Source: Plantactinospora mayteni (GTDB lineage Bacteria; Actinomycetota; Actinomycetes; Mycobacteriales; Micromonosporaceae). Taken from it: a stretch of 64,000 nt of DNA. Below the pieces are notes generated by a model. That model worked only from the letters and a program-made list of their open reading frames with translations. It ran no database searches and was not told the origin of the DNA. A program made the position numbers and the translations under genes. The DNA lies in the NCBI RefSeq assembly GCF_016862935.1, contig NZ_BONX01000045.1, positions 62,001 to 126,000 of the forward strand, in the 5' to 3' direction. Positions 1 to 64,000 of the stretch are shown here, piece after piece. Positions within the stretch are counted from its first letter, which is position 1; every line of letters begins with the position of its first letter.

Positions 1-573
1 CGAGGCGGCGCCGAAGATCGCGCCGAGCACCAGGGTGAGCCGGGCCAGCAGCACCGCGCGTACCCCGGTCAGGCTCGCCGCCACGAGTTCGCCGGCCTCG
101 TCCGTGCCGCTGCCGCAGGCCCCGGCGACGCCCAGGGCCGCGACCAGGGGTACCACGATGGCCAGCACCTGTTCGGAGATTCCCGGCGGCGCCCAGCCGG
201 CCACGGCGGTGCCGACCGCCAGCACCACGGCGGCGACCAGCCAGACCCGCCGGTCGACCAGGCGTCGCTGGGCGGCCAGGATCCGCACCGCCCGACGCGT
301 GGCGGCGCCGCCGAGCGGTGCCGCATACCGGGGTACGCCCGGCGCGCCGGCCCGGTGCGGCGCCAGCCGGGACAGCACCCCGGCGAGCAGCCCGGGCGAC
401 GGTACGGCGACCGCCGCGACCCGGTCACCGACGGCACCGGCCACCTGATGCCAGCCGGTCAGTTCGGCGGCGCAGCCGGGACAGTCCGCGACGTGCCGGG
501 CCACCCGGCCGGCCCGGTCGTCCGGCAGCGTGCCGGCGGCGAACTCCGCCAGCAGGTGACTCGGGTGGGTCAT
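1..573 (-). CDS. Zinc-finger anti-sigma factor (partial, C-terminus beyond window)
   Basis: A membrane anti-sigma factor that should hold the adjacent ECF sigma factor inactive. The N-terminal 40 residues carry the ZAS-type metal site H27-x3-C31-x2-C34 (HVADCPGC). Hydrophobic stretches near residues 108-128 and 138-156, and a third at the window edge, predict membrane anchoring. The ATG at 573 overlaps the sigma-factor stop by four bases (ATGA), the usual layout of a sigma/anti-sigma pair. The frame is open to base 1, so 191 codons are visible and the end is missing. The signal it senses cannot be told from this fragment. Confidence 0.85.
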   Translation of the reverse strand, partial: MTHPSHLLAEFAAGTLPDDRAGRVARHVADCPGCAAELTGWHQVAGAVGDRVAAVAVPSPGLLAGVLSRLAPHRAGAPGVPRYAAPLGGAATRRAVRILAAQRRLVDRRVWLVAAVVLAVGTAVAGWAPPGISEQVLAIVVPLVAALGVAGACGSGTDEAGELVAASLTGVRAVLLARLTLVLGAIFGAAS

Positions 574-1235
574 GGTCCCGCCTCCCGTCCGGAAACCCCG
601 ACCGCCGCGACGTCGTCGGGCAGTGCCCGGCCACACCCGGTGCCATCGGGCAGTGTCCGGCCGAGCGCAGCGCGTTCGGGCAGTGGCCGACCGAGCCCGG
701 TGTTGTCGGGCAGTGCCCGGGCGAGCCCGGCCCGGGCGTGGAACAGTCGACTCTTCACGGTGCCGACCGGGATGCCGAGTACCTCGGCGATCTCGGCGTG
801 TGCGAGCCCGGCGCCGAACGCCAGGTCCAGCACCTCCCGGTGCGCCGGAGCCAGCTCGGCCAGCGCGGCGGCCACCGCCCGGGCGTCGGCCCTGGCCAGC
901 GCGACCGCCTCCGGGCCGGGCTCGCCGGCCGGCACCTCGGCGGCGGCCTCCATCGGCAGCGGCGCCGGCCGGTGTCCGGTCATCCGGCCCAGCGCCTGCC
1001 GGCGGCAGATGCCGAACAGCCAGGTACGCACCGTGGACCGCCCCTCGAACGAGCCGGCGCCCCGCCAGGTGGCCAGGAAGGTGTCCTGGAGCGCCTCCTC
1101 GGCCCGCCCCCGGTCGCCGAGCAGCCCCTCGGCGTACGCCAGCAGCGGCTGGCCGTGCCGGACGTACAGCTCCTCGAAAGCCCGCTGGTCACCGGCGGCC
1201 ACCCGGTGCAGCAGCCCGCGGTCGACGTCATCCAT
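570..1235 (-). CDS. ECF-family RNA polymerase sigma factor
   Basis: A 221-residue group IV sigma factor that would direct RNA polymerase to an extracytoplasmic-stress regulon, probably including its own operon. Region 2 lies near residues 20-85 (ALQDTFLATWRG), and region 4 near 125-172 contains the helix-turn-helix (AEIAEVLGIPVGTVKSRL). No SnoaL-like or other regulatory C-terminal domain follows. Instead, residues 172-211 are four ten-residue repeats of the type GRxLPDxxxx, encoded by an exact 30-bp period, which lengthen the protein beyond a normal ECF factor. It is translationally coupled to the anti-sigma gene downstream. Confidence 0.93.
   Translation of the reverse strand: MDDVDRGLLHRVAAGDQRAFEELYVRHGQPLLAYAEGLLGDRGRAEEALQDTFLATWRGAGSFEGRSTVRTWLFGICRRQALGRMTGHRPAPLPMEAAAEVPAGEPGPEAVALARADARAVAAALAELAPAHREVLDLAFGAGLAHAEIAEVLGIPVGTVKSRLFHARAGLARALPDNTGLGRPLPERAALGRTLPDGTGCGRALPDDVAAVGVSGREAGP
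613..735 (-). repeat. 30-bp in-frame tandem repeat (4 copies) in sigma factor tail
   Basis: The core TCGGGCAGTG recurs at 616, 646, 676 and 706, an exact 30-bp period. Each unit encodes ten residues (GRxLPDxxxx) of the sigma factor C-terminus. The copies have drifted, so the array is not brand new. There are no spacers, which rules out a CRISPR array. Confidence 0.92.
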
Positions 1236-1543
1236 CCCGTCCTGGGTAGCCCGTCGGCCGGCCCGGGTTCACCTTCCGGCGGCGAATGTGCCGCTCGTCA
1301 CAGCCGGGCCGGCTGTTTGCCCGGCGTGGTGCGGGGCGGGCAGCCGAACGTCGGGCCGAAGACGACCAAACCGGCAGCTTCCACCCCGGAGAATAGATCG
1401 AATACCGGCGATGGATCGGGCGCGTTCCGAAAGGCGGCAACGGGAAATGATCTTGTAACGCCGAGGAAAACCGAAGCTCGGACGATGCCCGTTACCCCCA
1501 TCCCCAACTGCCCGTTCACCCCAACCCCCAACTGGAGGTCTCG
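1236..1543. promoter_or_regulatory. Divergent intergenic region, sigma factor / asparaginase
   Basis: This 308-bp gap separates the minus-strand sigma operon from the plus-strand asparaginase gene and must hold both promoters. I could not assign a convincing -35/-10 pair. C-rich direct repeats (CCCCAACTG-like) lie at about 1500-1533. A good GGAGG ribosome-binding site at 1534-1538 sits five bases before the TTG start at 1544. Confidence 0.4.
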
Positions 1544-2845
1544 TTGTCCAGCCTTTCCCGTCGGCTCCGGCCGACACCTCGGCGGCTGACCGCCGTACTC
1601 GTTCCGGTCCTCAGCGCGGCACTCACCGCCACGGTCCTCTCCGTCGTCGACCGCTCCCCCGAACCGACGGCGGTGGCGCTGCCCCCGATCAGTGGCACGG
1701 TCTCCGGGGTCACCGGACCGACCGAGATCCGCAGCGTCGCGTACGCCCAGGCGGTGGCCTCGGCCAAGGCGAAGAAGCCGAAGGTCACGGTGATCGGCAC
1801 CGGCGGCACGATCTCCGGCGTCGCCACCTCCCGAAGCAGCTTCACCGACTACCAGTCCGGCCGGATCGCCATCGGCGACATGGTCGCCCGGCTCCAGCCG
1901 GAGATCGGACAGGTCGCCGACGTCTCGACGGTGCAGTTCGGCAACAAGGGCTCCGGCAGCTACACCATCGCCGAGTTCCACGCCCTCACCCTGGCCGTGG
2001 AGGCGGCGCTGAAGACGTCCGACGCGGTGGTGGTGACCAGTGGCACCGACACCATGGAGGAGTTCGCGTACTGGCTGGACCTGACCGTGCAGAGTCGCAA
2101 GCCGGTGGTGATCACGGGTGCGATGCGGCCGTGGGCGGCGGTGACCCCGGACGGGCCGCAGGTGATCGGCGCCGACGGGCCCGCCAACCTCTACAACTCG
2201 ATCGTGCTGGCGGCCAGCCAGTCCACCTACTGCTACGGCACGGTGCTGCTGCTCGGCGACGAGTTCCACGCCGCCCGGGACGTCACCAAGACCAGCTCCT
2301 ACCGGATGGACACCTTCCAGACCCGGGAGTTCGGCGTACTGGGCTGGGTCGACGGGCCGAACATCAAGGTCGGCCGGGCACCGGCCCGGGTCGAGGAGTG
2401 CGACGCGAAGAAGCGCTGGCTGACCCCGTTCGACCTGTCGAAGGTCGCCCCGACCGCGGTACCCCGGGTCGAGGTGGTCTACGGCTACCAGCAGGCCGGC
2501 GGGGAGGCGATCACCGCCTTCGCGGACGCCGGGGTGAAGGGCATCGTCACCGCCGGCACCGGCTCCGGCGGCATCTCCTCGGCGCAGAGCAGCGCCCGGA
2601 GCGCCGCCGCCGCGAAGGGAGTCGTCTTCGTCAGTACCACCCGGACCGGCTCCGGCTCGGTCTACGGCGGCAGCAGCACCTCCCCCATCATCCCCGGGGA
2701 CGACCTGCTGCCGCAGAAGGCGCGACTGCTGCTGATGCTCAGCCTCGCCTTCGCCCCGGCCGACGTGGCCACGGTACGGACCTGGGTCACCACGTTGGGC
2801 AACCCGGAGTGGAACACCGCCCCGAAGGGCAGCCCGAAGGACTGA
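1544..2845 (+). CDS. Secreted L-asparaginase (asparaginase/glutaminase family)
   Basis: Hydrolyses L-asparagine to aspartate and ammonia, probably outside the membrane. The 433-residue product starts with an Arg-rich, hydrophobic signal-like segment (about residues 5-45). It then shows the catalytic motif GTGGTI (nucleophile Thr near 89) and the second active-site motif SGTDTMEE (Thr168-Asp169), followed by ITGAMRP, which carries the family's conserved segment. The length is that of a type II enzyme plus a signal region. The TTG start is chosen because GGAGG lies five bases upstream and no ATG is near. The stop codon TGA lies inside a dispersed 92-bp repeat that begins at 2843. Confidence 0.93.
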   Translation: MSSLSRRLRPTPRRLTAVLVPVLSAALTATVLSVVDRSPEPTAVALPPISGTVSGVTGPTEIRSVAYAQAVASAKAKKPKVTVIGTGGTISGVATSRSSFTDYQSGRIAIGDMVARLQPEIGQVADVSTVQFGNKGSGSYTIAEFHALTLAVEAALKTSDAVVVTSGTDTMEEFAYWLDLTVQSRKPVVITGAMRPWAAVTPDGPQVIGADGPANLYNSIVLAASQSTYCYGTVLLLGDEFHAARDVTKTSSYRMDTFQTREFGVLGWVDGPNIKVGRAPARVEECDAKKRWLTPFDLSKVAPTAVPRVEVVYGYQQAGGEAITAFADAGVKGIVTAGTGSGGISSAQSSARSAAAAKGVVFVSTTRTGSGSVYGGSSTSPIIPGDDLLPQKARLLLMLSLAFAPADVATVRTWVTTLGNPEWNTAPKGSPKD

Positions 2846-2934
2846 ACCTCTTCAACCTGAACCGCGCGGCGCTCGCGCCCCGCGTTCGACCTCGCGGTCC
2901 ATCGGACCGCACGGGGAGGTGGAAAAGGTCCACT
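2843..2934 (-). repeat. 92-bp dispersed palindromic element, copy A
   Basis: Copy A of a family that recurs at 37956-38047 and 43317-43408. Read on the minus strand it aligns by eye along its whole length with copy B, including TGCGGTCCG near one end and GCGCGGTTCAGGTTGAAG near the other. Its two ends are imperfect inverted repeats of the type TGAACCTYTTCAACCT. The TGA of the plus-strand terminus is the asparaginase stop codon. Confidence 0.85.
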
Positions 2935-3052
2935 GATCGCGGCACCGGCGGTGCCGGGCGGAGTCCGGGACACCGGAATCCGCCCGGCACCGTCGCCAGC
3001 GCCCGCCGGGCCGGCCGGATGGATCCCTCGCCGGACGTGCCCCTTCGGACGG

Positions 3053-5572
3053 TCAGGACGCGGTCGAGGGCACCGGCTCCGGGCTGAGGGACGACGGCGC
3101 CGACTCCGGGTTGAGGGACGACGGGACCGGGTCCGGGCTGAGGGGCGACGGGACCGGGTCCGGGCTGAGCCGGGCGAGTTTGTCCCGCACCGACGCGGCG
3201 CCCGGATGGCCGAACTCGGCGAGGATCTCCAGCGCGCGTACCCAGCAGGACCGGGCCGCGTCGACCTCGCCGACCACCCGCTGGGTGTCGCCGAGCCGGA
3301 CCAGGGTCTCGGCCTCGTTGACCCGGTCAGCACTCTCGGCGAAGAGCCGCAGCGCCCGCTGGTAGCAGGTGATCGCCTCGTCGTGGTTGCCGAGATGGTG
3401 GTGGGCGTAGCCGAGACTGTCCCAGGTGTTCGGTTCGCCGTCCGGGTCGCCGGCCTGCTGGTGCACCGCCAGCGCCCGCCGGCAGTGCACCAGCGTCTGC
3501 TGGTAGTCGCCGAGCAGGGCGTGTAGCCAGCCGACGTCGTTGTGCAGCCGGGCCCGAGCGGTCGGCGGACCGTCCGGCGGATACAGCTCCAGCGCACGCA
3601 GCGCGTAGTCGAGCGCTGGCCGGTATTGTCCCTGCCGCTCCAGCACCCGGCAGACGTTCCGGGTCGTCTCGGCCTGACCGATCCGGTCACCGGTCTCGAC
3701 ATAGCGGGACAGCGCGAGGCGCAGGTGGAGGTGCGAGTCGTCGTAGCGGCCCAGCCCGAAGTAGGCCCGGGACAGTCCCCGGTGCGCGTACGCCTGCCCG
3801 GTCGGGCTGGCGGACCGGGTCGCGGCGGCCAGCGCGGTGCGTTGCGCGGCGGCGACGTCGCCCCACCGCCCGCGCCGGTCGAGGAAGTCGTCCAGGGTAC
3901 GGGCCAACTGCCAGGCGTGGGTGTCGAAGCCCGAGCCGGCGGCCAGCCCGATCGCGGCCAGCAGTACCGGATATTCGGTGCCGAGCCAGACGGTCGCCGC
4001 CGAACTGTCGGCGAACTCGTCGACCACCGTTCCCGGGCGGGGCGGGGCCAACCCGACCGGTTGCAGACCCGGGCGCAGCAGCAGGGCGGCGATGTCCGCG
4101 CTGTGCAGGTAGTGGTCGAGCATCCGGTACCGGGCCTCCTGCCGCTCCGGCTCCGGGTCGACCAGCCCGTTCAGCTCGGCCGCGTACGCCCGGAGCAGGT
4201 CGTGGAACGTGTACCGCCCGGGGACGTGCTCGGCGAGCAGGTGTGCCCGGGTCAGCTCGGCCAGCAGTGGGCGTACCCGGGGCACCGGCAGGCCGGCCAG
4301 GCTGGCCGCCGCCGAGACCCCGATCTCGGGCCCGGGGTGCGTTCCGAGCAGCCGGAACAGTCGGGCAGCCGCCGCGCCGAGCGTCCGGTACGACCAGGAG
4401 AAGACCGCCCGCACGTCGGTGACCGGGTCCCCGGCGTCGAACGTGTCCAGGCCGCCGAGGGTGTCCCGCAACTCGGCGGCGAGGGTCTCCAGGGGAAAGC
4501 CGGGATTGGTGGCGGCTCGGGCGGCCACGATGGAGAGTGCCAGCGGCAGCCCCGCGCAGCGGGCGACGATCTCGTCGATCGCCGCTGGTTCGGCTGCCGC
4601 CCGGTCCGGTCCCAACCGCCGGGCCAGCAGTTGCCGGGCCTCGGGCTCGCTGAGCATGCCGAGCAGCATCGGATGGCTGCCCGCCGCCGCGACCAGGCTG
4701 GTGAGCTGGTTCCGGCTGGTCACCACGACCAGGCTGCCGGGCGACCCGGGCAGCAGCGGACGGACCTGTTCGGCGTCCCGGGCGTTGTCCAGCACCACCA
4801 GGACCCGCCGGTCCGCGAGCAGGCTGCGATAGAGGCCGACCTGGGCGTCCACCGTGCTTGGTACCCGGTGTGGCGGGACGTCGAACGCGTCCAGGAAGCC
4901 GCGTACCGCCTCGGCCGGGCTGAGCGCCGATCCGCTGGGCTCGAAGCCGCGCAGGTTGACGTAGAGCTGGCCGTCGGGGAAACGGTCCCGGACATGGTGT
5001 GCCCAGTGCACGGCGAGGATCGTCTTGCCCACCCCGGCAGTGCCGGCGATCAGGATCACCGGTACCGCCGTCGGGTGTTCGCCCGCCCCGGCCAGTACCG
5101 CGTCCAGCCGGGCGCACTCGGCGGTGCGGCCGGTGAAGGCGGCCAGGTCGGCGGGGAGCTGCCGGGGCACGGCGACCGGGAGTGCGGCGATCGTCGGCGC
5201 GGCCGTCCCGGGGCGCCCGCCCCGGGTGTCGTCGGCGGTCGGCGCTGGGCCGCCGCCCTCGGCCTGGCCCGTTCCGGCCGGACCGGTCGCGACGCGTCCC
5301 GCACCGGCGCCCGCTCCTCGGGCCGACCCGATCAGCAGGGCCTGCTCGGCCGGGTTCAGCGCCAGCGCCTCCGCCAGCAACCGCAGCGAGGTGCTGCGGG
5401 GACGCCGCAACTCGTCGCCCTCCAGCCGGCGGATGGTACGGGCGTTCAGCCCGGCCCGCTCGGCCAGCTCTTCCTGGGTCAGCAGCGCCCGCTCGCGCCA
5501 CGCCCGCATCAGTGCGCCGAGGCTGGCTGTCGTCGTGGTCGGGTCGGTGTCGTCGGGCATCCCCGTACGCAT
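3053..5572 (-). CDS. XRE-HTH / NB-ARC / TPR regulatory ATPase
   Basis: A probable signal-transduction ATPase of the AfsR/STAND type, 839 residues. An Xre-type helix-turn-helix (about residues 18-72, LTQEELAERAGLNARTIRRL) is followed by an NB-ARC domain with Walker A GTAGVGKT (about 176-184) and Walker B-like VLVVLDNA, then TPR-like repeats to about residue 800. It has an Xre domain where SARPs carry an OmpR-type winged helix and BTAD. The ATG at 5572 is chosen because AGGAG lies nine bases upstream; the frame stays open further but has no good start. The C-terminus ends in four nine-residue repeats (LSPDPVPSx). No adjacent target operon is evident. Confidence 0.87.
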   Translation of the reverse strand: MRTGMPDDTDPTTTTASLGALMRAWRERALLTQEELAERAGLNARTIRRLEGDELRRPRSTSLRLLAEALALNPAEQALLIGSARGAGAGAGRVATGPAGTGQAEGGGPAPTADDTRGGRPGTAAPTIAALPVAVPRQLPADLAAFTGRTAECARLDAVLAGAGEHPTAVPVILIAGTAGVGKTILAVHWAHHVRDRFPDGQLYVNLRGFEPSGSALSPAEAVRGFLDAFDVPPHRVPSTVDAQVGLYRSLLADRRVLVVLDNARDAEQVRPLLPGSPGSLVVVTSRNQLTSLVAAAGSHPMLLGMLSEPEARQLLARRLGPDRAAAEPAAIDEIVARCAGLPLALSIVAARAATNPGFPLETLAAELRDTLGGLDTFDAGDPVTDVRAVFSWSYRTLGAAAARLFRLLGTHPGPEIGVSAAASLAGLPVPRVRPLLAELTRAHLLAEHVPGRYTFHDLLRAYAAELNGLVDPEPERQEARYRMLDHYLHSADIAALLLRPGLQPVGLAPPRPGTVVDEFADSSAATVWLGTEYPVLLAAIGLAAGSGFDTHAWQLARTLDDFLDRRGRWGDVAAAQRTALAAATRSASPTGQAYAHRGLSRAYFGLGRYDDSHLHLRLALSRYVETGDRIGQAETTRNVCRVLERQGQYRPALDYALRALELYPPDGPPTARARLHNDVGWLHALLGDYQQTLVHCRRALAVHQQAGDPDGEPNTWDSLGYAHHHLGNHDEAITCYQRALRLFAESADRVNEAETLVRLGDTQRVVGEVDAARSCWVRALEILAEFGHPGAASVRDKLARLSPDPVPSPLSPDPVPSSLNPESAPSSLSPEPVPSTAS
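3064..3172 (-). repeat. 27-bp in-frame tandem repeat (4 copies)
   Basis: The landmark TGAGGG/TGAGCC recurs every 27 bp (about 3084, 3111, 3138 and 3165). The units encode LSPDPVPSx-type nonapeptides at the C-terminus of the NB-ARC/TPR protein. This Pro/Ser-rich tail should be disordered. Confidence 0.9.
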
Positions 5573-5810
5573 CTGCCGCAGCTCCTTTCGACCAGCCCGC
5601 CGAAATGACCGGTCAATGTCCGGCCGCTGGCCTGTTACACCGTCCAACCCCGTTGCCAGTCTAGGCGGGTGCGGGCAAATGCCGTTAACGAGCGGGAAAC
5701 GCCTGCGATCGATGCCCCGTCGACGCATCCGCCAGCCGGTCCGACCAGGACCGACGGGCGGGCTCCGGCGCGGCCGACCGAACACCGATTCCGAAAGGTC
5801 CACCTGCGAA

Positions 5811-6473
5811 ATGTTGAGGTCAGCGCGGATCACCCTGGCCGCCGCCGCCCTGGCGGTCACGATGACCGCCTGTGGCGGGTCCGAGAACACCGAAGCGTCG
5901 TCGTTCGGCGGGGAGCCGGCGGCCGGACCGGCCACCACCGCTCCGGCCCCGGCGCCGGAGGGCGAGACGGTCGCGATGCCGACCGAGCCGTACGCCACGC
6001 CGAGTCCCGCCGAGCCGTCGCCGAAGCGCGACGCCCCGTTCGAGAGCAAAGTCCACTATGAACTCCGGTCGATGGTGGCGAAACAGGCCGGAATCTCGAT
6101 CAAGAGTGACGTGAGCTGCGCCGCGAAGATCAGCGGCAGTGCCGACCAGAAGACCACCTGCACGGTCAGCTACCAGGGGCTGGAGGTGCCGTTCGAGGTC
6201 GAGGTCACCGGCGGCCGGTACGTCGCCAGCTACCGGGCCCGGCCGCAGAAGGCGCTGCTGGTCCGGGCCGGCGTGCACGAGGCGTTCGCCCGGTCCGTCG
6301 AGCGCTTCGCCGACCCCGCGTCGCTGCGTTGCGCCCAGATGCCGGAGAAGGCCCTGGTCGAGATCGACAAGGAGACCGGCTTCACCTGCTCGTACGTGCG
6401 GAAGGACTCCTCCAGCGGCCGGCCGATCGAGCGGGATGTCGTGATCCAGGACGACGACATCGAGTTCGCCTGA
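5811..6473 (+). CDS. Exported lipoprotein, DUF4333-like
   Basis: A 220-residue surface lipoprotein. The start ATG is followed by a short positive region, a hydrophobic stretch and a lipobox-like MTAC (Cys about residue 21). A Pro/Ala/Thr-rich linker comes next. Two segments with spaced cysteines (SCAAK...TTCTVSY and RCAQM...FTCSYV) resemble the paired-Cys pattern of DUF4333, though I assign that family only tentatively. It is divergent from the NB-ARC regulator, with about 240 bp between the two starts, and is followed by a strong terminator, so it is probably monocistronic. Its function is unknown. Confidence 0.75.
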   Translation: MLRSARITLAAAALAVTMTACGGSENTEASSFGGEPAAGPATTAPAPAPEGETVAMPTEPYATPSPAEPSPKRDAPFESKVHYELRSMVAKQAGISIKSDVSCAAKISGSADQKTTCTVSYQGLEVPFEVEVTGGRYVASYRARPQKALLVRAGVHEAFARSVERFADPASLRCAQMPEKALVEIDKETGFTCSYVRKDSSSGRPIERDVVIQDDDIEFA

Positions 6474-6488
6474 TCCACCTAGGCGGGC

Positions 6489-6536
6489 GTGGGCAGGACC
6501 GGGGTCGGCCCACCCCGGTCCTGCCCACGTTCTTTC
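6489..6536 (+). terminator. Rho-independent terminator
   Basis: A perfect 17-bp inverted repeat (arms 6489-6505 and 6512-6528, GTGGGCAGGACCGGGGT type) with a six-base loop is followed by GTTCTTTC. It lies 15 bp after the lipoprotein stop and could also end transcription of the convergent VOC gene. Confidence 0.85.
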
Positions 6537-6666
6537 GCCCTATCCGCGCAACGGGGCCCCGGCAGCCGGCGCACGACGCTGGCCGGGTCGGCCGGCGCAG
6601 GAAGCTGGCCGGGTCGGCCGGCCGATGGTGGCAACGGGGCCGTACCGACATCGGAGGCGTGGCCGG

Positions 6667-7077
6667 CTATCCCCGGGAGGAGATCTGCTGCACCGCCCAG
6701 CCGTTGCCGTCCGGGTCGCTGAAGAAGACGAATCCGACGTTGTCCAACGGCTCCGGAACCGGGCTCGGGCTCTTGCCGAGGACCTGGATCTCGCTCACCT
6801 CGACACCCCGCTCGACGAGCTGGGCGCGGGCCTTGGCCAGGTCGGCGACGACGAGTTGCAGGCCGCGCAGCGACCCGGGCGGCGGCAGGTCCCGTACGAC
6901 TCCGGTGCCGATCACGACCGAGCAGCCCGAGCCCGGCGGGGTGAGCTGGACGATGCGTACCTCGTCGTTGATCCGGGTGTCGTGGTCGACGTGGAAGCCG
7001 AGCTGGTCGGCGTAGAAGGTCTTGGCCCGGTCCACGTCGGAGACGGGGACCACCACCACTTCCAGGGTCCAGTTCAC
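6667..7077 (-). CDS. VOC-family (glyoxalase/bleomycin-resistance fold) protein
   Basis: A 136-residue single-domain VOC protein. It contains the typical first strand and helix (VVVPVSDVDRAKTFYADQLGF), the middle GLQLVVADLAKARAQL segment and the closing FSDPDGNGWAVQQ motif that carries a metal-binding position in the family. The substrate cannot be inferred. It follows the AHSA1 gene on the same strand after about 60 bp. It therefore probably belongs to the ArsR-controlled unit, a common actinobacterial ArsR/AHSA1/VOC arrangement. Confidence 0.9.
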   Translation of the reverse strand: MNWTLEVVVVPVSDVDRAKTFYADQLGFHVDHDTRINDEVRIVQLTPPGSGCSVVIGTGVVRDLPPPGSLRGLQLVVADLAKARAQLVERGVEVSEIQVLGKSPSPVPEPLDNVGFVFFSDPDGNGWAVQQISSRG

Positions 7078-7137
7078 GATGACTGCCTCTCTGTGTGTGT
7101 CGATATCGGTGTCCGGCCCGGTGGCCGTGGGGGTGCG

Positions 7138-7629
7138 TCAGCGGGCCTCGGCCAGCTCCGCGAGCAGGTCGTCGAGCCGGCGGTAGCCCTCGGTCACGCC
7201 GCGCCGCATCGGGTAGCGGAGCACCCGGTCCCGGCCCTCCGGGGTGGCGTAGCGGATCGTCGTGGTCAGGGTGGCCACGCCGGCCCGTTCGACGAGTCGG
7301 TGGCTGATCAGGGTGTCGCCCGGGTACGACTGGTCGTCGTACCGCTCGGTGTAGACCAGCCGGCGGGCCGGCTCGATCACCTGGTAGGTCCCGCCGTGCG
7401 CCATCTCCTGCCCGTCCGGGCCTCGGGAGACGAACCGCCACGCGCCGCCGACCCGCAGGTCGACCTGGCAGTCGACGAGGTGCCAGCCCTGCGCGCCGAA
7501 CCAGCGGCGGAGCAGGTCGGGGCGGGTCAGCGCGTCGAAGACCAGCCCGGCCGGGGCGTCGAAGGCGCGGGTGAGCACGATCTCCCGGTCCGTCGGGGTG
7601 GTCACGGTCAGTTCCCGGCCGCCGCTCAC
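7138..7629 (-). CDS. AHSA1/SRPBCC-domain protein
   Basis: A 163-residue START/Bet v1-like (AHSA1) protein expected to bind a small hydrophobic ligand. The fold markers are near the N-terminus (REIVLTRAFDAPAGLVFDAL, then RRWFGAQGW), and the C-terminus has the long helix EGYRRLDDLLAEL. The GTG start at 7629 overlaps the ArsR stop by four bases (GTGA), so the two are translationally coupled. In many actinomycetes such ArsR/AHSA1 pairs act as a repressor with a ligand-binding partner; the ligand here is unknown. Confidence 0.88.
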   Translation of the reverse strand: MSGGRELTVTTPTDREIVLTRAFDAPAGLVFDALTRPDLLRRWFGAQGWHLVDCQVDLRVGGAWRFVSRGPDGQEMAHGGTYQVIEPARRLVYTERYDDQSYPGDTLISHRLVERAGVATLTTTIRYATPEGRDRVLRYPMRRGVTEGYRRLDDLLAELAEAR

Positions 7630-7973
7630 CGCGTCCGCCCCTCGCCACCCTCGGACTGGAGTTCGGCGAGCAGGCCGTCGAGCCGCTGGTAGCTCTCGGC
7701 CCAGTAGTCGCGGTAGTCCTCCAGCCAGTCCAGCGCGGCCTTGAGCGGCCGGGCCTCCAACCGGCACGGCCGGCGTTGCGCGTCCCGGCCCCGGGAGACG
7801 AGCCCGGCCCGTTCCAGCACCTTGAGGTGCTTGGAGACGGCGGGCTGGCTCATCGCGAACGGCGCGGCCAGCTCGGTGACGCTGGCCTCGCCGGTGGCCA
7901 GCCGGGCGAGGATCGCCCGCCGGGTCGGGTCGGCCAGGGCCGCGAAGGTCGCGTCGAGCAGGTCCGGACTCAT
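7626..7973 (-). CDS. ArsR-family transcriptional repressor
   Basis: A 115-residue winged-helix regulator. The core is DPTRRAILARLATGEASVTELA followed by the recognition helix MSQPAVSKHLKVLERAGLV. No CxC metal-binding motif is visible, so it belongs to the non-metal, SdpR-like branch that accompanies AHSA1 genes. The ATG at 7973 has GAGGGG nine bases upstream; longer in-frame extensions lack a ribosome-binding site and run through the operator. A palindrome at 7994-8012 just upstream is the likely autoregulatory site. Confidence 0.9.
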   Translation of the reverse strand: MSPDLLDATFAALADPTRRAILARLATGEASVTELAAPFAMSQPAVSKHLKVLERAGLVSRGRDAQRRPCRLEARPLKAALDWLEDYRDYWAESYQRLDGLLAELQSEGGEGRTR

Positions 7974-7993
7974 CTTTCGTAACCCCTCAGTTC

Positions 7994-8012
7994 TATAACC
8001 AGATGGTTTATA
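7994..8012. promoter_or_regulatory. Palindromic operator candidate for ArsR
   Basis: The near-perfect palindrome TATAACCAGATGGTTTATA has core half-sites AACCA and TGGTT. It lies 21-39 bp upstream of the ArsR start. It is one of the few A/T-rich patches nearby and also contains a plausible -10-like TATAAA on the minus strand. Confidence 0.65.
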
Positions 8013-8116
8013 TCGTCGTCCGGCCGGAGTCGTCAAGCCGACCCGCCCGGTCCGACCCGGGCTGGCGGCCGGATCACGACCGGCACCGGCAACGATCCGG
8101 ATGGATACCATGGGCC

Positions 8117-9139
8117 ATGGCCAGACCGTCGATCGATCCCGTCGTGTGGCATCCGGACCGGGCACCGGCCCGAGCCCGCCAGCACAGCGGCACCCACCCG
8201 ATGCCACCGCTACGCCTGCACCCCGTACCCGGCCAGGGGCCGGAGGACGTCGCGGTCGACTCCGCCGGGCGGATCTACACCGGGCTCGTCGACGGCCGAC
8301 TGGTGCGGCTGCCGACGGACCGTACCGGAGCACGGGTCGTCGCCGAGACCGGCGGTCGGCCGCTCGGCGTCGAGGTGGACGGCGACGACCGACTGGTGGT
8401 CTGCGACGCCTCGCGCGGGCTGCTCCGGGTCGACCCCGAGACGGCCCGGATCAGTACCCTGGTCGCCGCCGGCACGGTGGTCGGGTCGGCGCCGCTGCGG
8501 GTCTGCAACAACGCGGCGGTGGCCGGCGACGGGTCGATCTGGTTCAGCGACTCGTCCCAGCGCTTCGAGTTGGCGTACTGGAAGGCGGACCTGCTCGAAC
8601 ACTCCGGCACCGGGCGCCTGCTCCGGTGGCATCCGGACGGGCACACCGAGGAGGTGCTGACCGGGCTCCAGTTCGCCAACGGGGTGGCGCTGGCGGCCGA
8701 CGAGTCGTACGTGGTGGTGGCCGAGACCGGGGCGTACCGGCTGACCCGGGTGTGGCTGGCCGGTCCGGGTACCGGAGAGGTGGACCGGCTGGCCGACAAC
8801 CTGCCGGCCTTCCCCGACAACCTCGCCCGCGACGACGACGGGCTGCTCTGGATCGCGATGGGTTCACCCCGGAACGCGCTGCTGGACCGGGTCTCGCCGT
8901 GGCATCCCGTCGTCCGGCGGGCCGTCTGGGCGCTGCCGGACTTCCTGCAACCGAAGCCGGTGGACACGGTCTGGGTGCAGGCGCTGGACGCCGACGGCCA
9001 GGTCCGGTACGACCTCCAGGCCACCGTCGGTGGATTCTCGATGGTCACCGGAGTACGCCGGCACGGCGACACCGTCTGGCTGGGCAGCCTGCACGGCGGC
9101 GCCGTAGCGGCGTTCGACCTGCCGGCCGCAGCCGCCTAG
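8117..9139 (+). CDS. SMP-30/strictosidine synthase-like beta-propeller protein
   Basis: A 340-residue six-bladed propeller protein, probably a lactonase-like or hydrolase-like enzyme. Blade motifs include PEDVAVDSAGRIYTG, RPLGVEVDGDDRLVVCD, the strictosidine-synthase-like VCNNAAVAGDGSIWFSDSS, and NGVALAADESYVVVAE, with late FPDNLARDDDGLLWIAM. There is no signal peptide. The ATG at 8117 is chosen over the upstream in-frame GTG-less extension because the latter would run through the ArsR operator. A terminator follows directly. The substrate is unknown. Confidence 0.87.
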   Translation: MARPSIDPVVWHPDRAPARARQHSGTHPMPPLRLHPVPGQGPEDVAVDSAGRIYTGLVDGRLVRLPTDRTGARVVAETGGRPLGVEVDGDDRLVVCDASRGLLRVDPETARISTLVAAGTVVGSAPLRVCNNAAVAGDGSIWFSDSSQRFELAYWKADLLEHSGTGRLLRWHPDGHTEEVLTGLQFANGVALAADESYVVVAETGAYRLTRVWLAGPGTGEVDRLADNLPAFPDNLARDDDGLLWIAMGSPRNALLDRVSPWHPVVRRAVWALPDFLQPKPVDTVWVQALDADGQVRYDLQATVGGFSMVTGVRRHGDTVWLGSLHGGAVAAFDLPAAAA

Positions 9140-9147
9140 ATCGGACG

Positions 9148-9178
9148 GAACCGTCCCCCGGCGACGGTGGGACGGTTC
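9148..9178 (+). terminator. Hairpin terminator
   Basis: The arms GAACCGTCCC (9148-9157) and GGGACGGTTC (9169-9178) form a perfect 10-bp stem nine bases after the propeller-protein stop. There is no strong T tract, as is common in high-GC terminators. Confidence 0.65.
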
Positions 9179-9300
9179 GGTGTCCACAGTACGACCGCCC
9201 ATCGGCGAGGTCGGCTTGGCGACCCGCGGCGCGCCTTGACCATGGGGGTCCGCCGCAGGGCGGACTTCCGCATACTCCCGGAGTTTGAAATCTTTGGGGC

Positions 9301-10488
9301 GTGTCGGCGGTTAACGGGCGAGAACGAGCTGAACGCGTACTGGTCCGCGGGTTCGGGGCGGTCCGCCTCGCGCAGTACGCCGCGGCCGGGGTGGCCGCCG
9401 TCTCCACCGACCGGTCGGCATACCTGCGACCGGGCGTCGTGTTCGGCCTCTACGCCGTCGCCGCCGCGTGGTCGGTCGTGCTCTACGGCGGCGCCCTGCG
9501 CGGGCGGCGCATCACCTGGGTCGCCGTCCTCGCCGACGTCCTGCTCATCGGGGTCGCGCTCGTCGTGATCGGCCGGCTGACCGCGCCCGGCCACGCGATC
9601 GGGTGGGCGAACTGGACCGTCGCGCCGGCCAACGCGGCCGGCGTGCTCGCCGCCGTGTTCGGCCCGCGCTGGCTGGCCGCACCGTCGATCCTGCTGCTCT
9701 CCGGCTGCTACCTCGCCGGGGTGTGGCCGGATCTCGCCGCCGACTCCTCGCTGCTCGCCTCCGTGACCGGAAACATCGGCTCGCTGGTCCTGTTCACCGT
9801 CGCCGCCGGGCTCGCCGCGACCTGGGTGCGCTCGTCGGCGCACGCCGCGGACGAGGCCCACGCGTCCGCCCTGGCGGCCCAGCGCCAGGCCGCCGACGCA
9901 GCCGCCCGAATGGCGTCGGTGGAGGCCCGGGACTGGGAACGGCGGCGGCAGTACCGGAACCTGCACGACACGGTGCTCTCCACGCTGACCGTGGGCGCCA
10001 TGGGGCAGATCGACCTCAACACCGAGCAGTTCCGCAGCCAGTGCGAGCGCGACGCGCGATACCTTCGCTCCCTGATCACCGGGTCGGACGACGCGGTGTC
10101 GACGGACCTCAGCACCGGGCTCGGGCGCGTCGTGCGCGACCTGGCCGCTCTCGGGCTGCGGATCGACCACAACTCGGCGGAACTGCCGGCCGGCGTGCCC
10201 GGCCACGTCACCGAGGCGCTGCTGGGCGCGACCCGGGAGGCGCTCAACAACGCCCGCAAACACGCGGGCACCGGACAGGCATGGCTGACGACCCGTGGCG
10301 ACGGCTCCGGCGGGGTCCGGGTCACTGTCGTCGACCGGGGCGCCGGCTTCGTGCCCTCGGCCACCCGCAGCGGGTACGGGCTGCTGGGCTCGATCCGGCA
10401 CCGCGTGGTCGAGGCCGGCGGCCAGTGCGACATCACCAGTACGCCCGGCGAGGGCACCACCGTGGAGATCACATGGAAACCGTCATAA
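9301..10488 (+). CDS. NarL/DesK-type sensor histidine kinase
   Basis: A 395-residue membrane histidine kinase. About five or six membrane segments occupy residues 20-185. A dimerisation region follows with the phosphoacceptor His near 222 (NLHDTVLSTLTV), and then an HATPase_c domain with N box EALNNARKHAG and G-box GYGLLGSIRHRV. It is coupled to the response regulator gene, whose ATG lies inside its last codons. The GTG start at 9301 is the first start after an in-frame stop and its ribosome-binding site is poor. The lack of an extracytoplasmic domain suggests sensing within the membrane. Confidence 0.9.
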   Translation: MSAVNGRERAERVLVRGFGAVRLAQYAAAGVAAVSTDRSAYLRPGVVFGLYAVAAAWSVVLYGGALRGRRITWVAVLADVLLIGVALVVIGRLTAPGHAIGWANWTVAPANAAGVLAAVFGPRWLAAPSILLLSGCYLAGVWPDLAADSSLLASVTGNIGSLVLFTVAAGLAATWVRSSAHAADEAHASALAAQRQAADAAARMASVEARDWERRRQYRNLHDTVLSTLTVGAMGQIDLNTEQFRSQCERDARYLRSLITGSDDAVSTDLSTGLGRVVRDLAALGLRIDHNSAELPAGVPGHVTEALLGATREALNNARKHAGTGQAWLTTRGDGSGGVRVTVVDRGAGFVPSATRSGYGLLGSIRHRVVEAGGQCDITSTPGEGTTVEITWKPS

Positions 10489-11111
10489 CCATCGGCGCGA
10501 TCGACGACGAGAAGATGCTGCTCCAGTCGTTCGCGAACTGGTTCGGCAGTACGCCCGACATCCGGCTGACGGCGATGGCCGTGTCGGTGGACGAGTACCT
10601 TGCCGGACCCGACGCGCCGGCGATCGTGCTGCTCGACCTCGACCTGGGCAACTTCACCGACCCGGCGCACAACGTCGCGCAACTGACCGCCACCGGCCGC
10701 CAGGTGATCGTCATCTCGGTGGTGAAGGACCGCCGCTGGGTGGTCTCCGCGACCGAGGCCGGCGCGGTGGCGTACATCCCCAAGGAACGCGATCTCCACG
10801 ATCTGGCGGACGCGATCCGGGCCGTGCACCGTGGGGAGACGCCGACGTCGCCGGAGCACGCGTTTCTGCTGAGCGACGACGACCGGCGCGGTCCGGCGCT
10901 GTCGCCCCGGGAGCGGCAGATCCTGCTGGGGGTGGCGGAGGGCATGACGCACGCCGCCATCGCGCGACGGCTCGGCATCGAGAAGAGCACGGTGAAGACC
11001 CACCTGGAGCGGGTCCGGCAGAAGTACCGGGACCACGGGCGGCCCATCACCAGCCCGGGTGACTACCTGAAACGGGTGGGCGAGGACCCGATCCGCGGTG
11101 AGCTGCCCTAG
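10473..11111 (+). CDS. NarL/LuxR-family response regulator
   Basis: A 212-residue two-domain regulator. The receiver has the acidic pair Asp11-Asp12, the phosphoacceptor Asp55 (LLDLDLG), Ser82 and Lys104. The LuxR-type helix-turn-helix (about 146-195) reads LSPRERQILLGVAEGM, then IARRLGIEKSTVKTHLERV. The gene overlaps the kinase gene by 16 bp. It lies about 110 bp before the chaperone/kinase operon on the same strand, so it is a candidate regulator of that operon, though this is only positional inference. Confidence 0.92.
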   Translation: METVITIGAIDDEKMLLQSFANWFGSTPDIRLTAMAVSVDEYLAGPDAPAIVLLDLDLGNFTDPAHNVAQLTATGRQVIVISVVKDRRWVVSATEAGAVAYIPKERDLHDLADAIRAVHRGETPTSPEHAFLLSDDDRRGPALSPRERQILLGVAEGMTHAAIARRLGIEKSTVKTHLERVRQKYRDHGRPITSPGDYLKRVGEDPIRGELP

Positions 11112-11219
11112 GTCGTACATCTGGTTTCCAACTGTCTGCTGTGGTGTGCGGCGCGCGGCGTGACGATCCTGAGAGTCGAGTCGATCTGAGTCCTGAGTAT
11201 GTCGTCCTGGGGAGCTCTA

Positions 11220-13358
11220 GTGAGTGAGGTGGCAGTCGCCAGCCTGCGGGAGCTGGCCGGGCCGGACCTGTACCGGCGCAACGCCTTCCGGGTCACCGGC
11301 CTGCCGGTGGACGTGGACCGGCGTACCGCGCGAGCGCGGCAGCAGCAGTTGACGGCGGCGTTGCGGGTCGGCGCGGACGTGGACTGGCAGGGTTCCTCGG
11401 CGACCGCCGAGGATGTGCGCGCCGCCTTCGACGGGGTGTTGGGCGATCCGCGCCGCCGGCTGGTGCACGAGGTGTTCGCCGTGTGGGGCACGCCGGACGG
11501 CTGCGAATGCCCGGCGGGGGTCCACCACGACCACGACGCCGCGGTACGGGCACACGCCGCGGCGCTCGACGCCGAGCCGGCCGACCTGCTGGCCGCGACC
11601 ATCTCCGGCGCGCTGCCCGGCCAGTGGACGGCGGCGGCGACGGCCTGGACGAAGACGCTGCGCTCGGCATCGTTCTGGCGACACCTGCACCACCGGGTGC
11701 AGCGGCTCGACGACAAGCAGCTCGACGCGTCCACCGTCGACGCGCTGCGCGCGGAACTGCCGGTGGCGTTGGTACGCCCGCTGCTGCGGTTGGCGGCGTC
11801 GGCGGCCTATCCGGCTCCGCTGCGGAAGAACCTGGCCGAGTGGCCGGTGCCGGCCCGGGAACGCGACCGGTTGATCGAGGAAGCCGCCGAGCCGCTCTAC
11901 ACGGAGCTGGAGTCCACGGTCCGCGACCTGCACACCCGGCTGGACTCCGGCGACGCCGACGAGATCGTGGCCGAGATGCGCGCGCGGGTGCTGCCGACGC
12001 TGGCCCGGCTGGAGGGGTTGGCGCCGCGCGACCAGCACCGCCGCACGGACGCCGTCCGCGACAAGGTCGCGGTACTGCTCAACAACTGCGCACTGGCCCG
12101 GAACCGGGCGACCGGGCAGTACGAGGGCACGGTCAGGGGCTGGCTGGCGGAGGCGGAGAAGCTCGCCACCGACCCGGAGACCCAGCGCCGGGTCCGGGAA
12201 AACCTGCGGGGCTTCGACGAGGCGGAAAGGGCGCTCGACCAGTTCCGGTTCACGGTCGACGAGATCCGGCGAACCCGTGGGCGGTACGAGGCCGCGAGGT
12301 TCCTGCGCGGCATCCTCTCCCAGGTCACCGACGAGGCGCTGGTGGCGGCGATCCGCGAGATGCTCTCCGATCTGGGCGCGGGCGCACCGACCTCGTACGG
12401 CAAACCCAGCCGGCCGGTCCGGTTGCGCCCGCCAATCAGACGGGCGGATTGGGGGGATCAAGTCAGGCGGGGCCTCAGGACGCTGAGTGGCCTCGTCGCC
12501 TGCGCGGTCGTGGTCGTGGCGCTCGTGCTGATAGTCAAGGCGGTGACCGACGCGGACAAGAGCGGGGTCGATATCCACCCGGCCGACTACAGCGGCGTTC
12601 CACAGGGGATCATCTGCGTCCGGGACGCGGAAGACTGGCGCGACGGCGATTCGACAGTGGCGGCCGTGCCCTGCGTGCAGGGCCATACCGGTGAGGTGAT
12701 CGCCTATGTGGGGCTGGGAGAAACGATCGCCTCCTGGCCCGACGCGGACTACGACTACCTGGCCGGACTCGCGCGCTTCAGCTGCGGTGAGCAGGCAATC
12801 CGCTTCGGACTGGCGCCGGACCTGTACACGACCGAGGTGATCCTCCCCGCCCCCGACGTCGTCCGCTCGGACTCGGCGGCCAACTACGCGACGTGCCTGG
12901 TGCTGCGGGCCGACGGCGAGCGCTGGTCGTTCCTGGCCGCCTCGCGACAGACCGGCGCCCTGCTCGCCGTGCTGCGGCCGGTGACGTCCCGCGAGGGCCG
13001 GGACCACAACGCGCCGGCCGGATACTGCGTGGAACTCAAGCAGGAGCACGACGGCGCGGACAACGTCTGGCCCATCGTGCGCTGCGACAACCCGCACTGG
13101 GCCGAGATCCTCGGCTACCAGATGCTGAGCTGGCCGCCGCCCGGGGCGCGGCTCACCGAGGAGGCGACCCGGTCACGGCTGCTGGCGGAAGCGCGCCGGG
13201 CGTGCGGAGAGTTGGCGACCCAGCTACGGGTGCCCAGCACGTTCGCGGTCTCGGCGATCCTGTCGGAGTGGTGGAGCGAGCAGAGCCAGGAGCGGATGTA
13301 CGCGGCCTGCGTGGCACATCGCAAGGACCACCAGCCCTTCGACGGACGGGCACGGTAG
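11220..13358 (+). CDS. J-like / transmembrane protein with two septum-formation-like outer domains
   Basis: A 712-residue protein and first gene of a six-gene operon. The N-terminus (NAFRVTGLPVD...LGDPRRRLVHEVFAVWG) resembles the J-like module found next to divergent bacterial Hsp70s, but there is no HPD motif. It is followed by CECP and a His-rich HHDHD patch, then a long helical region to about residue 400. One membrane segment lies near 422-442 (LVACAVVVVALVLIV). Two outer domains follow, each with C...V.C...H..E patterns (CVRD...PCVQGHTGEV and YCVEL...RCDNPHWAEI) like Septum_form. GTG at 11220 is chosen for GGGGAG upstream; ATG at 11199 is the alternative. It may bring Hsp70 to the membrane. 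Confidence 0.72.
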   Translation: MSEVAVASLRELAGPDLYRRNAFRVTGLPVDVDRRTARARQQQLTAALRVGADVDWQGSSATAEDVRAAFDGVLGDPRRRLVHEVFAVWGTPDGCECPAGVHHDHDAAVRAHAAALDAEPADLLAATISGALPGQWTAAATAWTKTLRSASFWRHLHHRVQRLDDKQLDASTVDALRAELPVALVRPLLRLAASAAYPAPLRKNLAEWPVPARERDRLIEEAAEPLYTELESTVRDLHTRLDSGDADEIVAEMRARVLPTLARLEGLAPRDQHRRTDAVRDKVAVLLNNCALARNRATGQYEGTVRGWLAEAEKLATDPETQRRVRENLRGFDEAERALDQFRFTVDEIRRTRGRYEAARFLRGILSQVTDEALVAAIREMLSDLGAGAPTSYGKPSRPVRLRPPIRRADWGDQVRRGLRTLSGLVACAVVVVALVLIVKAVTDADKSGVDIHPADYSGVPQGIICVRDAEDWRDGDSTVAAVPCVQGHTGEVIAYVGLGETIASWPDADYDYLAGLARFSCGEQAIRFGLAPDLYTTEVILPAPDVVRSDSAANYATCLVLRADGERWSFLAASRQTGALLAVLRPVTSREGRDHNAPAGYCVELKQEHDGADNVWPIVRCDNPHWAEILGYQMLSWPPPGARLTEEATRSRLLAEARRACGELATQLRVPSTFAVSAILSEWWSEQSQERMYAACVAHRKDHQPFDGRAR

Positions 13359-13390
13359 GCCGGGACATGATGCCGCAGAAGGAGTCGACG

Positions 13391-14173
13391 GTGGGCGAGG
13401 CGACGCGCACGGGCGGGAGCGTGACGTTGCGCATCACCTCGCCGGAGGGAAGGGTCCGGGGCGTCGAGCTGACCGACGGGCCCATCACGATCGGGCGTAC
13501 CGCGCCGGACCACGCGCCGGACGTGGCGCTGGAGCCGGATCCGCAGCGCTGGGTCGGCCGGCTGCACTGCACATTGGACCTCAGCGACGGCGGCTGGACG
13601 GTCACCGACAACGCGAGCGTCAACGGCACGCTGCTGCGCTCCCTGGACGGGCGCACCGATCGCCTGGTGGGCAGCCGACGACTGCGGCACGGTGACGCAC
13701 TGCTGATCCTCGGCGACATGTCCCCGGACGGCGAGCCGCTGTACTGGGAGCTGACGCTGCTCGACCCGCACACCACCCAGGCCGCGCCGTTCGAGTCGCC
13801 CTCGGCGGCACCGAGGCGCGGACCGTGCCTGCGGTACGACTGGGTGGCCGCGCGGGCGTACCGCAGCGACGAGGACGGCGAATCCCCGGTCAGCGGGCTG
13901 CGACCGCAGGGGCACCAGCTACTGCGGTACATGGTGGGGCGAAGCAGCGCTGGCGCGGCCGTCGCGTGTGGACACGAGGAGCTCGTCACCGCGCTCTGGG
14001 GTCCACGGGAGGAGTGGCCACCCGGCCGCGCCTACAACCGTGCCGACCTGGCCGGCGTCGTACGCGCGGTGCGCCGCGCCATCGAGGCGGACCCGTCCGC
14101 TCCGGGCATCCTGGAGACCATCACCGGCATCGGCTACCGGCTCAACGTCACCGATCCGGGGGAAGGCTCGTGA
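13391..14173 (+). CDS. FHA domain plus OmpR-type winged-helix protein
   Basis: A 260-residue protein. An FHA-type phosphothreonine-binding domain occupies about residues 10-110 (ITIGRTAPDH, then VGRLHCTLDL and DNASVNGTLL). It is followed by an OmpR/PhoB-like winged helix (QLLRYMVGR... to TGIGYRLNV). This couples recognition of a phosphorylated partner to DNA binding or protein contact. The kinase encoded next, with a GTGA overlap, is the obvious source of the phosphate. GTG at 13391 is preferred because AAGGAG lies six bases upstream; ATGs at 13367 and 13370 are alternatives. Confidence 0.82.
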   Translation: MGEATRTGGSVTLRITSPEGRVRGVELTDGPITIGRTAPDHAPDVALEPDPQRWVGRLHCTLDLSDGGWTVTDNASVNGTLLRSLDGRTDRLVGSRRLRHGDALLILGDMSPDGEPLYWELTLLDPHTTQAAPFESPSAAPRRGPCLRYDWVAARAYRSDEDGESPVSGLRPQGHQLLRYMVGRSSAGAAVACGHEELVTALWGPREEWPPGRAYNRADLAGVVRAVRRAIEADPSAPGILETITGIGYRLNVTDPGEGS

Positions 14174-15216
14174 GTCTGCTGGAGAGCGGCGACCGGGTCA
14201 CCGAGACGCTGGTGGTGGACCGGTTGCTCGGGGAGGGCGCCTTCGCCGAGGTGCACCGGGTACGCCACGAGTACCTCGGCTGGCAGGCCATGAAGGTCTT
14301 CAAGCGGGTCGCCTCGCTCGACGAGACCCGCACCCTGCTGGAGGAGGCGCGGCTGCTGTCCACACTGGGCCACCCGAACATCGTCCGGGTCTTCGACGCC
14401 GGCACCGTACGCACGCCGCAGGGCGTCCGTGGATTCTTCACGATGGAATACGTGGCCGGGGGCAGCCTGGAACGGCTGATCCGGGCACACGCGCCCACGT
14501 TGCCGGTGGCGCTGGCGGTCGAGGCGGCCGAGCAGATCGCCGCCGGCCTGACCGCCGCGCACGAGCAGGACCCGCCGATCCTGCACCGCGACCTCACCCT
14601 GGCGAACATCCTCGTCGGATACGACGGCAGCGGTCTGCGGATCCGGATCAGCGACTTCGGGCTCGCCAAGCGCGCCGACCCGTTCACGATGCTGGCCAGC
14701 GCCCAGGGCACGTTCGCCTTCATGGCACCGGAGGTACTGCGCCGGGAGGGATACTCGCGGGCCAGCGACGTGTGGTCGGTGGGCACCATCGTCTACCTGC
14801 TGCTGACCAACCGACTCCCCTACGACGACGGTCGGCCGCTCTCGTCGTACTCGCCGGGTCGGTTCGCGCGGGCGCCGCTGCCGCCGAGCCGGTACCACCC
14901 GGAGGTGGACCCGGAGCTGGACCGGATCCTGCTGTCCACGTTGGAGGTCGACCCGGCCGACCGACTGGCCTCGGCCGGTGTGCTGGCCGCCGCACTGCGC
15001 GACCGGCGCCTCGGCGGTGCCCCCGCTCGCAGCCAGGGCGAGCCGGCCCAGGCTCGGGCCGTACGGCTTGCCACCGAGGCGCTGGCCCTGGCCCGGCACG
15101 CCGGCCAGCTCGACCGAGCGACGAGCCTGATGGCGGAGGCGCTGGACCTGTCGCCGGACCTGCGCGCCCGCTACCTGCCCAAGCTGACCCTGTGGCGACG
15201 AGGGGTGACGATGTGA
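14170..15216 (+). CDS. Hanks-type Ser/Thr protein kinase
   Basis: A 348-residue soluble kinase with no membrane segment or sensor domain. Motifs in order are the glycine-rich loop GEGAFAEV (21-28), VAIK-type Lys42 (AMKVF), Glu59, the catalytic loop HRDLTLANIL (His139-Asp141-Asn146), SDFG (Asp162), and MAPE (186-189). The catalytic-loop Lys of HRDLKPxN is replaced by Thr143, an unusual change. The C-terminal 65 residues form a TPR-like helical segment. The gene is coupled to the FHA gene before it and the GrpE-like gene after it by four-base overlaps. Likely targets are its operon partners. Confidence 0.92.
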   Translation: MSLLESGDRVTETLVVDRLLGEGAFAEVHRVRHEYLGWQAMKVFKRVASLDETRTLLEEARLLSTLGHPNIVRVFDAGTVRTPQGVRGFFTMEYVAGGSLERLIRAHAPTLPVALAVEAAEQIAAGLTAAHEQDPPILHRDLTLANILVGYDGSGLRIRISDFGLAKRADPFTMLASAQGTFAFMAPEVLRREGYSRASDVWSVGTIVYLLLTNRLPYDDGRPLSSYSPGRFARAPLPPSRYHPEVDPELDRILLSTLEVDPADRLASAGVLAAALRDRRLGGAPARSQGEPAQARAVRLATEALALARHAGQLDRATSLMAEALDLSPDLRARYLPKLTLWRRGVTM

Positions 15217-15785
15217 GACGCATTGCCCGACTGCGCGAGGAGCTTCGCCAGCGCCGGCATCATCGCGAGTTCCGGATCCGGCCTCCGATGTGGACGGAGG
15301 CACAACGGGCCCGCCTGGAGGATCTGCTGACGGCGGTCCGGGACGCGGGACCCGCCGCGCAAGAGATGCCGCAGGAGACACCGCCCGAGACGCCGCAGGA
15401 GACGCCGCCCGAGACACCTCCCGAGGCGCCGGACGAAGCGGCACTCGCGACGGCCGTCACGAACCTGTGGCGGGCCCAGCGAAAGCTCGCCACGGCCGGC
15501 GACCGGCCCTCGCCCCGGGACCGCCAGGCCAGCCGGTATCTGCGCACGTCCACCGAGGCGCTGGCCGACGCCGGCCTGGTCGTCCAGGACCACGACGGCG
15601 ACGACTTCAACGCGGGGCGGGAACTCGAAGTCCTGGTCTACCAGGAGAACCCCGCCCTGACCGCCGAGACAGTCATCGAGACCGTCCGGCCGTCGGTCTA
15701 CCTGCACGGCCGACTCGTCCAGATGGGGCAGGTCATCGTCGGCACCCCAATCCAGCCCGTTGACGGAGGAAACGAGCATGCGTGA
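15213..15785 (+). CDS. GrpE-like nucleotide-exchange factor
   Basis: A 190-residue protein encoded just before the Hsp70 and overlapping it by eight bases. The N-terminus is basic and helical. A Pro/Glu/Thr repeat (PQETPPETPQETPPETP) spans about residues 52-73. The C-terminal half ends in RPSVYLHGRLVQMGQVIVG, which fits the beta-domain signature of GrpE. It lacks a clear long GrpE coiled coil, so it is a divergent member assigned from this tail and from context. The GTG at 15213 overlaps the kinase stop. Confidence 0.72.
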   Translation: MRRIARLREELRQRRHHREFRIRPPMWTEAQRARLEDLLTAVRDAGPAAQEMPQETPPETPQETPPETPPEAPDEAALATAVTNLWRAQRKLATAGDRPSPRDRQASRYLRTSTEALADAGLVVQDHDGDDFNAGRELEVLVYQENPALTAETVIETVRPSVYLHGRLVQMGQVIVGTPIQPVDGGNEHA

Positions 15786-18264
15786 CACCATCGACTTCGG
15801 CATCGACCTCGGCACCACCAACAGCGCGATCGCGGTGGTGGAGGAGGACGGCGGCGTCGCCGTCATCAAGAACAACGACGGCTGGGACATCACGCCGTCG
15901 GCGGTGTGGATCCCGAAGCCCGGTGTCGTCCACATCGGACGGCGGGCGCGCGAGCGGGTGCACAGCGACCCGAAGAACGCGGCCGCCGAGTTCAAGCTGG
16001 AGATGGGACTGGCGGACGCCAGCAAGCGGTTCGCCAAGGCCGGCACCACGCTGACGCCGCCGCAGCTCTCCGCCGAGGTGCTCAAGTCGCTGCGGGCGGA
16101 CGCCGCGCACCACACCGGCAGCCCACCGGAGGCGGCGGTCATCACCGTGCCGGCCGCGTTCGCGCTCAACCAGAACAAGGCCACCCTGGAGGCGGCCACC
16201 CTGGCCGGGCTCAGCGCCGCGTGCCCGCTCGTGCAGGAGCCCACGGCGGCGGCCTTCGCGTACGGGTTCCACGACGCCGACGACCGGGCGTACTGGATGG
16301 TGTTCGACTTCGGCGGCGGCACGTTCGACGCGGCCGTGGTGAGCAAGCGCGACGGCGATCTCCGGGTGCTGAACCACGCCGGCGACCCGAACCTGGGCGG
16401 CAAACTCATCGACTGGGCGGTGGTGGAGCGGATCCTGGCCCCCGCCGCCGCGTCCGCGCTCGGCCTCGCCGACTTCCACCGCGACAACCCGGTCTGGGAG
16501 GGAAACCTCGCCAAACTAAAGGGCGCCGCCGAAGAGGGCAAGATCCAACTCTCTCGCCGGGACGCGATCGAACTGACGGTGGAACTGACCGTCGGCGGCG
16601 GTGACACGGAGACGTTCGAGTACACGCTCCGGCGGGACGAGCTCGACCGGGTCGCCGAGCCGTTCTACGTGCGGGCGATGAACCTGTGCCGCAACGCGCT
16701 CACCGAAGGCGGTCTGCGCCCGGACGACATCGACCGGCTACTGCTCGTCGGCGGCACCACCCTCGCACCCGGGCTGCGGGAGCGCCTCGCCGACAGCCGC
16801 GACGGCCTCGGCATCGTCCTCGACACCACCCTCGATCCGACCACTGTGGTCGCCCGTGGTGCCGCCATCTTCGCCAGCACCGTCCGGCGCCCGGACCCGA
16901 CGTCGTTCCAACCGGCGGCCGGCGAGTTCGCACTCCAACTCGCGTACGAGCCGAGCGTCACGACCACCACCCCCGTGGTGGCGGGCAAGGTGCACGCCGC
17001 CGCACCGGTGGACTGGACCGGGTACGGCGTGACGCTCAGCAACCCGGACGGGCAGCCGCCGTTCCGCACCGGCCGGGTCGCGCTGAACGCCGAGGGCGCC
17101 TTCCTGACCGAGGTCGCGATCGATCCACGCCGGACGTCGCGGTTCGCGGTGGAACTCACGGACGGGTCCGGTGCGCCACAGAAGATCTCGCCCGACTCGC
17201 TCTCCATCACGCACCGGGAGGTCGAGTTCGGTGGTCCCCAGTTGACCCACTCGCTCGGCATCCAGCTCGCCGACCGCGCGTTCGCGCCGCTGCTGCGCAA
17301 GGGCGCGACCCTGCCGACCGAGGCCCGCAAGGTGTTCCGCACCGCGGCGGCGCTGCGCCGCTCGGATGCCGAGGCCGTGGTCCGGATCCCGGTGGTGCAG
17401 GGCGAACGGGACCGCGCTGACCGCAACCGCCCGGTCGGCATGCTGGAGATCCGCCCGCTCGACGTGCGGATCGACCTGCCCGCCGGAACCGAGGTCGAGG
17501 TGACGTTCGAGGTGGACGTCTCCAGCCTCGTCACCGTGGTCGCCGACGTGCCGCTGATCCAGGCCCAGTTCGAGGCGGAGATCAACCTCGACGAGGTCCG
17601 CACGCCGCGGGCGGAGGACCTGGCGACCGCGCTCGCCGAGGCCGAGCAGCGGGTGGCCGCGCTGCGCGAGTCGCACGAGTCGGACGTACCGGAGGTACGC
17701 GACCGGTTGCGGCGGCTCGACGACGAAGGCACCCTGACCACCGCACGTGCGCAGGTCCGGGCCGCCGGCGTGGACGCGGGCGAGGCCGTCGCGGCCGAAG
17801 CCCGGCTGCGCGAGGTAGGTGCGGAGCTCGACGACATCGAGGAGGCGGCCGACCAACCGGCGCTGGTACGGGAACTGCGTGACCTGCTCGCTGACGCCGG
17901 CCGCCTGGTATCCGAGGTGGGGCACCCCGTCGACCGGACGGCGCTCGCCGAACTCGAGCAGCGCGCGAACGAGGCGATCGAAAGCGGCAGCTCGGCGCGG
18001 ATCAAGGCGGAGACCGAGCGGGTCACCGAGTTCGTCGTCGAACTCGAACGGCGCCAGCCGGGCTGGTCGGTACGCCTGTTCTACGCGCTCTGCGAGCAAC
18101 AGGGCCGGATGCAGCCGGCCGACGAGGCCCGGAGGCTCATCCGGGAGGGCAAGGAGGCGCTGGCCGCCGGCGACGAACGCGCGCTCGACTCGGTCAACTC
18201 CCGGCTCGTCCGGCTGCTGCCGCGCGAGGAACAGTCGAAGATCATCGGGCTGGTCGGCCGGTGA
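15778..18264 (+). CDS. Hsp70-family chaperone (divergent DnaK)
   Basis: An 828-residue Hsp70. The ATPase domain (about 1-375) has phosphate-1 IDLGTTNSAIAVVE, phosphate-2 DFGGGTFDAAVV and adenosine motif LLVGGTTLAPGLRERL. The region after about residue 380 does not follow the ordinary DnaK substrate-binding domain: it is longer, has beta-rich stretches, and ends in a helical segment of about 250 residues. It is therefore a specialised paralogue rather than housekeeping DnaK. ATG at 15778 has GGAGG upstream. Partners in the same operon supply J-like, GrpE-like, kinase and FHA functions. Confidence 0.93.
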   Translation: MRDTIDFGIDLGTTNSAIAVVEEDGGVAVIKNNDGWDITPSAVWIPKPGVVHIGRRARERVHSDPKNAAAEFKLEMGLADASKRFAKAGTTLTPPQLSAEVLKSLRADAAHHTGSPPEAAVITVPAAFALNQNKATLEAATLAGLSAACPLVQEPTAAAFAYGFHDADDRAYWMVFDFGGGTFDAAVVSKRDGDLRVLNHAGDPNLGGKLIDWAVVERILAPAAASALGLADFHRDNPVWEGNLAKLKGAAEEGKIQLSRRDAIELTVELTVGGGDTETFEYTLRRDELDRVAEPFYVRAMNLCRNALTEGGLRPDDIDRLLLVGGTTLAPGLRERLADSRDGLGIVLDTTLDPTTVVARGAAIFASTVRRPDPTSFQPAAGEFALQLAYEPSVTTTTPVVAGKVHAAAPVDWTGYGVTLSNPDGQPPFRTGRVALNAEGAFLTEVAIDPRRTSRFAVELTDGSGAPQKISPDSLSITHREVEFGGPQLTHSLGIQLADRAFAPLLRKGATLPTEARKVFRTAAALRRSDAEAVVRIPVVQGERDRADRNRPVGMLEIRPLDVRIDLPAGTEVEVTFEVDVSSLVTVVADVPLIQAQFEAEINLDEVRTPRAEDLATALAEAEQRVAALRESHESDVPEVRDRLRRLDDEGTLTTARAQVRAAGVDAGEAVAAEARLREVGAELDDIEEAADQPALVRELRDLLADAGRLVSEVGHPVDRTALAELEQRANEAIESGSSARIKAETERVTEFVVELERRQPGWSVRLFYALCEQQGRMQPADEARRLIREGKEALAAGDERALDSVNSRLVRLLPREEQSKIIGLVGR

Positions 18265-19181
18265 CCGCGCCAGCCCTGAGCACCGACCTGGCGGTGAGCC
18301 GGGCCACGGCCGCCGCCCGGCGCGGCGACCTGGACGGCGCCGCCCAGGCACTGGTCGGGGTGGAGAGCGAGGAGCCGGCCACCCTCGACCTGCTCGCCCG
18401 GATCCGGGCCCAGCAAGGGCGCTGGCGGGAGGCGGACGAGTGCTGGGCGGCGGTCCAGGTGATCGACCCGGGCCACGAGGGCGCCGCTGCGGGCCGGCGG
18501 GCGGTCGCCGCCGTCCTCGCCGGTGATCGCCGGCCGCGCCCGGTCGCGCCACCGGTACGCCTCGCGGCGGCCGGAGCCGTGGTGGCGGTCGCGGTCGCCG
18601 GCGGTACCGTGATCGTGCTCTCGTCGTTGCCACCCTCGACGACCGCGAGGCCCACCGCGTCGGTGGCCAGCTCGACGCCGGACACCGCGGCCCTCGACGC
18701 GGAGCGGCGCCGGGCCGCGGAGCTGGCGGGTCGGCTCGAACAGATGGAGGCGGCCGAGGTGGCGGCAGCCCAGGCGCTGGCCGCCCGGCTCGACGCCATC
18801 GCCCGCGGCGTCACCCTGCCCGGCGTCGTGGTGAAGCGCCGGCCGGACGCGGTGGAGATCTACTTCCGGAAGGGCCTGTTCAGCAGCGACGCCTGGCTGA
18901 CCGCGAACGGCGCCGACATGCTCGCCGCCGTCGGCCGCCGGCTGCCCGACCTCGAGGTGGCGGTCACCGTGGTCGGGCACAGCGTGCCGGTGCCGGGCGG
19001 ACGCACCAGCGGCGGCTCGGGTACGGCGTTGACCCGGGCCCGGGTCGCGGCACGGGAGCTGGCGAACGCCGGGGACCTGCCGCTGACCGCGTTCACCCTG
19101 CGCTCCGCCGACCAGTCCGAGGGCCCGTTCCGCGAACCCGCCCGCAACCGCACCGCGAGCCTCGTCCTCACCCCCGCATGA
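18261..19181 (+). CDS. TPR / transmembrane / OmpA-like protein
   Basis: A 306-residue last gene of the chaperone operon (GTGA overlap with the Hsp70 stop). The N-terminal 80 residues are TPR-like helices. One membrane segment lies near residues 99-121, followed by a Ser/Thr linker and a short coiled coil (about 143-180). The C-terminus resembles the OmpA/MotB peptidoglycan-binding fold (GLFSSDAWLTANG, VTVVGHSVP, LTRARVAARELANAG). The topology predicts cytoplasmic TPRs and an outer cell-wall-binding domain, so it may anchor the chaperone complex to peptidoglycan. The OmpA assignment is by motif pattern only. Confidence 0.75.
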   Translation: MTAPALSTDLAVSRATAAARRGDLDGAAQALVGVESEEPATLDLLARIRAQQGRWREADECWAAVQVIDPGHEGAAAGRRAVAAVLAGDRRPRPVAPPVRLAAAGAVVAVAVAGGTVIVLSSLPPSTTARPTASVASSTPDTAALDAERRRAAELAGRLEQMEAAEVAAAQALAARLDAIARGVTLPGVVVKRRPDAVEIYFRKGLFSSDAWLTANGADMLAAVGRRLPDLEVAVTVVGHSVPVPGGRTSGGSGTALTRARVAARELANAGDLPLTAFTLRSADQSEGPFREPARNRTASLVLTPA

Positions 19182-19201
19182 CCAGCCGAGCTTTCTCCTC
19201 T

Positions 19202-19975
19202 TCAGGTAGCGTGGTGGAACGTCCGGACCAGGTCCTCGACCCGGGCCCGCAGCGCCAGGAACTCCGGTGTCCGCTTGAGGTCGAGATCCCGTTCCTCCGG
19301 CAGTTCCAGCGTGATGTCGGCGGCGACCCGGCCCGGGTCGCTGGCCAGCACCACCACCCGCTGCCCGAGGAAGACCGCCTCCTCCACGTCGTGCGTGACC
19401 ATCAGCACGGTGGTGCCGGTGTCCCGCCAGACCCGCCGGATGAAGAGCTGCATGTCCTCCTTGGTCTGCACGTCCAGCGCGCCGAACGGCTCGTCGAGCA
19501 GCAGCACGTCCGGCTCGCAGGCCAGCGCCCGGGCGATGGCCACCCGCTGCCGCTGCCCGCCGGAGAGCTGCTTCGGCAGCGCCGAGCGGAGTGCGGTCAG
19601 CCCGGTCTCCGCCAGATACCAGCCGACCCGGCGGGCCCGCTCCGCCCGGTCGATCCGGAGCAGTTCCAGGCCGAACGCGACGTTGCGCTCGACCGTCCGC
19701 CACGGATAGACCGCGCCGCCCTGCGACACCAGTCCCCGGTCCGGGCCGGGTCCGCGCACCGGGTTGCCGTCCAGCAGGATCTCCCCGGTGGACGGCCGGT
19801 CGAGGCCGGCGACCAGGGAGAGCAGGGTGGACTTGCCGGAGCCGCTGGCGCCGACGACGCAGACGAAGGACGTACGGGCGATCCGCAGGTCGACGTCGGC
19901 CAGCGCGGGGACGTCCCGGCCGTCGCGCCGGAACATCCGGCTGACGCCGACGAGTTCGAGCAGCCCGGTGGTCAC
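19202..19975 (-). CDS. ABC importer ATPase (NitT/TauT type), guanidine operon
   Basis: A 257-residue ATP-binding subunit. Walker A GASGSGKST, Q-loop SQGGAVYPWRTV, signature LSGGQRQRVAIARAL, Walker B LLLDEPFGALD and H-loop THD are all present. It resembles the SsuB/TauB/NrtD branch. GTG at 19975 overlaps the permease stop by four bases (GTGA); a second in-frame GTG at 19984 is possible. It closes the riboswitch-led operon and should power uptake of the substrate handled by the ureohydrolase. It converges with the chaperone operon, with a gap of only 20 bp. Confidence 0.93.
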   Translation of the reverse strand: MTTGLLELVGVSRMFRRDGRDVPALADVDLRIARTSFVCVVGASGSGKSTLLSLVAGLDRPSTGEILLDGNPVRGPGPDRGLVSQGGAVYPWRTVERNVAFGLELLRIDRAERARRVGWYLAETGLTALRSALPKQLSGGQRQRVAIARALACEPDVLLLDEPFGALDVQTKEDMQLFIRRVWRDTGTTVLMVTHDVEEAVFLGQRVVVLASDPGRVAADITLELPEERDLDLKRTPEFLALRARVEDLVRTFHHAT

Positions 19976-20925
19976 GGCACCCACCGCCCGAGCCGGTCCC
20001 GGGTGATCCGGAGTACGATGTCGGCGGTCACCCCGATCAGCCCGATCACCACCAGGATCGCGAATATCTTGTCGGTCTGGGTGAACCGCTGGGCGAGCAG
20101 GATCCGCTTACCCAGCCCCTCCTGGCTGTTCACCAGCTCGGCGACCACCACCAGTCCCCAGGCGGCGGCGAAGTTCACCCGTACCGCGTCGACGATTCCG
20201 GGCAGCGCGTACGGCAGGATCACCTTGCGCAGCACCTCACCGCCCCGGGCACCGAGCGTGTACGAGACGTTGACCAGGTCGATCGGCACCTGCCGGACCG
20301 CGTCGGCGACCATCAGCATGTTGAAGAAGACGGTACCGACGAAGATCAGTGCGATCTTCGGTGCCTCGCCGATGCCGAGCCAGATCAGCAGCAGTGGGGT
20401 GAACGCGGCTGCCGGTAGGTAGCGCAGCAGCCCGCTGACCGGCTCCAGCGCGGACCGGGCCGCCGCGAAGCTGCCCATCGCCACTCCGAGCGGTACCGCC
20501 ACGGCGACGCCGAGGCCGTACCCGTAGAGGATCCGCCGGACGGTGGCCCAGGCGTCGGTGAACAGCTCCCCGCTGCCGGCCATCTCGACCCCGGCCGCCC
20601 AGACCGCTCCGGGCGGCGGCAGGAACCGGGGGTCGACCGCCCCGGTCGCGCCGAGCAGCAGCCAGGTCAGCAGCGGCAGCGCGACCGAGCTGAGCACCAG
20701 GACGGTACGGGTCCGGCCGCGCAGCGGCGTACGCAACGCCAGCACCGTACCCGGCGGCCGGGCCGGACGGCGCCGGGGCAGCGCGCCGAAGAGTTGCCGG
20801 GCGGTCGGCGGGCGCTGTGCCGTCGTCCGCTCCGGGGCGTCGGAGCCGACCCCGGGCACATCGGAGCCGACCTCGGGTGCGTCGGTGCTGACCGCTGGGG
20901 CGTCGGAGCTGACCAGGCGCTCCAT
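19972..20925 (-). CDS. ABC importer permease (SsuC/TauC type), guanidine operon
   Basis: A 317-residue membrane permease with about six membrane segments and the EAA-like cytoplasmic loop VNVSYTLGARGGEVLRKVILP. The first 35 residues are an unusual tail of four seven-residue repeats (SDAPxVx) that should be cytoplasmic and disordered. The start ATG overlaps the binding-protein stop by one base (TGATG). It is the sole permease, so it probably works as a homodimer with the ATPase encoded next. Confidence 0.92.
   Translation of the reverse strand: MERLVSSDAPAVSTDAPEVGSDVPGVGSDAPERTTAQRPPTARQLFGALPRRRPARPPGTVLALRTPLRGRTRTVLVLSSVALPLLTWLLLGATGAVDPRFLPPPGAVWAAGVEMAGSGELFTDAWATVRRILYGYGLGVAVAVPLGVAMGSFAAARSALEPVSGLLRYLPAAAFTPLLLIWLGIGEAPKIALIFVGTVFFNMLMVADAVRQVPIDLVNVSYTLGARGGEVLRKVILPYALPGIVDAVRVNFAAAWGLVVVAELVNSQEGLGKRILLAQRFTQTDKIFAILVVIGLIGVTADIVLRITRDRLGRWVP
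20835..20915 (-). repeat. 21-bp in-frame tandem repeat (4 copies) in permease N-terminus
   Basis: The core TCGGAGCCGAC/TCGGTGCTGAC recurs at 20840, 20861, 20882 and 20903, a 21-bp period. It encodes SDAPxVx heptapeptides before the first membrane segment. Confidence 0.9.
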
Positions 20926-21956
20926 CAGGTCACCGCGTGCACGAACTTCGGTTCGAGCAACCCGTCCAGCGACGGCTTGCCCGGAGCCAGCTCGGTACGG
21001 ACCAGGAACTCGGCGATCTGGTCCGCCTGGAAGTCCAGGTGGGTCGGGTCCCCGCCCGGGGTGAACGCGGCGATGTTCTGTTCCCGGGTGAAGATCGTGG
21101 TGCCGGCGTCGTACGTCCGGTAGTCGGCCTCGCTCACCCCGCCCCGACGAGCCATGATCGCCACCGCCTCGGCCCCGTTCGCCGCGATCCACTCCAGGGT
21201 GTCGAACCAGGTCTGCACCACCTTCTGCACCTGCTCCGGATGCTCCCGGAGGTAGCCGCTGTCGAAGGCGAGGTGGTCCGGGATCGCCCCGGGGAAGTCC
21301 TTCGAGGTGGCGACGGCCCGGCTGCCCGCCCGGCCCAGCGCGGTGGTGGTGAACGGCGCGAACGCCCCGACCGCGTCGACCTGGCCGGCCACGAACGCCG
21401 CCGCCGCGGCGTCGGTCAGCAGCGGGGTCAGGGTGATGTCCTTTTCGGACAGCCCGGCCTTCTCCAGCGCGAGGAGCAGCAGGTAGTGGTCGACGGTGCC
21501 CTGCTCCACCGCGACCTTCTTGCCGCGCAGCGCGGCGACGTCGGCGATGCCGGGCGCCGCGATGATCTGGTCGTTGCCGGTCGAGTTGTCGTTGACCAGT
21601 ACGACGGTCTGCTTCGCGCCACCGCTGACCGAGGTTAGGGTGTCGTTCAGGGTCTGGCTGTTGGCGTCGAGGTTGCCGGTGCTCAGCGCCTGGAGGCTGT
21701 CGGTGTAGCTGTCGAACCAGGTCAGCTCGACCTCGACGCCGTTCGCCGCGAACAGCCCCTTTTCCTGGGCGACCTGCCAGGGGAACCAGCCCGGCCAGGC
21801 GCTGAAGCCGAGCCGTACCGTCGTCGAGCCGGCGGCTTCGGAGTCGCCGCCGTCGCCGCAGCCGGCCACGGCGCCGAGCAGGGCTGCGCAGGCCGCCACC
21901 GCCAACAGTCGGGTCAGCGGGCGTCTTCTCATGGCTCTCCCCCAGCGGCTTCTCAT
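20925..21956 (-). CDS. ABC importer substrate-binding lipoprotein (NMT1/SsuA-like), guanidine operon
   Basis: A 343-residue solute-binding lipoprotein. A basic N-terminus and hydrophobic stretch end in the lipobox VAGC. The mature part has NMT1/SsuA-like features (VRLGFSAWPGWFPWQVAQEKG, LANSQTLNDTL-type pocket segment, VAVEQGTVDHYLLLLALEKAG). ATG at 21956 overlaps the ureohydrolase stop (ATGA) with GGAGG five bases upstream. A second ATG at 21932, also with a good site, gives a shorter signal peptide. Position between riboswitch-controlled hydrolase and permease suggests it binds guanidine or a guanidino compound; the sequence alone does not show the ligand. Confidence 0.9.
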   Translation of the reverse strand: MRSRWGRAMRRRPLTRLLAVAACAALLGAVAGCGDGGDSEAAGSTTVRLGFSAWPGWFPWQVAQEKGLFAANGVEVELTWFDSYTDSLQALSTGNLDANSQTLNDTLTSVSGGAKQTVVLVNDNSTGNDQIIAAPGIADVAALRGKKVAVEQGTVDHYLLLLALEKAGLSEKDITLTPLLTDAAAAAFVAGQVDAVGAFAPFTTTALGRAGSRAVATSKDFPGAIPDHLAFDSGYLREHPEQVQKVVQTWFDTLEWIAANGAEAVAIMARRGGVSEADYRTYDAGTTIFTREQNIAAFTPGGDPTHLDFQADQIAEFLVRTELAPGKPSLDGLLEPKFVHAVT

Positions 21957-23125
21957 GACTTCCTCCCAGGGAGGTGACCGGCGCGCACGAGGCAGCCGAG
22001 GGTGTCGCAGATGACCCGGGTGGCGATGAGCGAGGTGATCTCCGCGTTGTCGTACGGCGGGGAGCACTCGACCACCTCGATGCCGGCGAGTGGCCGCTCG
22101 GCGACGAGTTGGATGAACTTGAGTACCTCGCGCGGCAGGAAGCCGCCCGGCTCGGGCCAGCCGGTACCGGGGACGAACGCGGCGTCGAGGCAGTCGACGT
22201 CGAAGGAGAGCCAGACCGCCTCGGCGCCGTCCCAGGCGACGTCGAGGGCCTTCTCGGCGGCGGCCTCGATGCCCATCTCGACGCAGTCGGTAACGGTCAT
22301 GATGGTGGTGCCGCGCTCCCGGCCGACCTTCACGCCGGGCCGGGGCGCCTGCCAGCCGCCGATGCCGATCTGCACCAGGTTCTTCGGCGGCACGTTAGGA
22401 ATGTCCGTGGCGTGGAACCACGGGGTGGTGTGCATCCGCTCGTCGAGATCGGTCTCCTGGGTGTCGACGTGCCGGTCGAAGTGGATGATGCCCAGGTTGC
22501 CGTCCAGGTGCTCGGCGACGCCGCGTACGGTGGGGTAGCCGATCGAGTGGTCGCCGCCGAGCACCACCGGAAAGGCGCCCGAGGCGTAGACGTGGCCGAC
22601 CGCCTTGGAGATCTGGTCGAAGGTCTTCTCGATGTTGCCCGGGATGGTGAAGACGTCACCGAGGTCGGCGATCGTGATCGACTCCCGCAGGTCGACGCCG
22701 AGTTCGAAGCTGTACGGCCCGTACAGCGCGGAGATCTTCCGGATGCCCTGCGGCCCGAACCGGGTCCCCGACCGGTACGTCGTACCGCCGTCGAACGGGG
22801 CGCCGAGCACGGCCACGTCGTACTCGCCGCAGGTGGTGACGTCCTCGACGTACGGCGCCTTCAGGAAGGTGTTGATGCCGGCGAAGTGCGGCAGTTCGCC
22901 ACGGGAGAAGGTCGGGATCCGGCGGTCCACGATGGAGTCGGCACCGGGCAGCCCGAGCCGCAGGCCGCGCTCGATCTCGGCCTCCCAGCGGGTGGTCGGC
23001 AGTTCCGCCTCCCGCCGCACCGCGTAGCGGGCCTCCGGACCGTAGTTGTCGTGCGACAGCGGGTCGGGCTCGCCGGGTTGGTCGTCCGCGCGGCCGTGCG
23101 GGTGGTGGTCGTGTGCGAAACCCAT
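21953..23125 (-). CDS. gdmH: Ureohydrolase, probable guanidine hydrolase
   Basis: A 390-residue metallohydrolase of the arginase/agmatinase family. Metal-site motifs are GGDHS, HFDRHVDTQ (in place of the usual DAHxD) and SFDVDCLD. A family-like N-terminal extension contains SRGELPHFAGINTFLKAPY. These features and the length fit the guanidine-hydrolase branch better than short agmatinases. The decisive context is the guanidine-I riboswitch directly upstream and the ABC importer downstream. The expected reaction is guanidine to urea and ammonia. ATG at 23125 has GGAGG five bases upstream. Characterised enzymes use nickel and have Hyp-like loaders nearby; none is seen here. Agmatinase remains the alternative. 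Confidence 0.85.
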   Translation of the reverse strand: MGFAHDHHPHGRADDQPGEPDPLSHDNYGPEARYAVRREAELPTTRWEAEIERGLRLGLPGADSIVDRRIPTFSRGELPHFAGINTFLKAPYVEDVTTCGEYDVAVLGAPFDGGTTYRSGTRFGPQGIRKISALYGPYSFELGVDLRESITIADLGDVFTIPGNIEKTFDQISKAVGHVYASGAFPVVLGGDHSIGYPTVRGVAEHLDGNLGIIHFDRHVDTQETDLDERMHTTPWFHATDIPNVPPKNLVQIGIGGWQAPRPGVKVGRERGTTIMTVTDCVEMGIEAAAEKALDVAWDGAEAVWLSFDVDCLDAAFVPGTGWPEPGGFLPREVLKFIQLVAERPLAGIEVVECSPPYDNAEITSLIATRVICDTLGCLVRAGHLPGRKS

Positions 23126-23151
23126 GGGCACCTCCGGGAAAGGTCGCCCGG

Positions 23152-23183
23152 CCGGGAACAGCCGGGTGGTGGCTGTCTCCCGG
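23152..23183 (-). terminator. Riboswitch expression-platform hairpin
   Basis: The arms pair as CCGGGA-(G)-ACAGCC with GGCTGTTCCCGG around a seven-base loop, giving a 12-bp stem with one bulge. Its 5' arm uses the last conserved aptamer segment (CCCGGGAGA), so forming it would break the aptamer. That is the layout of a ligand-prevented terminator. There is no long U tract, so it may act with a following CCGGG/CCCGG hairpin near the ribosome-binding site. Confidence 0.65.
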
Positions 23184-23281
23184 GCTTTTGTCCCGCCGTG
23201 GAACGACGCCGACCGCGCCGCCGGCCCCGCCTGCGCCTCTCGGACCAGTCCCGCCCCGTGGCAGGGGCGACGGAACCCTAG
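23171..23281 (-). promoter_or_regulatory. Guanidine-I (ykkC) riboswitch
   Basis: Read on the minus strand, the leader holds the hallmark ykkC segments in order: CTAGGGTTCCG (23281-23271), ACTGGTCCGAGAG (23249-23237) and GGGACAAAAGCCCGGGAGA (23194-23176). GC-rich variable helices separate them. These match the known consensus of the guanidine-I class closely. The element ends about 45 bases before the ureohydrolase start. Guanidine binding should switch on expression of the hydrolase and ABC importer. Confidence 0.93.
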
Positions 23282-23587
23282 GCGCGCCTCAGTGGATGAG
23301 TCGCATCGAAACGTAAGGGCCGCGGGTTTCGTGCGTTTTGCCCGCCCGTTGCCGGCAGGTATCGGCCGCGATCGACATCCGCCATCGGCTGCATCGACTT
23401 ACGCCGCCCATCCAGCAACGTGGTGATCCCGGCCGACACTCCACCGTCCATGGGGCAACGTGCGGGCGCGAAGATCACCGAGGTGGCCGGCTCGCACCTC
23501 TCCATGGTGTCGCATCCTCAGGCGACGATCGACGCGATCCTGGCCGCTGCCGCACGTCGGCGGCTGACTTCCGCGTCCAGCGCGCGA
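23282..23587. promoter_or_regulatory. Promoter region of the guanidine operon
   Basis: This 306-bp gap lies between the end of the SARP gene and the riboswitch, both on the minus strand. It must contain the promoter for the riboswitch transcript. Moderately A/T-rich stretches at 23290-23345 are the best place for it, but no clear -35/-10 pair stands out. A 75-codon open frame here overlaps the aptamer and is not credible as a gene. Confidence 0.4.
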
Positions 23588-26500
23588 TCAGACGTCCGGC
23601 GATTCCTGGTCGATTTCGGCCAGGAACCGCTCGGAGCGGCGCGCGAAGAGGTAGGCCCCGCGTTCGTCCGATCGGGCGCGGGCTGCTTCGGCGGCGGCTC
23701 GCACGACGTCGACGGGTTCGCCGCGGGCGTGCAGCAGGCGCGCGCGCAGCAACAGCAGGAGCCCTTCGGCGTAACGTTGGCCGTAGGTCGTGAGGGCCTG
23801 GTCCGCTCGGTCGAGGGCGGTTGCGGCCGCGTCGGGCATGTCGGCGGCCAGCCACATCTCGGCGATCAGTCCGTAGTGGTATGCGATGCCCCATCGCGGC
23901 GGGTCGAGGAGGGTCGCGGCCAGGAGTTGTTCGGCCTCTGCCGCCTTGCCGGCCGGGTCGTCGCCGGTGACCGCACAGGCCCAGTGCCAGTCCAGCAAGA
24001 TGTAGTGCTCCTGCGCGACGCCGGAGCGGTCGGCGCCGGCCGCGATCCACCGCTCGGCCGCCCACATCACCCATCGCGCGTCACCGGCCATCGAGGCCGC
24101 CATGGTGTGGTAATAGGCCCAGGCCGACATCGCAAACAGGTCTTCGTCGGCTAGGTACGCCTTGTCGATCGCGGACCGTGCCGTCTCGACATCGCCGTGC
24201 AACGCGGTGATCACGGCCAGCCAACCGATCCGTTCATTCGGCACCTTCCACGGTCCGAGGTCGCCGGCACCATGGTGCGGGCTGGTGTGGCCTTGCGCGC
24301 TGAAGAAGAAGCGGTACGCCTCGCCGATGTTGCCGATGTCCCACTGGTACAGGCCCCAGGCATGCCGACCGTACGCTTGGATGATCGGGTCGGCGGACGC
24401 CTGTCCTCGCTCGTACACTCGGCGAGCCCACCTCCCACGGTCCTTCTCAATCGAGGTGTAGGCCCCGACCAGCCGAACGAACAGAAAGCGGACGGCCTCC
24501 GTCTCGCGGCCGAGCATGCGGGCCAGGTACTCGGCCCGCTCCAGCAGGTCGAACGTCGAACCGCCGTATCCCGCGTGCCTGCTGGCAACAAGGGTGAGCA
24601 GTGACAGCACCGACAGCTCCAGGTCCCGCAGGCCGGCCGTGCGCGCGATCTGGGCAGCCGATTCCAGGTGCCGACCGGCGGCCGCGAACGCGAGCTTGGC
24701 CGCCGCACGGCGCCCAGCCCGGGCCAGTGCCGTCGCGGTGCGAGCCGGGTCGGCGAGCGGGCCGGCGGCCCACAGGTGGTACGCGAGGCGTTCGGCGACA
24801 GACTCGTCGTCCACATGGGTGCGTTCGAGGGCGTCGGCAACGCGCAGATGCAGCCGGACGGCCTGCTGCCGCGTCGTGGTCTCGGTGACCGACTCGCGGA
24901 CCAGGTCGTGCGCGAACCGTAGCGAGTGCGGGCTTTCCGGCTTGGTTTCCAGCAGACCGAGCGCCTGCAGCGGTTCGAGGCGTTCGAGGCAGTCCGCGAC
25001 GTCGACGCCGCCTGCGGCGGCGAGCAGGGCGAGGTCCACGTCGCGGCCGATGAGCGCGGCGACACGCAGCAGCTCGCGAGCACTGTCGTCGAGACCGGCC
25101 ATCCGGTCGCGGACAACGTCTCGTACGGTGGCCGGTACCCCGGCCGGCACTGCTGCCTCGCCATCCCGCAGCGAGCCGCCGTCGCTCAGGAGCCGGGACA
25201 GCTCCCGGACGAAGAACGGATTGCCGGCCGTACGGGTATGGATGCCGCGGGCGACATCAGCGCCCGGGTCCTGGCCGATTTCGCGGCGGATGAGCTCGGT
25301 CACCTCAGTCAAACCGAGCGGGTCGAGCCGGATCCTGCGGTGATCCGGCAGCCGACTGGCCGCGGCCAGGACCCGCGACAAGTCAGAGCCGGGTACGGGT
25401 GCGCGATCACGGAGCGCGCCGATGATCACCGTGCCGGCGGGTAGCCGGGCCGCGAGGTGGCCGAACAGCTGGAGCGAGGCAGTGTCAGCCCATTGGAGAT
25501 CATCGAGGATCAGCAGCGTGGGCCGTTGCGCCGAGGCCTGCCCGACTACGGTGACGACCTGTTCGAGCAGGCGGAACTGGGCGCCGCTGTCAGGAACCGT
25601 TGGCGCGGCCGCGCTGTCGTTTCGCGGTTCGAGGAGGCCGCCGAGATCACTGGCGAGCCATTTCTCCCGCAACGGCGCCGGCAGGCTGTCGAGGATCGGA
25701 CGGAGCGCCTGCTCCCACAGCCACATCGACGGTGTTCCATCACCATCCAAGCAGGAACCCCAGACCACGAACGGGCCGAGCTGGCTCGCCTCGGCGGCGG
25801 TCTCCTGCAGCAGGCGGGTCTTTCCCACGCCCGGTTCGCCTTCGACGATGGCGAGCGCCGAGCGGCCGGTGAGTGCCATCTCGACGGCTTGCCGCAGGAC
25901 GGCGAGCTCCTCGGCCCGGCCGACCAGCCCGGCCGCTCGCGCCGACGCGCCGTCACCCCCGACGTCCGCACCCGTCACGACCGGCGATGTCGGAGGCTGC
26001 GTCAGTACCCGCAGATATGCGGCCTGCAGCGCCGGGCCGGGCTCGACACCGAGCTCGTCGGCAAGGCAGGCGCTGACCGTGCGGAACGCCGACAGTGCCT
26101 CCGCACGGCGTCCCGCGGCCCCGAGGATGGCAATGAGGGTGGCCTGCACCGGTTCATCGAACGGCGCCATCGATGCGGCCAGCCGCACCGCCGGCAGCAC
26201 AGGCACCGGCCGGCGCAGCGACATCGCCAGTTCGGCCGCTGCGGCGCACGCGGCGTGGAACTCGTCGTCGAGGGCCGCGAAGATCGGCAACGCGGTCGGC
26301 CCATGCGTGAATCCGTCGCCCGCACGGCCCTGCCACAGGCCGAGCGCTTCGACGTAGCGATCAAGCGCCGTTTCGTGACGATGCTCTGCGAGGGCCTCTT
26401 TCGCGGTCTCGACGAGCTCCCGGAAGGCGACCAGGTCCAACATGCCGGAAGGCGCCGTGAACAGGTAGGTGTTGCCGCGGCGGTGCAGGTATGAGCCGGT

Positions 26501-26806
26501 TCCACGGGAGGGGATCGCGGGTTCGAGCAGCCGCCGCAACGCGCCGACGTACTTGTGGATGATGTTGAGCGCGCTGCTGGGAGCGCCGTCGCCCCAGATC
26601 AGATCGATCAACTCGCTCGCGCTGATCGGCCTGCCCACCCGAGCCAGCAGCAAGGCCAGCAGATACGCCTGCTGCCGGGGACCGGTGTCCAACTCGACAC
26701 CGTCCCGCCACACCCGTAACGGGCCGAGGACGTGCAGGCGCAAACCAACGCCACCGACCGGCCGCCCCTCGTCGTCAGGCTGGACCGGATGAACTGGCAA
26801 GGCCAC
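23588..26806 (-). CDS. SARP-type regulator with AAA/LuxR-like ATPase and TPR region
   Basis: A 1072-residue pathway-type regulator. A winged-helix DNA-binding domain (about residues 22-115) is followed by a BTAD domain (about 122-268). An AAA ATPase follows with Walker A GEPGVGKT (323-330) and Walker B LLILDDLQWAD, and then a long TPR-like helical region. The order is that of large AfsR/SARP proteins with a MalT-like ATPase. GTG at 26806 is taken as the start, with GGGGG shortly upstream. No biosynthetic cluster lies beside it, so the target is unclear. It is divergent from the HTH/DUF4180 pair. Confidence 0.9.
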   Translation of the reverse strand: MALPVHPVQPDDEGRPVGGVGLRLHVLGPLRVWRDGVELDTGPRQQAYLLALLLARVGRPISASELIDLIWGDGAPSSALNIIHKYVGALRRLLEPAIPSRGTGSYLHRRGNTYLFTAPSGMLDLVAFRELVETAKEALAEHRHETALDRYVEALGLWQGRAGDGFTHGPTALPIFAALDDEFHAACAAAAELAMSLRRPVPVLPAVRLAASMAPFDEPVQATLIAILGAAGRRAEALSAFRTVSACLADELGVEPGPALQAAYLRVLTQPPTSPVVTGADVGGDGASARAAGLVGRAEELAVLRQAVEMALTGRSALAIVEGEPGVGKTRLLQETAAEASQLGPFVVWGSCLDGDGTPSMWLWEQALRPILDSLPAPLREKWLASDLGGLLEPRNDSAAAPTVPDSGAQFRLLEQVVTVVGQASAQRPTLLILDDLQWADTASLQLFGHLAARLPAGTVIIGALRDRAPVPGSDLSRVLAAASRLPDHRRIRLDPLGLTEVTELIRREIGQDPGADVARGIHTRTAGNPFFVRELSRLLSDGGSLRDGEAAVPAGVPATVRDVVRDRMAGLDDSARELLRVAALIGRDVDLALLAAAGGVDVADCLERLEPLQALGLLETKPESPHSLRFAHDLVRESVTETTTRQQAVRLHLRVADALERTHVDDESVAERLAYHLWAAGPLADPARTATALARAGRRAAAKLAFAAAGRHLESAAQIARTAGLRDLELSVLSLLTLVASRHAGYGGSTFDLLERAEYLARMLGRETEAVRFLFVRLVGAYTSIEKDRGRWARRVYERGQASADPIIQAYGRHAWGLYQWDIGNIGEAYRFFFSAQGHTSPHHGAGDLGPWKVPNERIGWLAVITALHGDVETARSAIDKAYLADEDLFAMSAWAYYHTMAASMAGDARWVMWAAERWIAAGADRSGVAQEHYILLDWHWACAVTGDDPAGKAAEAEQLLAATLLDPPRWGIAYHYGLIAEMWLAADMPDAAATALDRADQALTTYGQRYAEGLLLLLRARLLHARGEPVDVVRAAAEAARARSDERGAYLFARRSERFLAEIDQESPDV

Positions 26807-27220
26807 GCCAACCCCCGGGAAAATGACAGATCGTCCGCTGACCAGCCGTCGAACGCGGAGTTGCAGCGCGCACGAAGCCTACCGGTCCAAACCCTGCCCA
26901 GAAACCCACCAAACGTCGGTCCGACCAGGCACGCACCCCATCCGACCAGGCACGCACCCCATCCGGCCACCACCGTCGCCGGGTCGCCCAGGCCGGTGGC
27001 CTGGGCGACTCGGGGGTGGGGCGTGGCGGAGCAGGGTGAGCGAGCCAAGGCCGCACGCGGCCCACCTCGCCGCCGACTTCGATACAGGCCCTGGTCCGAC
27101 TCGCCCGGTCCGGCAGGCCCTGGTCCGACAGCAGCACAGGGGGGTGCGGCACCCGTCGCAGCAGGTGACGTCGGCAACGAACTTCCCTATCACTCCCTAT
27201 TCGGAGTAGGTTAGGGGCTG
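26807..27220. promoter_or_regulatory. Divergent regulatory region with repeats
   Basis: A 414-bp gap separates the SARP gene (minus) from the HTH gene (plus). It holds a 21-bp tandem repeat with core CCGACCAGGCACGCACCCCAT (about 26929-26973), a perfect 12-bp hairpin (26983-27009), and CAGGCCCTGGTCCGAC repeated at 27085 and 27114. A small palindrome ACTCC-CTATTC-GGAGT (27192-27207) lies 14 bp before the HTH start and could be its operator. Confidence 0.55.
26983..27009. repeat. Perfect 12-bp inverted repeat, 3-base loop
   Basis: The arms GTCGCCCAGGCC and GGCCTGGGCGAC flank GGT. It lies between divergent genes, where a terminator is not expected. It is either an operator or a structured element. 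Confidence 0.75.
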
Positions 27221-27676
27221 ATGAGTAACGCAATGTACTCCGTCGAGCAGGTGGCTGACCGGCTCGGCCTGCACGTCCGGACCGTGCGCGGCTACATCCG
27301 CTCGGGCCGGCTCCGGGCGGTACGCATCGGCAAGCAGTACCGGATCGCCCGGGCCGACCTCGACGCGCTGACCGGCGGGGCGGGCCCGGCCCGGCCCGGC
27401 AGCCCCGCCTCGGTGGAGGTATCGAGCATCGTGCAGGTCGACGGCATCGACCGGTCCGGGGCCGACCGGCTCGGCACCCTCCTGCTGGCCGGGGCGAACA
27501 CCAACCACGACCCCGGGCGACCGCTGCGGGTGCAGACCGTGCACGACGAGGAACGAGGCCGCATGAAGATCGTGATACTCGGTGACGCCGCCGCCACCGC
27601 CGAACTGCTGCACCTGCTCGACGCCGTGCTACACGGCGACAACGGCCTGCTCGGCGGGGAGGTGGCGGATGCCTGA
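27221..27676 (+). CDS. Excisionase/MerR-like helix-turn-helix protein
   Basis: A 151-residue protein. The first 55 residues are a compact helix-turn-helix of the excisionase/BldC-like type (MYSVEQVADRLGLHVRTVRGYIRSGRLRA...YRIARADL). The remainder forms a small alpha/beta domain (VEVSSIVQVDGIDRSGADRLG, MKIVILGDAAATAELLHLL) that I do not recognise. The DUF4180 gene starts inside its last codons. Despite the HTH type, no integrase or phage gene is near, so a local transcription regulator is more likely than a true excisionase. Confidence 0.82.
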   Translation: MSNAMYSVEQVADRLGLHVRTVRGYIRSGRLRAVRIGKQYRIARADLDALTGGAGPARPGSPASVEVSSIVQVDGIDRSGADRLGTLLLAGANTNHDPGRPLRVQTVHDEERGRMKIVILGDAAATAELLHLLDAVLHGDNGLLGGEVADA

Positions 27677-28061
27677 CGAGATCCAGGACCGGGCCGGGGT
27701 GCCGGTGCTGGTCTGCGACCCGGCCGGCCCGCCGATCGCCACCGAACAGGACGCGCTGGACCTGATCGGCGCATCGTTCCTCGGCGCCACCGTGGTGGCG
27801 GTGCCGGCGAGCCGGCTGGACGCGAGCTTCTTCACCCTCGGCACCCGCTTCGCCGGCGAGGTCATGCAGAAGTTCGTCAACTACCGGCTGCGGCTGGCGG
27901 TGGTCGGCGACATCTCCGCGCACCTCGCGACCAGTTCGGCGCTGCGGGCGCTGGTCGAGGAGTCGAACCGGGCCGACCACGTCTGGTTCGTACCGGATCT
28001 CGATGCCCTCGACGACCGGCTCCGCGCCCTGACCGATCGGCCGGGTCGCCGTCCGGCCTGA
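27669..28061 (+). CDS. DUF4180 family protein
   Basis: A 130-residue protein matching the DUF4180 pattern: DALDLIGASFLG, then FFTLGTRFAGEVMQKFVNYRLRLAVVGD and LVEESNRADHVWFV. There is no signal peptide or membrane segment. The ATG at 27669 overlaps the HTH gene stop by eight bases, so the two are co-translated, and this pairing is common in actinomycetes. The fold suggests a small cytoplasmic partner of the regulator; the biochemical role is unknown. A hairpin terminator follows. Confidence 0.85.
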   Translation: MPDEIQDRAGVPVLVCDPAGPPIATEQDALDLIGASFLGATVVAVPASRLDASFFTLGTRFAGEVMQKFVNYRLRLAVVGDISAHLATSSALRALVEESNRADHVWFVPDLDALDDRLRALTDRPGRRPA

Positions 28062-28099
28062 CCGGGCCCGCCGCGCCCCGCCGGACGTAACCCCGACGG

Positions 28100-28128
28100 G
28101 CCGGCGGATCTCGTGGCGGTCCGCCGGC
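28100..28128 (+). terminator. Hairpin terminator
   Basis: The arms GCCGGCGGA (28100-28108) and TCCGCCGGC (28120-28128) form a perfect 9-bp stem 38 bp after the DUF4180 stop. There is no T tract. Confidence 0.55.
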
Positions 28129-28315
28129 ACCGCCACCGCACCGCCGGCCACCGCACCGCCGTCGAACCGGCGACCACCGCACAAGGTATAGCTGTCGGCG
28201 CCCCTGACCGACCTCGGCAACCCGAAGATCGTGCTGTGCTGCCTGGCCGCCCGCAACCGCGGCTACCGTCCGGGGCGGGACGTGCCCGTCGTACCGGCCC
28301 GGTAGCCTGCCCGGC

Positions 28316-29335
28316 GTGGACAGCCCAGCGGGGGCCGGCCCCGGGCTGACCGACGAACGGGCGGCCCGGCGTGCCGTGCTCGACCACATACTCGCGCTGG
28401 TCGCGGCGGCATCCTGCGGCGACGTCCTGGTGCTGCGCGGCAGCATGACCATGCGGTCCTGGGTCGGTGACCGGGCGCGCGAGCCCGGCGACCTCGACTG
28501 GGTGGTCCGGCCGGGCGTGGCTGTCCCCCTCGACGACCTGCACCCGCACCCCTACGTCGACCGCCTCGGCCCGGTCCGGCTCTGGCCCGAGGCGGTGCAC
28601 GGGGTGCCCCGGGACGAGCCGTGGATGTTCGAGAACTTCGACACCGGCGGGTTGCCGGCACGGCTGCCCCCGGAAGGGCTGCACTGGGTCGAGGCCGCCG
28701 AGACCGCGCTACTGCCGAGCCCGCACCAGGACGTCGTCGAACTGCTGCGCCGGCATCCCACGGCCGCCGGTGACCTCCACGTCGACCCGGACGCGATCAC
28801 CGAGGACAACACCTGGGGCTACTCATACGACTCGGGATACCGCGAGGTCGCCGAGGAGGGTGGCGGCGGATGCCGGCTCGTCGTCCCCTGGCGGGTCGGC
28901 GACGCGCTCGCCGGCACGGTCCAGCTCGATTTCGCGTACGACGAATGGCTGCCCGAGCCGCCCCGACTGCTCGCGGTGCCCCGGCAGGACGAGACCGACC
29001 CGCCGACGGTGGTCTGGGCGGCGACGCCGGAACTCTCACTGGCCTGGAAACTCCAGTGGCTCTGCACCGACCAGGCGACCGACGGGCTGTCGGCCGGAAA
29101 GGACCTCTACGACGCGGTGCTGCTCGCCGAACTGCCCGACGTACGCCTGTCGGCCCGGCTGCTCCGTACGCTGCTGCGCCGGATCCCCGACCCGGATCTG
29201 CTGCGACCGGCGGCGGTCCGGGGCTGGACAGTCGACTGGTCGGCCCTGCCCAGCGGGCATCCACCGGCCGGTGCCGATCCGGCGCCCTGGCGCGACCGGC
29301 TGGCCGTCGCGCTGGCCCCGGACCTGCCGCCGTAG
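28316..29335 (+). CDS. AbiEii/AbiGii-like nucleotidyltransferase-fold protein
   Basis: A 339-residue protein. An N-terminal nucleotidyltransferase-like core has VLRGSMTMRSW, followed by GDLDWVV, which fits the GS...DxD pattern (Ser near 43, Asp near 60 and 62). The C-terminal helical part (AWKLQWLCTDQATDG, GKDLYDAVLLAEL) fits the AbiEii family, whose members include type IV toxins that transfer nucleotides to tRNA. No AbiEi-like antitoxin lies beside it, so a stand-alone enzyme or domesticated relative is as likely as a toxin. The GTG at 28316 is the first start in frame. Confidence 0.72.
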   Translation: MDSPAGAGPGLTDERAARRAVLDHILALVAAASCGDVLVLRGSMTMRSWVGDRAREPGDLDWVVRPGVAVPLDDLHPHPYVDRLGPVRLWPEAVHGVPRDEPWMFENFDTGGLPARLPPEGLHWVEAAETALLPSPHQDVVELLRRHPTAAGDLHVDPDAITEDNTWGYSYDSGYREVAEEGGGGCRLVVPWRVGDALAGTVQLDFAYDEWLPEPPRLLAVPRQDETDPPTVVWAATPELSLAWKLQWLCTDQATDGLSAGKDLYDAVLLAELPDVRLSARLLRTLLRRIPDPDLLRPAAVRGWTVDWSALPSGHPPAGADPAPWRDRLAVALAPDLPP

Positions 29336-29390
29336 TCAGTGGCGACTGGTCGCGTACGTGCCCCGGCGCGGCTCGGCTGGGCAGCGCGGG

Positions 29391-30704
29391 TCATCCCCGG
29401 GTGCTCCGATCCCCTTCCTGGTAGACGTCCGGCACCCCGTCGGCATCGCTGTCGCGCTCCTCGACGGTGCAGAGACCCTGGTAGTGCCGGTTACGGGCGC
29501 GCAGTACGACCGCCGCCAGCAGTGCCGAGAGCAGCGAGCCGAGCAGTACGCCGATCTTGGTATGGTCGTCGCGTTCGCTGCCGGCGCCGAACGCCAGCTC
29601 ACCGATCAGCAGTGACACGGTGAAGCCGATCCCGGCGAGCAGCGCCAGCCCGAACACGTCCCACCAGCCGAGCCCTTCGGCGAGTCGGGCCCGGGTGAAC
29701 CGCTGCACCAGCCAGGTCGCGCCGAAGACCCCGACGGCCTTGCCCACGACCAGCCCGACCACCACGCCGATGGCGGCCGAGTCGGCGAGCGACGCGCCCA
29801 GGCCGCCCGCGCCGACCACCGAGACCCCGGCGGCGAAGAACGCGAAGATCGGCACCGCGACCCCGGCGGACAGCGGCCGGAACCGGTGCTCGAAGTGCTC
29901 GGCGAGCCCTGGACCGGGCCCGGGCTTGCGCCGCGACACCGGCACGGTGAACGCGAGCGCCACCCCGGCGACCGTGGCGTGCACCCCGGAGGCGTGCACC
30001 AGTGCCCAGGTCACCGCGGCCAGCGGCAGCAGCAGCCACCAGGATCGCACCCGCCGCTGGACCAGCACGCCGAAGAGCGCCAGTGGCACCAGCGCCAGCA
30101 GCAGCCAGCCGAAGTGCAGCGCGCTGGTGTAGAACACCGCGATGATCACGATTGCCAGCAGGTCGTCGACGACCGCGAGGGTCAGCAGGAACGTCCGCAT
30201 CGCCGCCGGCAGGTGCGTGTTGATCACCCCGAGTACGGCGAGGGCGAACGCGATGTCGGTGGCGGTCGGGATCGCCCAACCGGCCAGCGCCCCGTCCCCG
30301 GTCCGGAGGTTGACCGCCGTGTAGATCAGGGCCGGCACCGTCATGCCGCCGAGGGCGGCGGCGACCGGCAGCATCGCCCGGCGCGGTTCCCGCAGGTCCC
30401 CGGCGACGAACTCGCGTTTCAGCTCCAGCCCGGCGACGAAGAAGAAGATCGCCAGCAGGCCGTCGGCCGCCCAGGTCGCCAGGGACAGGTCCAGATGCAG
30501 GGCCGCCGGGCCGATCTCGACGTCGCCGAGCGACCGGTACGCCTCGGACCACGGCGAGTTCGCCCAGGCCAGCGCGAGTATGGCAGCGACCAGCAGCAAC
30601 ACCCCACCGACGGTCTCGGCACGCAGGATGTCGCCGACCCGGCGGACCTCGGGCCAGCTACCTCGGGCGAACAGGCTCGGCATGCGGCTGCCGGGGGTGG
30701 CCAT
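29391..30704 (-). CDS. nhaA: Na+/H+ antiporter NhaA
   Basis: A 437-residue membrane antiporter that expels Na+ in exchange for H+. About 11-12 membrane segments are visible. The signature residues are in [12 protein letters not shown] and [17 protein letters not shown], with the paired Asp that binds the ion, and the N-terminal [13 protein letters not shown] motif is typical. ATG at 30704 has GGAGG seven bases upstream; a GTG directly before it is an alternative. The last 40 residues are a charged cytoplasmic tail with an Asp-rich DSDADGVPD stretch. Confidence 0.95.
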
Positions 30705-30953
30705 CACGGTGCCTCCGGTGGGGTCGACGAATGAACCGCCGACCAGACTTCCCGGCACACCGGCTCCCACCCTACCGAACCCGCGATCACCTCCCCAGAC
30801 GACAACCCCGGGGCCGTTCCGTCGGGACCGGGGTGCCGCCATCGTGCCGGCGGCGCCGGGCGTGCGACCCGGGCAGGAAACGACCGAGCGACCGTTACCC
30901 GAACATCTCTCGCGGTTGCCGTAGACCCGACGTCATTGGCTAAAGTCGGACCC

Positions 30954-31394
30954 ATGCTGTCTGGGATGCGCTCGCTCGCGGCGGGCACGGTCCTGTTGAC
31001 CGCCCTGGTTGCCGGCTGCGACGACGGCGGCGCCGCACCGGGCACCGACTCGCCCGCTCCGGCGCCCGCCACGGGCAATCCGGGCCTCGACCCGACCTCG
31101 ACGGCACCGGAGCGGCAGCCACACAGCCTGGTCCTGACGGCGACCGGTGACGCCCGGATCGATTCGTTCAGCTACGTACTCGACGGCCGGGCGACCCATG
31201 GTGAGTCGGTACGGCTGCCGTGGCGCCAGGCCGTGGAGGTGCCGGCCGACGGCGAGCGTCACGAATGGAGCCTGACCGTGAAATACCAGGACGGTGAGGT
31301 GGAACTCGTCGCGGTCCTCAATGGTCAGCGGCTGACCACCGGTCGCGGCAGCGGTTCGGGCACCGTCAGCGTCAACGGCTCCGTCGAGGGCTGA
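30954..31394 (+). CDS. MmpS-like lipoprotein
   Basis: A 146-residue exported lipoprotein: MLSGMRSL start, hydrophobic stretch, lipobox LVAGC. After a Pro/Thr-rich linker, the core (LVLTATGDARIDSFSYVL, then RLPWRQAVEVPAD and a closing GSGTVSVNGS) fits the immunoglobulin-like MmpS/membrane-accessory fold. No MmpL exporter is adjacent, so if it works with one, that gene lies elsewhere. It stands alone between divergent NhaA and a convergent gene, with a terminator after it. Confidence 0.75.
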   Translation: MLSGMRSLAAGTVLLTALVAGCDDGGAAPGTDSPAPAPATGNPGLDPTSTAPERQPHSLVLTATGDARIDSFSYVLDGRATHGESVRLPWRQAVEVPADGERHEWSLTVKYQDGEVELVAVLNGQRLTTGRGSGSGTVSVNGSVEG

Positions 31395-31554
31395 TCCCGG
31401 CCGCGTCCGGGCCAGTCCGGTCCGCCGGGCGGGGGTGTCGCGGGTTCGGGGCGGCGCCGTGCCGCCACAAGCCGGTCGCCGACGGCCGGTGTGCCGCCCC
31501 GGCGAGGCGGCCGGCGGCACGTCGGGTCGGACGGGCCGACCGGCGACGACACGC

Positions 31555-31601
31555 GGTGGTGGTGATCGGCGCCGGCCACGCTGACGGCGCCGACCACCAC
31601 C
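31555..31601. terminator. Bidirectional hairpin terminator
   Basis: GGTGGTGGT and ACCACCACC form the outer stem, with CGGCGCCG repeated inside, giving about 17 pairs with a three-base bulge. It sits between convergent genes ending at 31394 (+) and 31656 (-). Confidence 0.7.
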
Positions 31602-31655
31602 TCACTCAGCGCCGTCCGGTGTACGCGGCGGCCCCGGCGGCGTCCGCCGCCCCGC

Positions 31656-32627
31656 TCACCGCTCCCTCCGCAGCTCACGCATGCGCCGGTAGCTGCGTTC
31701 GGCCGCGCCGAGCGAGCCGGGCGGATTCGGCTGTACGTTCGGCGCGGTGTCCTGCTCCCAGAGGTACCCGTGCCGCCCGTGCCCGCGTAGCGCCCCGAAG
31801 AACTCGGCGAACGGGATCTCGCCGAGCCCGAACTCCACGTCCGCGTACGAGTTGCCCTGCTGCGGGTCCGGCAGCGGCACCCCGTCCTTTACGTGGAAGA
31901 GCGGATAGCGGTGCGGGTGGGCGTTCACGTAGTCGACCGGCCGGAACCCGGGATACTTCCGCGCCCCGCCGTACGCCCACAGGATGTCCATCTCCAGCGC
32001 CACCACCCGCGGGTCGGTGTGCTCGAGGAAGACGTCGTAGAGGCGTACCGCCGGTTGGTCGGTGGCGAAGCTGAACTCGATGGTGTGGTTGTGCTGGTAC
32101 ATGGTGATGCCGCAGCGGGCCGCTCGCTCGCCCCAGCCGTTGAACTCCTCGGCCGCCGCCTTGTAGCCGTCGACGGTGCGGTCCTCGGTCGGCGCCTGTG
32201 CGGTGCCGAGGTAGCGCATGCCGAGGGTACGGGCGATGTCCAGCTCCTGGTCGAGGTTGTTCCGGAAGTCGCCCAGCCCCCGGTGGCTGCCGGAGGCGCG
32301 CAACCCGTTGCGGTCGAGTAGCCGCCGGATCTGCCCGGGGGTGATGGCGCCGACGCTGCCCTGGGTGTAGCCGGCGAACTCGACCTCGCGGTAGCCGATC
32401 CGGGACAGTTCCTCGAAGACCCGGGCGAAGCCGTACTCGGCGATCTTGTCGCGCACGCTGTAGAGCTGGATGCCGGTCCGTTCCTTCGGGATGAGTCGAC
32501 CGCCGCCACCCCTTCCGTCGGCGGCGGCGAGCGCCGGCGCCTCGGTCAGTGTCGCGGCACCGACCGCGACCGTGGTGCCGGCAATCCCGCGCAGGAACGC
32601 GCGGCGGTCGATGCTGTGCTTACCCAT
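31656..32627 (-). CDS. TAT-exported sugar phosphate isomerase/epimerase-like TIM barrel
   Basis: A 323-residue protein. A twin-arginine signal DRRAFLRG is followed by a hydrophobic stretch ending near ALAAAD. The mature part is an AP-endonuclease-2-like TIM barrel (GIQLYSVRDKI, GYREVEFAGY, YQHNHTIEF, ALEMDILWAY, LFHVKDG), with Glu/His/Asp positions typical of divalent-metal sites. Such exported family members act on sugars or inositols. TAT export suggests folding with cofactor before export. A GAGGAGG-like site lies about ten bases before the ATG. An A/T-rich upstream patch may hold its operator. Confidence 0.88.
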   Translation of the reverse strand: MGKHSIDRRAFLRGIAGTTVAVGAATLTEAPALAAADGRGGGGRLIPKERTGIQLYSVRDKIAEYGFARVFEELSRIGYREVEFAGYTQGSVGAITPGQIRRLLDRNGLRASGSHRGLGDFRNNLDQELDIARTLGMRYLGTAQAPTEDRTVDGYKAAAEEFNGWGERAARCGITMYQHNHTIEFSFATDQPAVRLYDVFLEHTDPRVVALEMDILWAYGGARKYPGFRPVDYVNAHPHRYPLFHVKDGVPLPDPQQGNSYADVEFGLGEIPFAEFFGALRGHGRHGYLWEQDTAPNVQPNPPGSLGAAERSYRRMRELRRER

Positions 32628-32987
32628 GATTCCGATCCCTCCTCAACAGCGAGGCCCTCCCCAGCAGCAGGCCATCCTCAACAGCGGGCCCACCTTCGGC
32701 AGCAGGCCGGTCTCGACAGCGGGCGCGGGACGCGGCGTCGTTGCGACTCGCCCGAAGTGGTCTCTTGGCAACTTTTGGCCGCCGAACCGAAAGTTAGGGC
32801 CAAGCTATCGAAACTTTTCAAAGCTGTAAACCTCGTTCCAATCCAGGTCACTGAATGTTCTGTTTCACGGCCGCGAATGTCCGGCCACCTCGCCCGGCCG
32901 TCCGGAAGATCCGATCCGACGATCCGGCCGAGGGTGTCACCGGCGGCGGGTAGGCTGCCGGATCGTGGACGCCTCGGACTGGTACCG
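32628..32987. promoter_or_regulatory. Divergent promoter region with AAAGTT inverted repeats
   Basis: This 360-bp gap lies upstream of the TAT-exported epimerase. The A/T-rich patch 32767-32830 carries AACTTT followed by GAAAGTT and then CGAAACTTTTC, similar half-sites in opposite orientation. This suggests a repressor site, for example LacI or GntR type, at the epimerase promoter. The rest is featureless. Confidence 0.45.
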
Positions 32988-33527
32988 GTGCTGCGGCGGT
33001 TGACCGGGCCGGAGGCGCTGGCGCTGCGCGACCGGCTGGTCGAGACGTACGCGGCGGTGTTCTGCGCGCCACCGTGGAACGACTCGCCCGAGCGGGCCGC
33101 CCGGTTCGGCGAGCTGCTGATCGACTGGGCCGGGCAGCCGGGCTTCGTCGCCGTCCTGGCCGACGACGGCGGGAACACCGGATCCGGTGCCGACGACGGG
33201 ACCGTTCCCGGGTTCGCGGTCGGGCTGACCAGTCCGACCCCGTTCCCCGCCGACCGCGCCTACGCGCAGGTACGCCGCCTCCTCGGACCGGCCGTCGAGA
33301 CGCTCTCCGGGTGGCTGGAGGTCGCCGAGCTGGCCGTACATCCGGCGGCCCGGCGGGTTGGGCTCGGCCGGCGGCTGCTGGCCGAACTGACCGCCGACCG
33401 GCCGGCGTGGCTGCTGACCGTCCCGCAGGTCGCCGGCACCACCGCCTTCTACGACGCGGTGGGCTGGGTCCGGCACGGCACCGGCTACGGGATCACGGTC
33501 TACACCAACCGGCCGCTACCCCGCTGA
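32988..33527 (+). CDS. GNAT-family N-acetyltransferase
   Basis: A 179-residue acetyltransferase. The acetyl-CoA-binding motif A is AELAVHPAARRVGLGRRLLAEL (about 100-121), and the closing FYDAVGWVRHG is typical of the fold. The substrate is unknown. The start is uncertain: GTG at 32988 begins a compact domain, while an upstream GTG at 32934 would add 18 residues without a better ribosome-binding site. The 3' end overlaps the convergent membrane-protein gene by 12 bp. Confidence 0.8.
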   Translation: MLRRLTGPEALALRDRLVETYAAVFCAPPWNDSPERAARFGELLIDWAGQPGFVAVLADDGGNTGSGADDGTVPGFAVGLTSPTPFPADRAYAQVRRLLGPAVETLSGWLEVAELAVHPAARRVGLGRRLLAELTADRPAWLLTVPQVAGTTAFYDAVGWVRHGTGYGITVYTNRPLPR

Positions 33528-34682
33528 CCTGCCCCGCGGCAGCGGTGCGGCCGAGCCGGACCGTTCCGCGCGCAGCCGCCAGAACGCCCCGCCGAGCAGC
33601 GCCAGCGTGAGCAGGCTGACCGTCAGGTCGGCGACCAGCGCCTGGGTCGGTGAGGCGGCGGAGTAGCTCGGTGCCAGGTAGGCCCCGGCCGCCGCCACCA
33701 CCAGCCCGGCCCCCCAGGCAGCCAGCACATGCCGCTGTCCCCAGCCGGTACGCCGGGACCACCGTACGACCACCACGGCGGCGAACGCGCTGGCCAGTAC
33801 CCCGATCGCGACGCCGGCCCAGTTCGGCACCAGGTCGACGGCGAGCCGGGCACCGCACACCACCAGTCCGGCCCAGAGCGGATGCGGCGCTCGGCTGGCC
33901 GCCGCCTCGACGGCCGCACCGGTACGGGTGTCGTCGCTTCCACCGACGGGGTCGACCGGTCGCCGTCCGCGCCGCCAGCGGGGCAGCAGCGCGGCGGTCA
34001 CCAGGGCGAGCGCCGTCAACGCCGCGAACGACAACTGGAGCGGGCTGGCCAGGAACTCCTTCCGGCCGCCGTCGTCGGAGAAGATCAGCAGACTGCCGAG
34101 CAGGTAGAGGGCGCCGGCCAGCACCAGACCGACCCGGCCCAGCCACGGCTGGCGGCGTCGGGCCGGCCCGACGAACGACTCGACGAGCACGATCGGCACA
34201 CAGACGCTCAGTACGACGTGTCCACCGACGTACCCGAGCGCGTTCTGGGCGCTGAATCCGAGCCACGGGACCATCGTCGCCCGCGCTGCGGCGGCCGTCT
34301 CGGCGAACTCGGTGTCGTCCAGGAACGCGTCGTTGAACAGCGACTGGTCGACCAGCCCGGCCTGGATCGTCCCGAACGCCGCGCCGAGCAGTACGATCGC
34401 CGGCCAACCGCCACCGGCGCGCCGGGCGGTCTCCCGGATGAGCAGCGCGGCCGAGCCGTAGAGCGGACCGAGGAAGAGCACGACCAACGGGTAGTCCTCG
34501 ACGGTGAAGCCGCCCCACGCGCACTCGGCGGCCCACGGGGCGAGCAGCCACAGCGCGACGACCGGCCCGATCCGGCGCCAGCGGGACAGCCTCGCGGGCT
34601 CGACCGGAGCGGTCTCGGGCGTCGGGTCCGGTGCGGCCGGTGCCGCCGGGGCGTCGACCGGTACGCCGTGGTCGTCGGGCAT
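33516..34682 (-). CDS. Multi-pass membrane protein of unknown function
   Basis: A 388-residue integral membrane protein with about nine hydrophobic segments after a Pro/Ala-rich cytoplasmic N-terminus of about 40 residues. Notable conserved-looking stretches are APWAAECAWGG near the first segment and GTIQAGLVDQSLFN after the third. I do not recognise a transporter or enzyme family. ATG at 34682 is chosen because GAGGAG lies seven bases upstream; GTG at 34733 would add 17 charged residues. Confidence 0.75.
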   Translation of the reverse strand: MPDDHGVPVDAPAAPAAPDPTPETAPVEPARLSRWRRIGPVVALWLLAPWAAECAWGGFTVEDYPLVVLFLGPLYGSAALLIRETARRAGGGWPAIVLLGAAFGTIQAGLVDQSLFNDAFLDDTEFAETAAAARATMVPWLGFSAQNALGYVGGHVVLSVCVPIVLVESFVGPARRRQPWLGRVGLVLAGALYLLGSLLIFSDDGGRKEFLASPLQLSFAALTALALVTAALLPRWRRGRRPVDPVGGSDDTRTGAAVEAAASRAPHPLWAGLVVCGARLAVDLVPNWAGVAIGVLASAFAAVVVVRWSRRTGWGQRHVLAAWGAGLVVAAAGAYLAPSYSAASPTQALVADLTVSLLTLALLGGAFWRLRAERSGSAAPLPRGRSAG

Positions 34683-35046
34683 CTGCGGCTCCTCGCTGCT
34701 CACTTCGCGGGCCTCGTCCCTCGGGTTCCACACCCGTCAGGCCGCCGCCGCGTCCGGCCGGCCGGGGACCCGCGTCCCGGTTCGGGGCGCGGCGGCATGC
34801 TCTCGTGCCACCACGGTCCCGGCTGGGGGCCGATGCCCGGAACGGCCCTTGGGCGAATTCGGGTAGACCAAAGTAGACGGCTCAGATCGACCAGCGACGG
34901 CCTCGGACGAGGTCGGCGAGGTCGAGGGCCGGGTGTTCGTGCCCGGCGCGTGTCGGCCGGCGGTCGTGGTGCCGGGTGAAATTCGCTTGCCGGGGCCTGG
35001 CCAAGGTCACGAGGCTGGGGCGGGACGACTGGGACGGAGAGGCCGG
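34683..35046. promoter_or_regulatory. Divergent intergenic region
   Basis: This 364-bp gap separates the membrane-protein gene (minus) from the DUF3800 gene (plus). A GTAGAC-AAA-GTAGAC direct repeat lies near 34864-34880. Nothing else stands out. Confidence 0.35.
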
Positions 35047-36162
35047 ATGGCAGGGTCAGACGCGGCCGACCAACCCGTCGAGATCGCCTGCGACGAATCC
35101 GGCTCGGAGGGCGAACGGCTGGTCGGCGGGGTGACCGACGTCTTCGCGCACGCCAGTTCGGAACTGGACAGCGCGGCGGCGACGGCCTGTGTGCTGGAGC
35201 TGCGGGACCGGATCCGATCGCCGGCCACCGAATACAAGGCCAATCACCTGCTGCGGGAGAAGCACCGCCGGGTGCTCGTCTGGTTGCTCGGAGCCGAGGG
35301 GCCGCTGTCCGGGTACGCACGGGTGCACCTGACCGAGAAGACGTTCTTCGTCGTCGGCAAGCTCGTCAACCTGCTGGTCGAGGACCTCGGCTACGACGCG
35401 AGCCTCGGGCTGTACCAGGGTCACCAGGCGACCGCCCTGGCGCGTGCCCTCTACCGGGAGGGTCCGGCCGCGCTCGGGGCGCAGCGCTGGACCGCGCTGT
35501 TGGGTTCGTTCAACTATCTGCTGCGACCCCGGAACCGGCGCGGCGTACGGGTCTCGGTCGACTCGTTCTTCGAGCTGGTCGAGGTGCTCGGCGCGAGTGC
35601 TCCGGCGGGGTTCTCGTCCGGTGGTGGCGGCCCGGCCGGGTCCGGTACCTCGACCTCGGTCGGCGAGATCGTCGGACTGCTCCGGGCGGCCCGACCCCGG
35701 TTGGAGTCCCTGGTGGCACGGCTGCACGACGATCCGAGGGCGGTACCGGAGCTGAACCCGATCCTGCCGGCACTGGTCCGGGCGGTCACGTACTGGAGCG
35801 GACCCGACCGTCCGGTGTCGATCGTGCACGACATCCAGACCGGGCTGACCGCCGAGTCCGTCGCACAGTTGCGGGAGCTGTTCGGCAAGCCGGACCCGGC
35901 GCTCGTCCGGTGCGCGACCGGCGCGGCGCGGCCGTACGCCCCGAGCGGGCGGTTGACCGGGCTGACGTTCGCCGAGTCGCATCTCGATTCCCGGGTGCAG
36001 GTCGCCGACTTCCTCGCCGGGACGGCGCGACGGATCGCCTCGGACGACCTCAACGGTCGAGGGGACCCGGAACTGACGGCGCTGCTGCGGCCGTACGTCG
36101 ACGGGTACTCGATCTGGGGTGACGCCGCCAGCCGGCTCCGGCTGCTGCCCGCCGCGCGCTGA
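35047..36162 (+). CDS. DUF3800-like protein
   Basis: A 371-residue protein. The N-terminal IACDESGSEG and a C-terminal SHLDSRVQVADFLAGTARR match the DUF3800 pattern, which has an RNase H-like fold with acidic residues at both ends. The middle is helical and includes a Gly-rich loop (SSGGGGPAGSG). DUF3800 proteins often occur in mobile or defence regions, but neither is evident here. ATG at 35047 follows GGAGAGG; longer in-frame starts begin in poorly coding sequence. Confidence 0.72.
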   Translation: MAGSDAADQPVEIACDESGSEGERLVGGVTDVFAHASSELDSAAATACVLELRDRIRSPATEYKANHLLREKHRRVLVWLLGAEGPLSGYARVHLTEKTFFVVGKLVNLLVEDLGYDASLGLYQGHQATALARALYREGPAALGAQRWTALLGSFNYLLRPRNRRGVRVSVDSFFELVEVLGASAPAGFSSGGGGPAGSGTSTSVGEIVGLLRAARPRLESLVARLHDDPRAVPELNPILPALVRAVTYWSGPDRPVSIVHDIQTGLTAESVAQLRELFGKPDPALVRCATGAARPYAPSGRLTGLTFAESHLDSRVQVADFLAGTARRIASDDLNGRGDPELTALLRPYVDGYSIWGDAASRLRLLPAAR

Positions 36163-36202
36163 CGCGCCCCCGGACCGGGGGACCTGTGCGACCGACCGCC
36201 GC

Positions 36203-36245
36203 CATGTCTAGAAAACTTGACATGGTGTCTGTGGTTCTTTACTCT
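36203..36245 (+). promoter_or_regulatory. Sigma-70-type promoter with overlapping palindromic operator
   Basis: TTGACA (36217-36222) and TACTCT (36240-36245) are separated by exactly 17 bp, an unusually good housekeeping promoter for this window. The -35 box lies inside the palindrome CATGTC-N10-GACATG (36203-36224), so a regulator bound there would block RNA polymerase. The small HTH protein encoded in the operon is the likely ligand of the site. Confidence 0.75.
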
Positions 36246-36286
36246 TCGAGGTGTCAAGAATTCTTTACCTCTCAAAGGTGGCGACA

Positions 36287-36706
36287 ATGTCGTACGAGGA
36301 GAAGGGCACCTGGGTCGCCCTGGTGGTCGGCGTGACCGTCTACCTCGGCTATCTCGTGATCGTGCTGGGCCGACTGGCCGGCACCCCCGTGTCCACGGTG
36401 CCGTACGTGTCGACGCTGCTGCTGGCCATCGGCATCTCGATCGTCACGTCGATCGTGGCCCGCATCGCGGTCGAGATCGCCCGTCCCAGCGAGAGCCAGT
36501 CCGGCGACGTCCGGGACAGGGAGATCCACTGGCTCGGTGACCGCATCGGGCAGCGACTGCTGATGACCGCCGCGCTCGCGGCGCTCGGCCTGGCGCTGTT
36601 CGAGGCCGCGCACTTCTGGATCGCCAACGTCCTCTACCTCGGTTTCGTCGCCTCCGCGGTGGTCGGGTCGGTGGTCAAGCTCCGCGCCTACCACAGGGGT
36701 ATCTAG
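36287..36706 (+). CDS. Small four-helix membrane protein
   Basis: A 139-residue protein with four predicted membrane segments (about 8-26, 38-56, 86-106 and 112-130). A charged cytoplasmic loop (RPSESQSGDVRDREIHWLGD) lies between the second and third. It is the first gene of an operon with a YozG/XRE-like HTH gene two bases downstream, a pairing seen often in Gram-positives where the membrane protein and regulator are of unknown function. AAAGGTGG precedes the ATG at 36287. Confidence 0.8.
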   Translation: MSYEEKGTWVALVVGVTVYLGYLVIVLGRLAGTPVSTVPYVSTLLLAIGISIVTSIVARIAVEIARPSESQSGDVRDREIHWLGDRIGQRLLMTAALAALGLALFEAAHFWIANVLYLGFVASAVVGSVVKLRAYHRGI

Positions 36707-36708
36707 CC

Positions 36709-36942
36709 GTGGTCAAGCCGACCAGGGTCACCAACTCGATCCGCGCCCTGCGGTTCGCCGCCGGCGAGATGACGCAGGCCCAACTCGCCGAGCGGATCGG
36801 GGTGACCCGCCAGACGATCATCGCAATCGAGCAGAGCCGATATTCGCCGTCACTGGAGATGGCGTTCCAGATCGCCCACGTCTTCGCGGTGCCGCTCGAC
36901 GACGTGTTCCAGTACCCCGCCCCCGGAGGTGAGCAGCCATGA
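36709..36942 (+). CDS. XRE-family helix-turn-helix regulator
   Basis: A 77-residue single-domain Cro/CI-like regulator. The HTH reads MTQAQLAERIGVTRQTIIAIEQSRYSPSLEMA, closely like short YozG-type regulators. GTG at 36709 starts two bases after the stop of the membrane-protein gene, and its stop overlaps the reductase start (ATGA). It probably binds the palindrome at 36203-36224 and controls its own operon. Confidence 0.9.
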   Translation: MVKPTRVTNSIRALRFAAGEMTQAQLAERIGVTRQTIIAIEQSRYSPSLEMAFQIAHVFAVPLDDVFQYPAPGGEQP

Positions 36943-37913
36943 GAGCAGCCGTACACCGTGCGTACGGTCCACCCGATGTCGTCCGGGTCGAGGAGGTTCC
37001 GACACCCGTTCCCGGCGCCGAGGACGTACTCGTCCGGGTCCACGCCGCGACGGTCAGCGTGACCGACGGCACCGCCCGATCCGGCTCGCCGACCTTCTCC
37101 CGACTCTTCTTCGGGCTCCGCCGACCGAAGTGGACAGTGTTGGGCTCCGAGTTCGCCGGTGTGGTCGAGGCGGTCGGGTCGGGCGTGACCCGGCTGCGCG
37201 TCGGCGACGAGGTCGTCGGCATCACCGGGCCGGACTTCGGCGCGCATGCCGAGTACGTCCGGGTCCACCAGGACAGCGCCCTCGCGCCCAAGCCGGCCAA
37301 TCTCGACTTCGCCGAGGCGGTCGCCCTGGTCGACGGGACCGCGCTGGCGTTCCTGCGCGACCGGGCCCGGCTGCGCCCCGGCCAGACGATCCTGGTCAAC
37401 GGCGCCTCCGGGAGTGTCGGAAGCGCGGCCGTGCAACTCGGCAGGCACTTCGGCGCCCGGGTCACCGGGGTGTGCAGCACGCCGCACCTCGACCTCGTAC
37501 GCGACCTCGGCGCCGACACGGTCCTCGACTACACCCGGGAGGACTTCACCCGTGCCGGCCAGACCTACGACGTCGTCTTCGACGTGGCCGGTACCAGTTC
37601 GTTCGGGCGCTGCCGCCGGGTACTCAACCCGACCGGCCGCTATCTCAGCCCGGTACCGTCGCCGAGCCTGCTGCTCCAGATGCCGTGCACCGCGGCGTTC
37701 GGCCGGAGGAAGGCGATCATCGCGTTCACCGGGCTGCGGAAGGCGGCGGAGAAGTCGCGCGACCTGCTGCTCGTCCGGGAACTGGCCGAGGCCGGCACGT
37801 TCCGGCCGGTCATCGCGGACCGCTACCCGCTGGAGCGGATCACGGAGGCGCACCGCCACCTGGAGCGCGGCAAGTACGGCAACATCGTCGTCACCATGAC
37901 CGGAGCCGGCTGA
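36939..37913 (+). CDS. Zinc-independent MDR/quinone oxidoreductase-like NAD(P)H reductase
   Basis: A 324-residue medium-chain reductase. It has GroES-like N-terminal segments (LGSEFAGVVEAVGSGVTRLRVGDEVVG), the NADPH-binding Rossmann motif ILVNGASGSVGSAAVQLG, and the C-terminal RYPLERITEAHRHLERGKYGNIVVT. Zinc-ligand cysteines are absent, placing it with quinone oxidoreductases. It is translationally coupled to the HTH gene, so its expression follows that regulator. Dispersed repeat copy B lies 42 bp after the stop. Confidence 0.92.
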   Translation: MRAAVHRAYGPPDVVRVEEVPTPVPGAEDVLVRVHAATVSVTDGTARSGSPTFSRLFFGLRRPKWTVLGSEFAGVVEAVGSGVTRLRVGDEVVGITGPDFGAHAEYVRVHQDSALAPKPANLDFAEAVALVDGTALAFLRDRARLRPGQTILVNGASGSVGSAAVQLGRHFGARVTGVCSTPHLDLVRDLGADTVLDYTREDFTRAGQTYDVVFDVAGTSSFGRCRRVLNPTGRYLSPVPSPSLLLQMPCTAAFGRRKAIIAFTGLRKAAEKSRDLLLVRELAEAGTFRPVIADRYPLERITEAHRHLERGKYGNIVVTMTGAG

Positions 37914-37955
37914 GCCGACCGACGGCGCCGCCGCACCACTGTGGATCACGACGAC

Positions 37956-38047
37956 TGAACCTTTTTCAACCTCCCCTTGCGGTCCGCCGTGGCCGCAGGT
38001 GGAAGTCGGGGCGCATGCGCCGCGCGGTTCAGGTTGAAGAAGGTTCA
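37956..38047 (+). repeat. 92-bp dispersed palindromic element, copy B
   Basis: The best-preserved copy. The ends TGAACCTTTTTCAACCT and AGGTTGAAGAAGGTTCA form 17-bp imperfect terminal inverted repeats. A second inverted pair, TGCGGTCC/GGCCGCA, lies inside. Copies A (2843-2934) and C (43317-43408) are in the opposite orientation. It sits between the reductase stop and the P450 gene. Confidence 0.88.
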
Positions 38048-38126
38048 CTCCGCGGGATGGCGGTAGGCTCGGCCCTGCGGGAGAACTTCGTCTGCTTGAT
38101 CATCCCTGGAGATGGAAGAGGACACG

Positions 38127-39305
38127 ATGACCGATTCTCCGGTACTTCCCCTGAATCGCACCTGCCCGTATTCGCCACCCGCCGAACACGTGCGGCTGCA
38201 ACGGGACGAGCCGGTGGCCCGGGTGACCCTTCCGGACGGCTCGACGGCATGGGCGCTGAGCCGGCTCGACGACATCCGCTCCATGCTCACCGACCCCCGG
38301 TTCAGCGCCAACCGCCAGCGCGAGGGATTTCCGTTGCAACCCCGGGGGGTGCGACCCGACGCCGACGAGCGACCGCTGTTGATCGGGCTCGACCCGCCGG
38401 AGCACGGCGAGGCCCGCCGTGCCGTCGTCGGCGAGTTCACCATCAAGCGGATGAACGCGCTGCGCCCGCGCATCCAGCAGATCGTCGACGACTGTCTCGA
38501 CGCCGTCCTCGCCGGGCCGCGCCCGGCCGACCTCGTTCCGGCGCTGGCCCTGCCGGTACCGTCGCTGGTCATCTGCGAACTGCTCGGCGTGCCGTACGCC
38601 GATCACGACTTCTTCCAGAGCCGCTCGGCCAACCTGCTGCTTCGGTCGATCCCGCCCCAGGAGCGCTTCGTCGCGGCCAAGGAGATCCGCGAATACATGG
38701 CCGCGCTGATCGTGGAGAAGGCGAAGAACCCGGGTGACGACCTGCTGAGCCGGCAACTGGCCAAGGGGGCAGATCAGGAGGAGCTGGCGGGTCTCGGGTT
38801 CCTGCTGCTACTCGCCGGGCACGAGACCACCGGGAACATGATCTCCCTCGGCACGATGACGCTGCTGGAACGGCCGGAGGCGCTGGCGGCGCTGAAGGAG
38901 GACCCGGCCGTCACGCCGCAGATCGTCGAGGAACTCCTCCGATACTTCACCATCGCCGAATACGTCACCTCCCGGATCGCCGTGCAGGATGTCGAGATCG
39001 GCGGAGTGCTGATCCGCGCCGGCGAGGGCGTCGTCACGCTCGCCAACGCGGCGAACCGCGACCCGGCCGCGTTCACCGACGGCGACGCCTTCGACCTCGG
39101 ACGCGCCGCCCGGCACCACATCGCGTTCGGCTTCGGTGCCCACCAGTGCCTGGGGCAGAACCTCGCCCGGCTCGAACTCCAGATCGTCTTCGACACCCTC
39201 TTCGCCCGCATTCCCGGCCTCAGTCTGGCCGGGCCGGTCGACGAACTGTCCTTCAAGGAAGACTCCACCGTCTACGGCCTGCACTCCCTCCCGGTCACCT
39301 GGTAG
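38127..39305 (+). CDS. Cytochrome P450
   Basis: A 392-residue soluble bacterial P450. The I-helix oxygen-binding motif is AGHETT (230-235), the K-helix ExxR is EELLR (268-272), and the heme loop is FGFGAHQCLGQ with Cys341 as iron ligand. The class resembles CYP105/CYP107-type actinomycete enzymes that modify secondary metabolites or xenobiotics. The ferredoxin gene follows after eight bases, giving its electron donor; the reductase is not nearby. ATG at 38127 is the first in-frame ATG after GGAAGAGG. The substrate is unknown. Confidence 0.95.
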   Translation: MTDSPVLPLNRTCPYSPPAEHVRLQRDEPVARVTLPDGSTAWALSRLDDIRSMLTDPRFSANRQREGFPLQPRGVRPDADERPLLIGLDPPEHGEARRAVVGEFTIKRMNALRPRIQQIVDDCLDAVLAGPRPADLVPALALPVPSLVICELLGVPYADHDFFQSRSANLLLRSIPPQERFVAAKEIREYMAALIVEKAKNPGDDLLSRQLAKGADQEELAGLGFLLLLAGHETTGNMISLGTMTLLERPEALAALKEDPAVTPQIVEELLRYFTIAEYVTSRIAVQDVEIGGVLIRAGEGVVTLANAANRDPAAFTDGDAFDLGRAARHHIAFGFGAHQCLGQNLARLELQIVFDTLFARIPGLSLAGPVDELSFKEDSTVYGLHSLPVTW

Positions 39306-39313
39306 GGGACGCG

Positions 39314-39526
39314 ATGCGGATAACGGCCGATCTGGACCGCTGCGTCGGCGCAGGCCAGTGCGTACTCACCGATCCCGTCGTGTTCGACCAGCGCGACGAC
39401 GACGGTACGGTGATCATCCTCAGCACCACCCCGGAGGACGCGGAGACGATCGGCCGGGTACGCGAGGCGATCCGGATCTGCCCCAGCCAGGCCCTGGCAC
39501 TCGCCGAACCCGGCACCACGTCATAG
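39314..39526 (+). CDS. [3Fe-4S]-type ferredoxin
   Basis: A 70-residue ferredoxin that passes electrons to the P450 encoded just upstream. Cys10 and Cys16 (RCVGAGQC) with a later ICPSQA cysteine give the three-Cys pattern C-x5-C...CP of CYP105-type ferredoxins binding a 3Fe-4S cluster. The eight-base gap makes it co-transcribed with the P450. Confidence 0.93.
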   Translation: MRITADLDRCVGAGQCVLTDPVVFDQRDDDGTVIILSTTPEDAETIGRVREAIRICPSQALALAEPGTTS

Positions 39527-39573
39527 CCCCTGGTCGGAGCCACGACAGGAGTGCACCTCCGGCCGGCGGGGCG

Positions 39574-40038
39574 CTATTCGTGCCGGCTGACCCCTTCGGA
39601 GTGCATGCCGGTCTCCTCCTCCAGCGGATTGTTGCGGAGGTCGTCGAGCGTGGTGTCGTCGGGAAACAGCGGGCGACCCGGCCCGAAATCGGACGGGGCA
39701 CCGCCGGGTCCCGCTTCCGGCGTGCGGGTCGGCTCGACCGGGCCGAACCCGTGTTTGCCCGCGCCCTGCGCCCATGGTTGGGGCGGCTCCGCGTCGGCCC
39801 GCCGTTCGCCGCGTCGCGCGGGTGGCAGGCCGGTCTCCTCGCTTCCCTCGTCCAACGGCGAGTCCCGGGATTCGCCCCACGGCGCGTCCCGGTCCTCGGT
39901 GCCGCCGGTGGTGCCCCACGGCTGGACCGACTGCGGGCCACGGTCGGGCCCGTCCAGGGCTGCCTGAATGCCGTCCGCGTCGTCCGGCTGGAGTTGCCCG
40001 CCCGGCTCCTCGTCCACCGGTCGCCTCTTCGCGCTCAT
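39574..40038 (-). CDS. Hydrophilic, probably disordered protein of unknown function
   Basis: A 154-residue protein rich in Gly, Pro, Asp, Glu and Arg, without hydrophobic core, signal peptide or membrane segment. Short repeated motifs (RDAPWGESRDSPLDEGSEE) are visible, and the C-terminus is more structured-looking (LFPDDTTLDDLRNNPLEEETG). GGTGGGG precedes the ATG at 40038. The coding bias is real but no family is recognised. It might be a cytoplasmic stress or low-complexity protein. Confidence 0.55.
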   Translation of the reverse strand: MSAKRRPVDEEPGGQLQPDDADGIQAALDGPDRGPQSVQPWGTTGGTEDRDAPWGESRDSPLDEGSEETGLPPARRGERRADAEPPQPWAQGAGKHGFGPVEPTRTPEAGPGGAPSDFGPGRPLFPDDTTLDDLRNNPLEEETGMHSEGVSRHE

Positions 40039-40171
40039 CCCCACCACCCTCGCTGCCGAGTCGTCCCGCCGGCCGGCCCGGGTGACCCGGTGCCGGCGCG
40101 TGTGCCGTTCCCGGCCGGCCGCCAGACATGCGGCCGGCCGGAAGATATCTTTGGGCTGGGTATGGCCGCCG

Positions 40172-41494
40172 TCAGGCGCGCATGACGGTCGCGATCGGGA
40201 TGCGGGCGGCCCGGATGGCCGGGATGAGGCCGCCGAGCAACCCGGCCACCAGGCCCGCGATGACACCCGCGACTCCCGCGCGCCACGGGAACACCATGTC
40301 TTCCAGGAACGGCGCCTGGTCGGCGAGGAGGGCGCCGGCCGCACTCAGGGCGAGCGCGGACGCCCCGATGGCGGCGGTTGCGGTGAGCAGGCCGGTGAGC
40401 AGGGTCTCGGCGAGTACGATGCCGGCCAGCAGCAGTCGAGAGGTGCCGACCGCCCGGCGCAGCGCGAACTCCTCGACCCGCTCCCCCACGGTCGCCAGCC
40501 CGACGTTGAGGATCCCGGCGACCCCGATCAGCAGGACCAGGCTCGCCATGCCGAGGAAGATCCAGCGGATCAACGCCAGGTCCCGGGCGATGTTCTCCCG
40601 GGCCTGGATGGTCTCGAAGTGGATCTGGTCCGCCGGCGTGCCGGTCGCGGTGAGCCGCAGTATCAGCAACCGCTCCAGTTCACCGGCCGTCGGGGCCAGC
40701 ATCACCTGGAGCCCCGGACCGAACTCGCTGGCCGCAGTGTTCGGAGAAATCCAGTTCGCCAGTTCGTCGGTCCGGGAGTAGGCGACCGGCTGCGGGCTGC
40801 CGTCGTCGACCACGCCGATGATCCGGGGCGTCGGGTTGGCGGTCGTCCCGTCGATGCGCATCTCGGCCGGTACCTGGTGCCGGTTGAAGCCCTTCGCCGC
40901 CTCGAGGTTGAGTACCAGCCGGGGTGCCAGGGACGGCGCCGAGGTGAACTCGAGCCACTCTCCGGAGACCTGCCGGAACGGCTTGAACTGGCGGATGTCG
41001 CCGGTCAGCGTGTTCAGGGTCAGTTCGATCGCCTGACCGGGTACGGGCGTCCCCGCGTCACCGCCGCCAGGCGAGATCGGCCGGCAGCCGTACTGGTCGC
41101 AGTACATCGGACCGCCCGGGCCGCCGTAGCCGCCGGGCTGGTCGAACGGGGTTCCGCCGGGGTTGACCGGGACGACTCCCGGCTCACCGACGATCGCCTG
41201 CCGGGTGGCGATGACGACCCCGTCCGGCCGGTTCGCCAGGGTCTCGTTGCTGACCCGGACACTCTCCGGACTTCCCGGCAGGTACGCCTGTCGGGTGCCG
41301 TCCTTGCCGACCTGCACCGCGAGGTTGGCCAACTGGGCCTGTTCGACGGTCTCCGCCCCGGCCTGCACCACCACCACGGCCAGTACGCCGAGGAAGAGGC
41401 TCACCATCGACAGGAAGGTACGCATCTTGCGGGCCCGGATGCCCTGGATGCCGATGATCAGCGCGGACCGGAACCGCCCGGAGAGCCGGATCAC
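40172..41494 (-). CDS. MacB/FtsX-type ABC permease
   Basis: A 440-residue permease. One membrane segment near the N-terminus (RTFLSMVSLFLGVLAVVVVQ) is followed by a large extracytoplasmic MacB_PCD-like domain of about 230 residues and then three C-terminal membrane segments, including the FtsX-like region with EFALRRAVGTSRLLLAGIVLAETLL. GTG at 41494 overlaps the ATPase stop (GTGA). The domain plan is that of mechanotransmission-type exporters that push substrates out together with an adaptor rather than importing. Confidence 0.9.
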   Translation of the reverse strand: MIRLSGRFRSALIIGIQGIRARKMRTFLSMVSLFLGVLAVVVVQAGAETVEQAQLANLAVQVGKDGTRQAYLPGSPESVRVSNETLANRPDGVVIATRQAIVGEPGVVPVNPGGTPFDQPGGYGGPGGPMYCDQYGCRPISPGGGDAGTPVPGQAIELTLNTLTGDIRQFKPFRQVSGEWLEFTSAPSLAPRLVLNLEAAKGFNRHQVPAEMRIDGTTANPTPRIIGVVDDGSPQPVAYSRTDELANWISPNTAASEFGPGLQVMLAPTAGELERLLILRLTATGTPADQIHFETIQARENIARDLALIRWIFLGMASLVLLIGVAGILNVGLATVGERVEEFALRRAVGTSRLLLAGIVLAETLLTGLLTATAAIGASALALSAAGALLADQAPFLEDMVFPWRAGVAGVIAGLVAGLLGGLIPAIRAARIPIATVMRA

Positions 41495-42312
41495 CGGGGC
41501 ACCCCTTCCCGAGTCGGGTCGGCGCCGTCCGGGGCGGACACGCCAGCGGCGGACTCCGGCGTCGGGCCGGCCCCGGACGGGGCGGCCTGCATCCCGGCGG
41601 AATGCGGCGTCCACGCCTCGTCCGGGGTGGTGGTCGCCGGGTTGAGCACCCCGTCGTCGAGCCGCAGCACCCGGCGCATCTTGTTGGCGTGATCCCGGTC
41701 GTGGGTGACCAGGATCAGTCCGCAGCCCCGTTCGGTGGCCGAGCGCATCACCTCGATCACCAGGTTGCCGGTCTCGGTGTCCAGCGCGCCGGTCGGCTCG
41801 TCGGCCAGCAGCAGGCGTGGTTCCCGGACCAGGGCCCGGGCCACCGCCACCCGCTGCTGTTCGCCGCCGGAGAGCCGGGCCGGCCGGTGCTTCGCCAGAT
41901 GGGCGATGCCGACCTGGTCGAGTGCGGCCATGGTGCGGGCCCGGCGCTTGCGGCGCGGTAGCCAGCCCTGCCCGTTGACCAGGGCCATCGCCACGTTCTG
42001 CGCGGCGGTGAGGTGTTTGAGCAGGAAGAACCGCTGGAAGACGAAGCCGAACTCGGCGCTGCGCAGGGCCGCCGCCCGGCGTTCGGAGAGCCGGGTGATG
42101 TCCTGGCCGCCGAGCAGGTAGCGACCGCCGTCCGGACGGTCGAAGAGGCCGATCAGGCTGAGTAGCGTGCTCTTGCCGGAGCCGGACCGGCCGAGGATCG
42201 CCACGCTCTCTCCACTCTCGACGGTCAGGTCGACACCGTCGAGGATCGTCCGGGGTGTGCGCTGTCCCTTCAACGTCTTGGTGATGCCGTGCAGTTCCAG
42301 CAGCGCCGTCAT
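41491..42312 (-). CDS. MacB/LolD-type ABC ATPase
   Basis: A 273-residue ATPase. It has Walker [11 protein letters not shown]-loop [16 protein letters not shown], signature [15 protein letters not shown], Walker [13 protein letters not shown] and H-loop THD. The C-terminal 45 residues are an Ala/Pro/Gly-rich extension beyond the usual domain. Start and stop both overlap neighbours by four bases, so adaptor, ATPase and permease are translationally coupled as one efflux system. Confidence 0.94.
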
Positions 42313-43349
42313 TTCCCGCCCATCGGGTCGGCGGGGCCACCGGGCTGCCCCGGCGCCGGTTTGGCCGGCGGCAGGTCGGGGCCGGGTACGGCAACCGTCT
42401 CGTCACCGGTCAGCCCGGACTTGACCTGCACGACCTTCCCGTCGCTGAGCCCGAGTACCACGTCCCGGGTCTGCCGGGTGCCGTCCGGGCCGACCACGTC
42501 CACCTTGCCGCTGCCCTGACCCCCGGCGACCGCCTCGACCGGGAGCACGAGCGCGTTCTTGGCCCGGGCGGTCACCACCTCCAGGGTGGCGGTGGCACCG
42601 TTGATCAGTTTCACCTTGGCCGGTGCCGTGCAGACCAGCCGCATGCCGGTCGACTCGGACGGCTCGACCGGCTGCCTCCGGTCCGGTGGCGGGAGGACCG
42701 GCGGGACTGGGAGCGCCCCGGGGCCGGCGGACGGGTCCGTCGTCGGTTCCGGGGCCGGCGGGTCCGGGATCGTCCCGGCCGGCAGCGCGGCGATGGTGCC
42801 GAGGACCTTGCAGGCGAACGGCCCGGGGCCGTTCTTGATCTGGGCCTGCACGGTCGCCAGCGAGTCCGAGATCTGGTACGCCTGCGCGCCGTCGATCTCC
42901 GCGACCAGCGCGTAACCGATCCGCTTCGCCGACACCACCGGCATCCCGACCGTGACGTTCGACCGGTCGTCCACCAGCCGACCGGCGAAGGCGGCCCCGG
43001 CCGGTACGTCGAGCCGGTGGGACTTGCCCTTGGCCCAGATGCTGGCCACCCGGGTCGGCTTGGTCGGTGTGCCCTCCGGCGGATCGACGTCGCGGTAGCG
43101 GATCTGCCCGGCGACCGGGGCCACCACGCCGAAGACGGGGTTCATGGTGACCCGGCCGGTCAGGCTGACCCGGTTGTCGAGATCCTGCCGGGCCGGCTTC
43201 GCCGTGGTCATGGTGGTGCCCCGGGCCGCCAGACCGGGGGTCTGGGCCTCCGGATCCGACTCGCTGCACGCGGCGCCCGCACCGACGAGCAACACGAGCA
43301 CGCACGAGCGCAGCAGTGCACCTTTTCCAACCTGGACAGCGCGGAGCAC
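42309..43349 (-). CDS. MacA-like periplasmic adaptor (lipo)protein
   Basis: A membrane-anchored adaptor for the MacB-type permease. A hydrophobic stretch ending in GAGAAC (lipobox-like Cys) precedes beta-rich domains with VVAPVAGQIRYRDV and a late LVLPVEAVAGGQGSGKVDVV, typical of efflux adaptors. A Pro-rich insertion lies in the middle. The start is unusual. GTG at 43349 (346 residues) lies inside dispersed repeat copy C, while an earlier GTG at 43424 has a better site (GAGGGG, five bases) and would translate the whole repeat as the N-terminus. Either way repeat-derived codons form the n-region of the signal sequence. Confidence 0.8.
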   Translation of the reverse strand: MLRAVQVGKGALLRSCVLVLLVGAGAACSESDPEAQTPGLAARGTTMTTAKPARQDLDNRVSLTGRVTMNPVFGVVAPVAGQIRYRDVDPPEGTPTKPTRVASIWAKGKSHRLDVPAGAAFAGRLVDDRSNVTVGMPVVSAKRIGYALVAEIDGAQAYQISDSLATVQAQIKNGPGPFACKVLGTIAALPAGTIPDPPAPEPTTDPSAGPGALPVPPVLPPPDRRQPVEPSESTGMRLVCTAPAKVKLINGATATLEVVTARAKNALVLPVEAVAGGQGSGKVDVVGPDGTRQTRDVVLGLSDGKVVQVKSGLTGDETVAVPGPDLPPAKPAPGQPGGPADPMGGK

Positions 43350-43408
43350 CCGCCCCGGCTTCCACCCGCGGTCACGACGCACCGCAAGAGGGGGTTGGAA
43401 AAGGTCCA
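43317..43408 (-). repeat. 92-bp dispersed palindromic element, copy C
   Basis: Read on the minus strand, it aligns with copy B over the full length: GGACCTTTTCCAACC at one end, CTTGCGGTGCG and GGTGGAAGCCGGGGCG inside, and CCAGGTTGGAAAAGGTGCA at the other end. It overlaps the 5' end of the efflux-adaptor gene. Confidence 0.85.
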
Positions 43409-43642
43409 GTAGTCGCCTTCGCACCGGCACCCCTCACTGACCTAATCCCGGACCGACATCAAAGAAGACGCAGCCTGCCGGTCATCGGTTGCCCTCGGGA
43501 CGGGACGATTTCGTGACGAACGACCGACAGGTGGCGGTGCGGCGCGTTCCGCACCGCTACCGCCGTATCAAACCAGAACGACCACCGAGGCACTGTCCCG
43601 TGCCTCGCCCGCGCCCGGACGCCGCCGGCTCGACGCGCCTAC

Positions 43643-45244
43643 TCAGTCGAAGTGCCGGACCCGGGGCCACAGCTCGGCCCAGGTCAGCCGGCGGTCGTGG
43701 CAGACCACGATGGGTACGCCCTGCTCCTCGTTGTCGACCCCGACTCCGTTGTCGAGCCGTCCGGCGAGCCGGCACGCGCCGAAGTACTGGCGAAGTTCGG
43801 CCGGCTCTCCCACGCCGACCCCGACCAGCACGGTCGCCGACTCCGGTGGCGGGCCGTAGTAGCCGAGTTCGTTGTGTCCACTGTAGATCGCCGGAAGCCG
43901 GTCGGCGCCGAGTCGGGTGAGCGCGCCGGCCTCGCCGTAGTTGGCGGTCAGCACGACCGCCGCGGCCCGGTCGGCGGGCGGAAGCTCGTCGTACGCCTGG
44001 ACCACCTGGTCGACGTAGCGGGGCCAGCCGACCGAGTCGGCGGCGGTGACGTTGATCCCGGGCACCGGCGTGTCGCCGAGCACCCCGACCGGGAGCAGCG
44101 GCAGCGCGATCACCGCACTCGCCACCACGTTGGCCAGGTACGCCGTGCCGACCACCGTCGCGCGGATCCGCCGTCGCCCCCGCCCCAGCCATTCGGCCAC
44201 CACCACGGACCCGGCGGCGAGAAGCGCACCGAGCAACCCGTACGGGTAGTAGGGCTGACCGCCCGACACCAGCACCAGTACGCAGACCACCAGGTACGCC
44301 ACGGCGAGCGCGCGTACCGGTCGCCACTGTCGGCGACGCAGCAGCCCGACCAGGCCGGCGAGCCAGACCGCCGCCAGCGGCGGCCCGATCAGCAGGAACT
44401 GGAAGGGAACGAAGCCGCTCCGCGACTCGGCGCCCTTGTTCTCGGCGATCGCTCCGGCCATGTCGGCCTGCGGCAGGTCGTGGGTCAACTGGTAGACCAG
44501 GTTGGGCGCGGCGACCACCAGGGCGAGCGCGACGCCCGCCCAGAGCCAGCGACCGGCCAGGACCCGGCGCGGCCCCACGGCCAGCAGCCCGGCGCCGAGC
44601 CCGACCAGTAGCAGCACCACCAGCAGCTTGTTGTAGAGCCCGATCCCGAGCACCGCCCCGGCCGCCAGCCACCAGCGCGGCTGGTCGCGCAGCAGTGCCC
44701 GGGCCGCACAGAGGATGATGCCGAGCCAGACCACCACGTCGAAGCCGGCGGTCAGCAGCACGTGTCCGAAGATCAGCGTGGCCGAGCCGCTGCCCAGGCC
44801 GAACGCGGCCAGGGTCTGGGCGAGCGCGCCGCCGCCGAGTTCCCGGGCGAGCAGGGCGGCCAGCAGCAGCGCCGCCAGCACGGAGAGGGTGGCCGGCACC
44901 CGCAGCCCCCAGAGCGAGCCGCCGAAGAGCGCATCGGCCAGCCGGGCGATCGCCGGGGTGAGCGGCGGCTGGTCCCGGTAGCCCCAGTCGGGGCGGAGCA
45001 TCAGGAAGTAGAGCTCGTCGCGGTGGTAGCCGTAGCCGCCGTTAGTGGCCAGCAGCAGCGCGGCGAACAGGCCGGCGACCGCGCCGAGTGGTCGCCAGGC
45101 GATCGGGGCCAACGCGACCCGCCCACCGTCGGCGGTCGCGGTCTTTCCGGGTACGTCCGGCGCCTTTCCGGGTACGTCCGGCGCCTTTCCGGGTACGTCC
45201 GGCGGCGCCCCGCTCGCGGCGGTCCGGACGGCGTGCTCGGTCAT
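43643..45244 (-). CDS. GT39/ArnT-like membrane glycosyltransferase
   Basis: A 533-residue protein with about 11-12 membrane segments and the first-loop acidic motif GYHRDELYFL, which carries the catalytic Asp-Glu region of GT39/ArnT-like enzymes that use polyprenyl-phosphate sugars. A soluble outer domain of about 150 residues closes the protein. The cytoplasmic N-terminus carries three APDVPGK repeats. AGGGG precedes the ATG at 45244, and a perfect 17-bp palindrome lies 54-94 bp upstream. It follows the NRPS-like gene on the same strand, but the palindrome suggests separate control. The acceptor is unknown. Confidence 0.85.
   Translation of the reverse strand: MTEHAVRTAASGAPPDVPGKAPDVPGKAPDVPGKTATADGGRVALAPIAWRPLGAVAGLFAALLLATNGGYGYHRDELYFLMLRPDWGYRDQPPLTPAIARLADALFGGSLWGLRVPATLSVLAALLLAALLARELGGGALAQTLAAFGLGSGSATLIFGHVLLTAGFDVVVWLGIILCAARALLRDQPRWWLAAGAVLGIGLYNKLLVVLLLVGLGAGLLAVGPRRVLAGRWLWAGVALALVVAAPNLVYQLTHDLPQADMAGAIAENKGAESRSGFVPFQFLLIGPPLAAVWLAGLVGLLRRRQWRPVRALAVAYLVVCVLVLVSGGQPYYPYGLLGALLAAGSVVVAEWLGRGRRRIRATVVGTAYLANVVASAVIALPLLPVGVLGDTPVPGINVTAADSVGWPRYVDQVVQAYDELPPADRAAAVVLTANYGEAGALTRLGADRLPAIYSGHNELGYYGPPPESATVLVGVGVGEPAELRQYFGACRLAGRLDNGVGVDNEEQGVPIVVCHDRRLTWAELWPRVRHFD
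45143..45205 (-). repeat. 21-bp in-frame tandem repeat (3 copies)
   Basis: TTTCCGGGTACGTCCGGCGC repeats with a 21-bp period at 45143, 45164 and 45185, nearly identical between copies. It encodes APDVPGK three times in the N-terminus of the GT39-like protein. High identity suggests recent expansion. Confidence 0.93.
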
Positions 45245-45297
45245 GGGTCGCCCCTCCCCTGGCGGCGGTGCCGGCGACGTGGCGCGGGCCCGTACCG

Positions 45298-45338
45298 GCC
45301 GATACCTAACGGTTGAAGTTTAACCGTTAGGTATCGGC
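45298..45338. promoter_or_regulatory. Perfect 17-bp palindrome, 7-base loop
   Basis: The arms GCCGATACCTAACGGTT (45298-45314) and AACCGTTAGGTATCGGC (45322-45338) are exact inverted repeats around GAAGTTT. It lies upstream of the GT39-like gene and downstream of the NRPS-like gene. A/T-rich centre, exact symmetry and absence of a T tract favour a repressor operator over a terminator. Confidence 0.8.
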
Positions 45339-45416
45339 TGTCAATGTGCTCTGACCAGGACTCCGAGCCGGACGACCGGCCGCAGCGCTCTCCACCGTGG
45401 TCGGTCCGCGTCCCGG

Positions 45417-48400
45417 CTACCCCAGCGGCTGACCGCCGCGCGGGACGGCGTCGACCAGCGACACCTGGCGGGCCGGGTTGCCCCGCCAGACCGTTCCGGC
45501 CGGCAGGGTGCTGCCCTTCATCACGAACGAGTCGGGTGCCACCACCACCCCGTCGGCCACCTCGACGCCGTAGTGCACCAGCGCGCCGGTGCCGACCGAA
45601 CAGCCGCGACCGAGCCGGATCCGGTCCGTCTTGAACGTCCCGTCCTCCAGGGAGTGGGAATGCAGCGTCGACCCCTCGCTCAGCGTGCAGTGGTCCCCGA
45701 TCCGCACCAGGGTCCGTTCCGGTATCCCGCAGCCGTCGTCGAAGACCCGCCGGCCGACCCGTACGCCGTGCAGGCGCAGCAGCAGCGGCTTGAGCGGGGT
45801 GCCGTTGAACAGGCCGAGGTGTCCGAGCCCGGCGAGCTTCCAGTACCGCTCGTGTCGCCAGTACCGGGGGTCGTAGATCGAGCAGCGCATCGGGCGTAGC
45901 CGGCGGAAACCGAGGCAGAGCCAGTCCACCAGGGCGGAGTGGCCGACGATCAGCAGCAGGGCGAGCAGGATCCCGGCGCTGAACGTGACCAGGTTGGGCC
46001 GGGCGCCGTCGTGGATGCCCTCGACGCGTACCACGATCTGGATGGAGAGGTAGAAGAGCAGCCAGTTGCTCAGCAGGTACCAGCCCATGGTGCGCAGGTT
46101 CGAGCGGTTCTTCCGGTACAACCGGCGGCGGAACTCGTCCCCGGTCCGCAGGTCGTCGAAGCCGGCGTCCCGGCGTACCGAGCGGGGGATCTCGAACGGG
46201 GGCGAGCCCAGCAGCCCGACGCCGGACCGGACCGGGCCGTCGACCGGCACCATCACCTTCGTCGCCAGCAGGCAGTTGTCGCCGACCCGCGCCCCGGCCG
46301 GGAAGACGATCCGGTTGCCGAGGAAGTTCTCCGCGCCGATGGTGACCCGGGACAGCGCGAACGAGGTGTGCGAGTACCGGGCGTTGCCCATGGAGAGGCC
46401 GTCGGAGACCAGTACCCCGCCGCGCACCTCGCAGAGGAACGGCGTGTCGTGCTTCTGCCCGCAGCCGAAGTTCGAGCCGGTCTGCCGTACCTGCCGGAAC
46501 CGCCAGCCGATCGCCCGGAGGTAGCCGACGACGTACGAGCTGTCTCCGAAGAGGAGATTGAAGAACGGGACGTTGCTGAACCGGGAGACGGTCTGGAAGC
46601 AGATCCACCGCCAGCCGTAGAGCGGATAGGCCCGATCGGCGGTCAGGAAGAGGTTCGCCAGCCGGGGCACGGCGAGCACCAGCAGCCCGCCGAGCAGCAC
46701 GCTGCCGACGAACATCAGCAGCGAGCCGGAGACCGTGCTGACGTCCAGCGCGAAGGCCAGCGCGGCGAGTACGACCAGCACCTGGGTGTCGACCACCACC
46801 CGGCCGAGGAGCTGGCCGGCACCGTACCCGCCCCGGCGCACCGTCGAGCAGTGCCGGGGTTCCGCCGCCGGGTTGCCGCTCCCGCCGGGCACCGCCGGGG
46901 AGCCGTGGAAACGCGCCCCGGCCGGTACCACCTGCCCGGCACGGGGCGACGAGGCGTGCCCGAGGTGCGCGCCGTCGCCGAGTACCGTGTCGAGGTCGAG
47001 CACGCTGCCCTCGCCGACCTGGACGTCCCGGCCGAGCCGGACCGGACCGGTGGTGATCCAGCCGGCCTCCGCCCGATAGCCGAGGAAGCTCGCGCCCCGA
47101 CCCACGACCGTGCCGGCGCCGATCTCGATCAGGTCGGTGCAGACCGGCACCGACCGGGACAGCAGCAGGGCGCCCGGGCCGATCTTCGCGCCCAGCGCGC
47201 GCAGGTAGAGGTTGTAGACCGGCGATCCGACGAAGAGCACCAGCGGGCTGGCCCGGATCATCCGCTTGACGACCCAGAACCGGAGATAACGGTGCCCCCA
47301 GATCGGAAAGGTGCCGGCCCGCCACCGCCCGACCAGCAGCCACTTCAGCGCTACCGGCAGCACCGCCAGCACGACGAACCAGGCCACCCCGAAGCTCGTC
47401 GACCGCAGCCCGACGTCGACCGCGCCGACTCCGTCGGTGATCCAGATGTACCCGACGAGCGCCACCCCGGCGAGCAGGACCAGATACCCCAGGCCGAAGA
47501 GGGTCTGGAACACCGCGCAGCCGTACCATTCCAGGTTGCTCGGGACGCGGTGCGCCGGGCGCGACGGTTCGGGTGGCGCCTCCGGGGTGTCCGCCCTGAT
47601 GACGGTGGCCAGGGCACGCACGGTCGGATTCAGGTACACGTCCTTGATCGAGACGTCGGCCTGGAGCCGCTCCCGCAGCCGGGTGCAGTACCGGGACATC
47701 ACCAGCGAGTCGGCGCCCAGGTCGGTGAAGAAGTCGTCCCGGACCGAGACCCGGTCCACCCGCAGCAGGTCGGCGAGGAGGTCCGCGAGCACGGACTCGG
47801 TCGACCCGACCGGGGCGACCAGCGGCGTCGTCGGCAGCGCACGCGGGCCGGACGGTGCCGGCAGGCTCTTGCGGTCCACCTTGTCGCTGGGCAGCGTCGG
47901 CAGCTCCGGCAACTCCTCCAGGTAGGCCGGGACCATGTAGCCGGGCAGCCGGGTCCGCAGCGCGGCCAGCGCCGCCGCCAGGTTCAGCGCCGCCGCACCG
48001 GCCCGCCGGGTGTAGAAGGCGGCGAGTTCGACGACGCCGGGCTCCGGCTGGTACGTCGTCACCGCCGCCTGGGCCACCTCCGGCAGCCGCAGCAGCACCG
48101 ACTCGATCTCGGTCAGCTCGATCCGGTACCCGCGCACCTTGACCTGGCTGTCGATCCGGCCCAGATACTCGATCTGCCCGTCGGAGGTGATCCGGCCGAG
48201 GTCCCCGGTCCGGTAGATCCGTCCCGAGGGGTTGTCCGGGATCCCTGACGTGTCCAGGATGAACGCCCGGGCGGTCAGGTCGGGCCGGTTGACGTACCCC
48301 GGGGAGAGGCCGACCCCGGCGACGCCGATCTCACCGGTCCGACCGGCCGGCAGCACCCGATGGTCGGAGGCCAGGATCACCACCGAGTACGTCGGCAGCG

Positions 48401-49577
48401 GCACCCCGATCGTCACCGGCCGGTCCGGTTCCAGTCGGGTCCAGGTGGCGGTGACCGACGTCTCGGTCGGGCCGTAGACGTTGAGCAGGGTGCGGCCCGG
48501 CCGGTGCCACCGGTCCACCAGGTGCGCCGGGCACGCCTCACCGGAGACCAGCACGAACCGCAGCTCCGGCAACTCCTCCTCGATCGTGGCCAGCAGCGTC
48601 GGTACGCAGCAGAGCGCGGTCACCCGATGCCGGGCGAGGAAGCCGGCCAGGTCGCTGCCGACCAGCGCCCCGGGCGCGGTGCTGGGCACCAGTGTCGCGC
48701 CGGAGACCAGCGGCACCCAGATCTCCTCGACCGAGAAGTCGAAGGCGATCGTCATGCCCTGGTAGACCCGGTCGTCCGGACGCAGTCCGTAGCACTCCAC
48801 CGCCACCCGGACGAAGTTGCAGATGTTCGCCTGGTCGATGGCGACGCCCTTGGGCCGACCGGTGCTGCCCGAGGTGTAGATGATGTACGCCAGTTCGTCC
48901 GAGCCCGCCCCGAGCCCGCCCGCCCCGAACCCGGCCGGCCCGAGCCCGTCCGGCGGGGATCCAGGCGACGCGGACTCGGGCGACGCTGATCCGGGCGACG
49001 CTGATTCGCCCGGCGCGATCCGGTGGCTCGGGTATCGGTCAAGGTCCGGGTCGGTGTCGATCCGGATCACCGTGCCGGCGATGCCGTCGAGCCGGTCGGC
49101 CAGGGTCGAGAGGGTGACGATCGTCCCGACCCGCGCGTCGGCGACCACGAAGCCGATCCGGTCGGCCGGGAAGTTGGCGTCCACCGGGACGTACACCGCA
49201 TGGATCTTGGACACCGCGAGCATGGCCAGGTAGGCGAAGGCGGAGCGGTCCAGGAGCAGCCCGACCCGGTCACCCGGCAGCACGCCCCGGGCCAGTAGCA
49301 GCCGGGCGAACTGGTTGGCCCGGGCGTCCAGCTCGGCGAAGGTCAGCCGGCGCTCGCCGTCGTCCACGGCCGGGTGCCCGGGATCGCCCTCGGCGGCGAA
49401 CCGGTCGCAGCGCTCCTCGAAGAGGTGGTGCAGGCGTTCACCCGGTCGGCAGCGGACCCGGTTGTCCACGCCCGACGCGGTCAGCACCAGACCGGTGTCC
49501 GGCCGAGTGGTCGGGGTCGGGGTGCGGGGCGCGACGGTGGGAGCGGCACCCGGCGCCACCGGGGCCGGCCCGGTCAC
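45417..49577 (-). CDS. NRPS-like protein: adenylation, carrier and Pls-type membrane terminal region
   Basis: A 1386-residue synthetase. The adenylation domain (about 45-590) has A3 YTSGSTGRPKG, A5 NVYGPTE, A7 YRTGD, A8 RGYRIELTEIE and the A10 Lys in PSDKVDRKSL. A carrier domain follows, with GADSL as phosphopantetheine Ser (near 621). The rest is the NRPS-terminal region of the epsilon-poly-lysine synthetase type: about six membrane segments separating left-handed beta-helix, acyltransferase-like domains. There is no canonical condensation or thioesterase domain. A pocket segment AFDFSVEEIW places Asp and Glu where basic substrates are often held. It is coupled to the aminotransferase by GTGA, suggesting diaminobutyrate as building block. 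Confidence 0.9.
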   Translation of the reverse strand: MTGPAPVAPGAAPTVAPRTPTPTTRPDTGLVLTASGVDNRVRCRPGERLHHLFEERCDRFAAEGDPGHPAVDDGERRLTFAELDARANQFARLLLARGVLPGDRVGLLLDRSAFAYLAMLAVSKIHAVYVPVDANFPADRIGFVVADARVGTIVTLSTLADRLDGIAGTVIRIDTDPDLDRYPSHRIAPGESASPGSASPESASPGSPPDGLGPAGFGAGGLGAGSDELAYIIYTSGSTGRPKGVAIDQANICNFVRVAVECYGLRPDDRVYQGMTIAFDFSVEEIWVPLVSGATLVPSTAPGALVGSDLAGFLARHRVTALCCVPTLLATIEEELPELRFVLVSGEACPAHLVDRWHRPGRTLLNVYGPTETSVTATWTRLEPDRPVTIGVPLPTYSVVILASDHRVLPAGRTGEIGVAGVGLSPGYVNRPDLTARAFILDTSGIPDNPSGRIYRTGDLGRITSDGQIEYLGRIDSQVKVRGYRIELTEIESVLLRLPEVAQAAVTTYQPEPGVVELAAFYTRRAGAAALNLAAALAALRTRLPGYMVPAYLEELPELPTLPSDKVDRKSLPAPSGPRALPTTPLVAPVGSTESVLADLLADLLRVDRVSVRDDFFTDLGADSLVMSRYCTRLRERLQADVSIKDVYLNPTVRALATVIRADTPEAPPEPSRPAHRVPSNLEWYGCAVFQTLFGLGYLVLLAGVALVGYIWITDGVGAVDVGLRSTSFGVAWFVVLAVLPVALKWLLVGRWRAGTFPIWGHRYLRFWVVKRMIRASPLVLFVGSPVYNLYLRALGAKIGPGALLLSRSVPVCTDLIEIGAGTVVGRGASFLGYRAEAGWITTGPVRLGRDVQVGEGSVLDLDTVLGDGAHLGHASSPRAGQVVPAGARFHGSPAVPGGSGNPAAEPRHCSTVRRGGYGAGQLLGRVVVDTQVLVVLAALAFALDVSTVSGSLLMFVGSVLLGGLLVLAVPRLANLFLTADRAYPLYGWRWICFQTVSRFSNVPFFNLLFGDSSYVVGYLRAIGWRFRQVRQTGSNFGCGQKHDTPFLCEVRGGVLVSDGLSMGNARYSHTSFALSRVTIGAENFLGNRIVFPAGARVGDNCLLATKVMVPVDGPVRSGVGLLGSPPFEIPRSVRRDAGFDDLRTGDEFRRRLYRKNRSNLRTMGWYLLSNWLLFYLSIQIVVRVEGIHDGARPNLVTFSAGILLALLLIVGHSALVDWLCLGFRRLRPMRCSIYDPRYWRHERYWKLAGLGHLGLFNGTPLKPLLLRLHGVRVGRRVFDDGCGIPERTLVRIGDHCTLSEGSTLHSHSLEDGTFKTDRIRLGRGCSVGTGALVHYGVEVADGVVVAPDSFVMKGSTLPAGTVWRGNPARQVSLVDAVPRGGQPLG
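48955..49016 (-). repeat. Degenerate 15-bp in-frame tandem repeat in adenylation domain
   Basis: GGCGACGCTGATCC-like units recur every 15 bp and encode ESASPGSASPESASPGS in a surface loop just before the A3 motif. The loop is an insertion relative to ordinary adenylation domains. Confidence 0.75.
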
Positions 49578-50998
49578 GCGGGCACCAGGCCGGAGGAGCC
49601 CCGCACGTCCCGTTCCGATCCGACGGCCTGCTTCGCTTGTCCGGCCTGTTCCGATCCGACGGGCTGCTGCGCTGCGACAGCCTGTTCCGATCCGACAACC
49701 TGTTCTGATCCGACGGGCTGCTGCGCTGCGACGGTCCGGGTCGCTGCCAGCAGGATGTCGAGGCCGTGGTTCAGCAGTTCGTCCGGAGTGGTGAGCGGCG
49801 CCAGCACCTTGACCACCTGGTCGTGCGGGCCGGCGGTCTCCAACATCAGGCCGTCGGCGAAGCAGCGCCGGCTGATGGCCGAGGCCAACTCGCCCGAGCC
49901 GACGTCGACCCCACGCATCATCCCGCGCCCCTTCACCACCGCACCGGGCACGGCGTCGGCGACCTCGGCCAGCCGGATCGCGAGCAGGTCGGCGCGGCGC
50001 GCCACGTCGGTGGTGAAGTCGGTACCGGCCCAGAACTTCGTCAGCGCCACCTGGGCGGTGACGAAGGCGTGCCCGTTGCCACGGAACGTCCCGTTGTGCT
50101 CGCCGGGCTGCCAGACGTCGTACTCGGGCCGGATCAGCAGCAGCGCCATCGGCAGGCCGTACCCGGAGATCGACTTCGACAGTACGACCAGGTCCGGGGC
50201 GATGCCGTACGGCTCGAAACTGAAGAACGTGCCGGTACGCCCGCAGCCCGCCTGCACGTCGTCGACCACCAGCAGCGCACCGCTGCTCCGGGCCAGTTCG
50301 GCGATCCGCCGCAACCAGCCGGCCGAGGCGACGTTCAGGCCGCCCTCGCCCTGCACCGTCTCCAACAGGATCGCCGCCGGGGCGTCCAGTCCGCTGGACG
50401 GGTCCCCCAGCATCCGCGCCAACAGGTCGGCGGTGTCGATGCCGGCGCCCTGGTACCCGTCGTACGGCATCCGGGTCACCCCGGGCAGCGGAAGCTGCGG
50501 ACCGACCCGGTGGTGTCGGTTCCCGGTCGCCGCCAGCGCGCCGAGCGAGACTCCGTGGAAGGCGTTGGTGAAGGCGACGACGTTGGTCCGGCCGGTCACC
50601 TTGCGGGCCAGCTTGAGTGCCGCCTCGACGGCGTTCGCCCCGGTCGGCCCGGTGAACTGCACCCGGTAGTCCAGTTCCCTGGGCAGCAGCACGAGCGACT
50701 CGAACGCGGTGAGGAACGCGCTCTTGGTCGAGCTGGACAGGTCGAGGCTGTGTGACATCCCATGGTGTTCCAGGTGGGCGATCAGGGCATCCCGCATGTC
50801 GGGGTCGTTGTGCCCGTAGTTCAGCGAACCCGCACCGGCGACGAAGTCGAGATACTCGCGGCCGGCGACGTCCCGGACCACGCTTCCCTCCGCCGTGTCG
50901 AATACGCTGTCGAATTGGCGGCAGTAGCTCCGTACCGCCGATTCTCGACGCTCGAAAATGAGGTTTTCGTCCGCGCCCGCCGCTCCGCGCACCGTCAT
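49574..50998 (-). CDS. Diaminobutyrate--2-oxoglutarate aminotransferase (EctB-like)
   Basis: A 474-residue PLP-dependent class III aminotransferase that should make L-2,4-diaminobutyrate from aspartate semialdehyde. It has the EctB-like N-terminus (ESAVRSYCRQFD), GPTGANAVEAALKLARK, DDVQAGCGRTGTFFSFE, and the PLP Lys in VVLSKSISGYG. The C-terminal 60 residues are a repeat-rich tail (PVGSEQ units) beyond the normal fold. AAGGAG precedes the ATG at 50998. ectA and ectC are absent, so the product is not for ectoine; the coupled NRPS-like protein is the likely consumer. Confidence 0.92.
   Translation of the reverse strand: MTVRGAAGADENLIFERRESAVRSYCRQFDSVFDTAEGSVVRDVAGREYLDFVAGAGSLNYGHNDPDMRDALIAHLEHHGMSHSLDLSSSTKSAFLTAFESLVLLPRELDYRVQFTGPTGANAVEAALKLARKVTGRTNVVAFTNAFHGVSLGALAATGNRHHRVGPQLPLPGVTRMPYDGYQGAGIDTADLLARMLGDPSSGLDAPAAILLETVQGEGGLNVASAGWLRRIAELARSSGALLVVDDVQAGCGRTGTFFSFEPYGIAPDLVVLSKSISGYGLPMALLLIRPEYDVWQPGEHNGTFRGNGHAFVTAQVALTKFWAGTDFTTDVARRADLLAIRLAEVADAVPGAVVKGRGMMRGVDVGSGELASAISRRCFADGLMLETAGPHDQVVKVLAPLTTPDELLNHGLDILLAATRTVAAQQPVGSEQVVGSEQAVAAQQPVGSEQAGQAKQAVGSERDVRGSSGLVPA
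49613..49735 (-). repeat. Degenerate tandem repeats in aminotransferase tail
   Basis: CTGTTCCGATCCGAC-type units recur four times, interleaved with two copies of GGGCTGCTGCGCTGCGAC. They encode PVGSEQ and AVAAQQ motifs after the catalytic fold of the aminotransferase. Confidence 0.85.
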
Positions 50999-51322
50999 CG
51001 CTCCTTTTGGGCCGTGCCCGATGGCCTGGTCAGCCGCAGCCGCCGACCAGGATCGGGAGTGTGGGATTGTCTATAGGTCCAACCGGAGAACGGCGTCCGG
51101 GACACGCCGGAACCTGGCGGCGGAGTCAATTGGTTGGATTGCCGACTGAATGCTTGCAGTCCGGACGACCCCGCGCCCAGATATGTGATTGCGTTTCGAG
51201 TTGCGGGAGCGCTCGCGGACGACATCCGGCCCGGGGCCGGCGATCCGGCGCCCGGCTGTGGTCGGGGTCCTTGCAGGGGGTGGAGGAGAAGTCAAACGGA
51301 CGGTGGAGCCGTCGTGGGTAGG
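50999..51322. promoter_or_regulatory. Promoter region of the aminotransferase/NRPS-like operon
   Basis: This 324-bp gap lies between two minus-strand genes. CCTATAGACAAT on the minus strand (near 51066-51080) is a plausible -10 region for the aminotransferase operon. CAAT-TGGTTGG-ATTG (51128-51142) is a small inverted repeat. No gene is credible here. Confidence 0.4.
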
Positions 51323-53719
51323 TCAGCGGTAGTCGCAGACCCCGGTCGGGAAGATCTGTTCGAGGCGCCGCCGCTCGGCGTCGGTCGGGCGCCACGACCC
51401 GTAGAGTCCCCGGGCGACCGCCACCCGGACCGGCTGCCGGTCGCAGGCGTAGACGCCGCCCTCGATCGGACCACCGGCGACGGTCCGGGACGTTCCGTAG
51501 AGCGGGAACTGCCGGGTGCAGGCGCCGACCGGCCGGTTGTCGAGGATGCCGTCCCAGACGTGGTCGCCCCGGGCGATCTCCGTACCGGCGGTACTGAAAC
51601 AACGGTCCACGGCAAGGGCCGGCTTGTTGCCCTGCACGCCCCGCCACGGCCGGCCACGCAGGTTCGCCATCCAGTCGTCGATCACCGCCAGCGCCTCCGG
51701 AGTCTGGTCGAACGCCTCGACCGGCCGGGCGTCGGTGAACCAGATGACCTGGTTGCCGGCGTCCCGGTCGTGGTCCCGCATCCGCTGCCGGGACGCGAAG
51801 GACTGGTGCGAGTTGTGCATGTCCAGTTGCTCTTCGAGGTAGTGCCGCCAGTCGATGACCGGGATGTCGATGTCGCCGGTGAAGACGATCCCCGACTCGT
51901 ACGCGGCCCGGATCGCCTGCCGGTCCCCCGTGGTACGCGGTGCCGGTGTCCGGCCGCCGTCCGGTGACAGTCGCATGTTCCGGGACGACCAGGGGTCGAA
52001 CTGGGCCGGGTCGGCACAGGCTGCCGGAATGAACGGGCAGCCCTCCTGCACCATCTCCGGCTGCGGTTTCCAGGAGCCGACCCGGGCGTTCAGGTCGAGG
52101 AACTCGGCCGGGGTGATCCGGCCCGAGGTCAGCGCCGACAGCCCGTACTGGACGCCGACGTTGTCCCAGGTGGACCGGGCGTACCCGTCCGGGCCGGTGC
52201 CGTAGATGGTGACCAGGTCGCCCCAGTGCGACCACTGCACCGTCTCGGCGACCCCGGGCGGGTCCATCTGGGCCCAAAGCGGGTCACCGGGCGACCAGTG
52301 CGGGTTGAGTGCCAGCGGGGTCAGCCCACGCCAGCCCTCGACGCACTCGGTGGACCCGGGCGCACCGCCGAGGTACGGGTTCGACACCGTCGCGCTGGCG
52401 TTCATGCCGATCAGCCAGGTCCGGTTCTCCCAGTCCCGCCACTTCGGGTTCGCCCGATCGGTGACGTCCATGTAGTACTCGAGCAGCTCACAGTCGCCGA
52501 CGTGGATCGTCTGGGTGGCCATGTCCGGATACGAGTACTGCGGTATCGCCGCGTCGATGAGCCGGTTGGCGTAGTTCTGGCCGTAGACGTACTGCTGGAG
52601 GCCGCCGCCGGAGCCGCCGACCCCGACCGTGTAGAGCGGGACGCCGTACTCCTCGACGAAGTGTTCCTTCAGCATCAGCGCGGTCTCGCCGCCGAGTACC
52701 AGGTTGTAGTGGGTGGCGGTGCGGGTGCCGGTGGAGTAGAGAACGGCGTAGCCGAGCGAGAGTCCCTCGTGGTAGAGATGCCCACCCGGAAGCCGGCCCT
52801 GGTCGTGGCCGATCGCCACTCCGCCGTCGAAGCGGTAGATGACCCGCCGGTTCCAGCCCGCCTCCAGGACCGCGATGGAGTAGACGAACCGGTTGATGGT
52901 GCCGCGCTCCCGGCGTACGACGTAGTCGACGGTCCGGCCGTCCAGGTTGCGGGTGGTGGTCAGGTCGGCCGGGCGGGTGCCGTCCGCCGGCATCGACTTG
53001 AACGTGCCGTCGGTTGCCCGGTAGAGCCGGTCCGTGACGGTCGGGGCGGCACAGTCCCGGCTCCAGCCGACGACTTCGCCCTCCGGGCCGCGTACCCGCA
53101 TGCCCTGCCCGTCCTGGTTGTCCACCAGTGGCTGGCCGAGCCCGTTCTGCTCGGTGCGGCAGAGGAAGGGGTACTGCCGCGGCCCGGAGAAGATCGGCCC
53201 GGCGGCGGGATGGTTGCGTACGGCCAGCGTCGCGGTCCGGGCCGACCGGGCGCTCGCCCGGAGCAGGTTGGCGCCGTCCCGGAGCCCGTCGACCACGCCG
53301 CGCAGCGACCGGCCGTCGACCTGGAGCGTGCGGGTGACGTCGGTACCGTTGCGGGTGACCCGGACCGAACGCGGGTCGATCCGGCCGTCGAAGGTGACCC
53401 GGACCAGCGCGTCGCCACCGCTGACCTGGTCCGGCCGGCTGGACAGGATCTCGATGTCGAGCCGCTGCCCGGCGCTACCGGTCCAGGCGGCGGCCGGCGT
53501 CGCCGCACCGACAACGAGTACGACGGTCAGGGCAATCCCGAGCCCACCGGTGAAGCCCCGGTGGATGCGGGACGGTGCGGACCCGCTGCCAGGCTCGACG
53601 CGCAGGACGGAACGGCTCCGTCGGCTGAGCCGGCCGGGGTGGACGGTGGCGTCAGCGGAACGGGGGACGGTGGCGTCAGCGGTACGCCGACGGCGAGTGA
53701 GGAACCTGAGCACAGACAT
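51323..53719 (-). CDS. Secreted DUF6351-family protein, hydrolase-like
   Basis: A 798-residue exported protein. A long Arg-rich N-terminus is followed by a hydrophobic segment (GLGIALTVVLVVGAATPAAA) and a cleavage-like AAAW near residue 78. The mature part has an early beta domain and a PFLCRTEQNGLGQPLVDN motif typical of the DUF6351 family. It also has GGSGGGLQQY, which fits a nucleophile elbow of alpha/beta hydrolases, and a paired-Cys C-terminal region. Extracellular esterase or depolymerase activity is plausible but unproven. ATG at 53719 follows GGAGAG. Confidence 0.8.
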   Translation of the reverse strand: MSVLRFLTRRRRTADATVPRSADATVHPGRLSRRSRSVLRVEPGSGSAPSRIHRGFTGGLGIALTVVLVVGAATPAAAWTGSAGQRLDIEILSSRPDQVSGGDALVRVTFDGRIDPRSVRVTRNGTDVTRTLQVDGRSLRGVVDGLRDGANLLRASARSARTATLAVRNHPAAGPIFSGPRQYPFLCRTEQNGLGQPLVDNQDGQGMRVRGPEGEVVGWSRDCAAPTVTDRLYRATDGTFKSMPADGTRPADLTTTRNLDGRTVDYVVRRERGTINRFVYSIAVLEAGWNRRVIYRFDGGVAIGHDQGRLPGGHLYHEGLSLGYAVLYSTGTRTATHYNLVLGGETALMLKEHFVEEYGVPLYTVGVGGSGGGLQQYVYGQNYANRLIDAAIPQYSYPDMATQTIHVGDCELLEYYMDVTDRANPKWRDWENRTWLIGMNASATVSNPYLGGAPGSTECVEGWRGLTPLALNPHWSPGDPLWAQMDPPGVAETVQWSHWGDLVTIYGTGPDGYARSTWDNVGVQYGLSALTSGRITPAEFLDLNARVGSWKPQPEMVQEGCPFIPAACADPAQFDPWSSRNMRLSPDGGRTPAPRTTGDRQAIRAAYESGIVFTGDIDIPVIDWRHYLEEQLDMHNSHQSFASRQRMRDHDRDAGNQVIWFTDARPVEAFDQTPEALAVIDDWMANLRGRPWRGVQGNKPALAVDRCFSTAGTEIARGDHVWDGILDNRPVGACTRQFPLYGTSRTVAGGPIEGGVYACDRQPVRVAVARGLYGSWRPTDAERRRLEQIFPTGVCDYR

Positions 53720-54048
53720 CGGTCTCTCCGTCTTCTCTCCCGGAGCCCGGATGGTGGCGAGCACCGACGATGTCACGGGGATCGCTCCCTTGTCGAGGTC
53801 GGAGCGGGGGCGTGGCCGCCGGAGGTCGGGCATCGGACCCCGACTGACCTGGCGACCAGCGCCCTACTCCTGCGGATCGACCTCCTCTCGCACTTCCCTC
53901 CGTACGCCTGGTCGGCCTTCGTCGCGCGAGTCAAGGCTTCGGCCAGTACCCTCTGATCGCCCGGCCCACGACGCCCCGGACCGGCGGGGCGAGCGCTTGC
54001 CACCCTCGGGGTCGCGGGCTGCTCCGACGGTGCGGACGTACGGGAATC
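53720..54048. promoter_or_regulatory. Divergent intergenic region
   Basis: This 329-bp gap lies between the DUF6351 gene (minus) and an unknown gene (plus). I see no clear promoter, hairpin or conserved small ORF. Confidence 0.3.
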
Positions 54049-55224
54049 GTGGAGAGGTGGGCTGCCCGAGTGGACCGGTTGAGCTGGCGGGCCGGGTCCG
54101 GAGACCTTGGGGACTGGCTGGCCGAGATCTTCGACCGCTTCGCCGTATCACCCGAAGGATTCACGGTGCAGCGTGGTGGAAAGAAGACACCGCGCTATGA
54201 CGGAGCGCCGAACGGCCGCCCCTACGACCAGGAGATCAGCCGCACCTATCCGCGCACGGTCGACGCCCTGGTGTCCGGTCTCGGCGAGGACAACGTGCGG
54301 GAGGTGGGCTTCACGGTCGACTCCCCGGATTGGTGGTGGCTGTGGGCACGCCCGCATGACCGCTCCAAGACGGACTGGATCAAGGTGACCATGCCCGGTA
54401 CTCGGATGTCGAACTGGCCGCTTCCCGCAACGCTGCGGGACGGCCGGGATCTTCGCCGGTTGCTCGGCACGCTCGCCGGGATGCTCGGCACGGCGCCGCC
54501 CGATTACGACGTCGACAGCGCGCGTGCGCGGTACTCCCAGCCGGTCGAGATCAAGAAAAGGGTCAGCTCGGACACGTACTGGCTGTGGGTCACCGGGTGG
54601 GGGCACGAGACGCTGTCCCTCCGCGGGGAGACCGTACGGCTTGTGGGCGACCTTTCGCGGCTGTTCGGTCCACGGGGACCGACGCCGCTCCCGCTCGACT
54701 CGCTCGGCAGCCTCGCCCACCTGTACGAGACGTTGATGGTCGAACTCGGCCGCCGGTGGGCGATCCGGTGGGCCGAGCCGCTACCGATACCCGACGACGT
54801 GCGTTTGCCGCCCGACGCCCGCCTCACCGTGACCAGAACGCCGGGCGCCGACCCGTCCTTGCAGGTCACGGCGGAGGAGTTGCTCATCGAAGCCGACCAC
54901 CCGGCCCACTCACTGCGGGAGAGGATCACGCTGCTGCTGTGCCCCCAGCTCTACACCCCCTGCGCGCCAGCAGACCTGCCCAACTGGCTGCGGTCGCTGG
55001 AGAAGGGGGTGTTCGGCAGGTCGGGCATCTGGACGGTACGCGGCCAGGGCTGGCGGCCACCGCAACATCGGGGAGCGGCCACGGTGGCTCGTGCCCTGCT
55101 CGAACAGGGCGTTACCGGCCGCGCCTCGGTGGGGCTGGCAGGTGCGGAGTTCCTGACCGTTCAGGGCCTGCTGCTCGGCGGTGAGCCGGTGGAATTGGCG
55201 GGACGAAGCAGAGTCAAGCGATAG
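54049..55224 (+). CDS. Protein of unknown function, cytoplasmic
   Basis: A 391-residue protein with no signal peptide or membrane segment. The N-terminal half is charged and Trp-rich (TVDSPDWWWLWARPHDRSKTDW), and the C-terminal half has alternating alpha/beta character with DLPNWLRSLEKGVFG. It does not match a family I know. The start is uncertain: GTG at 54049 or GTG at 54070, neither with a strong ribosome-binding site. Coding bias is good throughout. Confidence 0.65.
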   Translation: MERWAARVDRLSWRAGSGDLGDWLAEIFDRFAVSPEGFTVQRGGKKTPRYDGAPNGRPYDQEISRTYPRTVDALVSGLGEDNVREVGFTVDSPDWWWLWARPHDRSKTDWIKVTMPGTRMSNWPLPATLRDGRDLRRLLGTLAGMLGTAPPDYDVDSARARYSQPVEIKKRVSSDTYWLWVTGWGHETLSLRGETVRLVGDLSRLFGPRGPTPLPLDSLGSLAHLYETLMVELGRRWAIRWAEPLPIPDDVRLPPDARLTVTRTPGADPSLQVTAEELLIEADHPAHSLRERITLLLCPQLYTPCAPADLPNWLRSLEKGVFGRSGIWTVRGQGWRPPQHRGAATVARALLEQGVTGRASVGLAGAEFLTVQGLLLGGEPVELAGRSRVKR

Positions 55225-55336
55225 CACATGTCCCGTCCCGTTCAGGTCACGGTCCATTGTGTCGTGTTCCTGACTGAAACGGGCAAGGCGTCTGGCGTGT
55301 GTGTCCTACGTTGGACCAAATTTCGGGGAGGAACAC

Positions 55337-56356
55337 ATGCTCAAGATTTCACGACGGACGGTGCTGCGGGGAGTCGCGGTCACGGCCGCAGGCGTCGCGC
55401 TGACGTCCGGATCCTCTGTCGCGGCGTCTGCCGCGGTCGCACCCGCTGCCGGTGGCACCACCTGCACGATGCAGACGCTGCCGGTGCCGGCGAACACCTA
55501 CCGCAGCGAGGTCGCGGCGATCGACTCGTCCGGCCGGTTCATTCTCGGCTCGGCGATCGTACGCGAGGAGACCGACACATATCCGGTCCTGCTGTGGGAC
55601 CGCGGCCGGCTGACCAGCTTCGACCCGCCGGCACCGGGCGGGCAGCCGGTCGACGTGAACCGCGACGGCGTCGTCGTCGGCAACGGTTCGGGGTTCCCCA
55701 CGTCGCCGCCGTGGACGTACCGCAACGGGGTGGCGACCCTGCTGCCGGTGATCGACCCGGCTGACTGGACCACGGTCGTGGCGATCAACTCGCGCGGCGA
55801 CATCGCGGGAATGGGCTGGACCTCGAACGGTGAATCGTACGGGCTGCTGTGGCGGGCGGCCCGTACGAGCACGGTCCAGGTGGTCAACACTCCGGTGGGG
55901 TCGACGATCAGCGGCCTCACCGACGACGGCACCATCGTCGGGCGCACCGGCGAGGCCGAGTCGACCGCATGGATGCGGACGCCTTCCGGCGTCGTACGTC
56001 CGCTGGTCGGTCCGGATGGCGACGCGGACGGGTACGTTCTGGCCGCGAACGGGCACTGGGCGGTTGGCCAGGGCCGGCAGGCCGGCGCGCTCGTCGGGCT
56101 GCGGTGGGACCTGCGAACCGGTCAGCCCACCGTGCTCGACTCGCGGCTCGACATCAACCCCACCGATGTCAACGCCCACGGCACCGTACTGGCCGGAGAC
56201 CAGTTGCAGCGCGGCAACACCGTTGTGACGCTCCCGTCGCCCGACCCCAGCCAGCCGGTCGCCGGCCGCTCCCTCGCCGACGACCAGACGGTGGCCGGCT
56301 TCCACAACAACCGGCTTCCCGGCGGGGTGCGGGCGGTGCGCTGGATCGGCTGCTAA
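55337..56356 (+). CDS. TAT-exported HAF-repeat-like beta-propeller protein
   Basis: A 339-residue exported protein. The twin-arginine signal SRRTVLRG is followed by an Ala-rich stretch ending near AASAAVA. The mature protein consists of repeated units of the form AINSRGDIAGMGWTSNGESYGLLW and GLTDDGTIVGRTGEAESTAWM, the pattern of HAF-type extracellular propeller repeats, about six blades. The role may be surface binding or lyase-like; no catalytic residues are evident. GGGGAGG lies five bases before ATG 55337. A 19-bp tandem repeat begins in its last codons. Confidence 0.8.
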   Translation: MLKISRRTVLRGVAVTAAGVALTSGSSVAASAAVAPAAGGTTCTMQTLPVPANTYRSEVAAIDSSGRFILGSAIVREETDTYPVLLWDRGRLTSFDPPAPGGQPVDVNRDGVVVGNGSGFPTSPPWTYRNGVATLLPVIDPADWTTVVAINSRGDIAGMGWTSNGESYGLLWRAARTSTVQVVNTPVGSTISGLTDDGTIVGRTGEAESTAWMRTPSGVVRPLVGPDGDADGYVLAANGHWAVGQGRQAGALVGLRWDLRTGQPTVLDSRLDINPTDVNAHGTVLAGDQLQRGNTVVTLPSPDPSQPVAGRSLADDQTVAGFHNNRLPGGVRAVRWIGC

Positions 56357-56426
56357 GCCGGGGATCGGCTGCTAGGCCGGGGATCGGCTGCTAGGCCGGG
56401 GATCGGCTGCTAGGCCGGGGATCGGC
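56343..56426. repeat. 19-bp tandem repeat spanning the stop codon
   Basis: GATCGGC recurs at 56344, 56363, 56382, 56401 and 56420, a 19-bp period (unit GGGATCGGCTGCTAGGCCG). The first copy encodes the final Ile-Gly-Cys-stop of the HAF-like protein; the following copies carry TAG where the gene has TAA. Confidence 0.93.
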
Positions 56427-56666
56427 GGGCGCGGCCGGGGCCGCCTCGACGGATCCGGGGGACATCGACGTCCTCGAACGGTATGACGGCAGGGCGCGGG
56501 CCGGGGCTACGGCGAAGTGGTCCCGGCCCGCCGGCTCAGACCAGTAGGGCCGGGCGCCGTCCCCGCGCCCGGATTGACCGTGCTGACCACCCCGGCTGCC
56601 GGCAGGGTCGTTGACGCCGATGCTGTTGTCGCGGCACATTCAGTTCCCAGGTCGGCGCCGGTGTGG
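56427..56666. other. Intergenic stretch without visible features
   Basis: About 240 bp lie between the 19-bp repeat array and the end of the MauE-like gene. Short open frames here lack ribosome-binding sites and look like background. Confidence 0.4.
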
Positions 56667-57257
56667 TCAGCCACCCGACCGGCCGCCCCGGCGGGCGGTA
56701 CCCCGACGGGCCGCCCCGGCTGGCGGGCTGACGGGCAGGAACAGGGCGGCGATGTCGTCGAGCCGGACGACGACGAGCGCGCCCACCACGGCCAGCGGTA
56801 CGGAGAGCACCGCGGTCTGGACCGTCATCCCGGCATCCCCGAGCGAGGCGTACGCGCCGATCCCGGCGACCACGGTCAGCACAAGGTTGCGGGCGAGATG
56901 CCGCCGGCCGAACGGGGCTGCCGCGGCTTCCCCGAAGCACCGGCAGGACGCCTGCGTACCACGGCTGAGCACCACCGCGACCGCCACCGTGAACCCCGCC
57001 AACAGGGACGCCGCCAGCGCGAACCCGACAGTCGTCACCGCGCCGACGGGCAGCGGTACCAACAGCAGGGGCACCGCCGCCTCGGCCGCCACCACCGCCC
57101 CCGCCAGCGGGACGACCACCGATGCCGGCAGCAGGTCCATGGTCCGCAGCGAGTCGACGAACGCCCGGAACGCGGGCCGCCCGCGTAGCTTGCTGACGGC
57201 CGACGCCAGGAAAACCAGCGCGAGCAGGCACCGGCTGAACTCCACCACGTACGACAT
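56667..57257 (-). CDS. MauE/DoxX-like thiol-redox membrane protein
   Basis: A 196-residue membrane protein of the MauE type with four membrane segments. The family pattern includes RCLLALVFLASAVSKLR at the start and RGTQASCRCFGE, with the redox Cys pair Cys105-x-Cys107, after the third segment. MauE proteins help form disulfides in the methylamine dehydrogenase light chain, probably as the membrane partner of MauD. Here it would recycle oxidising power for the Cys-rich peptide encoded nearby. GGGAG precedes ATG 57257. The C-terminal tail is Arg/Gly-rich. Confidence 0.88.
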   Translation of the reverse strand: MSYVVEFSRCLLALVFLASAVSKLRGRPAFRAFVDSLRTMDLLPASVVVPLAGAVVAAEAAVPLLLVPLPVGAVTTVGFALAASLLAGFTVAVAVVLSRGTQASCRCFGEAAAAPFGRRHLARNLVLTVVAGIGAYASLGDAGMTVQTAVLSVPLAVVGALVVVRLDDIAALFLPVSPPAGAARRGTARRGGRSGG

Positions 57258-57325
57258 CTTCTCCCGCCTCCTGACATTGCTCGCCGCTGAAGCCGGCCTG
57301 TCTTCTGCTCCGCTACCGTGGCGCG

Positions 57326-57778
57326 GTGCACGCACCCACTCTGCTGATCATCGCCGGCTCGTTCGTGGCGCTCGGGGTAGCCGTGTTGGCTGCCCGCGCC
57401 CTGCTCCAGGTCGTCGGGGTCAACGGCGACAGCATGACCCCGACATACCAGGACGGCGACCAACTCCTCGTACTCCGGCGGGGATTCCGGCGCCGGCTGC
57501 GGGTCGGCGCCGTCGTCGTCTGCCTGCCGCCCCCCGGCATCAGGATCACCGCGGGCGACGCCGACGCCGCCACGCAGTTGATGGTCAAGCGGGTGGCGGC
57601 GCTGCCGGCCGGACAGGTCTACGTCCTCGGTGACGCGCCCCGGCACAGCCTCGACTCACGGGCATTCGGCGCGCTCCCGCCGGAGCTGGTGCGGGGCGTG
57701 GTCATCCGACGGCTGCGGGCCGCCCTGGGGTCATCGCCCGGCGGGCACGACGTCGCGCCCCGGGAACAGGCTGGGTAG
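57326..57778 (+). CDS. S26-family signal peptidase
   Basis: A 150-residue membrane-anchored serine protease. One N-terminal membrane segment (about 5-28) precedes GVNGDSMTPT with nucleophile Ser36, the general-base region MVKRVAALPAG with Lys88, and GDAPRHSLDSRAFG, the third conserved box. It is shorter than housekeeping signal peptidase I, as is usual for pathway-dedicated versions. Located inside the Cys-rich peptide cluster, it is the obvious candidate to remove the peptide leader. Its 3' end overlaps the convergent MauD-like gene by 48 bp. Confidence 0.9.
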   Translation: MHAPTLLIIAGSFVALGVAVLAARALLQVVGVNGDSMTPTYQDGDQLLVLRRGFRRRLRVGAVVVCLPPPGIRITAGDADAATQLMVKRVAALPAGQVYVLGDAPRHSLDSRAFGALPPELVRGVVIRRLRAALGSSPGGHDVAPREQAG

Positions 57779-58324
57779 CTGGCTGGCGTTGTTGCTGACC
57801 CCGGCCACCCGGTCGTCGGTGTCGACCAGATAGAACGCGGGGAACGCGGCGACCTGGAAGGCCGACTGGAGCGCCCCGTCGAGCGGCTCGTGGACGATGG
57901 CCGCCCGAGTGTCGTGCACGCCCAACGCCGCCACCAGCTCGGCGCGCTCGCGGTCCGCACGGTCCCGGTCCGGCTCCGGGCGCAGCCTGGTGAGCACGAC
58001 GAGGACCGCCATCGGGGTGTCGAGCGCTTCCGCGAGCGCCGCCCGCACCGAGGGCAGTTGCTCCTTGCACCCCGAACAGTCGGGGGCGAGGAACGCCACC
58101 AGACCGCCCGACGCGCGCAGCGAGGCGATGGACACCACGTCCCCGCCGGCGGTCGACGCGGTGAAGTCCGGCACCTGCGCGCCGACCGGGAGGGTCACCA
58201 CCGGGCGGGCGGCGGCCAACTCCTGGGTGTGCTCACGCAGCTTCCTGATGACGCCGAAGGTGAGCAGCAGGTTCAGCAGCGTGAGAATGGTGAGGACGAC
58301 GAGTACGGCGACGACGACGGGCAT
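57731..58324 (-). CDS. MauD/TlpA-like thioredoxin-fold protein
   Basis: A 197-residue membrane-anchored thioredoxin-like protein. One membrane segment (about 3-24) is followed by the fold with QVPDFTASTAGGDVVS and the active site APDCSGC (Cys83 and Cys86), and a late FPAFYLVDTD with the cis-Pro region. This is the MauD pattern, and MauD works with MauE to form disulfides in a Cys-rich partner. It lies 79 bp downstream of the Cys-rich peptide gene on the same strand. CAGGAG precedes ATG 58324. Confidence 0.9.
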   Translation of the reverse strand: MPVVVAVLVVLTILTLLNLLLTFGVIRKLREHTQELAAARPVVTLPVGAQVPDFTASTAGGDVVSIASLRASGGLVAFLAPDCSGCKEQLPSVRAALAEALDTPMAVLVVLTRLRPEPDRDRADRERAELVAALGVHDTRAAIVHEPLDGALQSAFQVAAFPAFYLVDTDDRVAGVSNNASQLPSLFPGRDVVPAGR

Positions 58325-58403
58325 GGGTTCGCTCCTGACGGGAATGGGCACGAGCGCGTCGCGGCTGGGTGGTGCCCGGCCGCGACGCTTCCACGGGCGT
58401 TAC

Positions 58404-58589
58404 TCAGCAGTCCGTACTCCACCAGCACTCGCACGAGCTGTTACAGACGCGGTACTTGAATCGGGTGTTGGTGAACCGGCAGCACATCGGGGTGTTGGTG
58501 CAGGGCGGCTGGCAGACTGCCGAGGCAGTGGTCTTGGGCAGCATCAGTGCCAAGAACCGGTCCGCGAGTGCGCCGACGTGACGGGTCAT
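58404..58589 (-). CDS. Cys-rich peptide, candidate secreted disulfide-rich precursor
   Basis: A 61-residue peptide with two clear parts. The leader (residues 1-24) is amphipathic, without a classic Sec signal, and ends in PKTTASA, an AxA-like site for signal peptidase. The core (25-61) holds eight Cys (26, 30, 36, 37, 49, 53, 55, 61) and an adjacent Trp pair (CECWWSTDC), a layout suited to four disulfides. GGAGG lies eight bases before ATG 58589. Neighbours provide disulfide formation (MauE, MauD), leader cleavage (S26), control (SARP) and export (ABC). Toxin, bacteriocin or signalling peptide are all possible. Confidence 0.8.
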   Translation of the reverse strand: MTRHVGALADRFLALMLPKTTASAVCQPPCTNTPMCCRFTNTRFKYRVCNSSCECWWSTDC

Positions 58590-58636
58590 ATCGCGTACCT
58601 CCAATCTGGATCTAGACTGATCGCGGACGGTAGCCG

Positions 58637-58651
58637 GACGTGCTACACGTC
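58637..58651. promoter_or_regulatory. Perfect palindrome between divergent peptide and SARP genes
   Basis: GACGTG-CTA-CACGTC is an exact 6+3+6 inverted repeat, 48 bp from the peptide start and 35 bp from the SARP start. It is the best operator candidate for joint control. Confidence 0.55.
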
Positions 58652-58685
58652 GACCTACAAGATCGATACAACCGCTTGAGGTGCC

Positions 58686-61685
58686 TTGAGCCTGCGATTC
58701 CAGCTACTCGGCCCGCTCCGGATCACCGCTGCCCGGCCTGTGCCGGTCGGCCCGCAGAAGCAGCGGGCGATGCTGGCCATCCTGTTGCTGTCGGCCAACG
58801 AGCGGGTGTCGCTGGACCGCCTCGTCGGCGAGCTGTGGGACCAGCCGCCACGCTCGGCGGTGGCGAACCTGCGCACCTACGCCAGCGGGCTGCGCCGGTT
58901 GCTGAGCGAGCTGGGCGGCGGACCCGACGGCGGCGACCGGTTGGCCGCCAGCGCCGCCGGATACCAGTTGCGGGTCGACCCGGACGAGCTTGACCTGCAC
59001 CGCTACCAGACCGCGGTCGAGCTGGGCCGCGCGGCTCTCGCCTGCGGTGACCACGCCACCGCCACCGCGCGGTTCCGGGCAGCCCTGGACCTGTGGCAGG
59101 GCCGACCGGCCGAAGACGTACGCCCGGGACCGGAACTGGCCGCCCGGATCACCCTGCTGGAGGAGCAGCACCTGGCGCTGGTCGAGGACATGATCCAGGT
59201 ACGCCTCGCGCGCGGCGAGCACGCCTCGGTGACCGGCGAGCTGCGGCTGTTGATCACCGCTCACCCGTACCGTGAGCGGCTGCGTCACCAGCTCATGCTG
59301 GCGCTGTACCGGTCCGGCGACGCACCGGCGGCCCTCTCGGCGTACGCGGAGACCCGCGCGGTCTTCGCCGACCAGCTCGGCCTCGAACCCGGAACGGAAC
59401 TGTCCCGGCTGCACCAGGCCATCCTGCGCCGGGCTCCCGAACTGTCCACACCCGACACCGCCGGGGAGTCCGTCGATCCGGCACCGGTCGCCAGGCGGCC
59501 CGACGACCGAACCGGCCCGGCCGAACCGCCCCGGCAGTTGCCGCCGAACCCAGCGGCGTTCGTCGGCCGGGTCGACGAGCTGCGTACCATCGAGCGGGCC
59601 TGCACCGCCGCGAACGGGCCACGGAGCGGTCCGTCGGTGGTCGTGTTGCACGGCCCGGGCGGGATGGGCAAGACCACCCTGGCGGTACGCGCCGCGCACC
59701 GGCTCGTGAGCCACTACCCCGACGGACAGCTCTACCTCGACCTACAGGGTGGGGCTCCCGGGATGCCTGGTCTCGACCCACTCTCGGCGCTTGGTCAGTT
59801 GCTGCGCGCACTCGGCGTGCCGGCCAGGGACGTGCCGCTCGAACTGGGCGAGGCGGCGGCGCGGTTCCGGTCGGAGACCGCCGCCCGGCGGCTGCTCATC
59901 GTCCTGGACGGCGCGACCGGGGCGCCGCAGATCAGGTCCCTGCTCCCGGCGGGCCGGGACTGTGCGGTCCTCGTCACCAGCCGCCGGCCGGTAGGCACCC
60001 TCGACGCGCTCCGGCTCCGGCTGGACCGGCTCAGCGACGCCGAAGCGCGCCAGCTCCTCGACACCCTCTGCGGCGACGGCCGGGTCGCGGTCGACACCGA
60101 CGCGACGGACCATCTGGTGACGCTCTGCGACGGGCACCCGCTGGCGCTGCGCATCGCCGGAGCCCGGCTCGCGGCCCGCCCCGACTGGTCCGTCGCGATA
60201 CTCGCCGGCCGGCTGGACAACGAGCGGGAGCGCCTCGACGAACTACGCGCGGACGACCTCGCCATCCGGTCCAGCTTCTGGAACACCTACCGCCAACTGC
60301 TCGACAGCGCCGATCCGGACGACCGTACGGCGGCAGCCGCCTTTCGGTCGCTGTCGCTGCTGCGGGTACCGGAGATGCCGTTGCCGCTCGCCGCGGTCAC
60401 GATCGGTGTCCCGCAACGGCGCGCCCTGACGCTGCTGGACCGGCTCACCGAGACGCACCTGCTGGACGCGATCGGGCCGGCCCGGTTCCGCTTCCACGAT
60501 CTGCTCCGGCTCTACGGCGCGGAGCTGGCCGAAGAGGCGGATCCGGCTGCCGAGAGCCAGCACGCGGTACGTCGCGGGCTCACCGCGTATCTGACCACGG
60601 TGCTGCGCGCCGGCCAACTGTTGCGCCCGCAGCGGGTGGTCGAACTCGCCACCGGGCCCACCGTCGTCGAGCTGGGCACACTCGACGACGCCGTACGCTG
60701 GGTCGACGGCGACCTGGCCGGGATCATCGCGGCGGCACGGCAGGCGTGCGACGCGGCACCGCAGCTCAGCCGGCTCTGCGTGGAGGCGATTCCGTCGGTG
60801 GCCGTGTGGTTGCAGAAGCGCAACCGTTGGGCGGAGGCCGATGCCCTGATCGCCGTCTGCGAGCAGGCGGCGACGCTCACCGAGGACGATGCCGCCCAGG
60901 CCACGGTGCTGCCGTTGCGGGCGACGTTGCACTGGCGTACCGGATCGCCGGAGGCGGCATGCGGCGCGTTGAAGGCGGCGCTGGGGCTGTGGCGCCGGCT
61001 GGGTGATCGCGAGGGTGAGGGGCGGGCACTTCAGAACCTCGGCTGGTTCCACCACCGTACGGGGTCCCCTCGTCGGGCGGCGGGACTCGTCCGCGCGGCG
61101 GTCGAACTCCTCGCCGACGCGAAGCCGGTGTGGCTGGCGATGGCACTGCACAATCTGGCCGAGATCGAGTTCGAGTTGGGCAACTTCACGGCCGCGGGCG
61201 AACACCTCACCCGCTGCCTGGCGATGCGGCGCGACCACGACGACGCCGTCGGCGAGGCGATCACACTGGTCGCGCTCGGCCGGACGCAGAGCCAACTCGG
61301 GCGGCACCTGGACGCGCTGACGGCACTCACCGCCGGGCTGCGGCTGTGCCGGCGGACCGGCAACCAGGAGGACGAGTGGGAGGCGCTGCTCAGCCGCTCG
61401 GAGGTGCACCTCCGGATCGGCGACGTGGCGCTGGCCCAGCAGGACGGCGCGGAGGCGCTGACCCTGGCCCGGGCGGCCGGCCACCGGTACGGCGAGGCGG
61501 CGGCGCTCCGCCAGCTCGGCCGGGTACGCGAGCGTCGGGGCGAGCGCGCGGCGGCCGACGGGTACGCGCGGCGAGCCGACCAGATCTTCGCCGACCTGCC
61601 CGGCCAGCGGGACGGCGTACTCGAGACGTTCCTCGCCGGCGCGGATCAACCGATCGGTGTCGCTCCCGCCTCGGCCGGGGCATAA
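58686..61685 (+). CDS. SARP-family regulator (winged helix, BTAD, NB-ARC, TPR)
   Basis: A 999-residue AfsR-like activator. The winged-helix DNA-binding domain (1-90, FQLLGPLRI...RVSLDRLVGELWDQPPRSAVANLRTYASGLRR in pieces) is followed by BTAD (about 97-245), an NB-ARC ATPase with Walker A GPGGMGKT (about 322-330), and C-terminal TPRs. The start is TTG at 58686, supported by GAGG four bases upstream and the SARP N-terminus beginning at once. It is divergent from the Cys-rich peptide gene, so it is the likely pathway activator. The 3' end overlaps the convergent ABC gene by 40 bp. Confidence 0.93.
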   Translation: MSLRFQLLGPLRITAARPVPVGPQKQRAMLAILLLSANERVSLDRLVGELWDQPPRSAVANLRTYASGLRRLLSELGGGPDGGDRLAASAAGYQLRVDPDELDLHRYQTAVELGRAALACGDHATATARFRAALDLWQGRPAEDVRPGPELAARITLLEEQHLALVEDMIQVRLARGEHASVTGELRLLITAHPYRERLRHQLMLALYRSGDAPAALSAYAETRAVFADQLGLEPGTELSRLHQAILRRAPELSTPDTAGESVDPAPVARRPDDRTGPAEPPRQLPPNPAAFVGRVDELRTIERACTAANGPRSGPSVVVLHGPGGMGKTTLAVRAAHRLVSHYPDGQLYLDLQGGAPGMPGLDPLSALGQLLRALGVPARDVPLELGEAAARFRSETAARRLLIVLDGATGAPQIRSLLPAGRDCAVLVTSRRPVGTLDALRLRLDRLSDAEARQLLDTLCGDGRVAVDTDATDHLVTLCDGHPLALRIAGARLAARPDWSVAILAGRLDNERERLDELRADDLAIRSSFWNTYRQLLDSADPDDRTAAAAFRSLSLLRVPEMPLPLAAVTIGVPQRRALTLLDRLTETHLLDAIGPARFRFHDLLRLYGAELAEEADPAAESQHAVRRGLTAYLTTVLRAGQLLRPQRVVELATGPTVVELGTLDDAVRWVDGDLAGIIAAARQACDAAPQLSRLCVEAIPSVAVWLQKRNRWAEADALIAVCEQAATLTEDDAAQATVLPLRATLHWRTGSPEAACGALKAALGLWRRLGDREGEGRALQNLGWFHHRTGSPRRAAGLVRAAVELLADAKPVWLAMALHNLAEIEFELGNFTAAGEHLTRCLAMRRDHDDAVGEAITLVALGRTQSQLGRHLDALTALTAGLRLCRRTGNQEDEWEALLSRSEVHLRIGDVALAQQDGAEALTLARAAGHRYGEAAALRQLGRVRERRGERAAADGYARRADQIFADLPGQRDGVLETFLAGADQPIGVAPASAGA

Positions 61686-63484
61686 CCCTCGGCCTGCATC
61701 CGGAACAGCGAGGCGTACACGCCGTCGGCCGCCAGCAGTTCGTCGTGTCGGCCCGCCTCGATAACCCGCCCGCCGGAGAGCGCCACGATCAGGTCGGCGT
61801 CCCGCAGCGTACCCAGCCGGTGCGAGATCAGCACACTGGTCCGGCTGGCCCGGTAGTGGCGCAGCCGGAGCTGGATGTCCCGCTCGGCCTCGGCGTCCAG
61901 GCCGGCACTCGGCTCGTCCAGGATGAGCAGGTCCCGGGCCGCAGGCAGCACAGAACGGGCGATCGCCACCCGCTGCCACTGCCCGCCGGAGAGCAGTACG
62001 CCCGCGTCCGCCGGATCGCCGTCCAGCTCGAACACCCGGGACAGCATCGTCTGGTACCCCCGAGGCAGCGTCTCGATGGTCTCGTGGATGCCGGCCCGGC
62101 GGGCGGCGTCGGCGATCCGGGCGGCGTCCTCGGCGCGAACGTGGTCCGGGCCGGCCGGGTCGACGTCGCCGAGCCAGATGTTCTCCTCGGCCGTCAGGTC
62201 GTAGGTCATGTAGTCCTGGAACACCGCGCCGATCCGGGCCCGCAGCTCGGGCACGGACAGCTCGCGGAGGTCGACGCCGTCCCACAGGATCGCGCCCCGG
62301 GTCGGGTCGTAGAACCGGCAGAGCAGCTTGACCAGGGTGCTCTTGCCGGCGCCGTTGTGGCCGACCAGGGCCACCGCCTGTCCGGACGGAATGAACAGGT
62401 CCACGCCGCGCAGCACCCACGGGTGCTCCGGACCGTAGCGGAACCAGACGTCGCGGAACTCGATCCCCCGCTTCAGCTTGGGCACCGGTCGTGGGCGGGT
62501 CGGCTCCGGCAGGTCCGGTGGGGAGGTGACGATCTGCTCGTAGTGCCCGAGCAGCAGCATCGCCTGGTGGATGCCGGCAAGGTGGTCGATCAGGGTGGCC
62601 AGGCTGCTCTGCACCGCGGCGACGGCGGCGATGAAGATGGCCACGTCGCCCACCGTGAGCCCGCCGGATCGGGCGGTGGCGATGGCCCATACCAGGCCGC
62701 CGCCGGAGAGCGCCGCGCTGAGTATCGCGAGTAGCGCCTGGACGCGTACCTCCCGGCGCTCGTGGGCCCGGCGTGCGGCACTCGCCGTACCCAACTCGGC
62801 GAGCATCCGGCGGCGGAACAGCCCGCCCAGCCGCAGCAGACGGATCTCCTTGGCCGCGGACAAGCTGGTCAGCAGGCTGGCGTAGAACATCTCGCGCCGC
62901 TCCCCCGGCCCGATCTCCCACAGCAGGTTCGCCCGTCGCCGGCTCAGCCGCACCTCGGCCACCAGCGCCGGGATGCCACCGGCGGCGACCAGCACGGCCA
63001 TCACCGGGCTGATCACCACGAGGGCGCCGAGGAAGCCGGTCAGCAGCACCGCGCCCTGCACCAGGCCGACCAGACCGTCGACGCAGCGGCCGGGCCCGTC
63101 CCGCCCGGCCTGCTCGGCAAGCCGGAGCGTGTTCTGGAACGCCGGCTCCTCCAGCCGGCGCAGGCCGGGGAGGCGGTCGGTCGCCGCGTAAAGCTGGTCG
63201 AGCGCGACGACTGCGGACGAGCGGCCGAGGTCCGCCCGCAGATAGTTCGTCAGGTGCGGCACCAGGGCGAGGCCGACGGAGACCGCCGCCAGCCCGGTCG
63301 CCACCCCGAGGATCGCGCCGCCGGAGGCGTCCGCGACCCGGTCGAGGACGAGCTTGGTGAGCCAGGCCGCCAGCACCGGAAGCGCGCCCGCGATCGGCGC
63401 GAGCAGCACGTACGCCGCCAGGTTGGCACGCCCGGCCCGCCAGACCACCGCGACGGCCCGTGCGGTCCGGGCAATGCTGATCAT
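61646..63484 (-). CDS. ABC exporter, fused membrane and ATPase domains
   Basis: A 612-residue half-transporter of the lipid/peptide exporter type. The membrane domain (about 1-310) has five or six segments. The ATPase has Walker A GHNGAGKST, Q-loop FQDYMTYDLTAEENI, signature LSGGQWQRVAIARS and Walker B LLILDEPSAGLD with an H-loop SHR. There is no N-terminal C39 peptidase, so it would export an already cleaved or leader-bearing peptide. Its position at the end of the cluster makes the Cys-rich peptide a reasonable substrate. ATG at 63484. Confidence 0.93.
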   Translation of the reverse strand: MISIARTARAVAVVWRAGRANLAAYVLLAPIAGALPVLAAWLTKLVLDRVADASGGAILGVATGLAAVSVGLALVPHLTNYLRADLGRSSAVVALDQLYAATDRLPGLRRLEEPAFQNTLRLAEQAGRDGPGRCVDGLVGLVQGAVLLTGFLGALVVISPVMAVLVAAGGIPALVAEVRLSRRRANLLWEIGPGERREMFYASLLTSLSAAKEIRLLRLGGLFRRRMLAELGTASAARRAHERREVRVQALLAILSAALSGGGLVWAIATARSGGLTVGDVAIFIAAVAAVQSSLATLIDHLAGIHQAMLLLGHYEQIVTSPPDLPEPTRPRPVPKLKRGIEFRDVWFRYGPEHPWVLRGVDLFIPSGQAVALVGHNGAGKSTLVKLLCRFYDPTRGAILWDGVDLRELSVPELRARIGAVFQDYMTYDLTAEENIWLGDVDPAGPDHVRAEDAARIADAARRAGIHETIETLPRGYQTMLSRVFELDGDPADAGVLLSGGQWQRVAIARSVLPAARDLLILDEPSAGLDAEAERDIQLRLRHYRASRTSVLISHRLGTLRDADLIVALSGGRVIEAGRHDELLAADGVYASLFRMQAEGYAPAEAGATPIG

Positions 63485-63641
63485 GGCGCGAGGGTACGGA
63501 CGCCACCTCCAGGAGCAGCTACAGCGCGGGTACAGGTGGCGGTCGAGCCGTCGACCGGCCGGCCCCGACGACGGCTCGCGGCCGGCTGACTCGACGGCTC
63601 CGGCGGGCCGGCCCGACCATCTGGTGCCAAGGCTGTCCGGT

Positions 63642-64000
63642 TCACCGGGAGCCGGCCGGTTCGGCGAGCAGATCGGCGAGCAGATCGGCGACGGCGGATG
63701 CGGTCATCGGATGCGTGTGCAGCAGCAACGCCGCCTCGCTCGACCGCGCCCCGGCCGCAGGTGACCCGGCCGACTGCCAGCCGGTATCGCAGCCGAGCAG
63801 CTCGGCCACGGCGTCGCAGGTGGCCGGATGGTCACGAAGCAACCCGACAAGCGGCCCGGACGCTGACACCGGCAGGCCCCCCGCCCCGGCGTCCGGCACC
63901 GCCGAGGCGGGCCCGGTGGCGTCCGGTGACCACGGCGGCACCCAGGCGTCGAGCGCGGCGAGACCGGCCGGGAACGTCCGGCCCGCCTCCCGGACCAGCA
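63642..64000 (-). CDS. C-terminal fragment of an unknown protein
   Basis: The open frame reaches the window edge, giving about 118 residues of a C-terminus. It starts LVREAGRTFPAGLAALDAWVPPW at the edge and ends in LLADLLAEPAGSR. Two weakly similar segments (LVGLLRDHPATCDAVAELL and ALLLHTHPMTASAVADLL) suggest an internal helical repeat. No family is recognised. It is upstream of the ABC exporter on the same strand after 157 bp and might belong to the same unit. Confidence 0.5.
   Translation of the reverse strand, partial: LVREAGRTFPAGLAALDAWVPPWSPDATGPASAVPDAGAGGLPVSASGPLVGLLRDHPATCDAVAELLGCDTGWQSAGSPAAGARSSEAALLLHTHPMTASAVADLLADLLAEPAGSR

What the first reader, a model, noticed from the sequence alone, without database searches (positions are those of the whole stretch)
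56667..63484. Compact cluster for a secreted disulfide-rich peptide
A 61-residue peptide with eight Cys in a 37-residue core and a leader ending in an AxA-like site is surrounded by MauE-like and MauD-like thiol oxidation proteins, a dedicated S26 peptidase, a SARP activator and an ABC exporter without peptidase domain. Every step for making, folding, cleaving and exporting a disulfide-bonded peptide is present, but no known modification enzyme (lanthipeptide, sactipeptide) is. This looks like an undescribed class of actinobacterial peptide system.
Basis: partly seen in the sequence, partly recalled or inferred. Interest (0 to 1): 0.87.

Follow-up and report, generated by a model that had tools for sequence, protein, structure and literature searches.

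The report
Widespread disulfide-rich secreted peptide gene clusters
This stretch of an actinobacterial genome encodes a small cysteine-rich peptide with its own predicted folding, cutting and export proteins; relatives of the cluster occur in many actinobacteria, and a few genomes carry dozens of different such peptides that appear to share one set of these proteins.

Summary
In detail: a 61-aa precursor (24-aa leader, 37-aa core, 8 Cys) beside MauD-like, MauE-like, S26, SARP and ABC genes. Loci chosen by the MauD-like protein carry a Cys-rich peptide with the same kind of leader (DRLL-x4-VP-x3-AxA) in 46 of 52 and 75 of 80 cases, with ABC in 50 and 76, S26 in 48 and 72, MauE in 51 and 52. Beyond these families and SARP no clustered neighbour family is in more than 8 of 132 loci, and none of the 20 found in 5-8 loci is a RiPP cyclase or radical SAM enzyme by Pfam. 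Cys number is even in 145 of 155 distinct cores. Four genomes hold many scattered precursors but few machinery genes: 48 matches with one ABC exporter of this clade, 12 with one complete locus. Prior art: decRiPPter (PMC7794033, passages seen) listed three Streptomyces candidate families with mauE (one with mauD) and precursors of at least 8 Cys. Verdict: a real, widespread, uncharacterised class, partly anticipated in print. Disulfides, cleavage, export and activity are inferred, not shown.

The parts
58404..58589 (-). precursor peptide gene, 61 aa with stop codon
   Evidence: homologues at 87% and 80% identity; dN/dS below 1
58518..58589 (-). leader, 24 aa, MTRHVGALADRFLALMLPKTTASA; class motif DRLL-x4-VP-x3-AxA
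   Evidence: P18 and A22 invariant, D10, R11 and A24 in at least 90% of 17 rows
58407..58517 (-). core, 37 aa, 8 Cys (residues 26, 30, 36, 37, 49, 53, 55, 61)
   Evidence: homologue in L199 lacks Cys49 and Cys55 together
57731..58351 (-). MauD-like protein: one N-terminal TM segment and thioredoxin-type domain with CSGC
   Evidence: (C86, C89 invariant, P154 nearly invariant in 17 rows)
56667..57257 (-). MauE-like membrane protein with CRCFG motif
   Evidence: PF07291; C105, C107 invariant in 7 rows
57326..57778 (+). S26 peptidase with one N-terminal TM segment
   Evidence: (S36, K88, D110, S111 invariant in 12 rows)
58686..61685 (+). SARP/AfsR-type regulator (BTAD, NB-ARC, TPR), divergent from the precursor
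61646..63484 (-). ABC exporter half-transporter, no C39 peptidase match
   Evidence: clade alignment

Best explanation
A leader-directed, disulfide-rich secreted peptide pathway. The SARP switches on the cluster. The precursor carries a short leader (DRLL-x4-VP) that addresses it to its own machinery rather than to Sec. The ABC half-transporter exports it, the membrane-anchored S26 peptidase cuts after AxA, the MauD-like thioredoxin-fold protein forms and sorts disulfides, and the MauE-like membrane protein re-oxidises MauD. The product is a compact peptide of about 37 residues with four disulfides, most likely an antagonistic (bacteriocin-like) or signalling peptide. Shown: gene association, leader, conserved catalytic residues, even Cys number, lack of another common neighbour enzyme, dN/dS below 1. 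Inferred: every biochemical step, their order, the membrane side of oxidation and cleavage, and the biological role. In some genomes the same machinery appears to serve many unlinked precursors.
For: Loci chosen by the MauD-like protein: precursor in 46 of 52 (whole genomes) and 75 of 80 (named contigs), ABC 50 and 76, S26 48 and 72, MauE 51 and 52, SARP 31 and 54, within 6 kb (a 200-base probe finds two loci in both sets; the leader model was partly trained on the 52, not on the 80). Nearest machinery gene within 500 bp in 117 of 122 loci with a precursor. Next most common neighbour family in 8 of 132 loci. Even Cys in 145 of 155 distinct cores, 82 of 91 core groups, p 3.5e-16 against one half; four of the ten odd ones are errors of my leader cut. 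In a homologue two Cys are lost together. Conserved motifs: CxxC in 151 of 154 MauD-like, CxCFG in 106 of 110 MauE, GxSMxP in 133 of 136 S26 frames. Leaders are much less hydrophobic than the TM segments of the same clusters: median best 12-residue hydropathy 1.03 against 2.79 (MauD-like) and 2.25 (S26).
Against: No biochemical or expression data. An even Cys number also fits metal-binding Cys pairs; one of 17 precursors weakly matches zinc-ribbon models (E about 0.001). MauE is missing within 6 kb in 28 of 80 named loci, and all four machinery genes plus precursor are together in only 46 of 80 (43 of 52 in the other set). Positive charges after the TM segment would by the positive-inside rule place the MauD-like domain, and perhaps S26, in the cytoplasm, against folding outside; the counts depend on the start codon chosen. 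TlpA/ResA relatives of MauD often reduce rather than oxidise (recalled). Three of eight loci chosen as negative controls turned out to carry a divergent version of the system.
Confidence: 0.74

Rival explanations
1. Cytoplasmic-face processing: the MauD-like domain and the S26 domain face the cytoplasm, cut and oxidise (or keep reduced) the peptide at the inner membrane surface, and the ABC transporter exports the finished product.
For: With the nearest start codon K and R are more numerous after than before the TM segment in 96 of 96 MauD-like and 106 of 112 S26 proteins; in a second count 127 of 127 and 110 of 116, and with the earliest possible start still 92 of 127 and 61 of 116. The window S26 also matches the nickel superoxide dismutase maturation protease model (51.7 bits, below its cut-off of 63.25), whose substrate is cytoplasmic (recalled).
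Against: Start codons are uncertain, and the nearest-start count is not diagnostic: 4 of 7 rows of ordinary signal peptidases also had more after than before (7 usable rows from 30 loci, only about 4 distinct proteins). What does differ is the number after the segment: mean 2.7 and 3.2 here, 0.57 there. The actinobacterial cytoplasm is reducing (recalled).
Confidence: 0.18
2. Metal-binding or metal-scavenging peptide: the Cys bind a metal and MauD/MauE keep them reduced.
For: Even Cys number; one of 17 precursors weakly resembles zinc-ribbon models.
Against: Cores are hypervariable in spacing and rich in Gly and Tyr; own exporter and peptidase; no metal-uptake family among the 20 minor neighbour families in 5-8 loci.
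Confidence: 0.07
3. Thioether RiPP (lanthipeptide, sactipeptide or ranthipeptide) whose enzyme is encoded elsewhere in the genome.
For: Some RiPP enzymes are unclustered (start of the abstract of PMC8960859 seen in the listing).
Against: No such enzyme among the window neighbours or the 20 minor families in 5-8 of 132 loci; an even Cys number is not expected of Cys-Ser/Thr thioethers. Whole genomes were not searched for such enzymes.
Confidence: 0.05
4. An ordinary Sec-secreted Cys-rich protein that happens to sit near a signal peptidase.
For: The AxA end of the leader resembles a signal peptidase site.
Against: Leader short and little hydrophobic; an ABC gene of this clade within 6 kb in 126 of 132 loci.
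Confidence: 0.04

Closest known systems
decRiPPter candidate RiPP families with mauE/mauD (PMC7794033; passages seen)
   Same: MauE in three families, MauD in one, each with a predicted precursor of at least 8 Cys; suggested role in modifying the precursor.
   Different: Computational candidates in Streptomyces. Their precursor sequences are in a supplement that I could not open, so identity of leader and of S26 or ABC partners is not tested.
Prochlorosins (29 precursors and the promiscuous enzyme ProcM; passages of the review PMC12328550)
   Same: Many precursors with variable cores served by one processing enzyme.
   Different: Class II lanthipeptides of cyanobacteria; here no such enzyme was seen beside the precursors, and one genome has 48 precursor matches.
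Actifensins, defensin-like bacteriocins of Actinomyces (PMC6989792; passages)
   Same: 37-residue disulfide peptide of an actinobacterium with ABC transporter genes nearby; several copies in some genomes.
   Different: Three disulfides with a defensin pattern, G-x-E before the mature peptide, subtilisin-like protease and LuxR-type regulator; no MauE, MauD or S26 in the passages seen.
TMcins (PMC13252029; parts 1 and 2 of 5 read)
   Same: Cluster with its own thiol oxidant (DsbA-like TmcD), ABC exporter and membrane protease.
   Different: Transmembrane product, one disulfide, S2P-type protease, Staphylococcus model.
Methylamine dehydrogenase maturation genes mauE and mauD
   Same: Same protein families; proposed disulfide role (the paper citing its reference 66).
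   Different: No other mau gene among the window neighbours or the 20 minor families; the MauD-like protein scores far below the MauD cut-off.

Membership tests
RiPP (ribosomal peptide with leader, core, modification and cleavage) | Precursor gene with conserved leader and variable core | tested here: met
   among 50 G013 precursors mean leader identity 0.42 against 0.24 in non-Cys core columns
RiPP (ribosomal peptide with leader, core, modification and cleavage) | Dedicated modification proteins and protease encoded with it | tested here: met
   by gene association only
RiPP (ribosomal peptide with leader, core, modification and cleavage) | Modified product observed | not testable with these tools
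   no mass data
decRiPPter mauE candidate families | mauE (and mauD) beside a precursor with at least 8 Cys | tested here: met
   window; published text:
decRiPPter mauE candidate families | Same precursor leader | not testable with these tools
   their table is in a supplement; no supplement look-ups were allowed
Lanthipeptide or sactipeptide | Lan or radical SAM enzyme in the cluster | tested here: not met
   window neighbours; 20 minor families of 132 loci
Actifensin / defensin-like bacteriocin | Six-Cys defensin pattern and afn gene set | tested here: not met
   8 Cys and no Pfam match to the window precursor; gene set differs from the passages
Prochlorosin-like trans library | Many unlinked precursors with a shared leader and few processing loci | tested here: met
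   G013, G010, G510, G032 by counts:
Prochlorosin-like trans library | Processing of unlinked precursors by the one machinery | not testable with these tools
   inferred from the counts
Methylamine dehydrogenase maturation | mau structural genes nearby | tested here: not met

The most novel reading that the evidence does not exclude
Some genomes of the window's family run a venom-like peptide library: about 50 scattered precursor genes with one leader and hypervariable cores of even Cys number, all matured in trans by a single dispersed set of exporter, oxidant and peptidase, and partly under a shared operator.
Probability: 0.55. Interest if true: 0.92.

Novelty: new variant of a known kind. 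Interest (0 to 1): 0.8.

Why it matters
It would give actinobacteria, a main source of antibiotics, a common but uncharacterised class of disulfide-rich peptides made by a minimal machinery of four proteins. The leader is shared and the cores are naturally diversified, so the machinery could become a way to make folded disulfide peptides. The genomes with dozens of precursors make it possible to test how one oxidative folding and export system copes with many unrelated Cys patterns.

Tried and rejected
Single-sequence structure prediction of the core: mean pLDDT 65.3, pTM 0.29; too weak for a fold search, none was run. PDB sequence search with the precursor profile: best E 0.24, not meaningful. 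Leader/core split of dN/dS: inconsistent between pairs (core 1.19 in one pair, 0.19 and 0.26 in the others), nothing drawn from it. Control set: eight background TlpA-type loci were fetched; none passed the leader model, but L118-L120 proved on inspection to hold an 8-Cys peptide beside a fused MauE-MauD frame and an ABC gene, and L123 and L124 also hold MauE- and ABC-like genes, so only L121, L122 and L125 are plain negatives besides the shuffles. Operator idea: a dyad GTCCA-N3-TGGAC with at most one mismatch lies upstream of 14 of 50 G013 precursors against 4.66% of 5000 background windows, p 4e-8; merging tandem neighbours leaves 9 groups, p 2e-4 with 45 taken as the number of groups and 8e-5 with 40 (the precursors lie in 36 fetched loci). 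The pattern was found in the same sequences, so these values overstate; suggestive only. The match near the window precursor overlaps its ribosome site and is not kept in L017. Window promoter and terminator scans, RNA families and the viral collections were not used. Papers: searches and 95 of the held open library showed no experimental study of this class in their listings; subscription papers are not held. PMC13192320 was opened and its 'MauE' hit was part of an author name.

Full report
What is there. On the minus strand, 58589 to 58404, a 61-codon gene encodes MTRHVGALADRFLALMLPKTTASA followed by a 37-residue core with eight Cys. Downstream on the same strand are a MauD-like thioredoxin-fold protein and a MauE-family protein; an S26 peptidase gene lies between them on the plus strand; a SARP gene is divergent from the precursor, and an ABC exporter gene on the minus strand meets the end of the SARP gene. 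The ABC protein has no C39 peptidase match. The window precursor matches no Pfam or NCBIfam family at E 0.01; of 17 aligned precursors one weakly matches zinc-ribbon models.

The peptide is real. A search of 101 genomes found close homologues in two genomes of the same genus (87% and 80% identity) and weaker ones further away; 86 of 101 genomes have some match at E up to 1, most of them probably noise. Twenty regions around peptide hits were taken; 15 of the 20 also hold a MauD-like gene, L025-L028 and L030 do not. An alignment of 17 precursors keeps P18 and A22 in all rows and D10, R11 and A24 in at least 90%, while cores differ. Nucleotide changes between the window precursor and its two homologues give dN/dS 0.43 and 0.23.

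To select without looking at the peptide I used the MauD-like protein (an alignment whose rows come from peptide-selected loci). In 394 genomes of the class, 56 near-full-length matches reach E 1.1e-26 or better, with a gap down to 4e-20 where only the thioredoxin part matches. Fifty-two loci were fetched for these; two pairs of matches share a locus and two matches of the window's own genome were already held. A leader model built only from the 17 precursors scores above 10 bits, with at least four Cys behind it, in 37 of 52 loci against 0 of 260 dinucleotide shuffles; a second model, trained partly on these loci, in 45 of 52 against 0 of 260; at lower thresholds up to 3 of 260 shuffles pass. 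A separate scan of contigs of 84,980 species gave 117 relatives, of which 80 were kept; 75 of these 80 have the precursor. Counts within 6 kb of the MauD-like gene, for the 52 and the 80: precursor 46 and 75, ABC 50 and 76, S26 48 and 72, MauE 51 and 52, SARP 31 and 54, all four machinery genes plus precursor 43 and 46. A 200-base probe test finds two loci in both sets. The named hosts include Micromonospora, Nonomuraea, Planobispora, Actinomadura, Streptomyces, Kibdelosporangium, Lentzea, Amycolatopsis, Virgisporangium and Fodinicola. A plasmid of Streptomyces atratus carries, in order, a BTAD regulator (divergent), the precursor (annotated hypothetical protein, 6 Cys), MauE, the MauD-like protein (hypothetical), ABC and S26.

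Negative controls, told in full. Of eight background loci none passed the leader model. On inspection, L118-L120 carry an 8-Cys peptide with a different, shorter leader beside a fused MauE-MauD frame and an ABC gene, probably a divergent branch; L123 and L124 also have MauE- and ABC-like genes. Plain negatives are three loci and the shuffles.

No other common enzyme. Clustering called neighbours of at least 90 codons within 7 kb in the 132 loci gave ABC (126 loci), SARP (90), MauE (76), MauD-like (61) and S26 (46) as the only frequent families; this simple gene caller undercounts the last two compared. The next families are in 8 loci or fewer. Pfam on one member of each of the 20 further families found in 5-8 loci gives histidine kinases, regulators, sigma factor, transporters, tRNA synthetase subunits, dehydrogenases, a serine beta-lactamase-type protein and a cytochrome P450 (5 loci), no LanB, LanC, LanM or radical SAM family. 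Families in fewer loci were not named. So the only chemistry common to the class in view is thiol oxidation and proteolysis.

Cysteine parity. Of 155 distinct cores near a MauD-like gene, 145 have an even number of Cys, mostly 6, 8 or 10. Grouped at 50% identity, 82 of 91 groups are even (p 3.5e-16 against one half). Four of the ten odd cores (L083, L020, L134, L154) are odd only because my pattern cut one Cys off with the leader. In L199, a homologue of the window peptide, Cys49 and Cys55 are both glycine while the other six remain, which predicts that these two are partners.

Mechanism. The MauD-like CxxC, MauE CxCFG and S26 Ser and Lys are conserved. The leaders lack a signal-peptide-like hydrophobic stretch. 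The simplest pathway is export by the ABC protein, cutting by S26 after AxA, and oxidation by MauD with MauE as its re-oxidant. The side of the membrane is open. Positive charges follow the TM segment in MauD-like and S26 proteins (means 3.2 and 2.7 in 12 residues), which by the positive-inside rule would put their domains inside. With the earliest possible start the excess remains in 92 of 127 MauD-like and 61 of 116 S26 proteins. The comparison with ordinary signal peptidases is thin: 7 rows, about 4 distinct proteins, with 0 or 1 positive residue after the segment; with the nearest start 4 of the 7 also had more after than before.

Two genomic lifestyles. In several genomes precursors and machinery are of similar number: G503 23 precursor matches and 17 MauD-like genes (a 14-Mb assembly with 10% contamination), G002 9 and 7, G045 9 and 5, two of the five weak. 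The window genome has four full-length MauD-like loci and three precursor matches at E 1e-3 or better. Four genomes differ. G013 has 48 precursor matches at E 0.01 or better, with 150 of 434 candidates scored, one strong and one weaker MauD-like gene, one strong and one partial MauE match and a single ABC at E 1e-100 or better (2e-247), all far apart. G010, a single contig, has 12 precursor matches and one locus with S26, ABC, MauD and MauE and no precursor beside it; ten of the 12 were fetched and read. G510 has 22 precursor matches and two MauD-like genes, G032 27 and three. In G013, 51 peptide rows were read; 50 have an even Cys number and the odd one (L236) looks like a false match; two of the 48 matches (L221, L234) gave no row by my criteria. 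In the 20 loci read from G010, G510 and G032, 21 of 23 rows are even. A G013 precursor and its G032 counterpart keep all eight Cys, with dN/dS 0.12 in the leader and 0.25 in the core. In a sample of 300 genomes of the window's family 108 have a precursor at E 1e-3 or better, where shown with 20 candidates scored per genome. That one machinery serves all precursors is inferred from the counts.

Prior art and novelty. The decRiPPter paper listed three candidate families with mauE, one with mauD, with precursors of at least eight Cys, and proposed a role of these genes in modifying the peptides (PMC7794033, passages). No experiment on them showed in the searches named in Tried and rejected. I therefore rate the class as a new variant of a known kind, anticipated but uncharacterised, and the library genomes as the most surprising part.

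Noticed in passing
G013 (L025-L028, L206-L241): 48 precursor matches with the shared leader are scattered over one 7.2 Mb genome that has one ABC exporter of this clade and one strong MauD-like gene.
   Followed up: yes
window 57326-57778 and 57731-58351, and relatives in L066-L117, L126-L205: Positive charges follow rather than precede the TM segment of the MauD-like and S26 proteins, which may mean that their domains face the cytoplasm.
   Followed up: partly
L118 10833-11105, L119 10746-10985, L120 9012-9266: A divergent branch: 8-Cys peptides with a short leader beside a fused MauE-MauD reading frame and an ABC gene.
   Followed up: partly
upstream of precursors in L025-L027, L212-L241: A dyad near GTCCA-N3-TGGAC is enriched upstream of part of the G013 precursors.
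   Followed up: partly
L033, L087, L105 (window genome): Three further MauD-like loci in the window's own genome; L105 has no recognised precursor or S26 nearby.
   Followed up: partly
window 56355-56425: A unit of about 19 bases (ggggatcggctgctaggcc) repeats about four times just after the gene ending at 56356 (seen by eye).
   Followed up: no
L266 (Streptomyces atratus plasmid): The whole gene set lies on a 111-kb plasmid next to an integrase gene.
   Followed up: no
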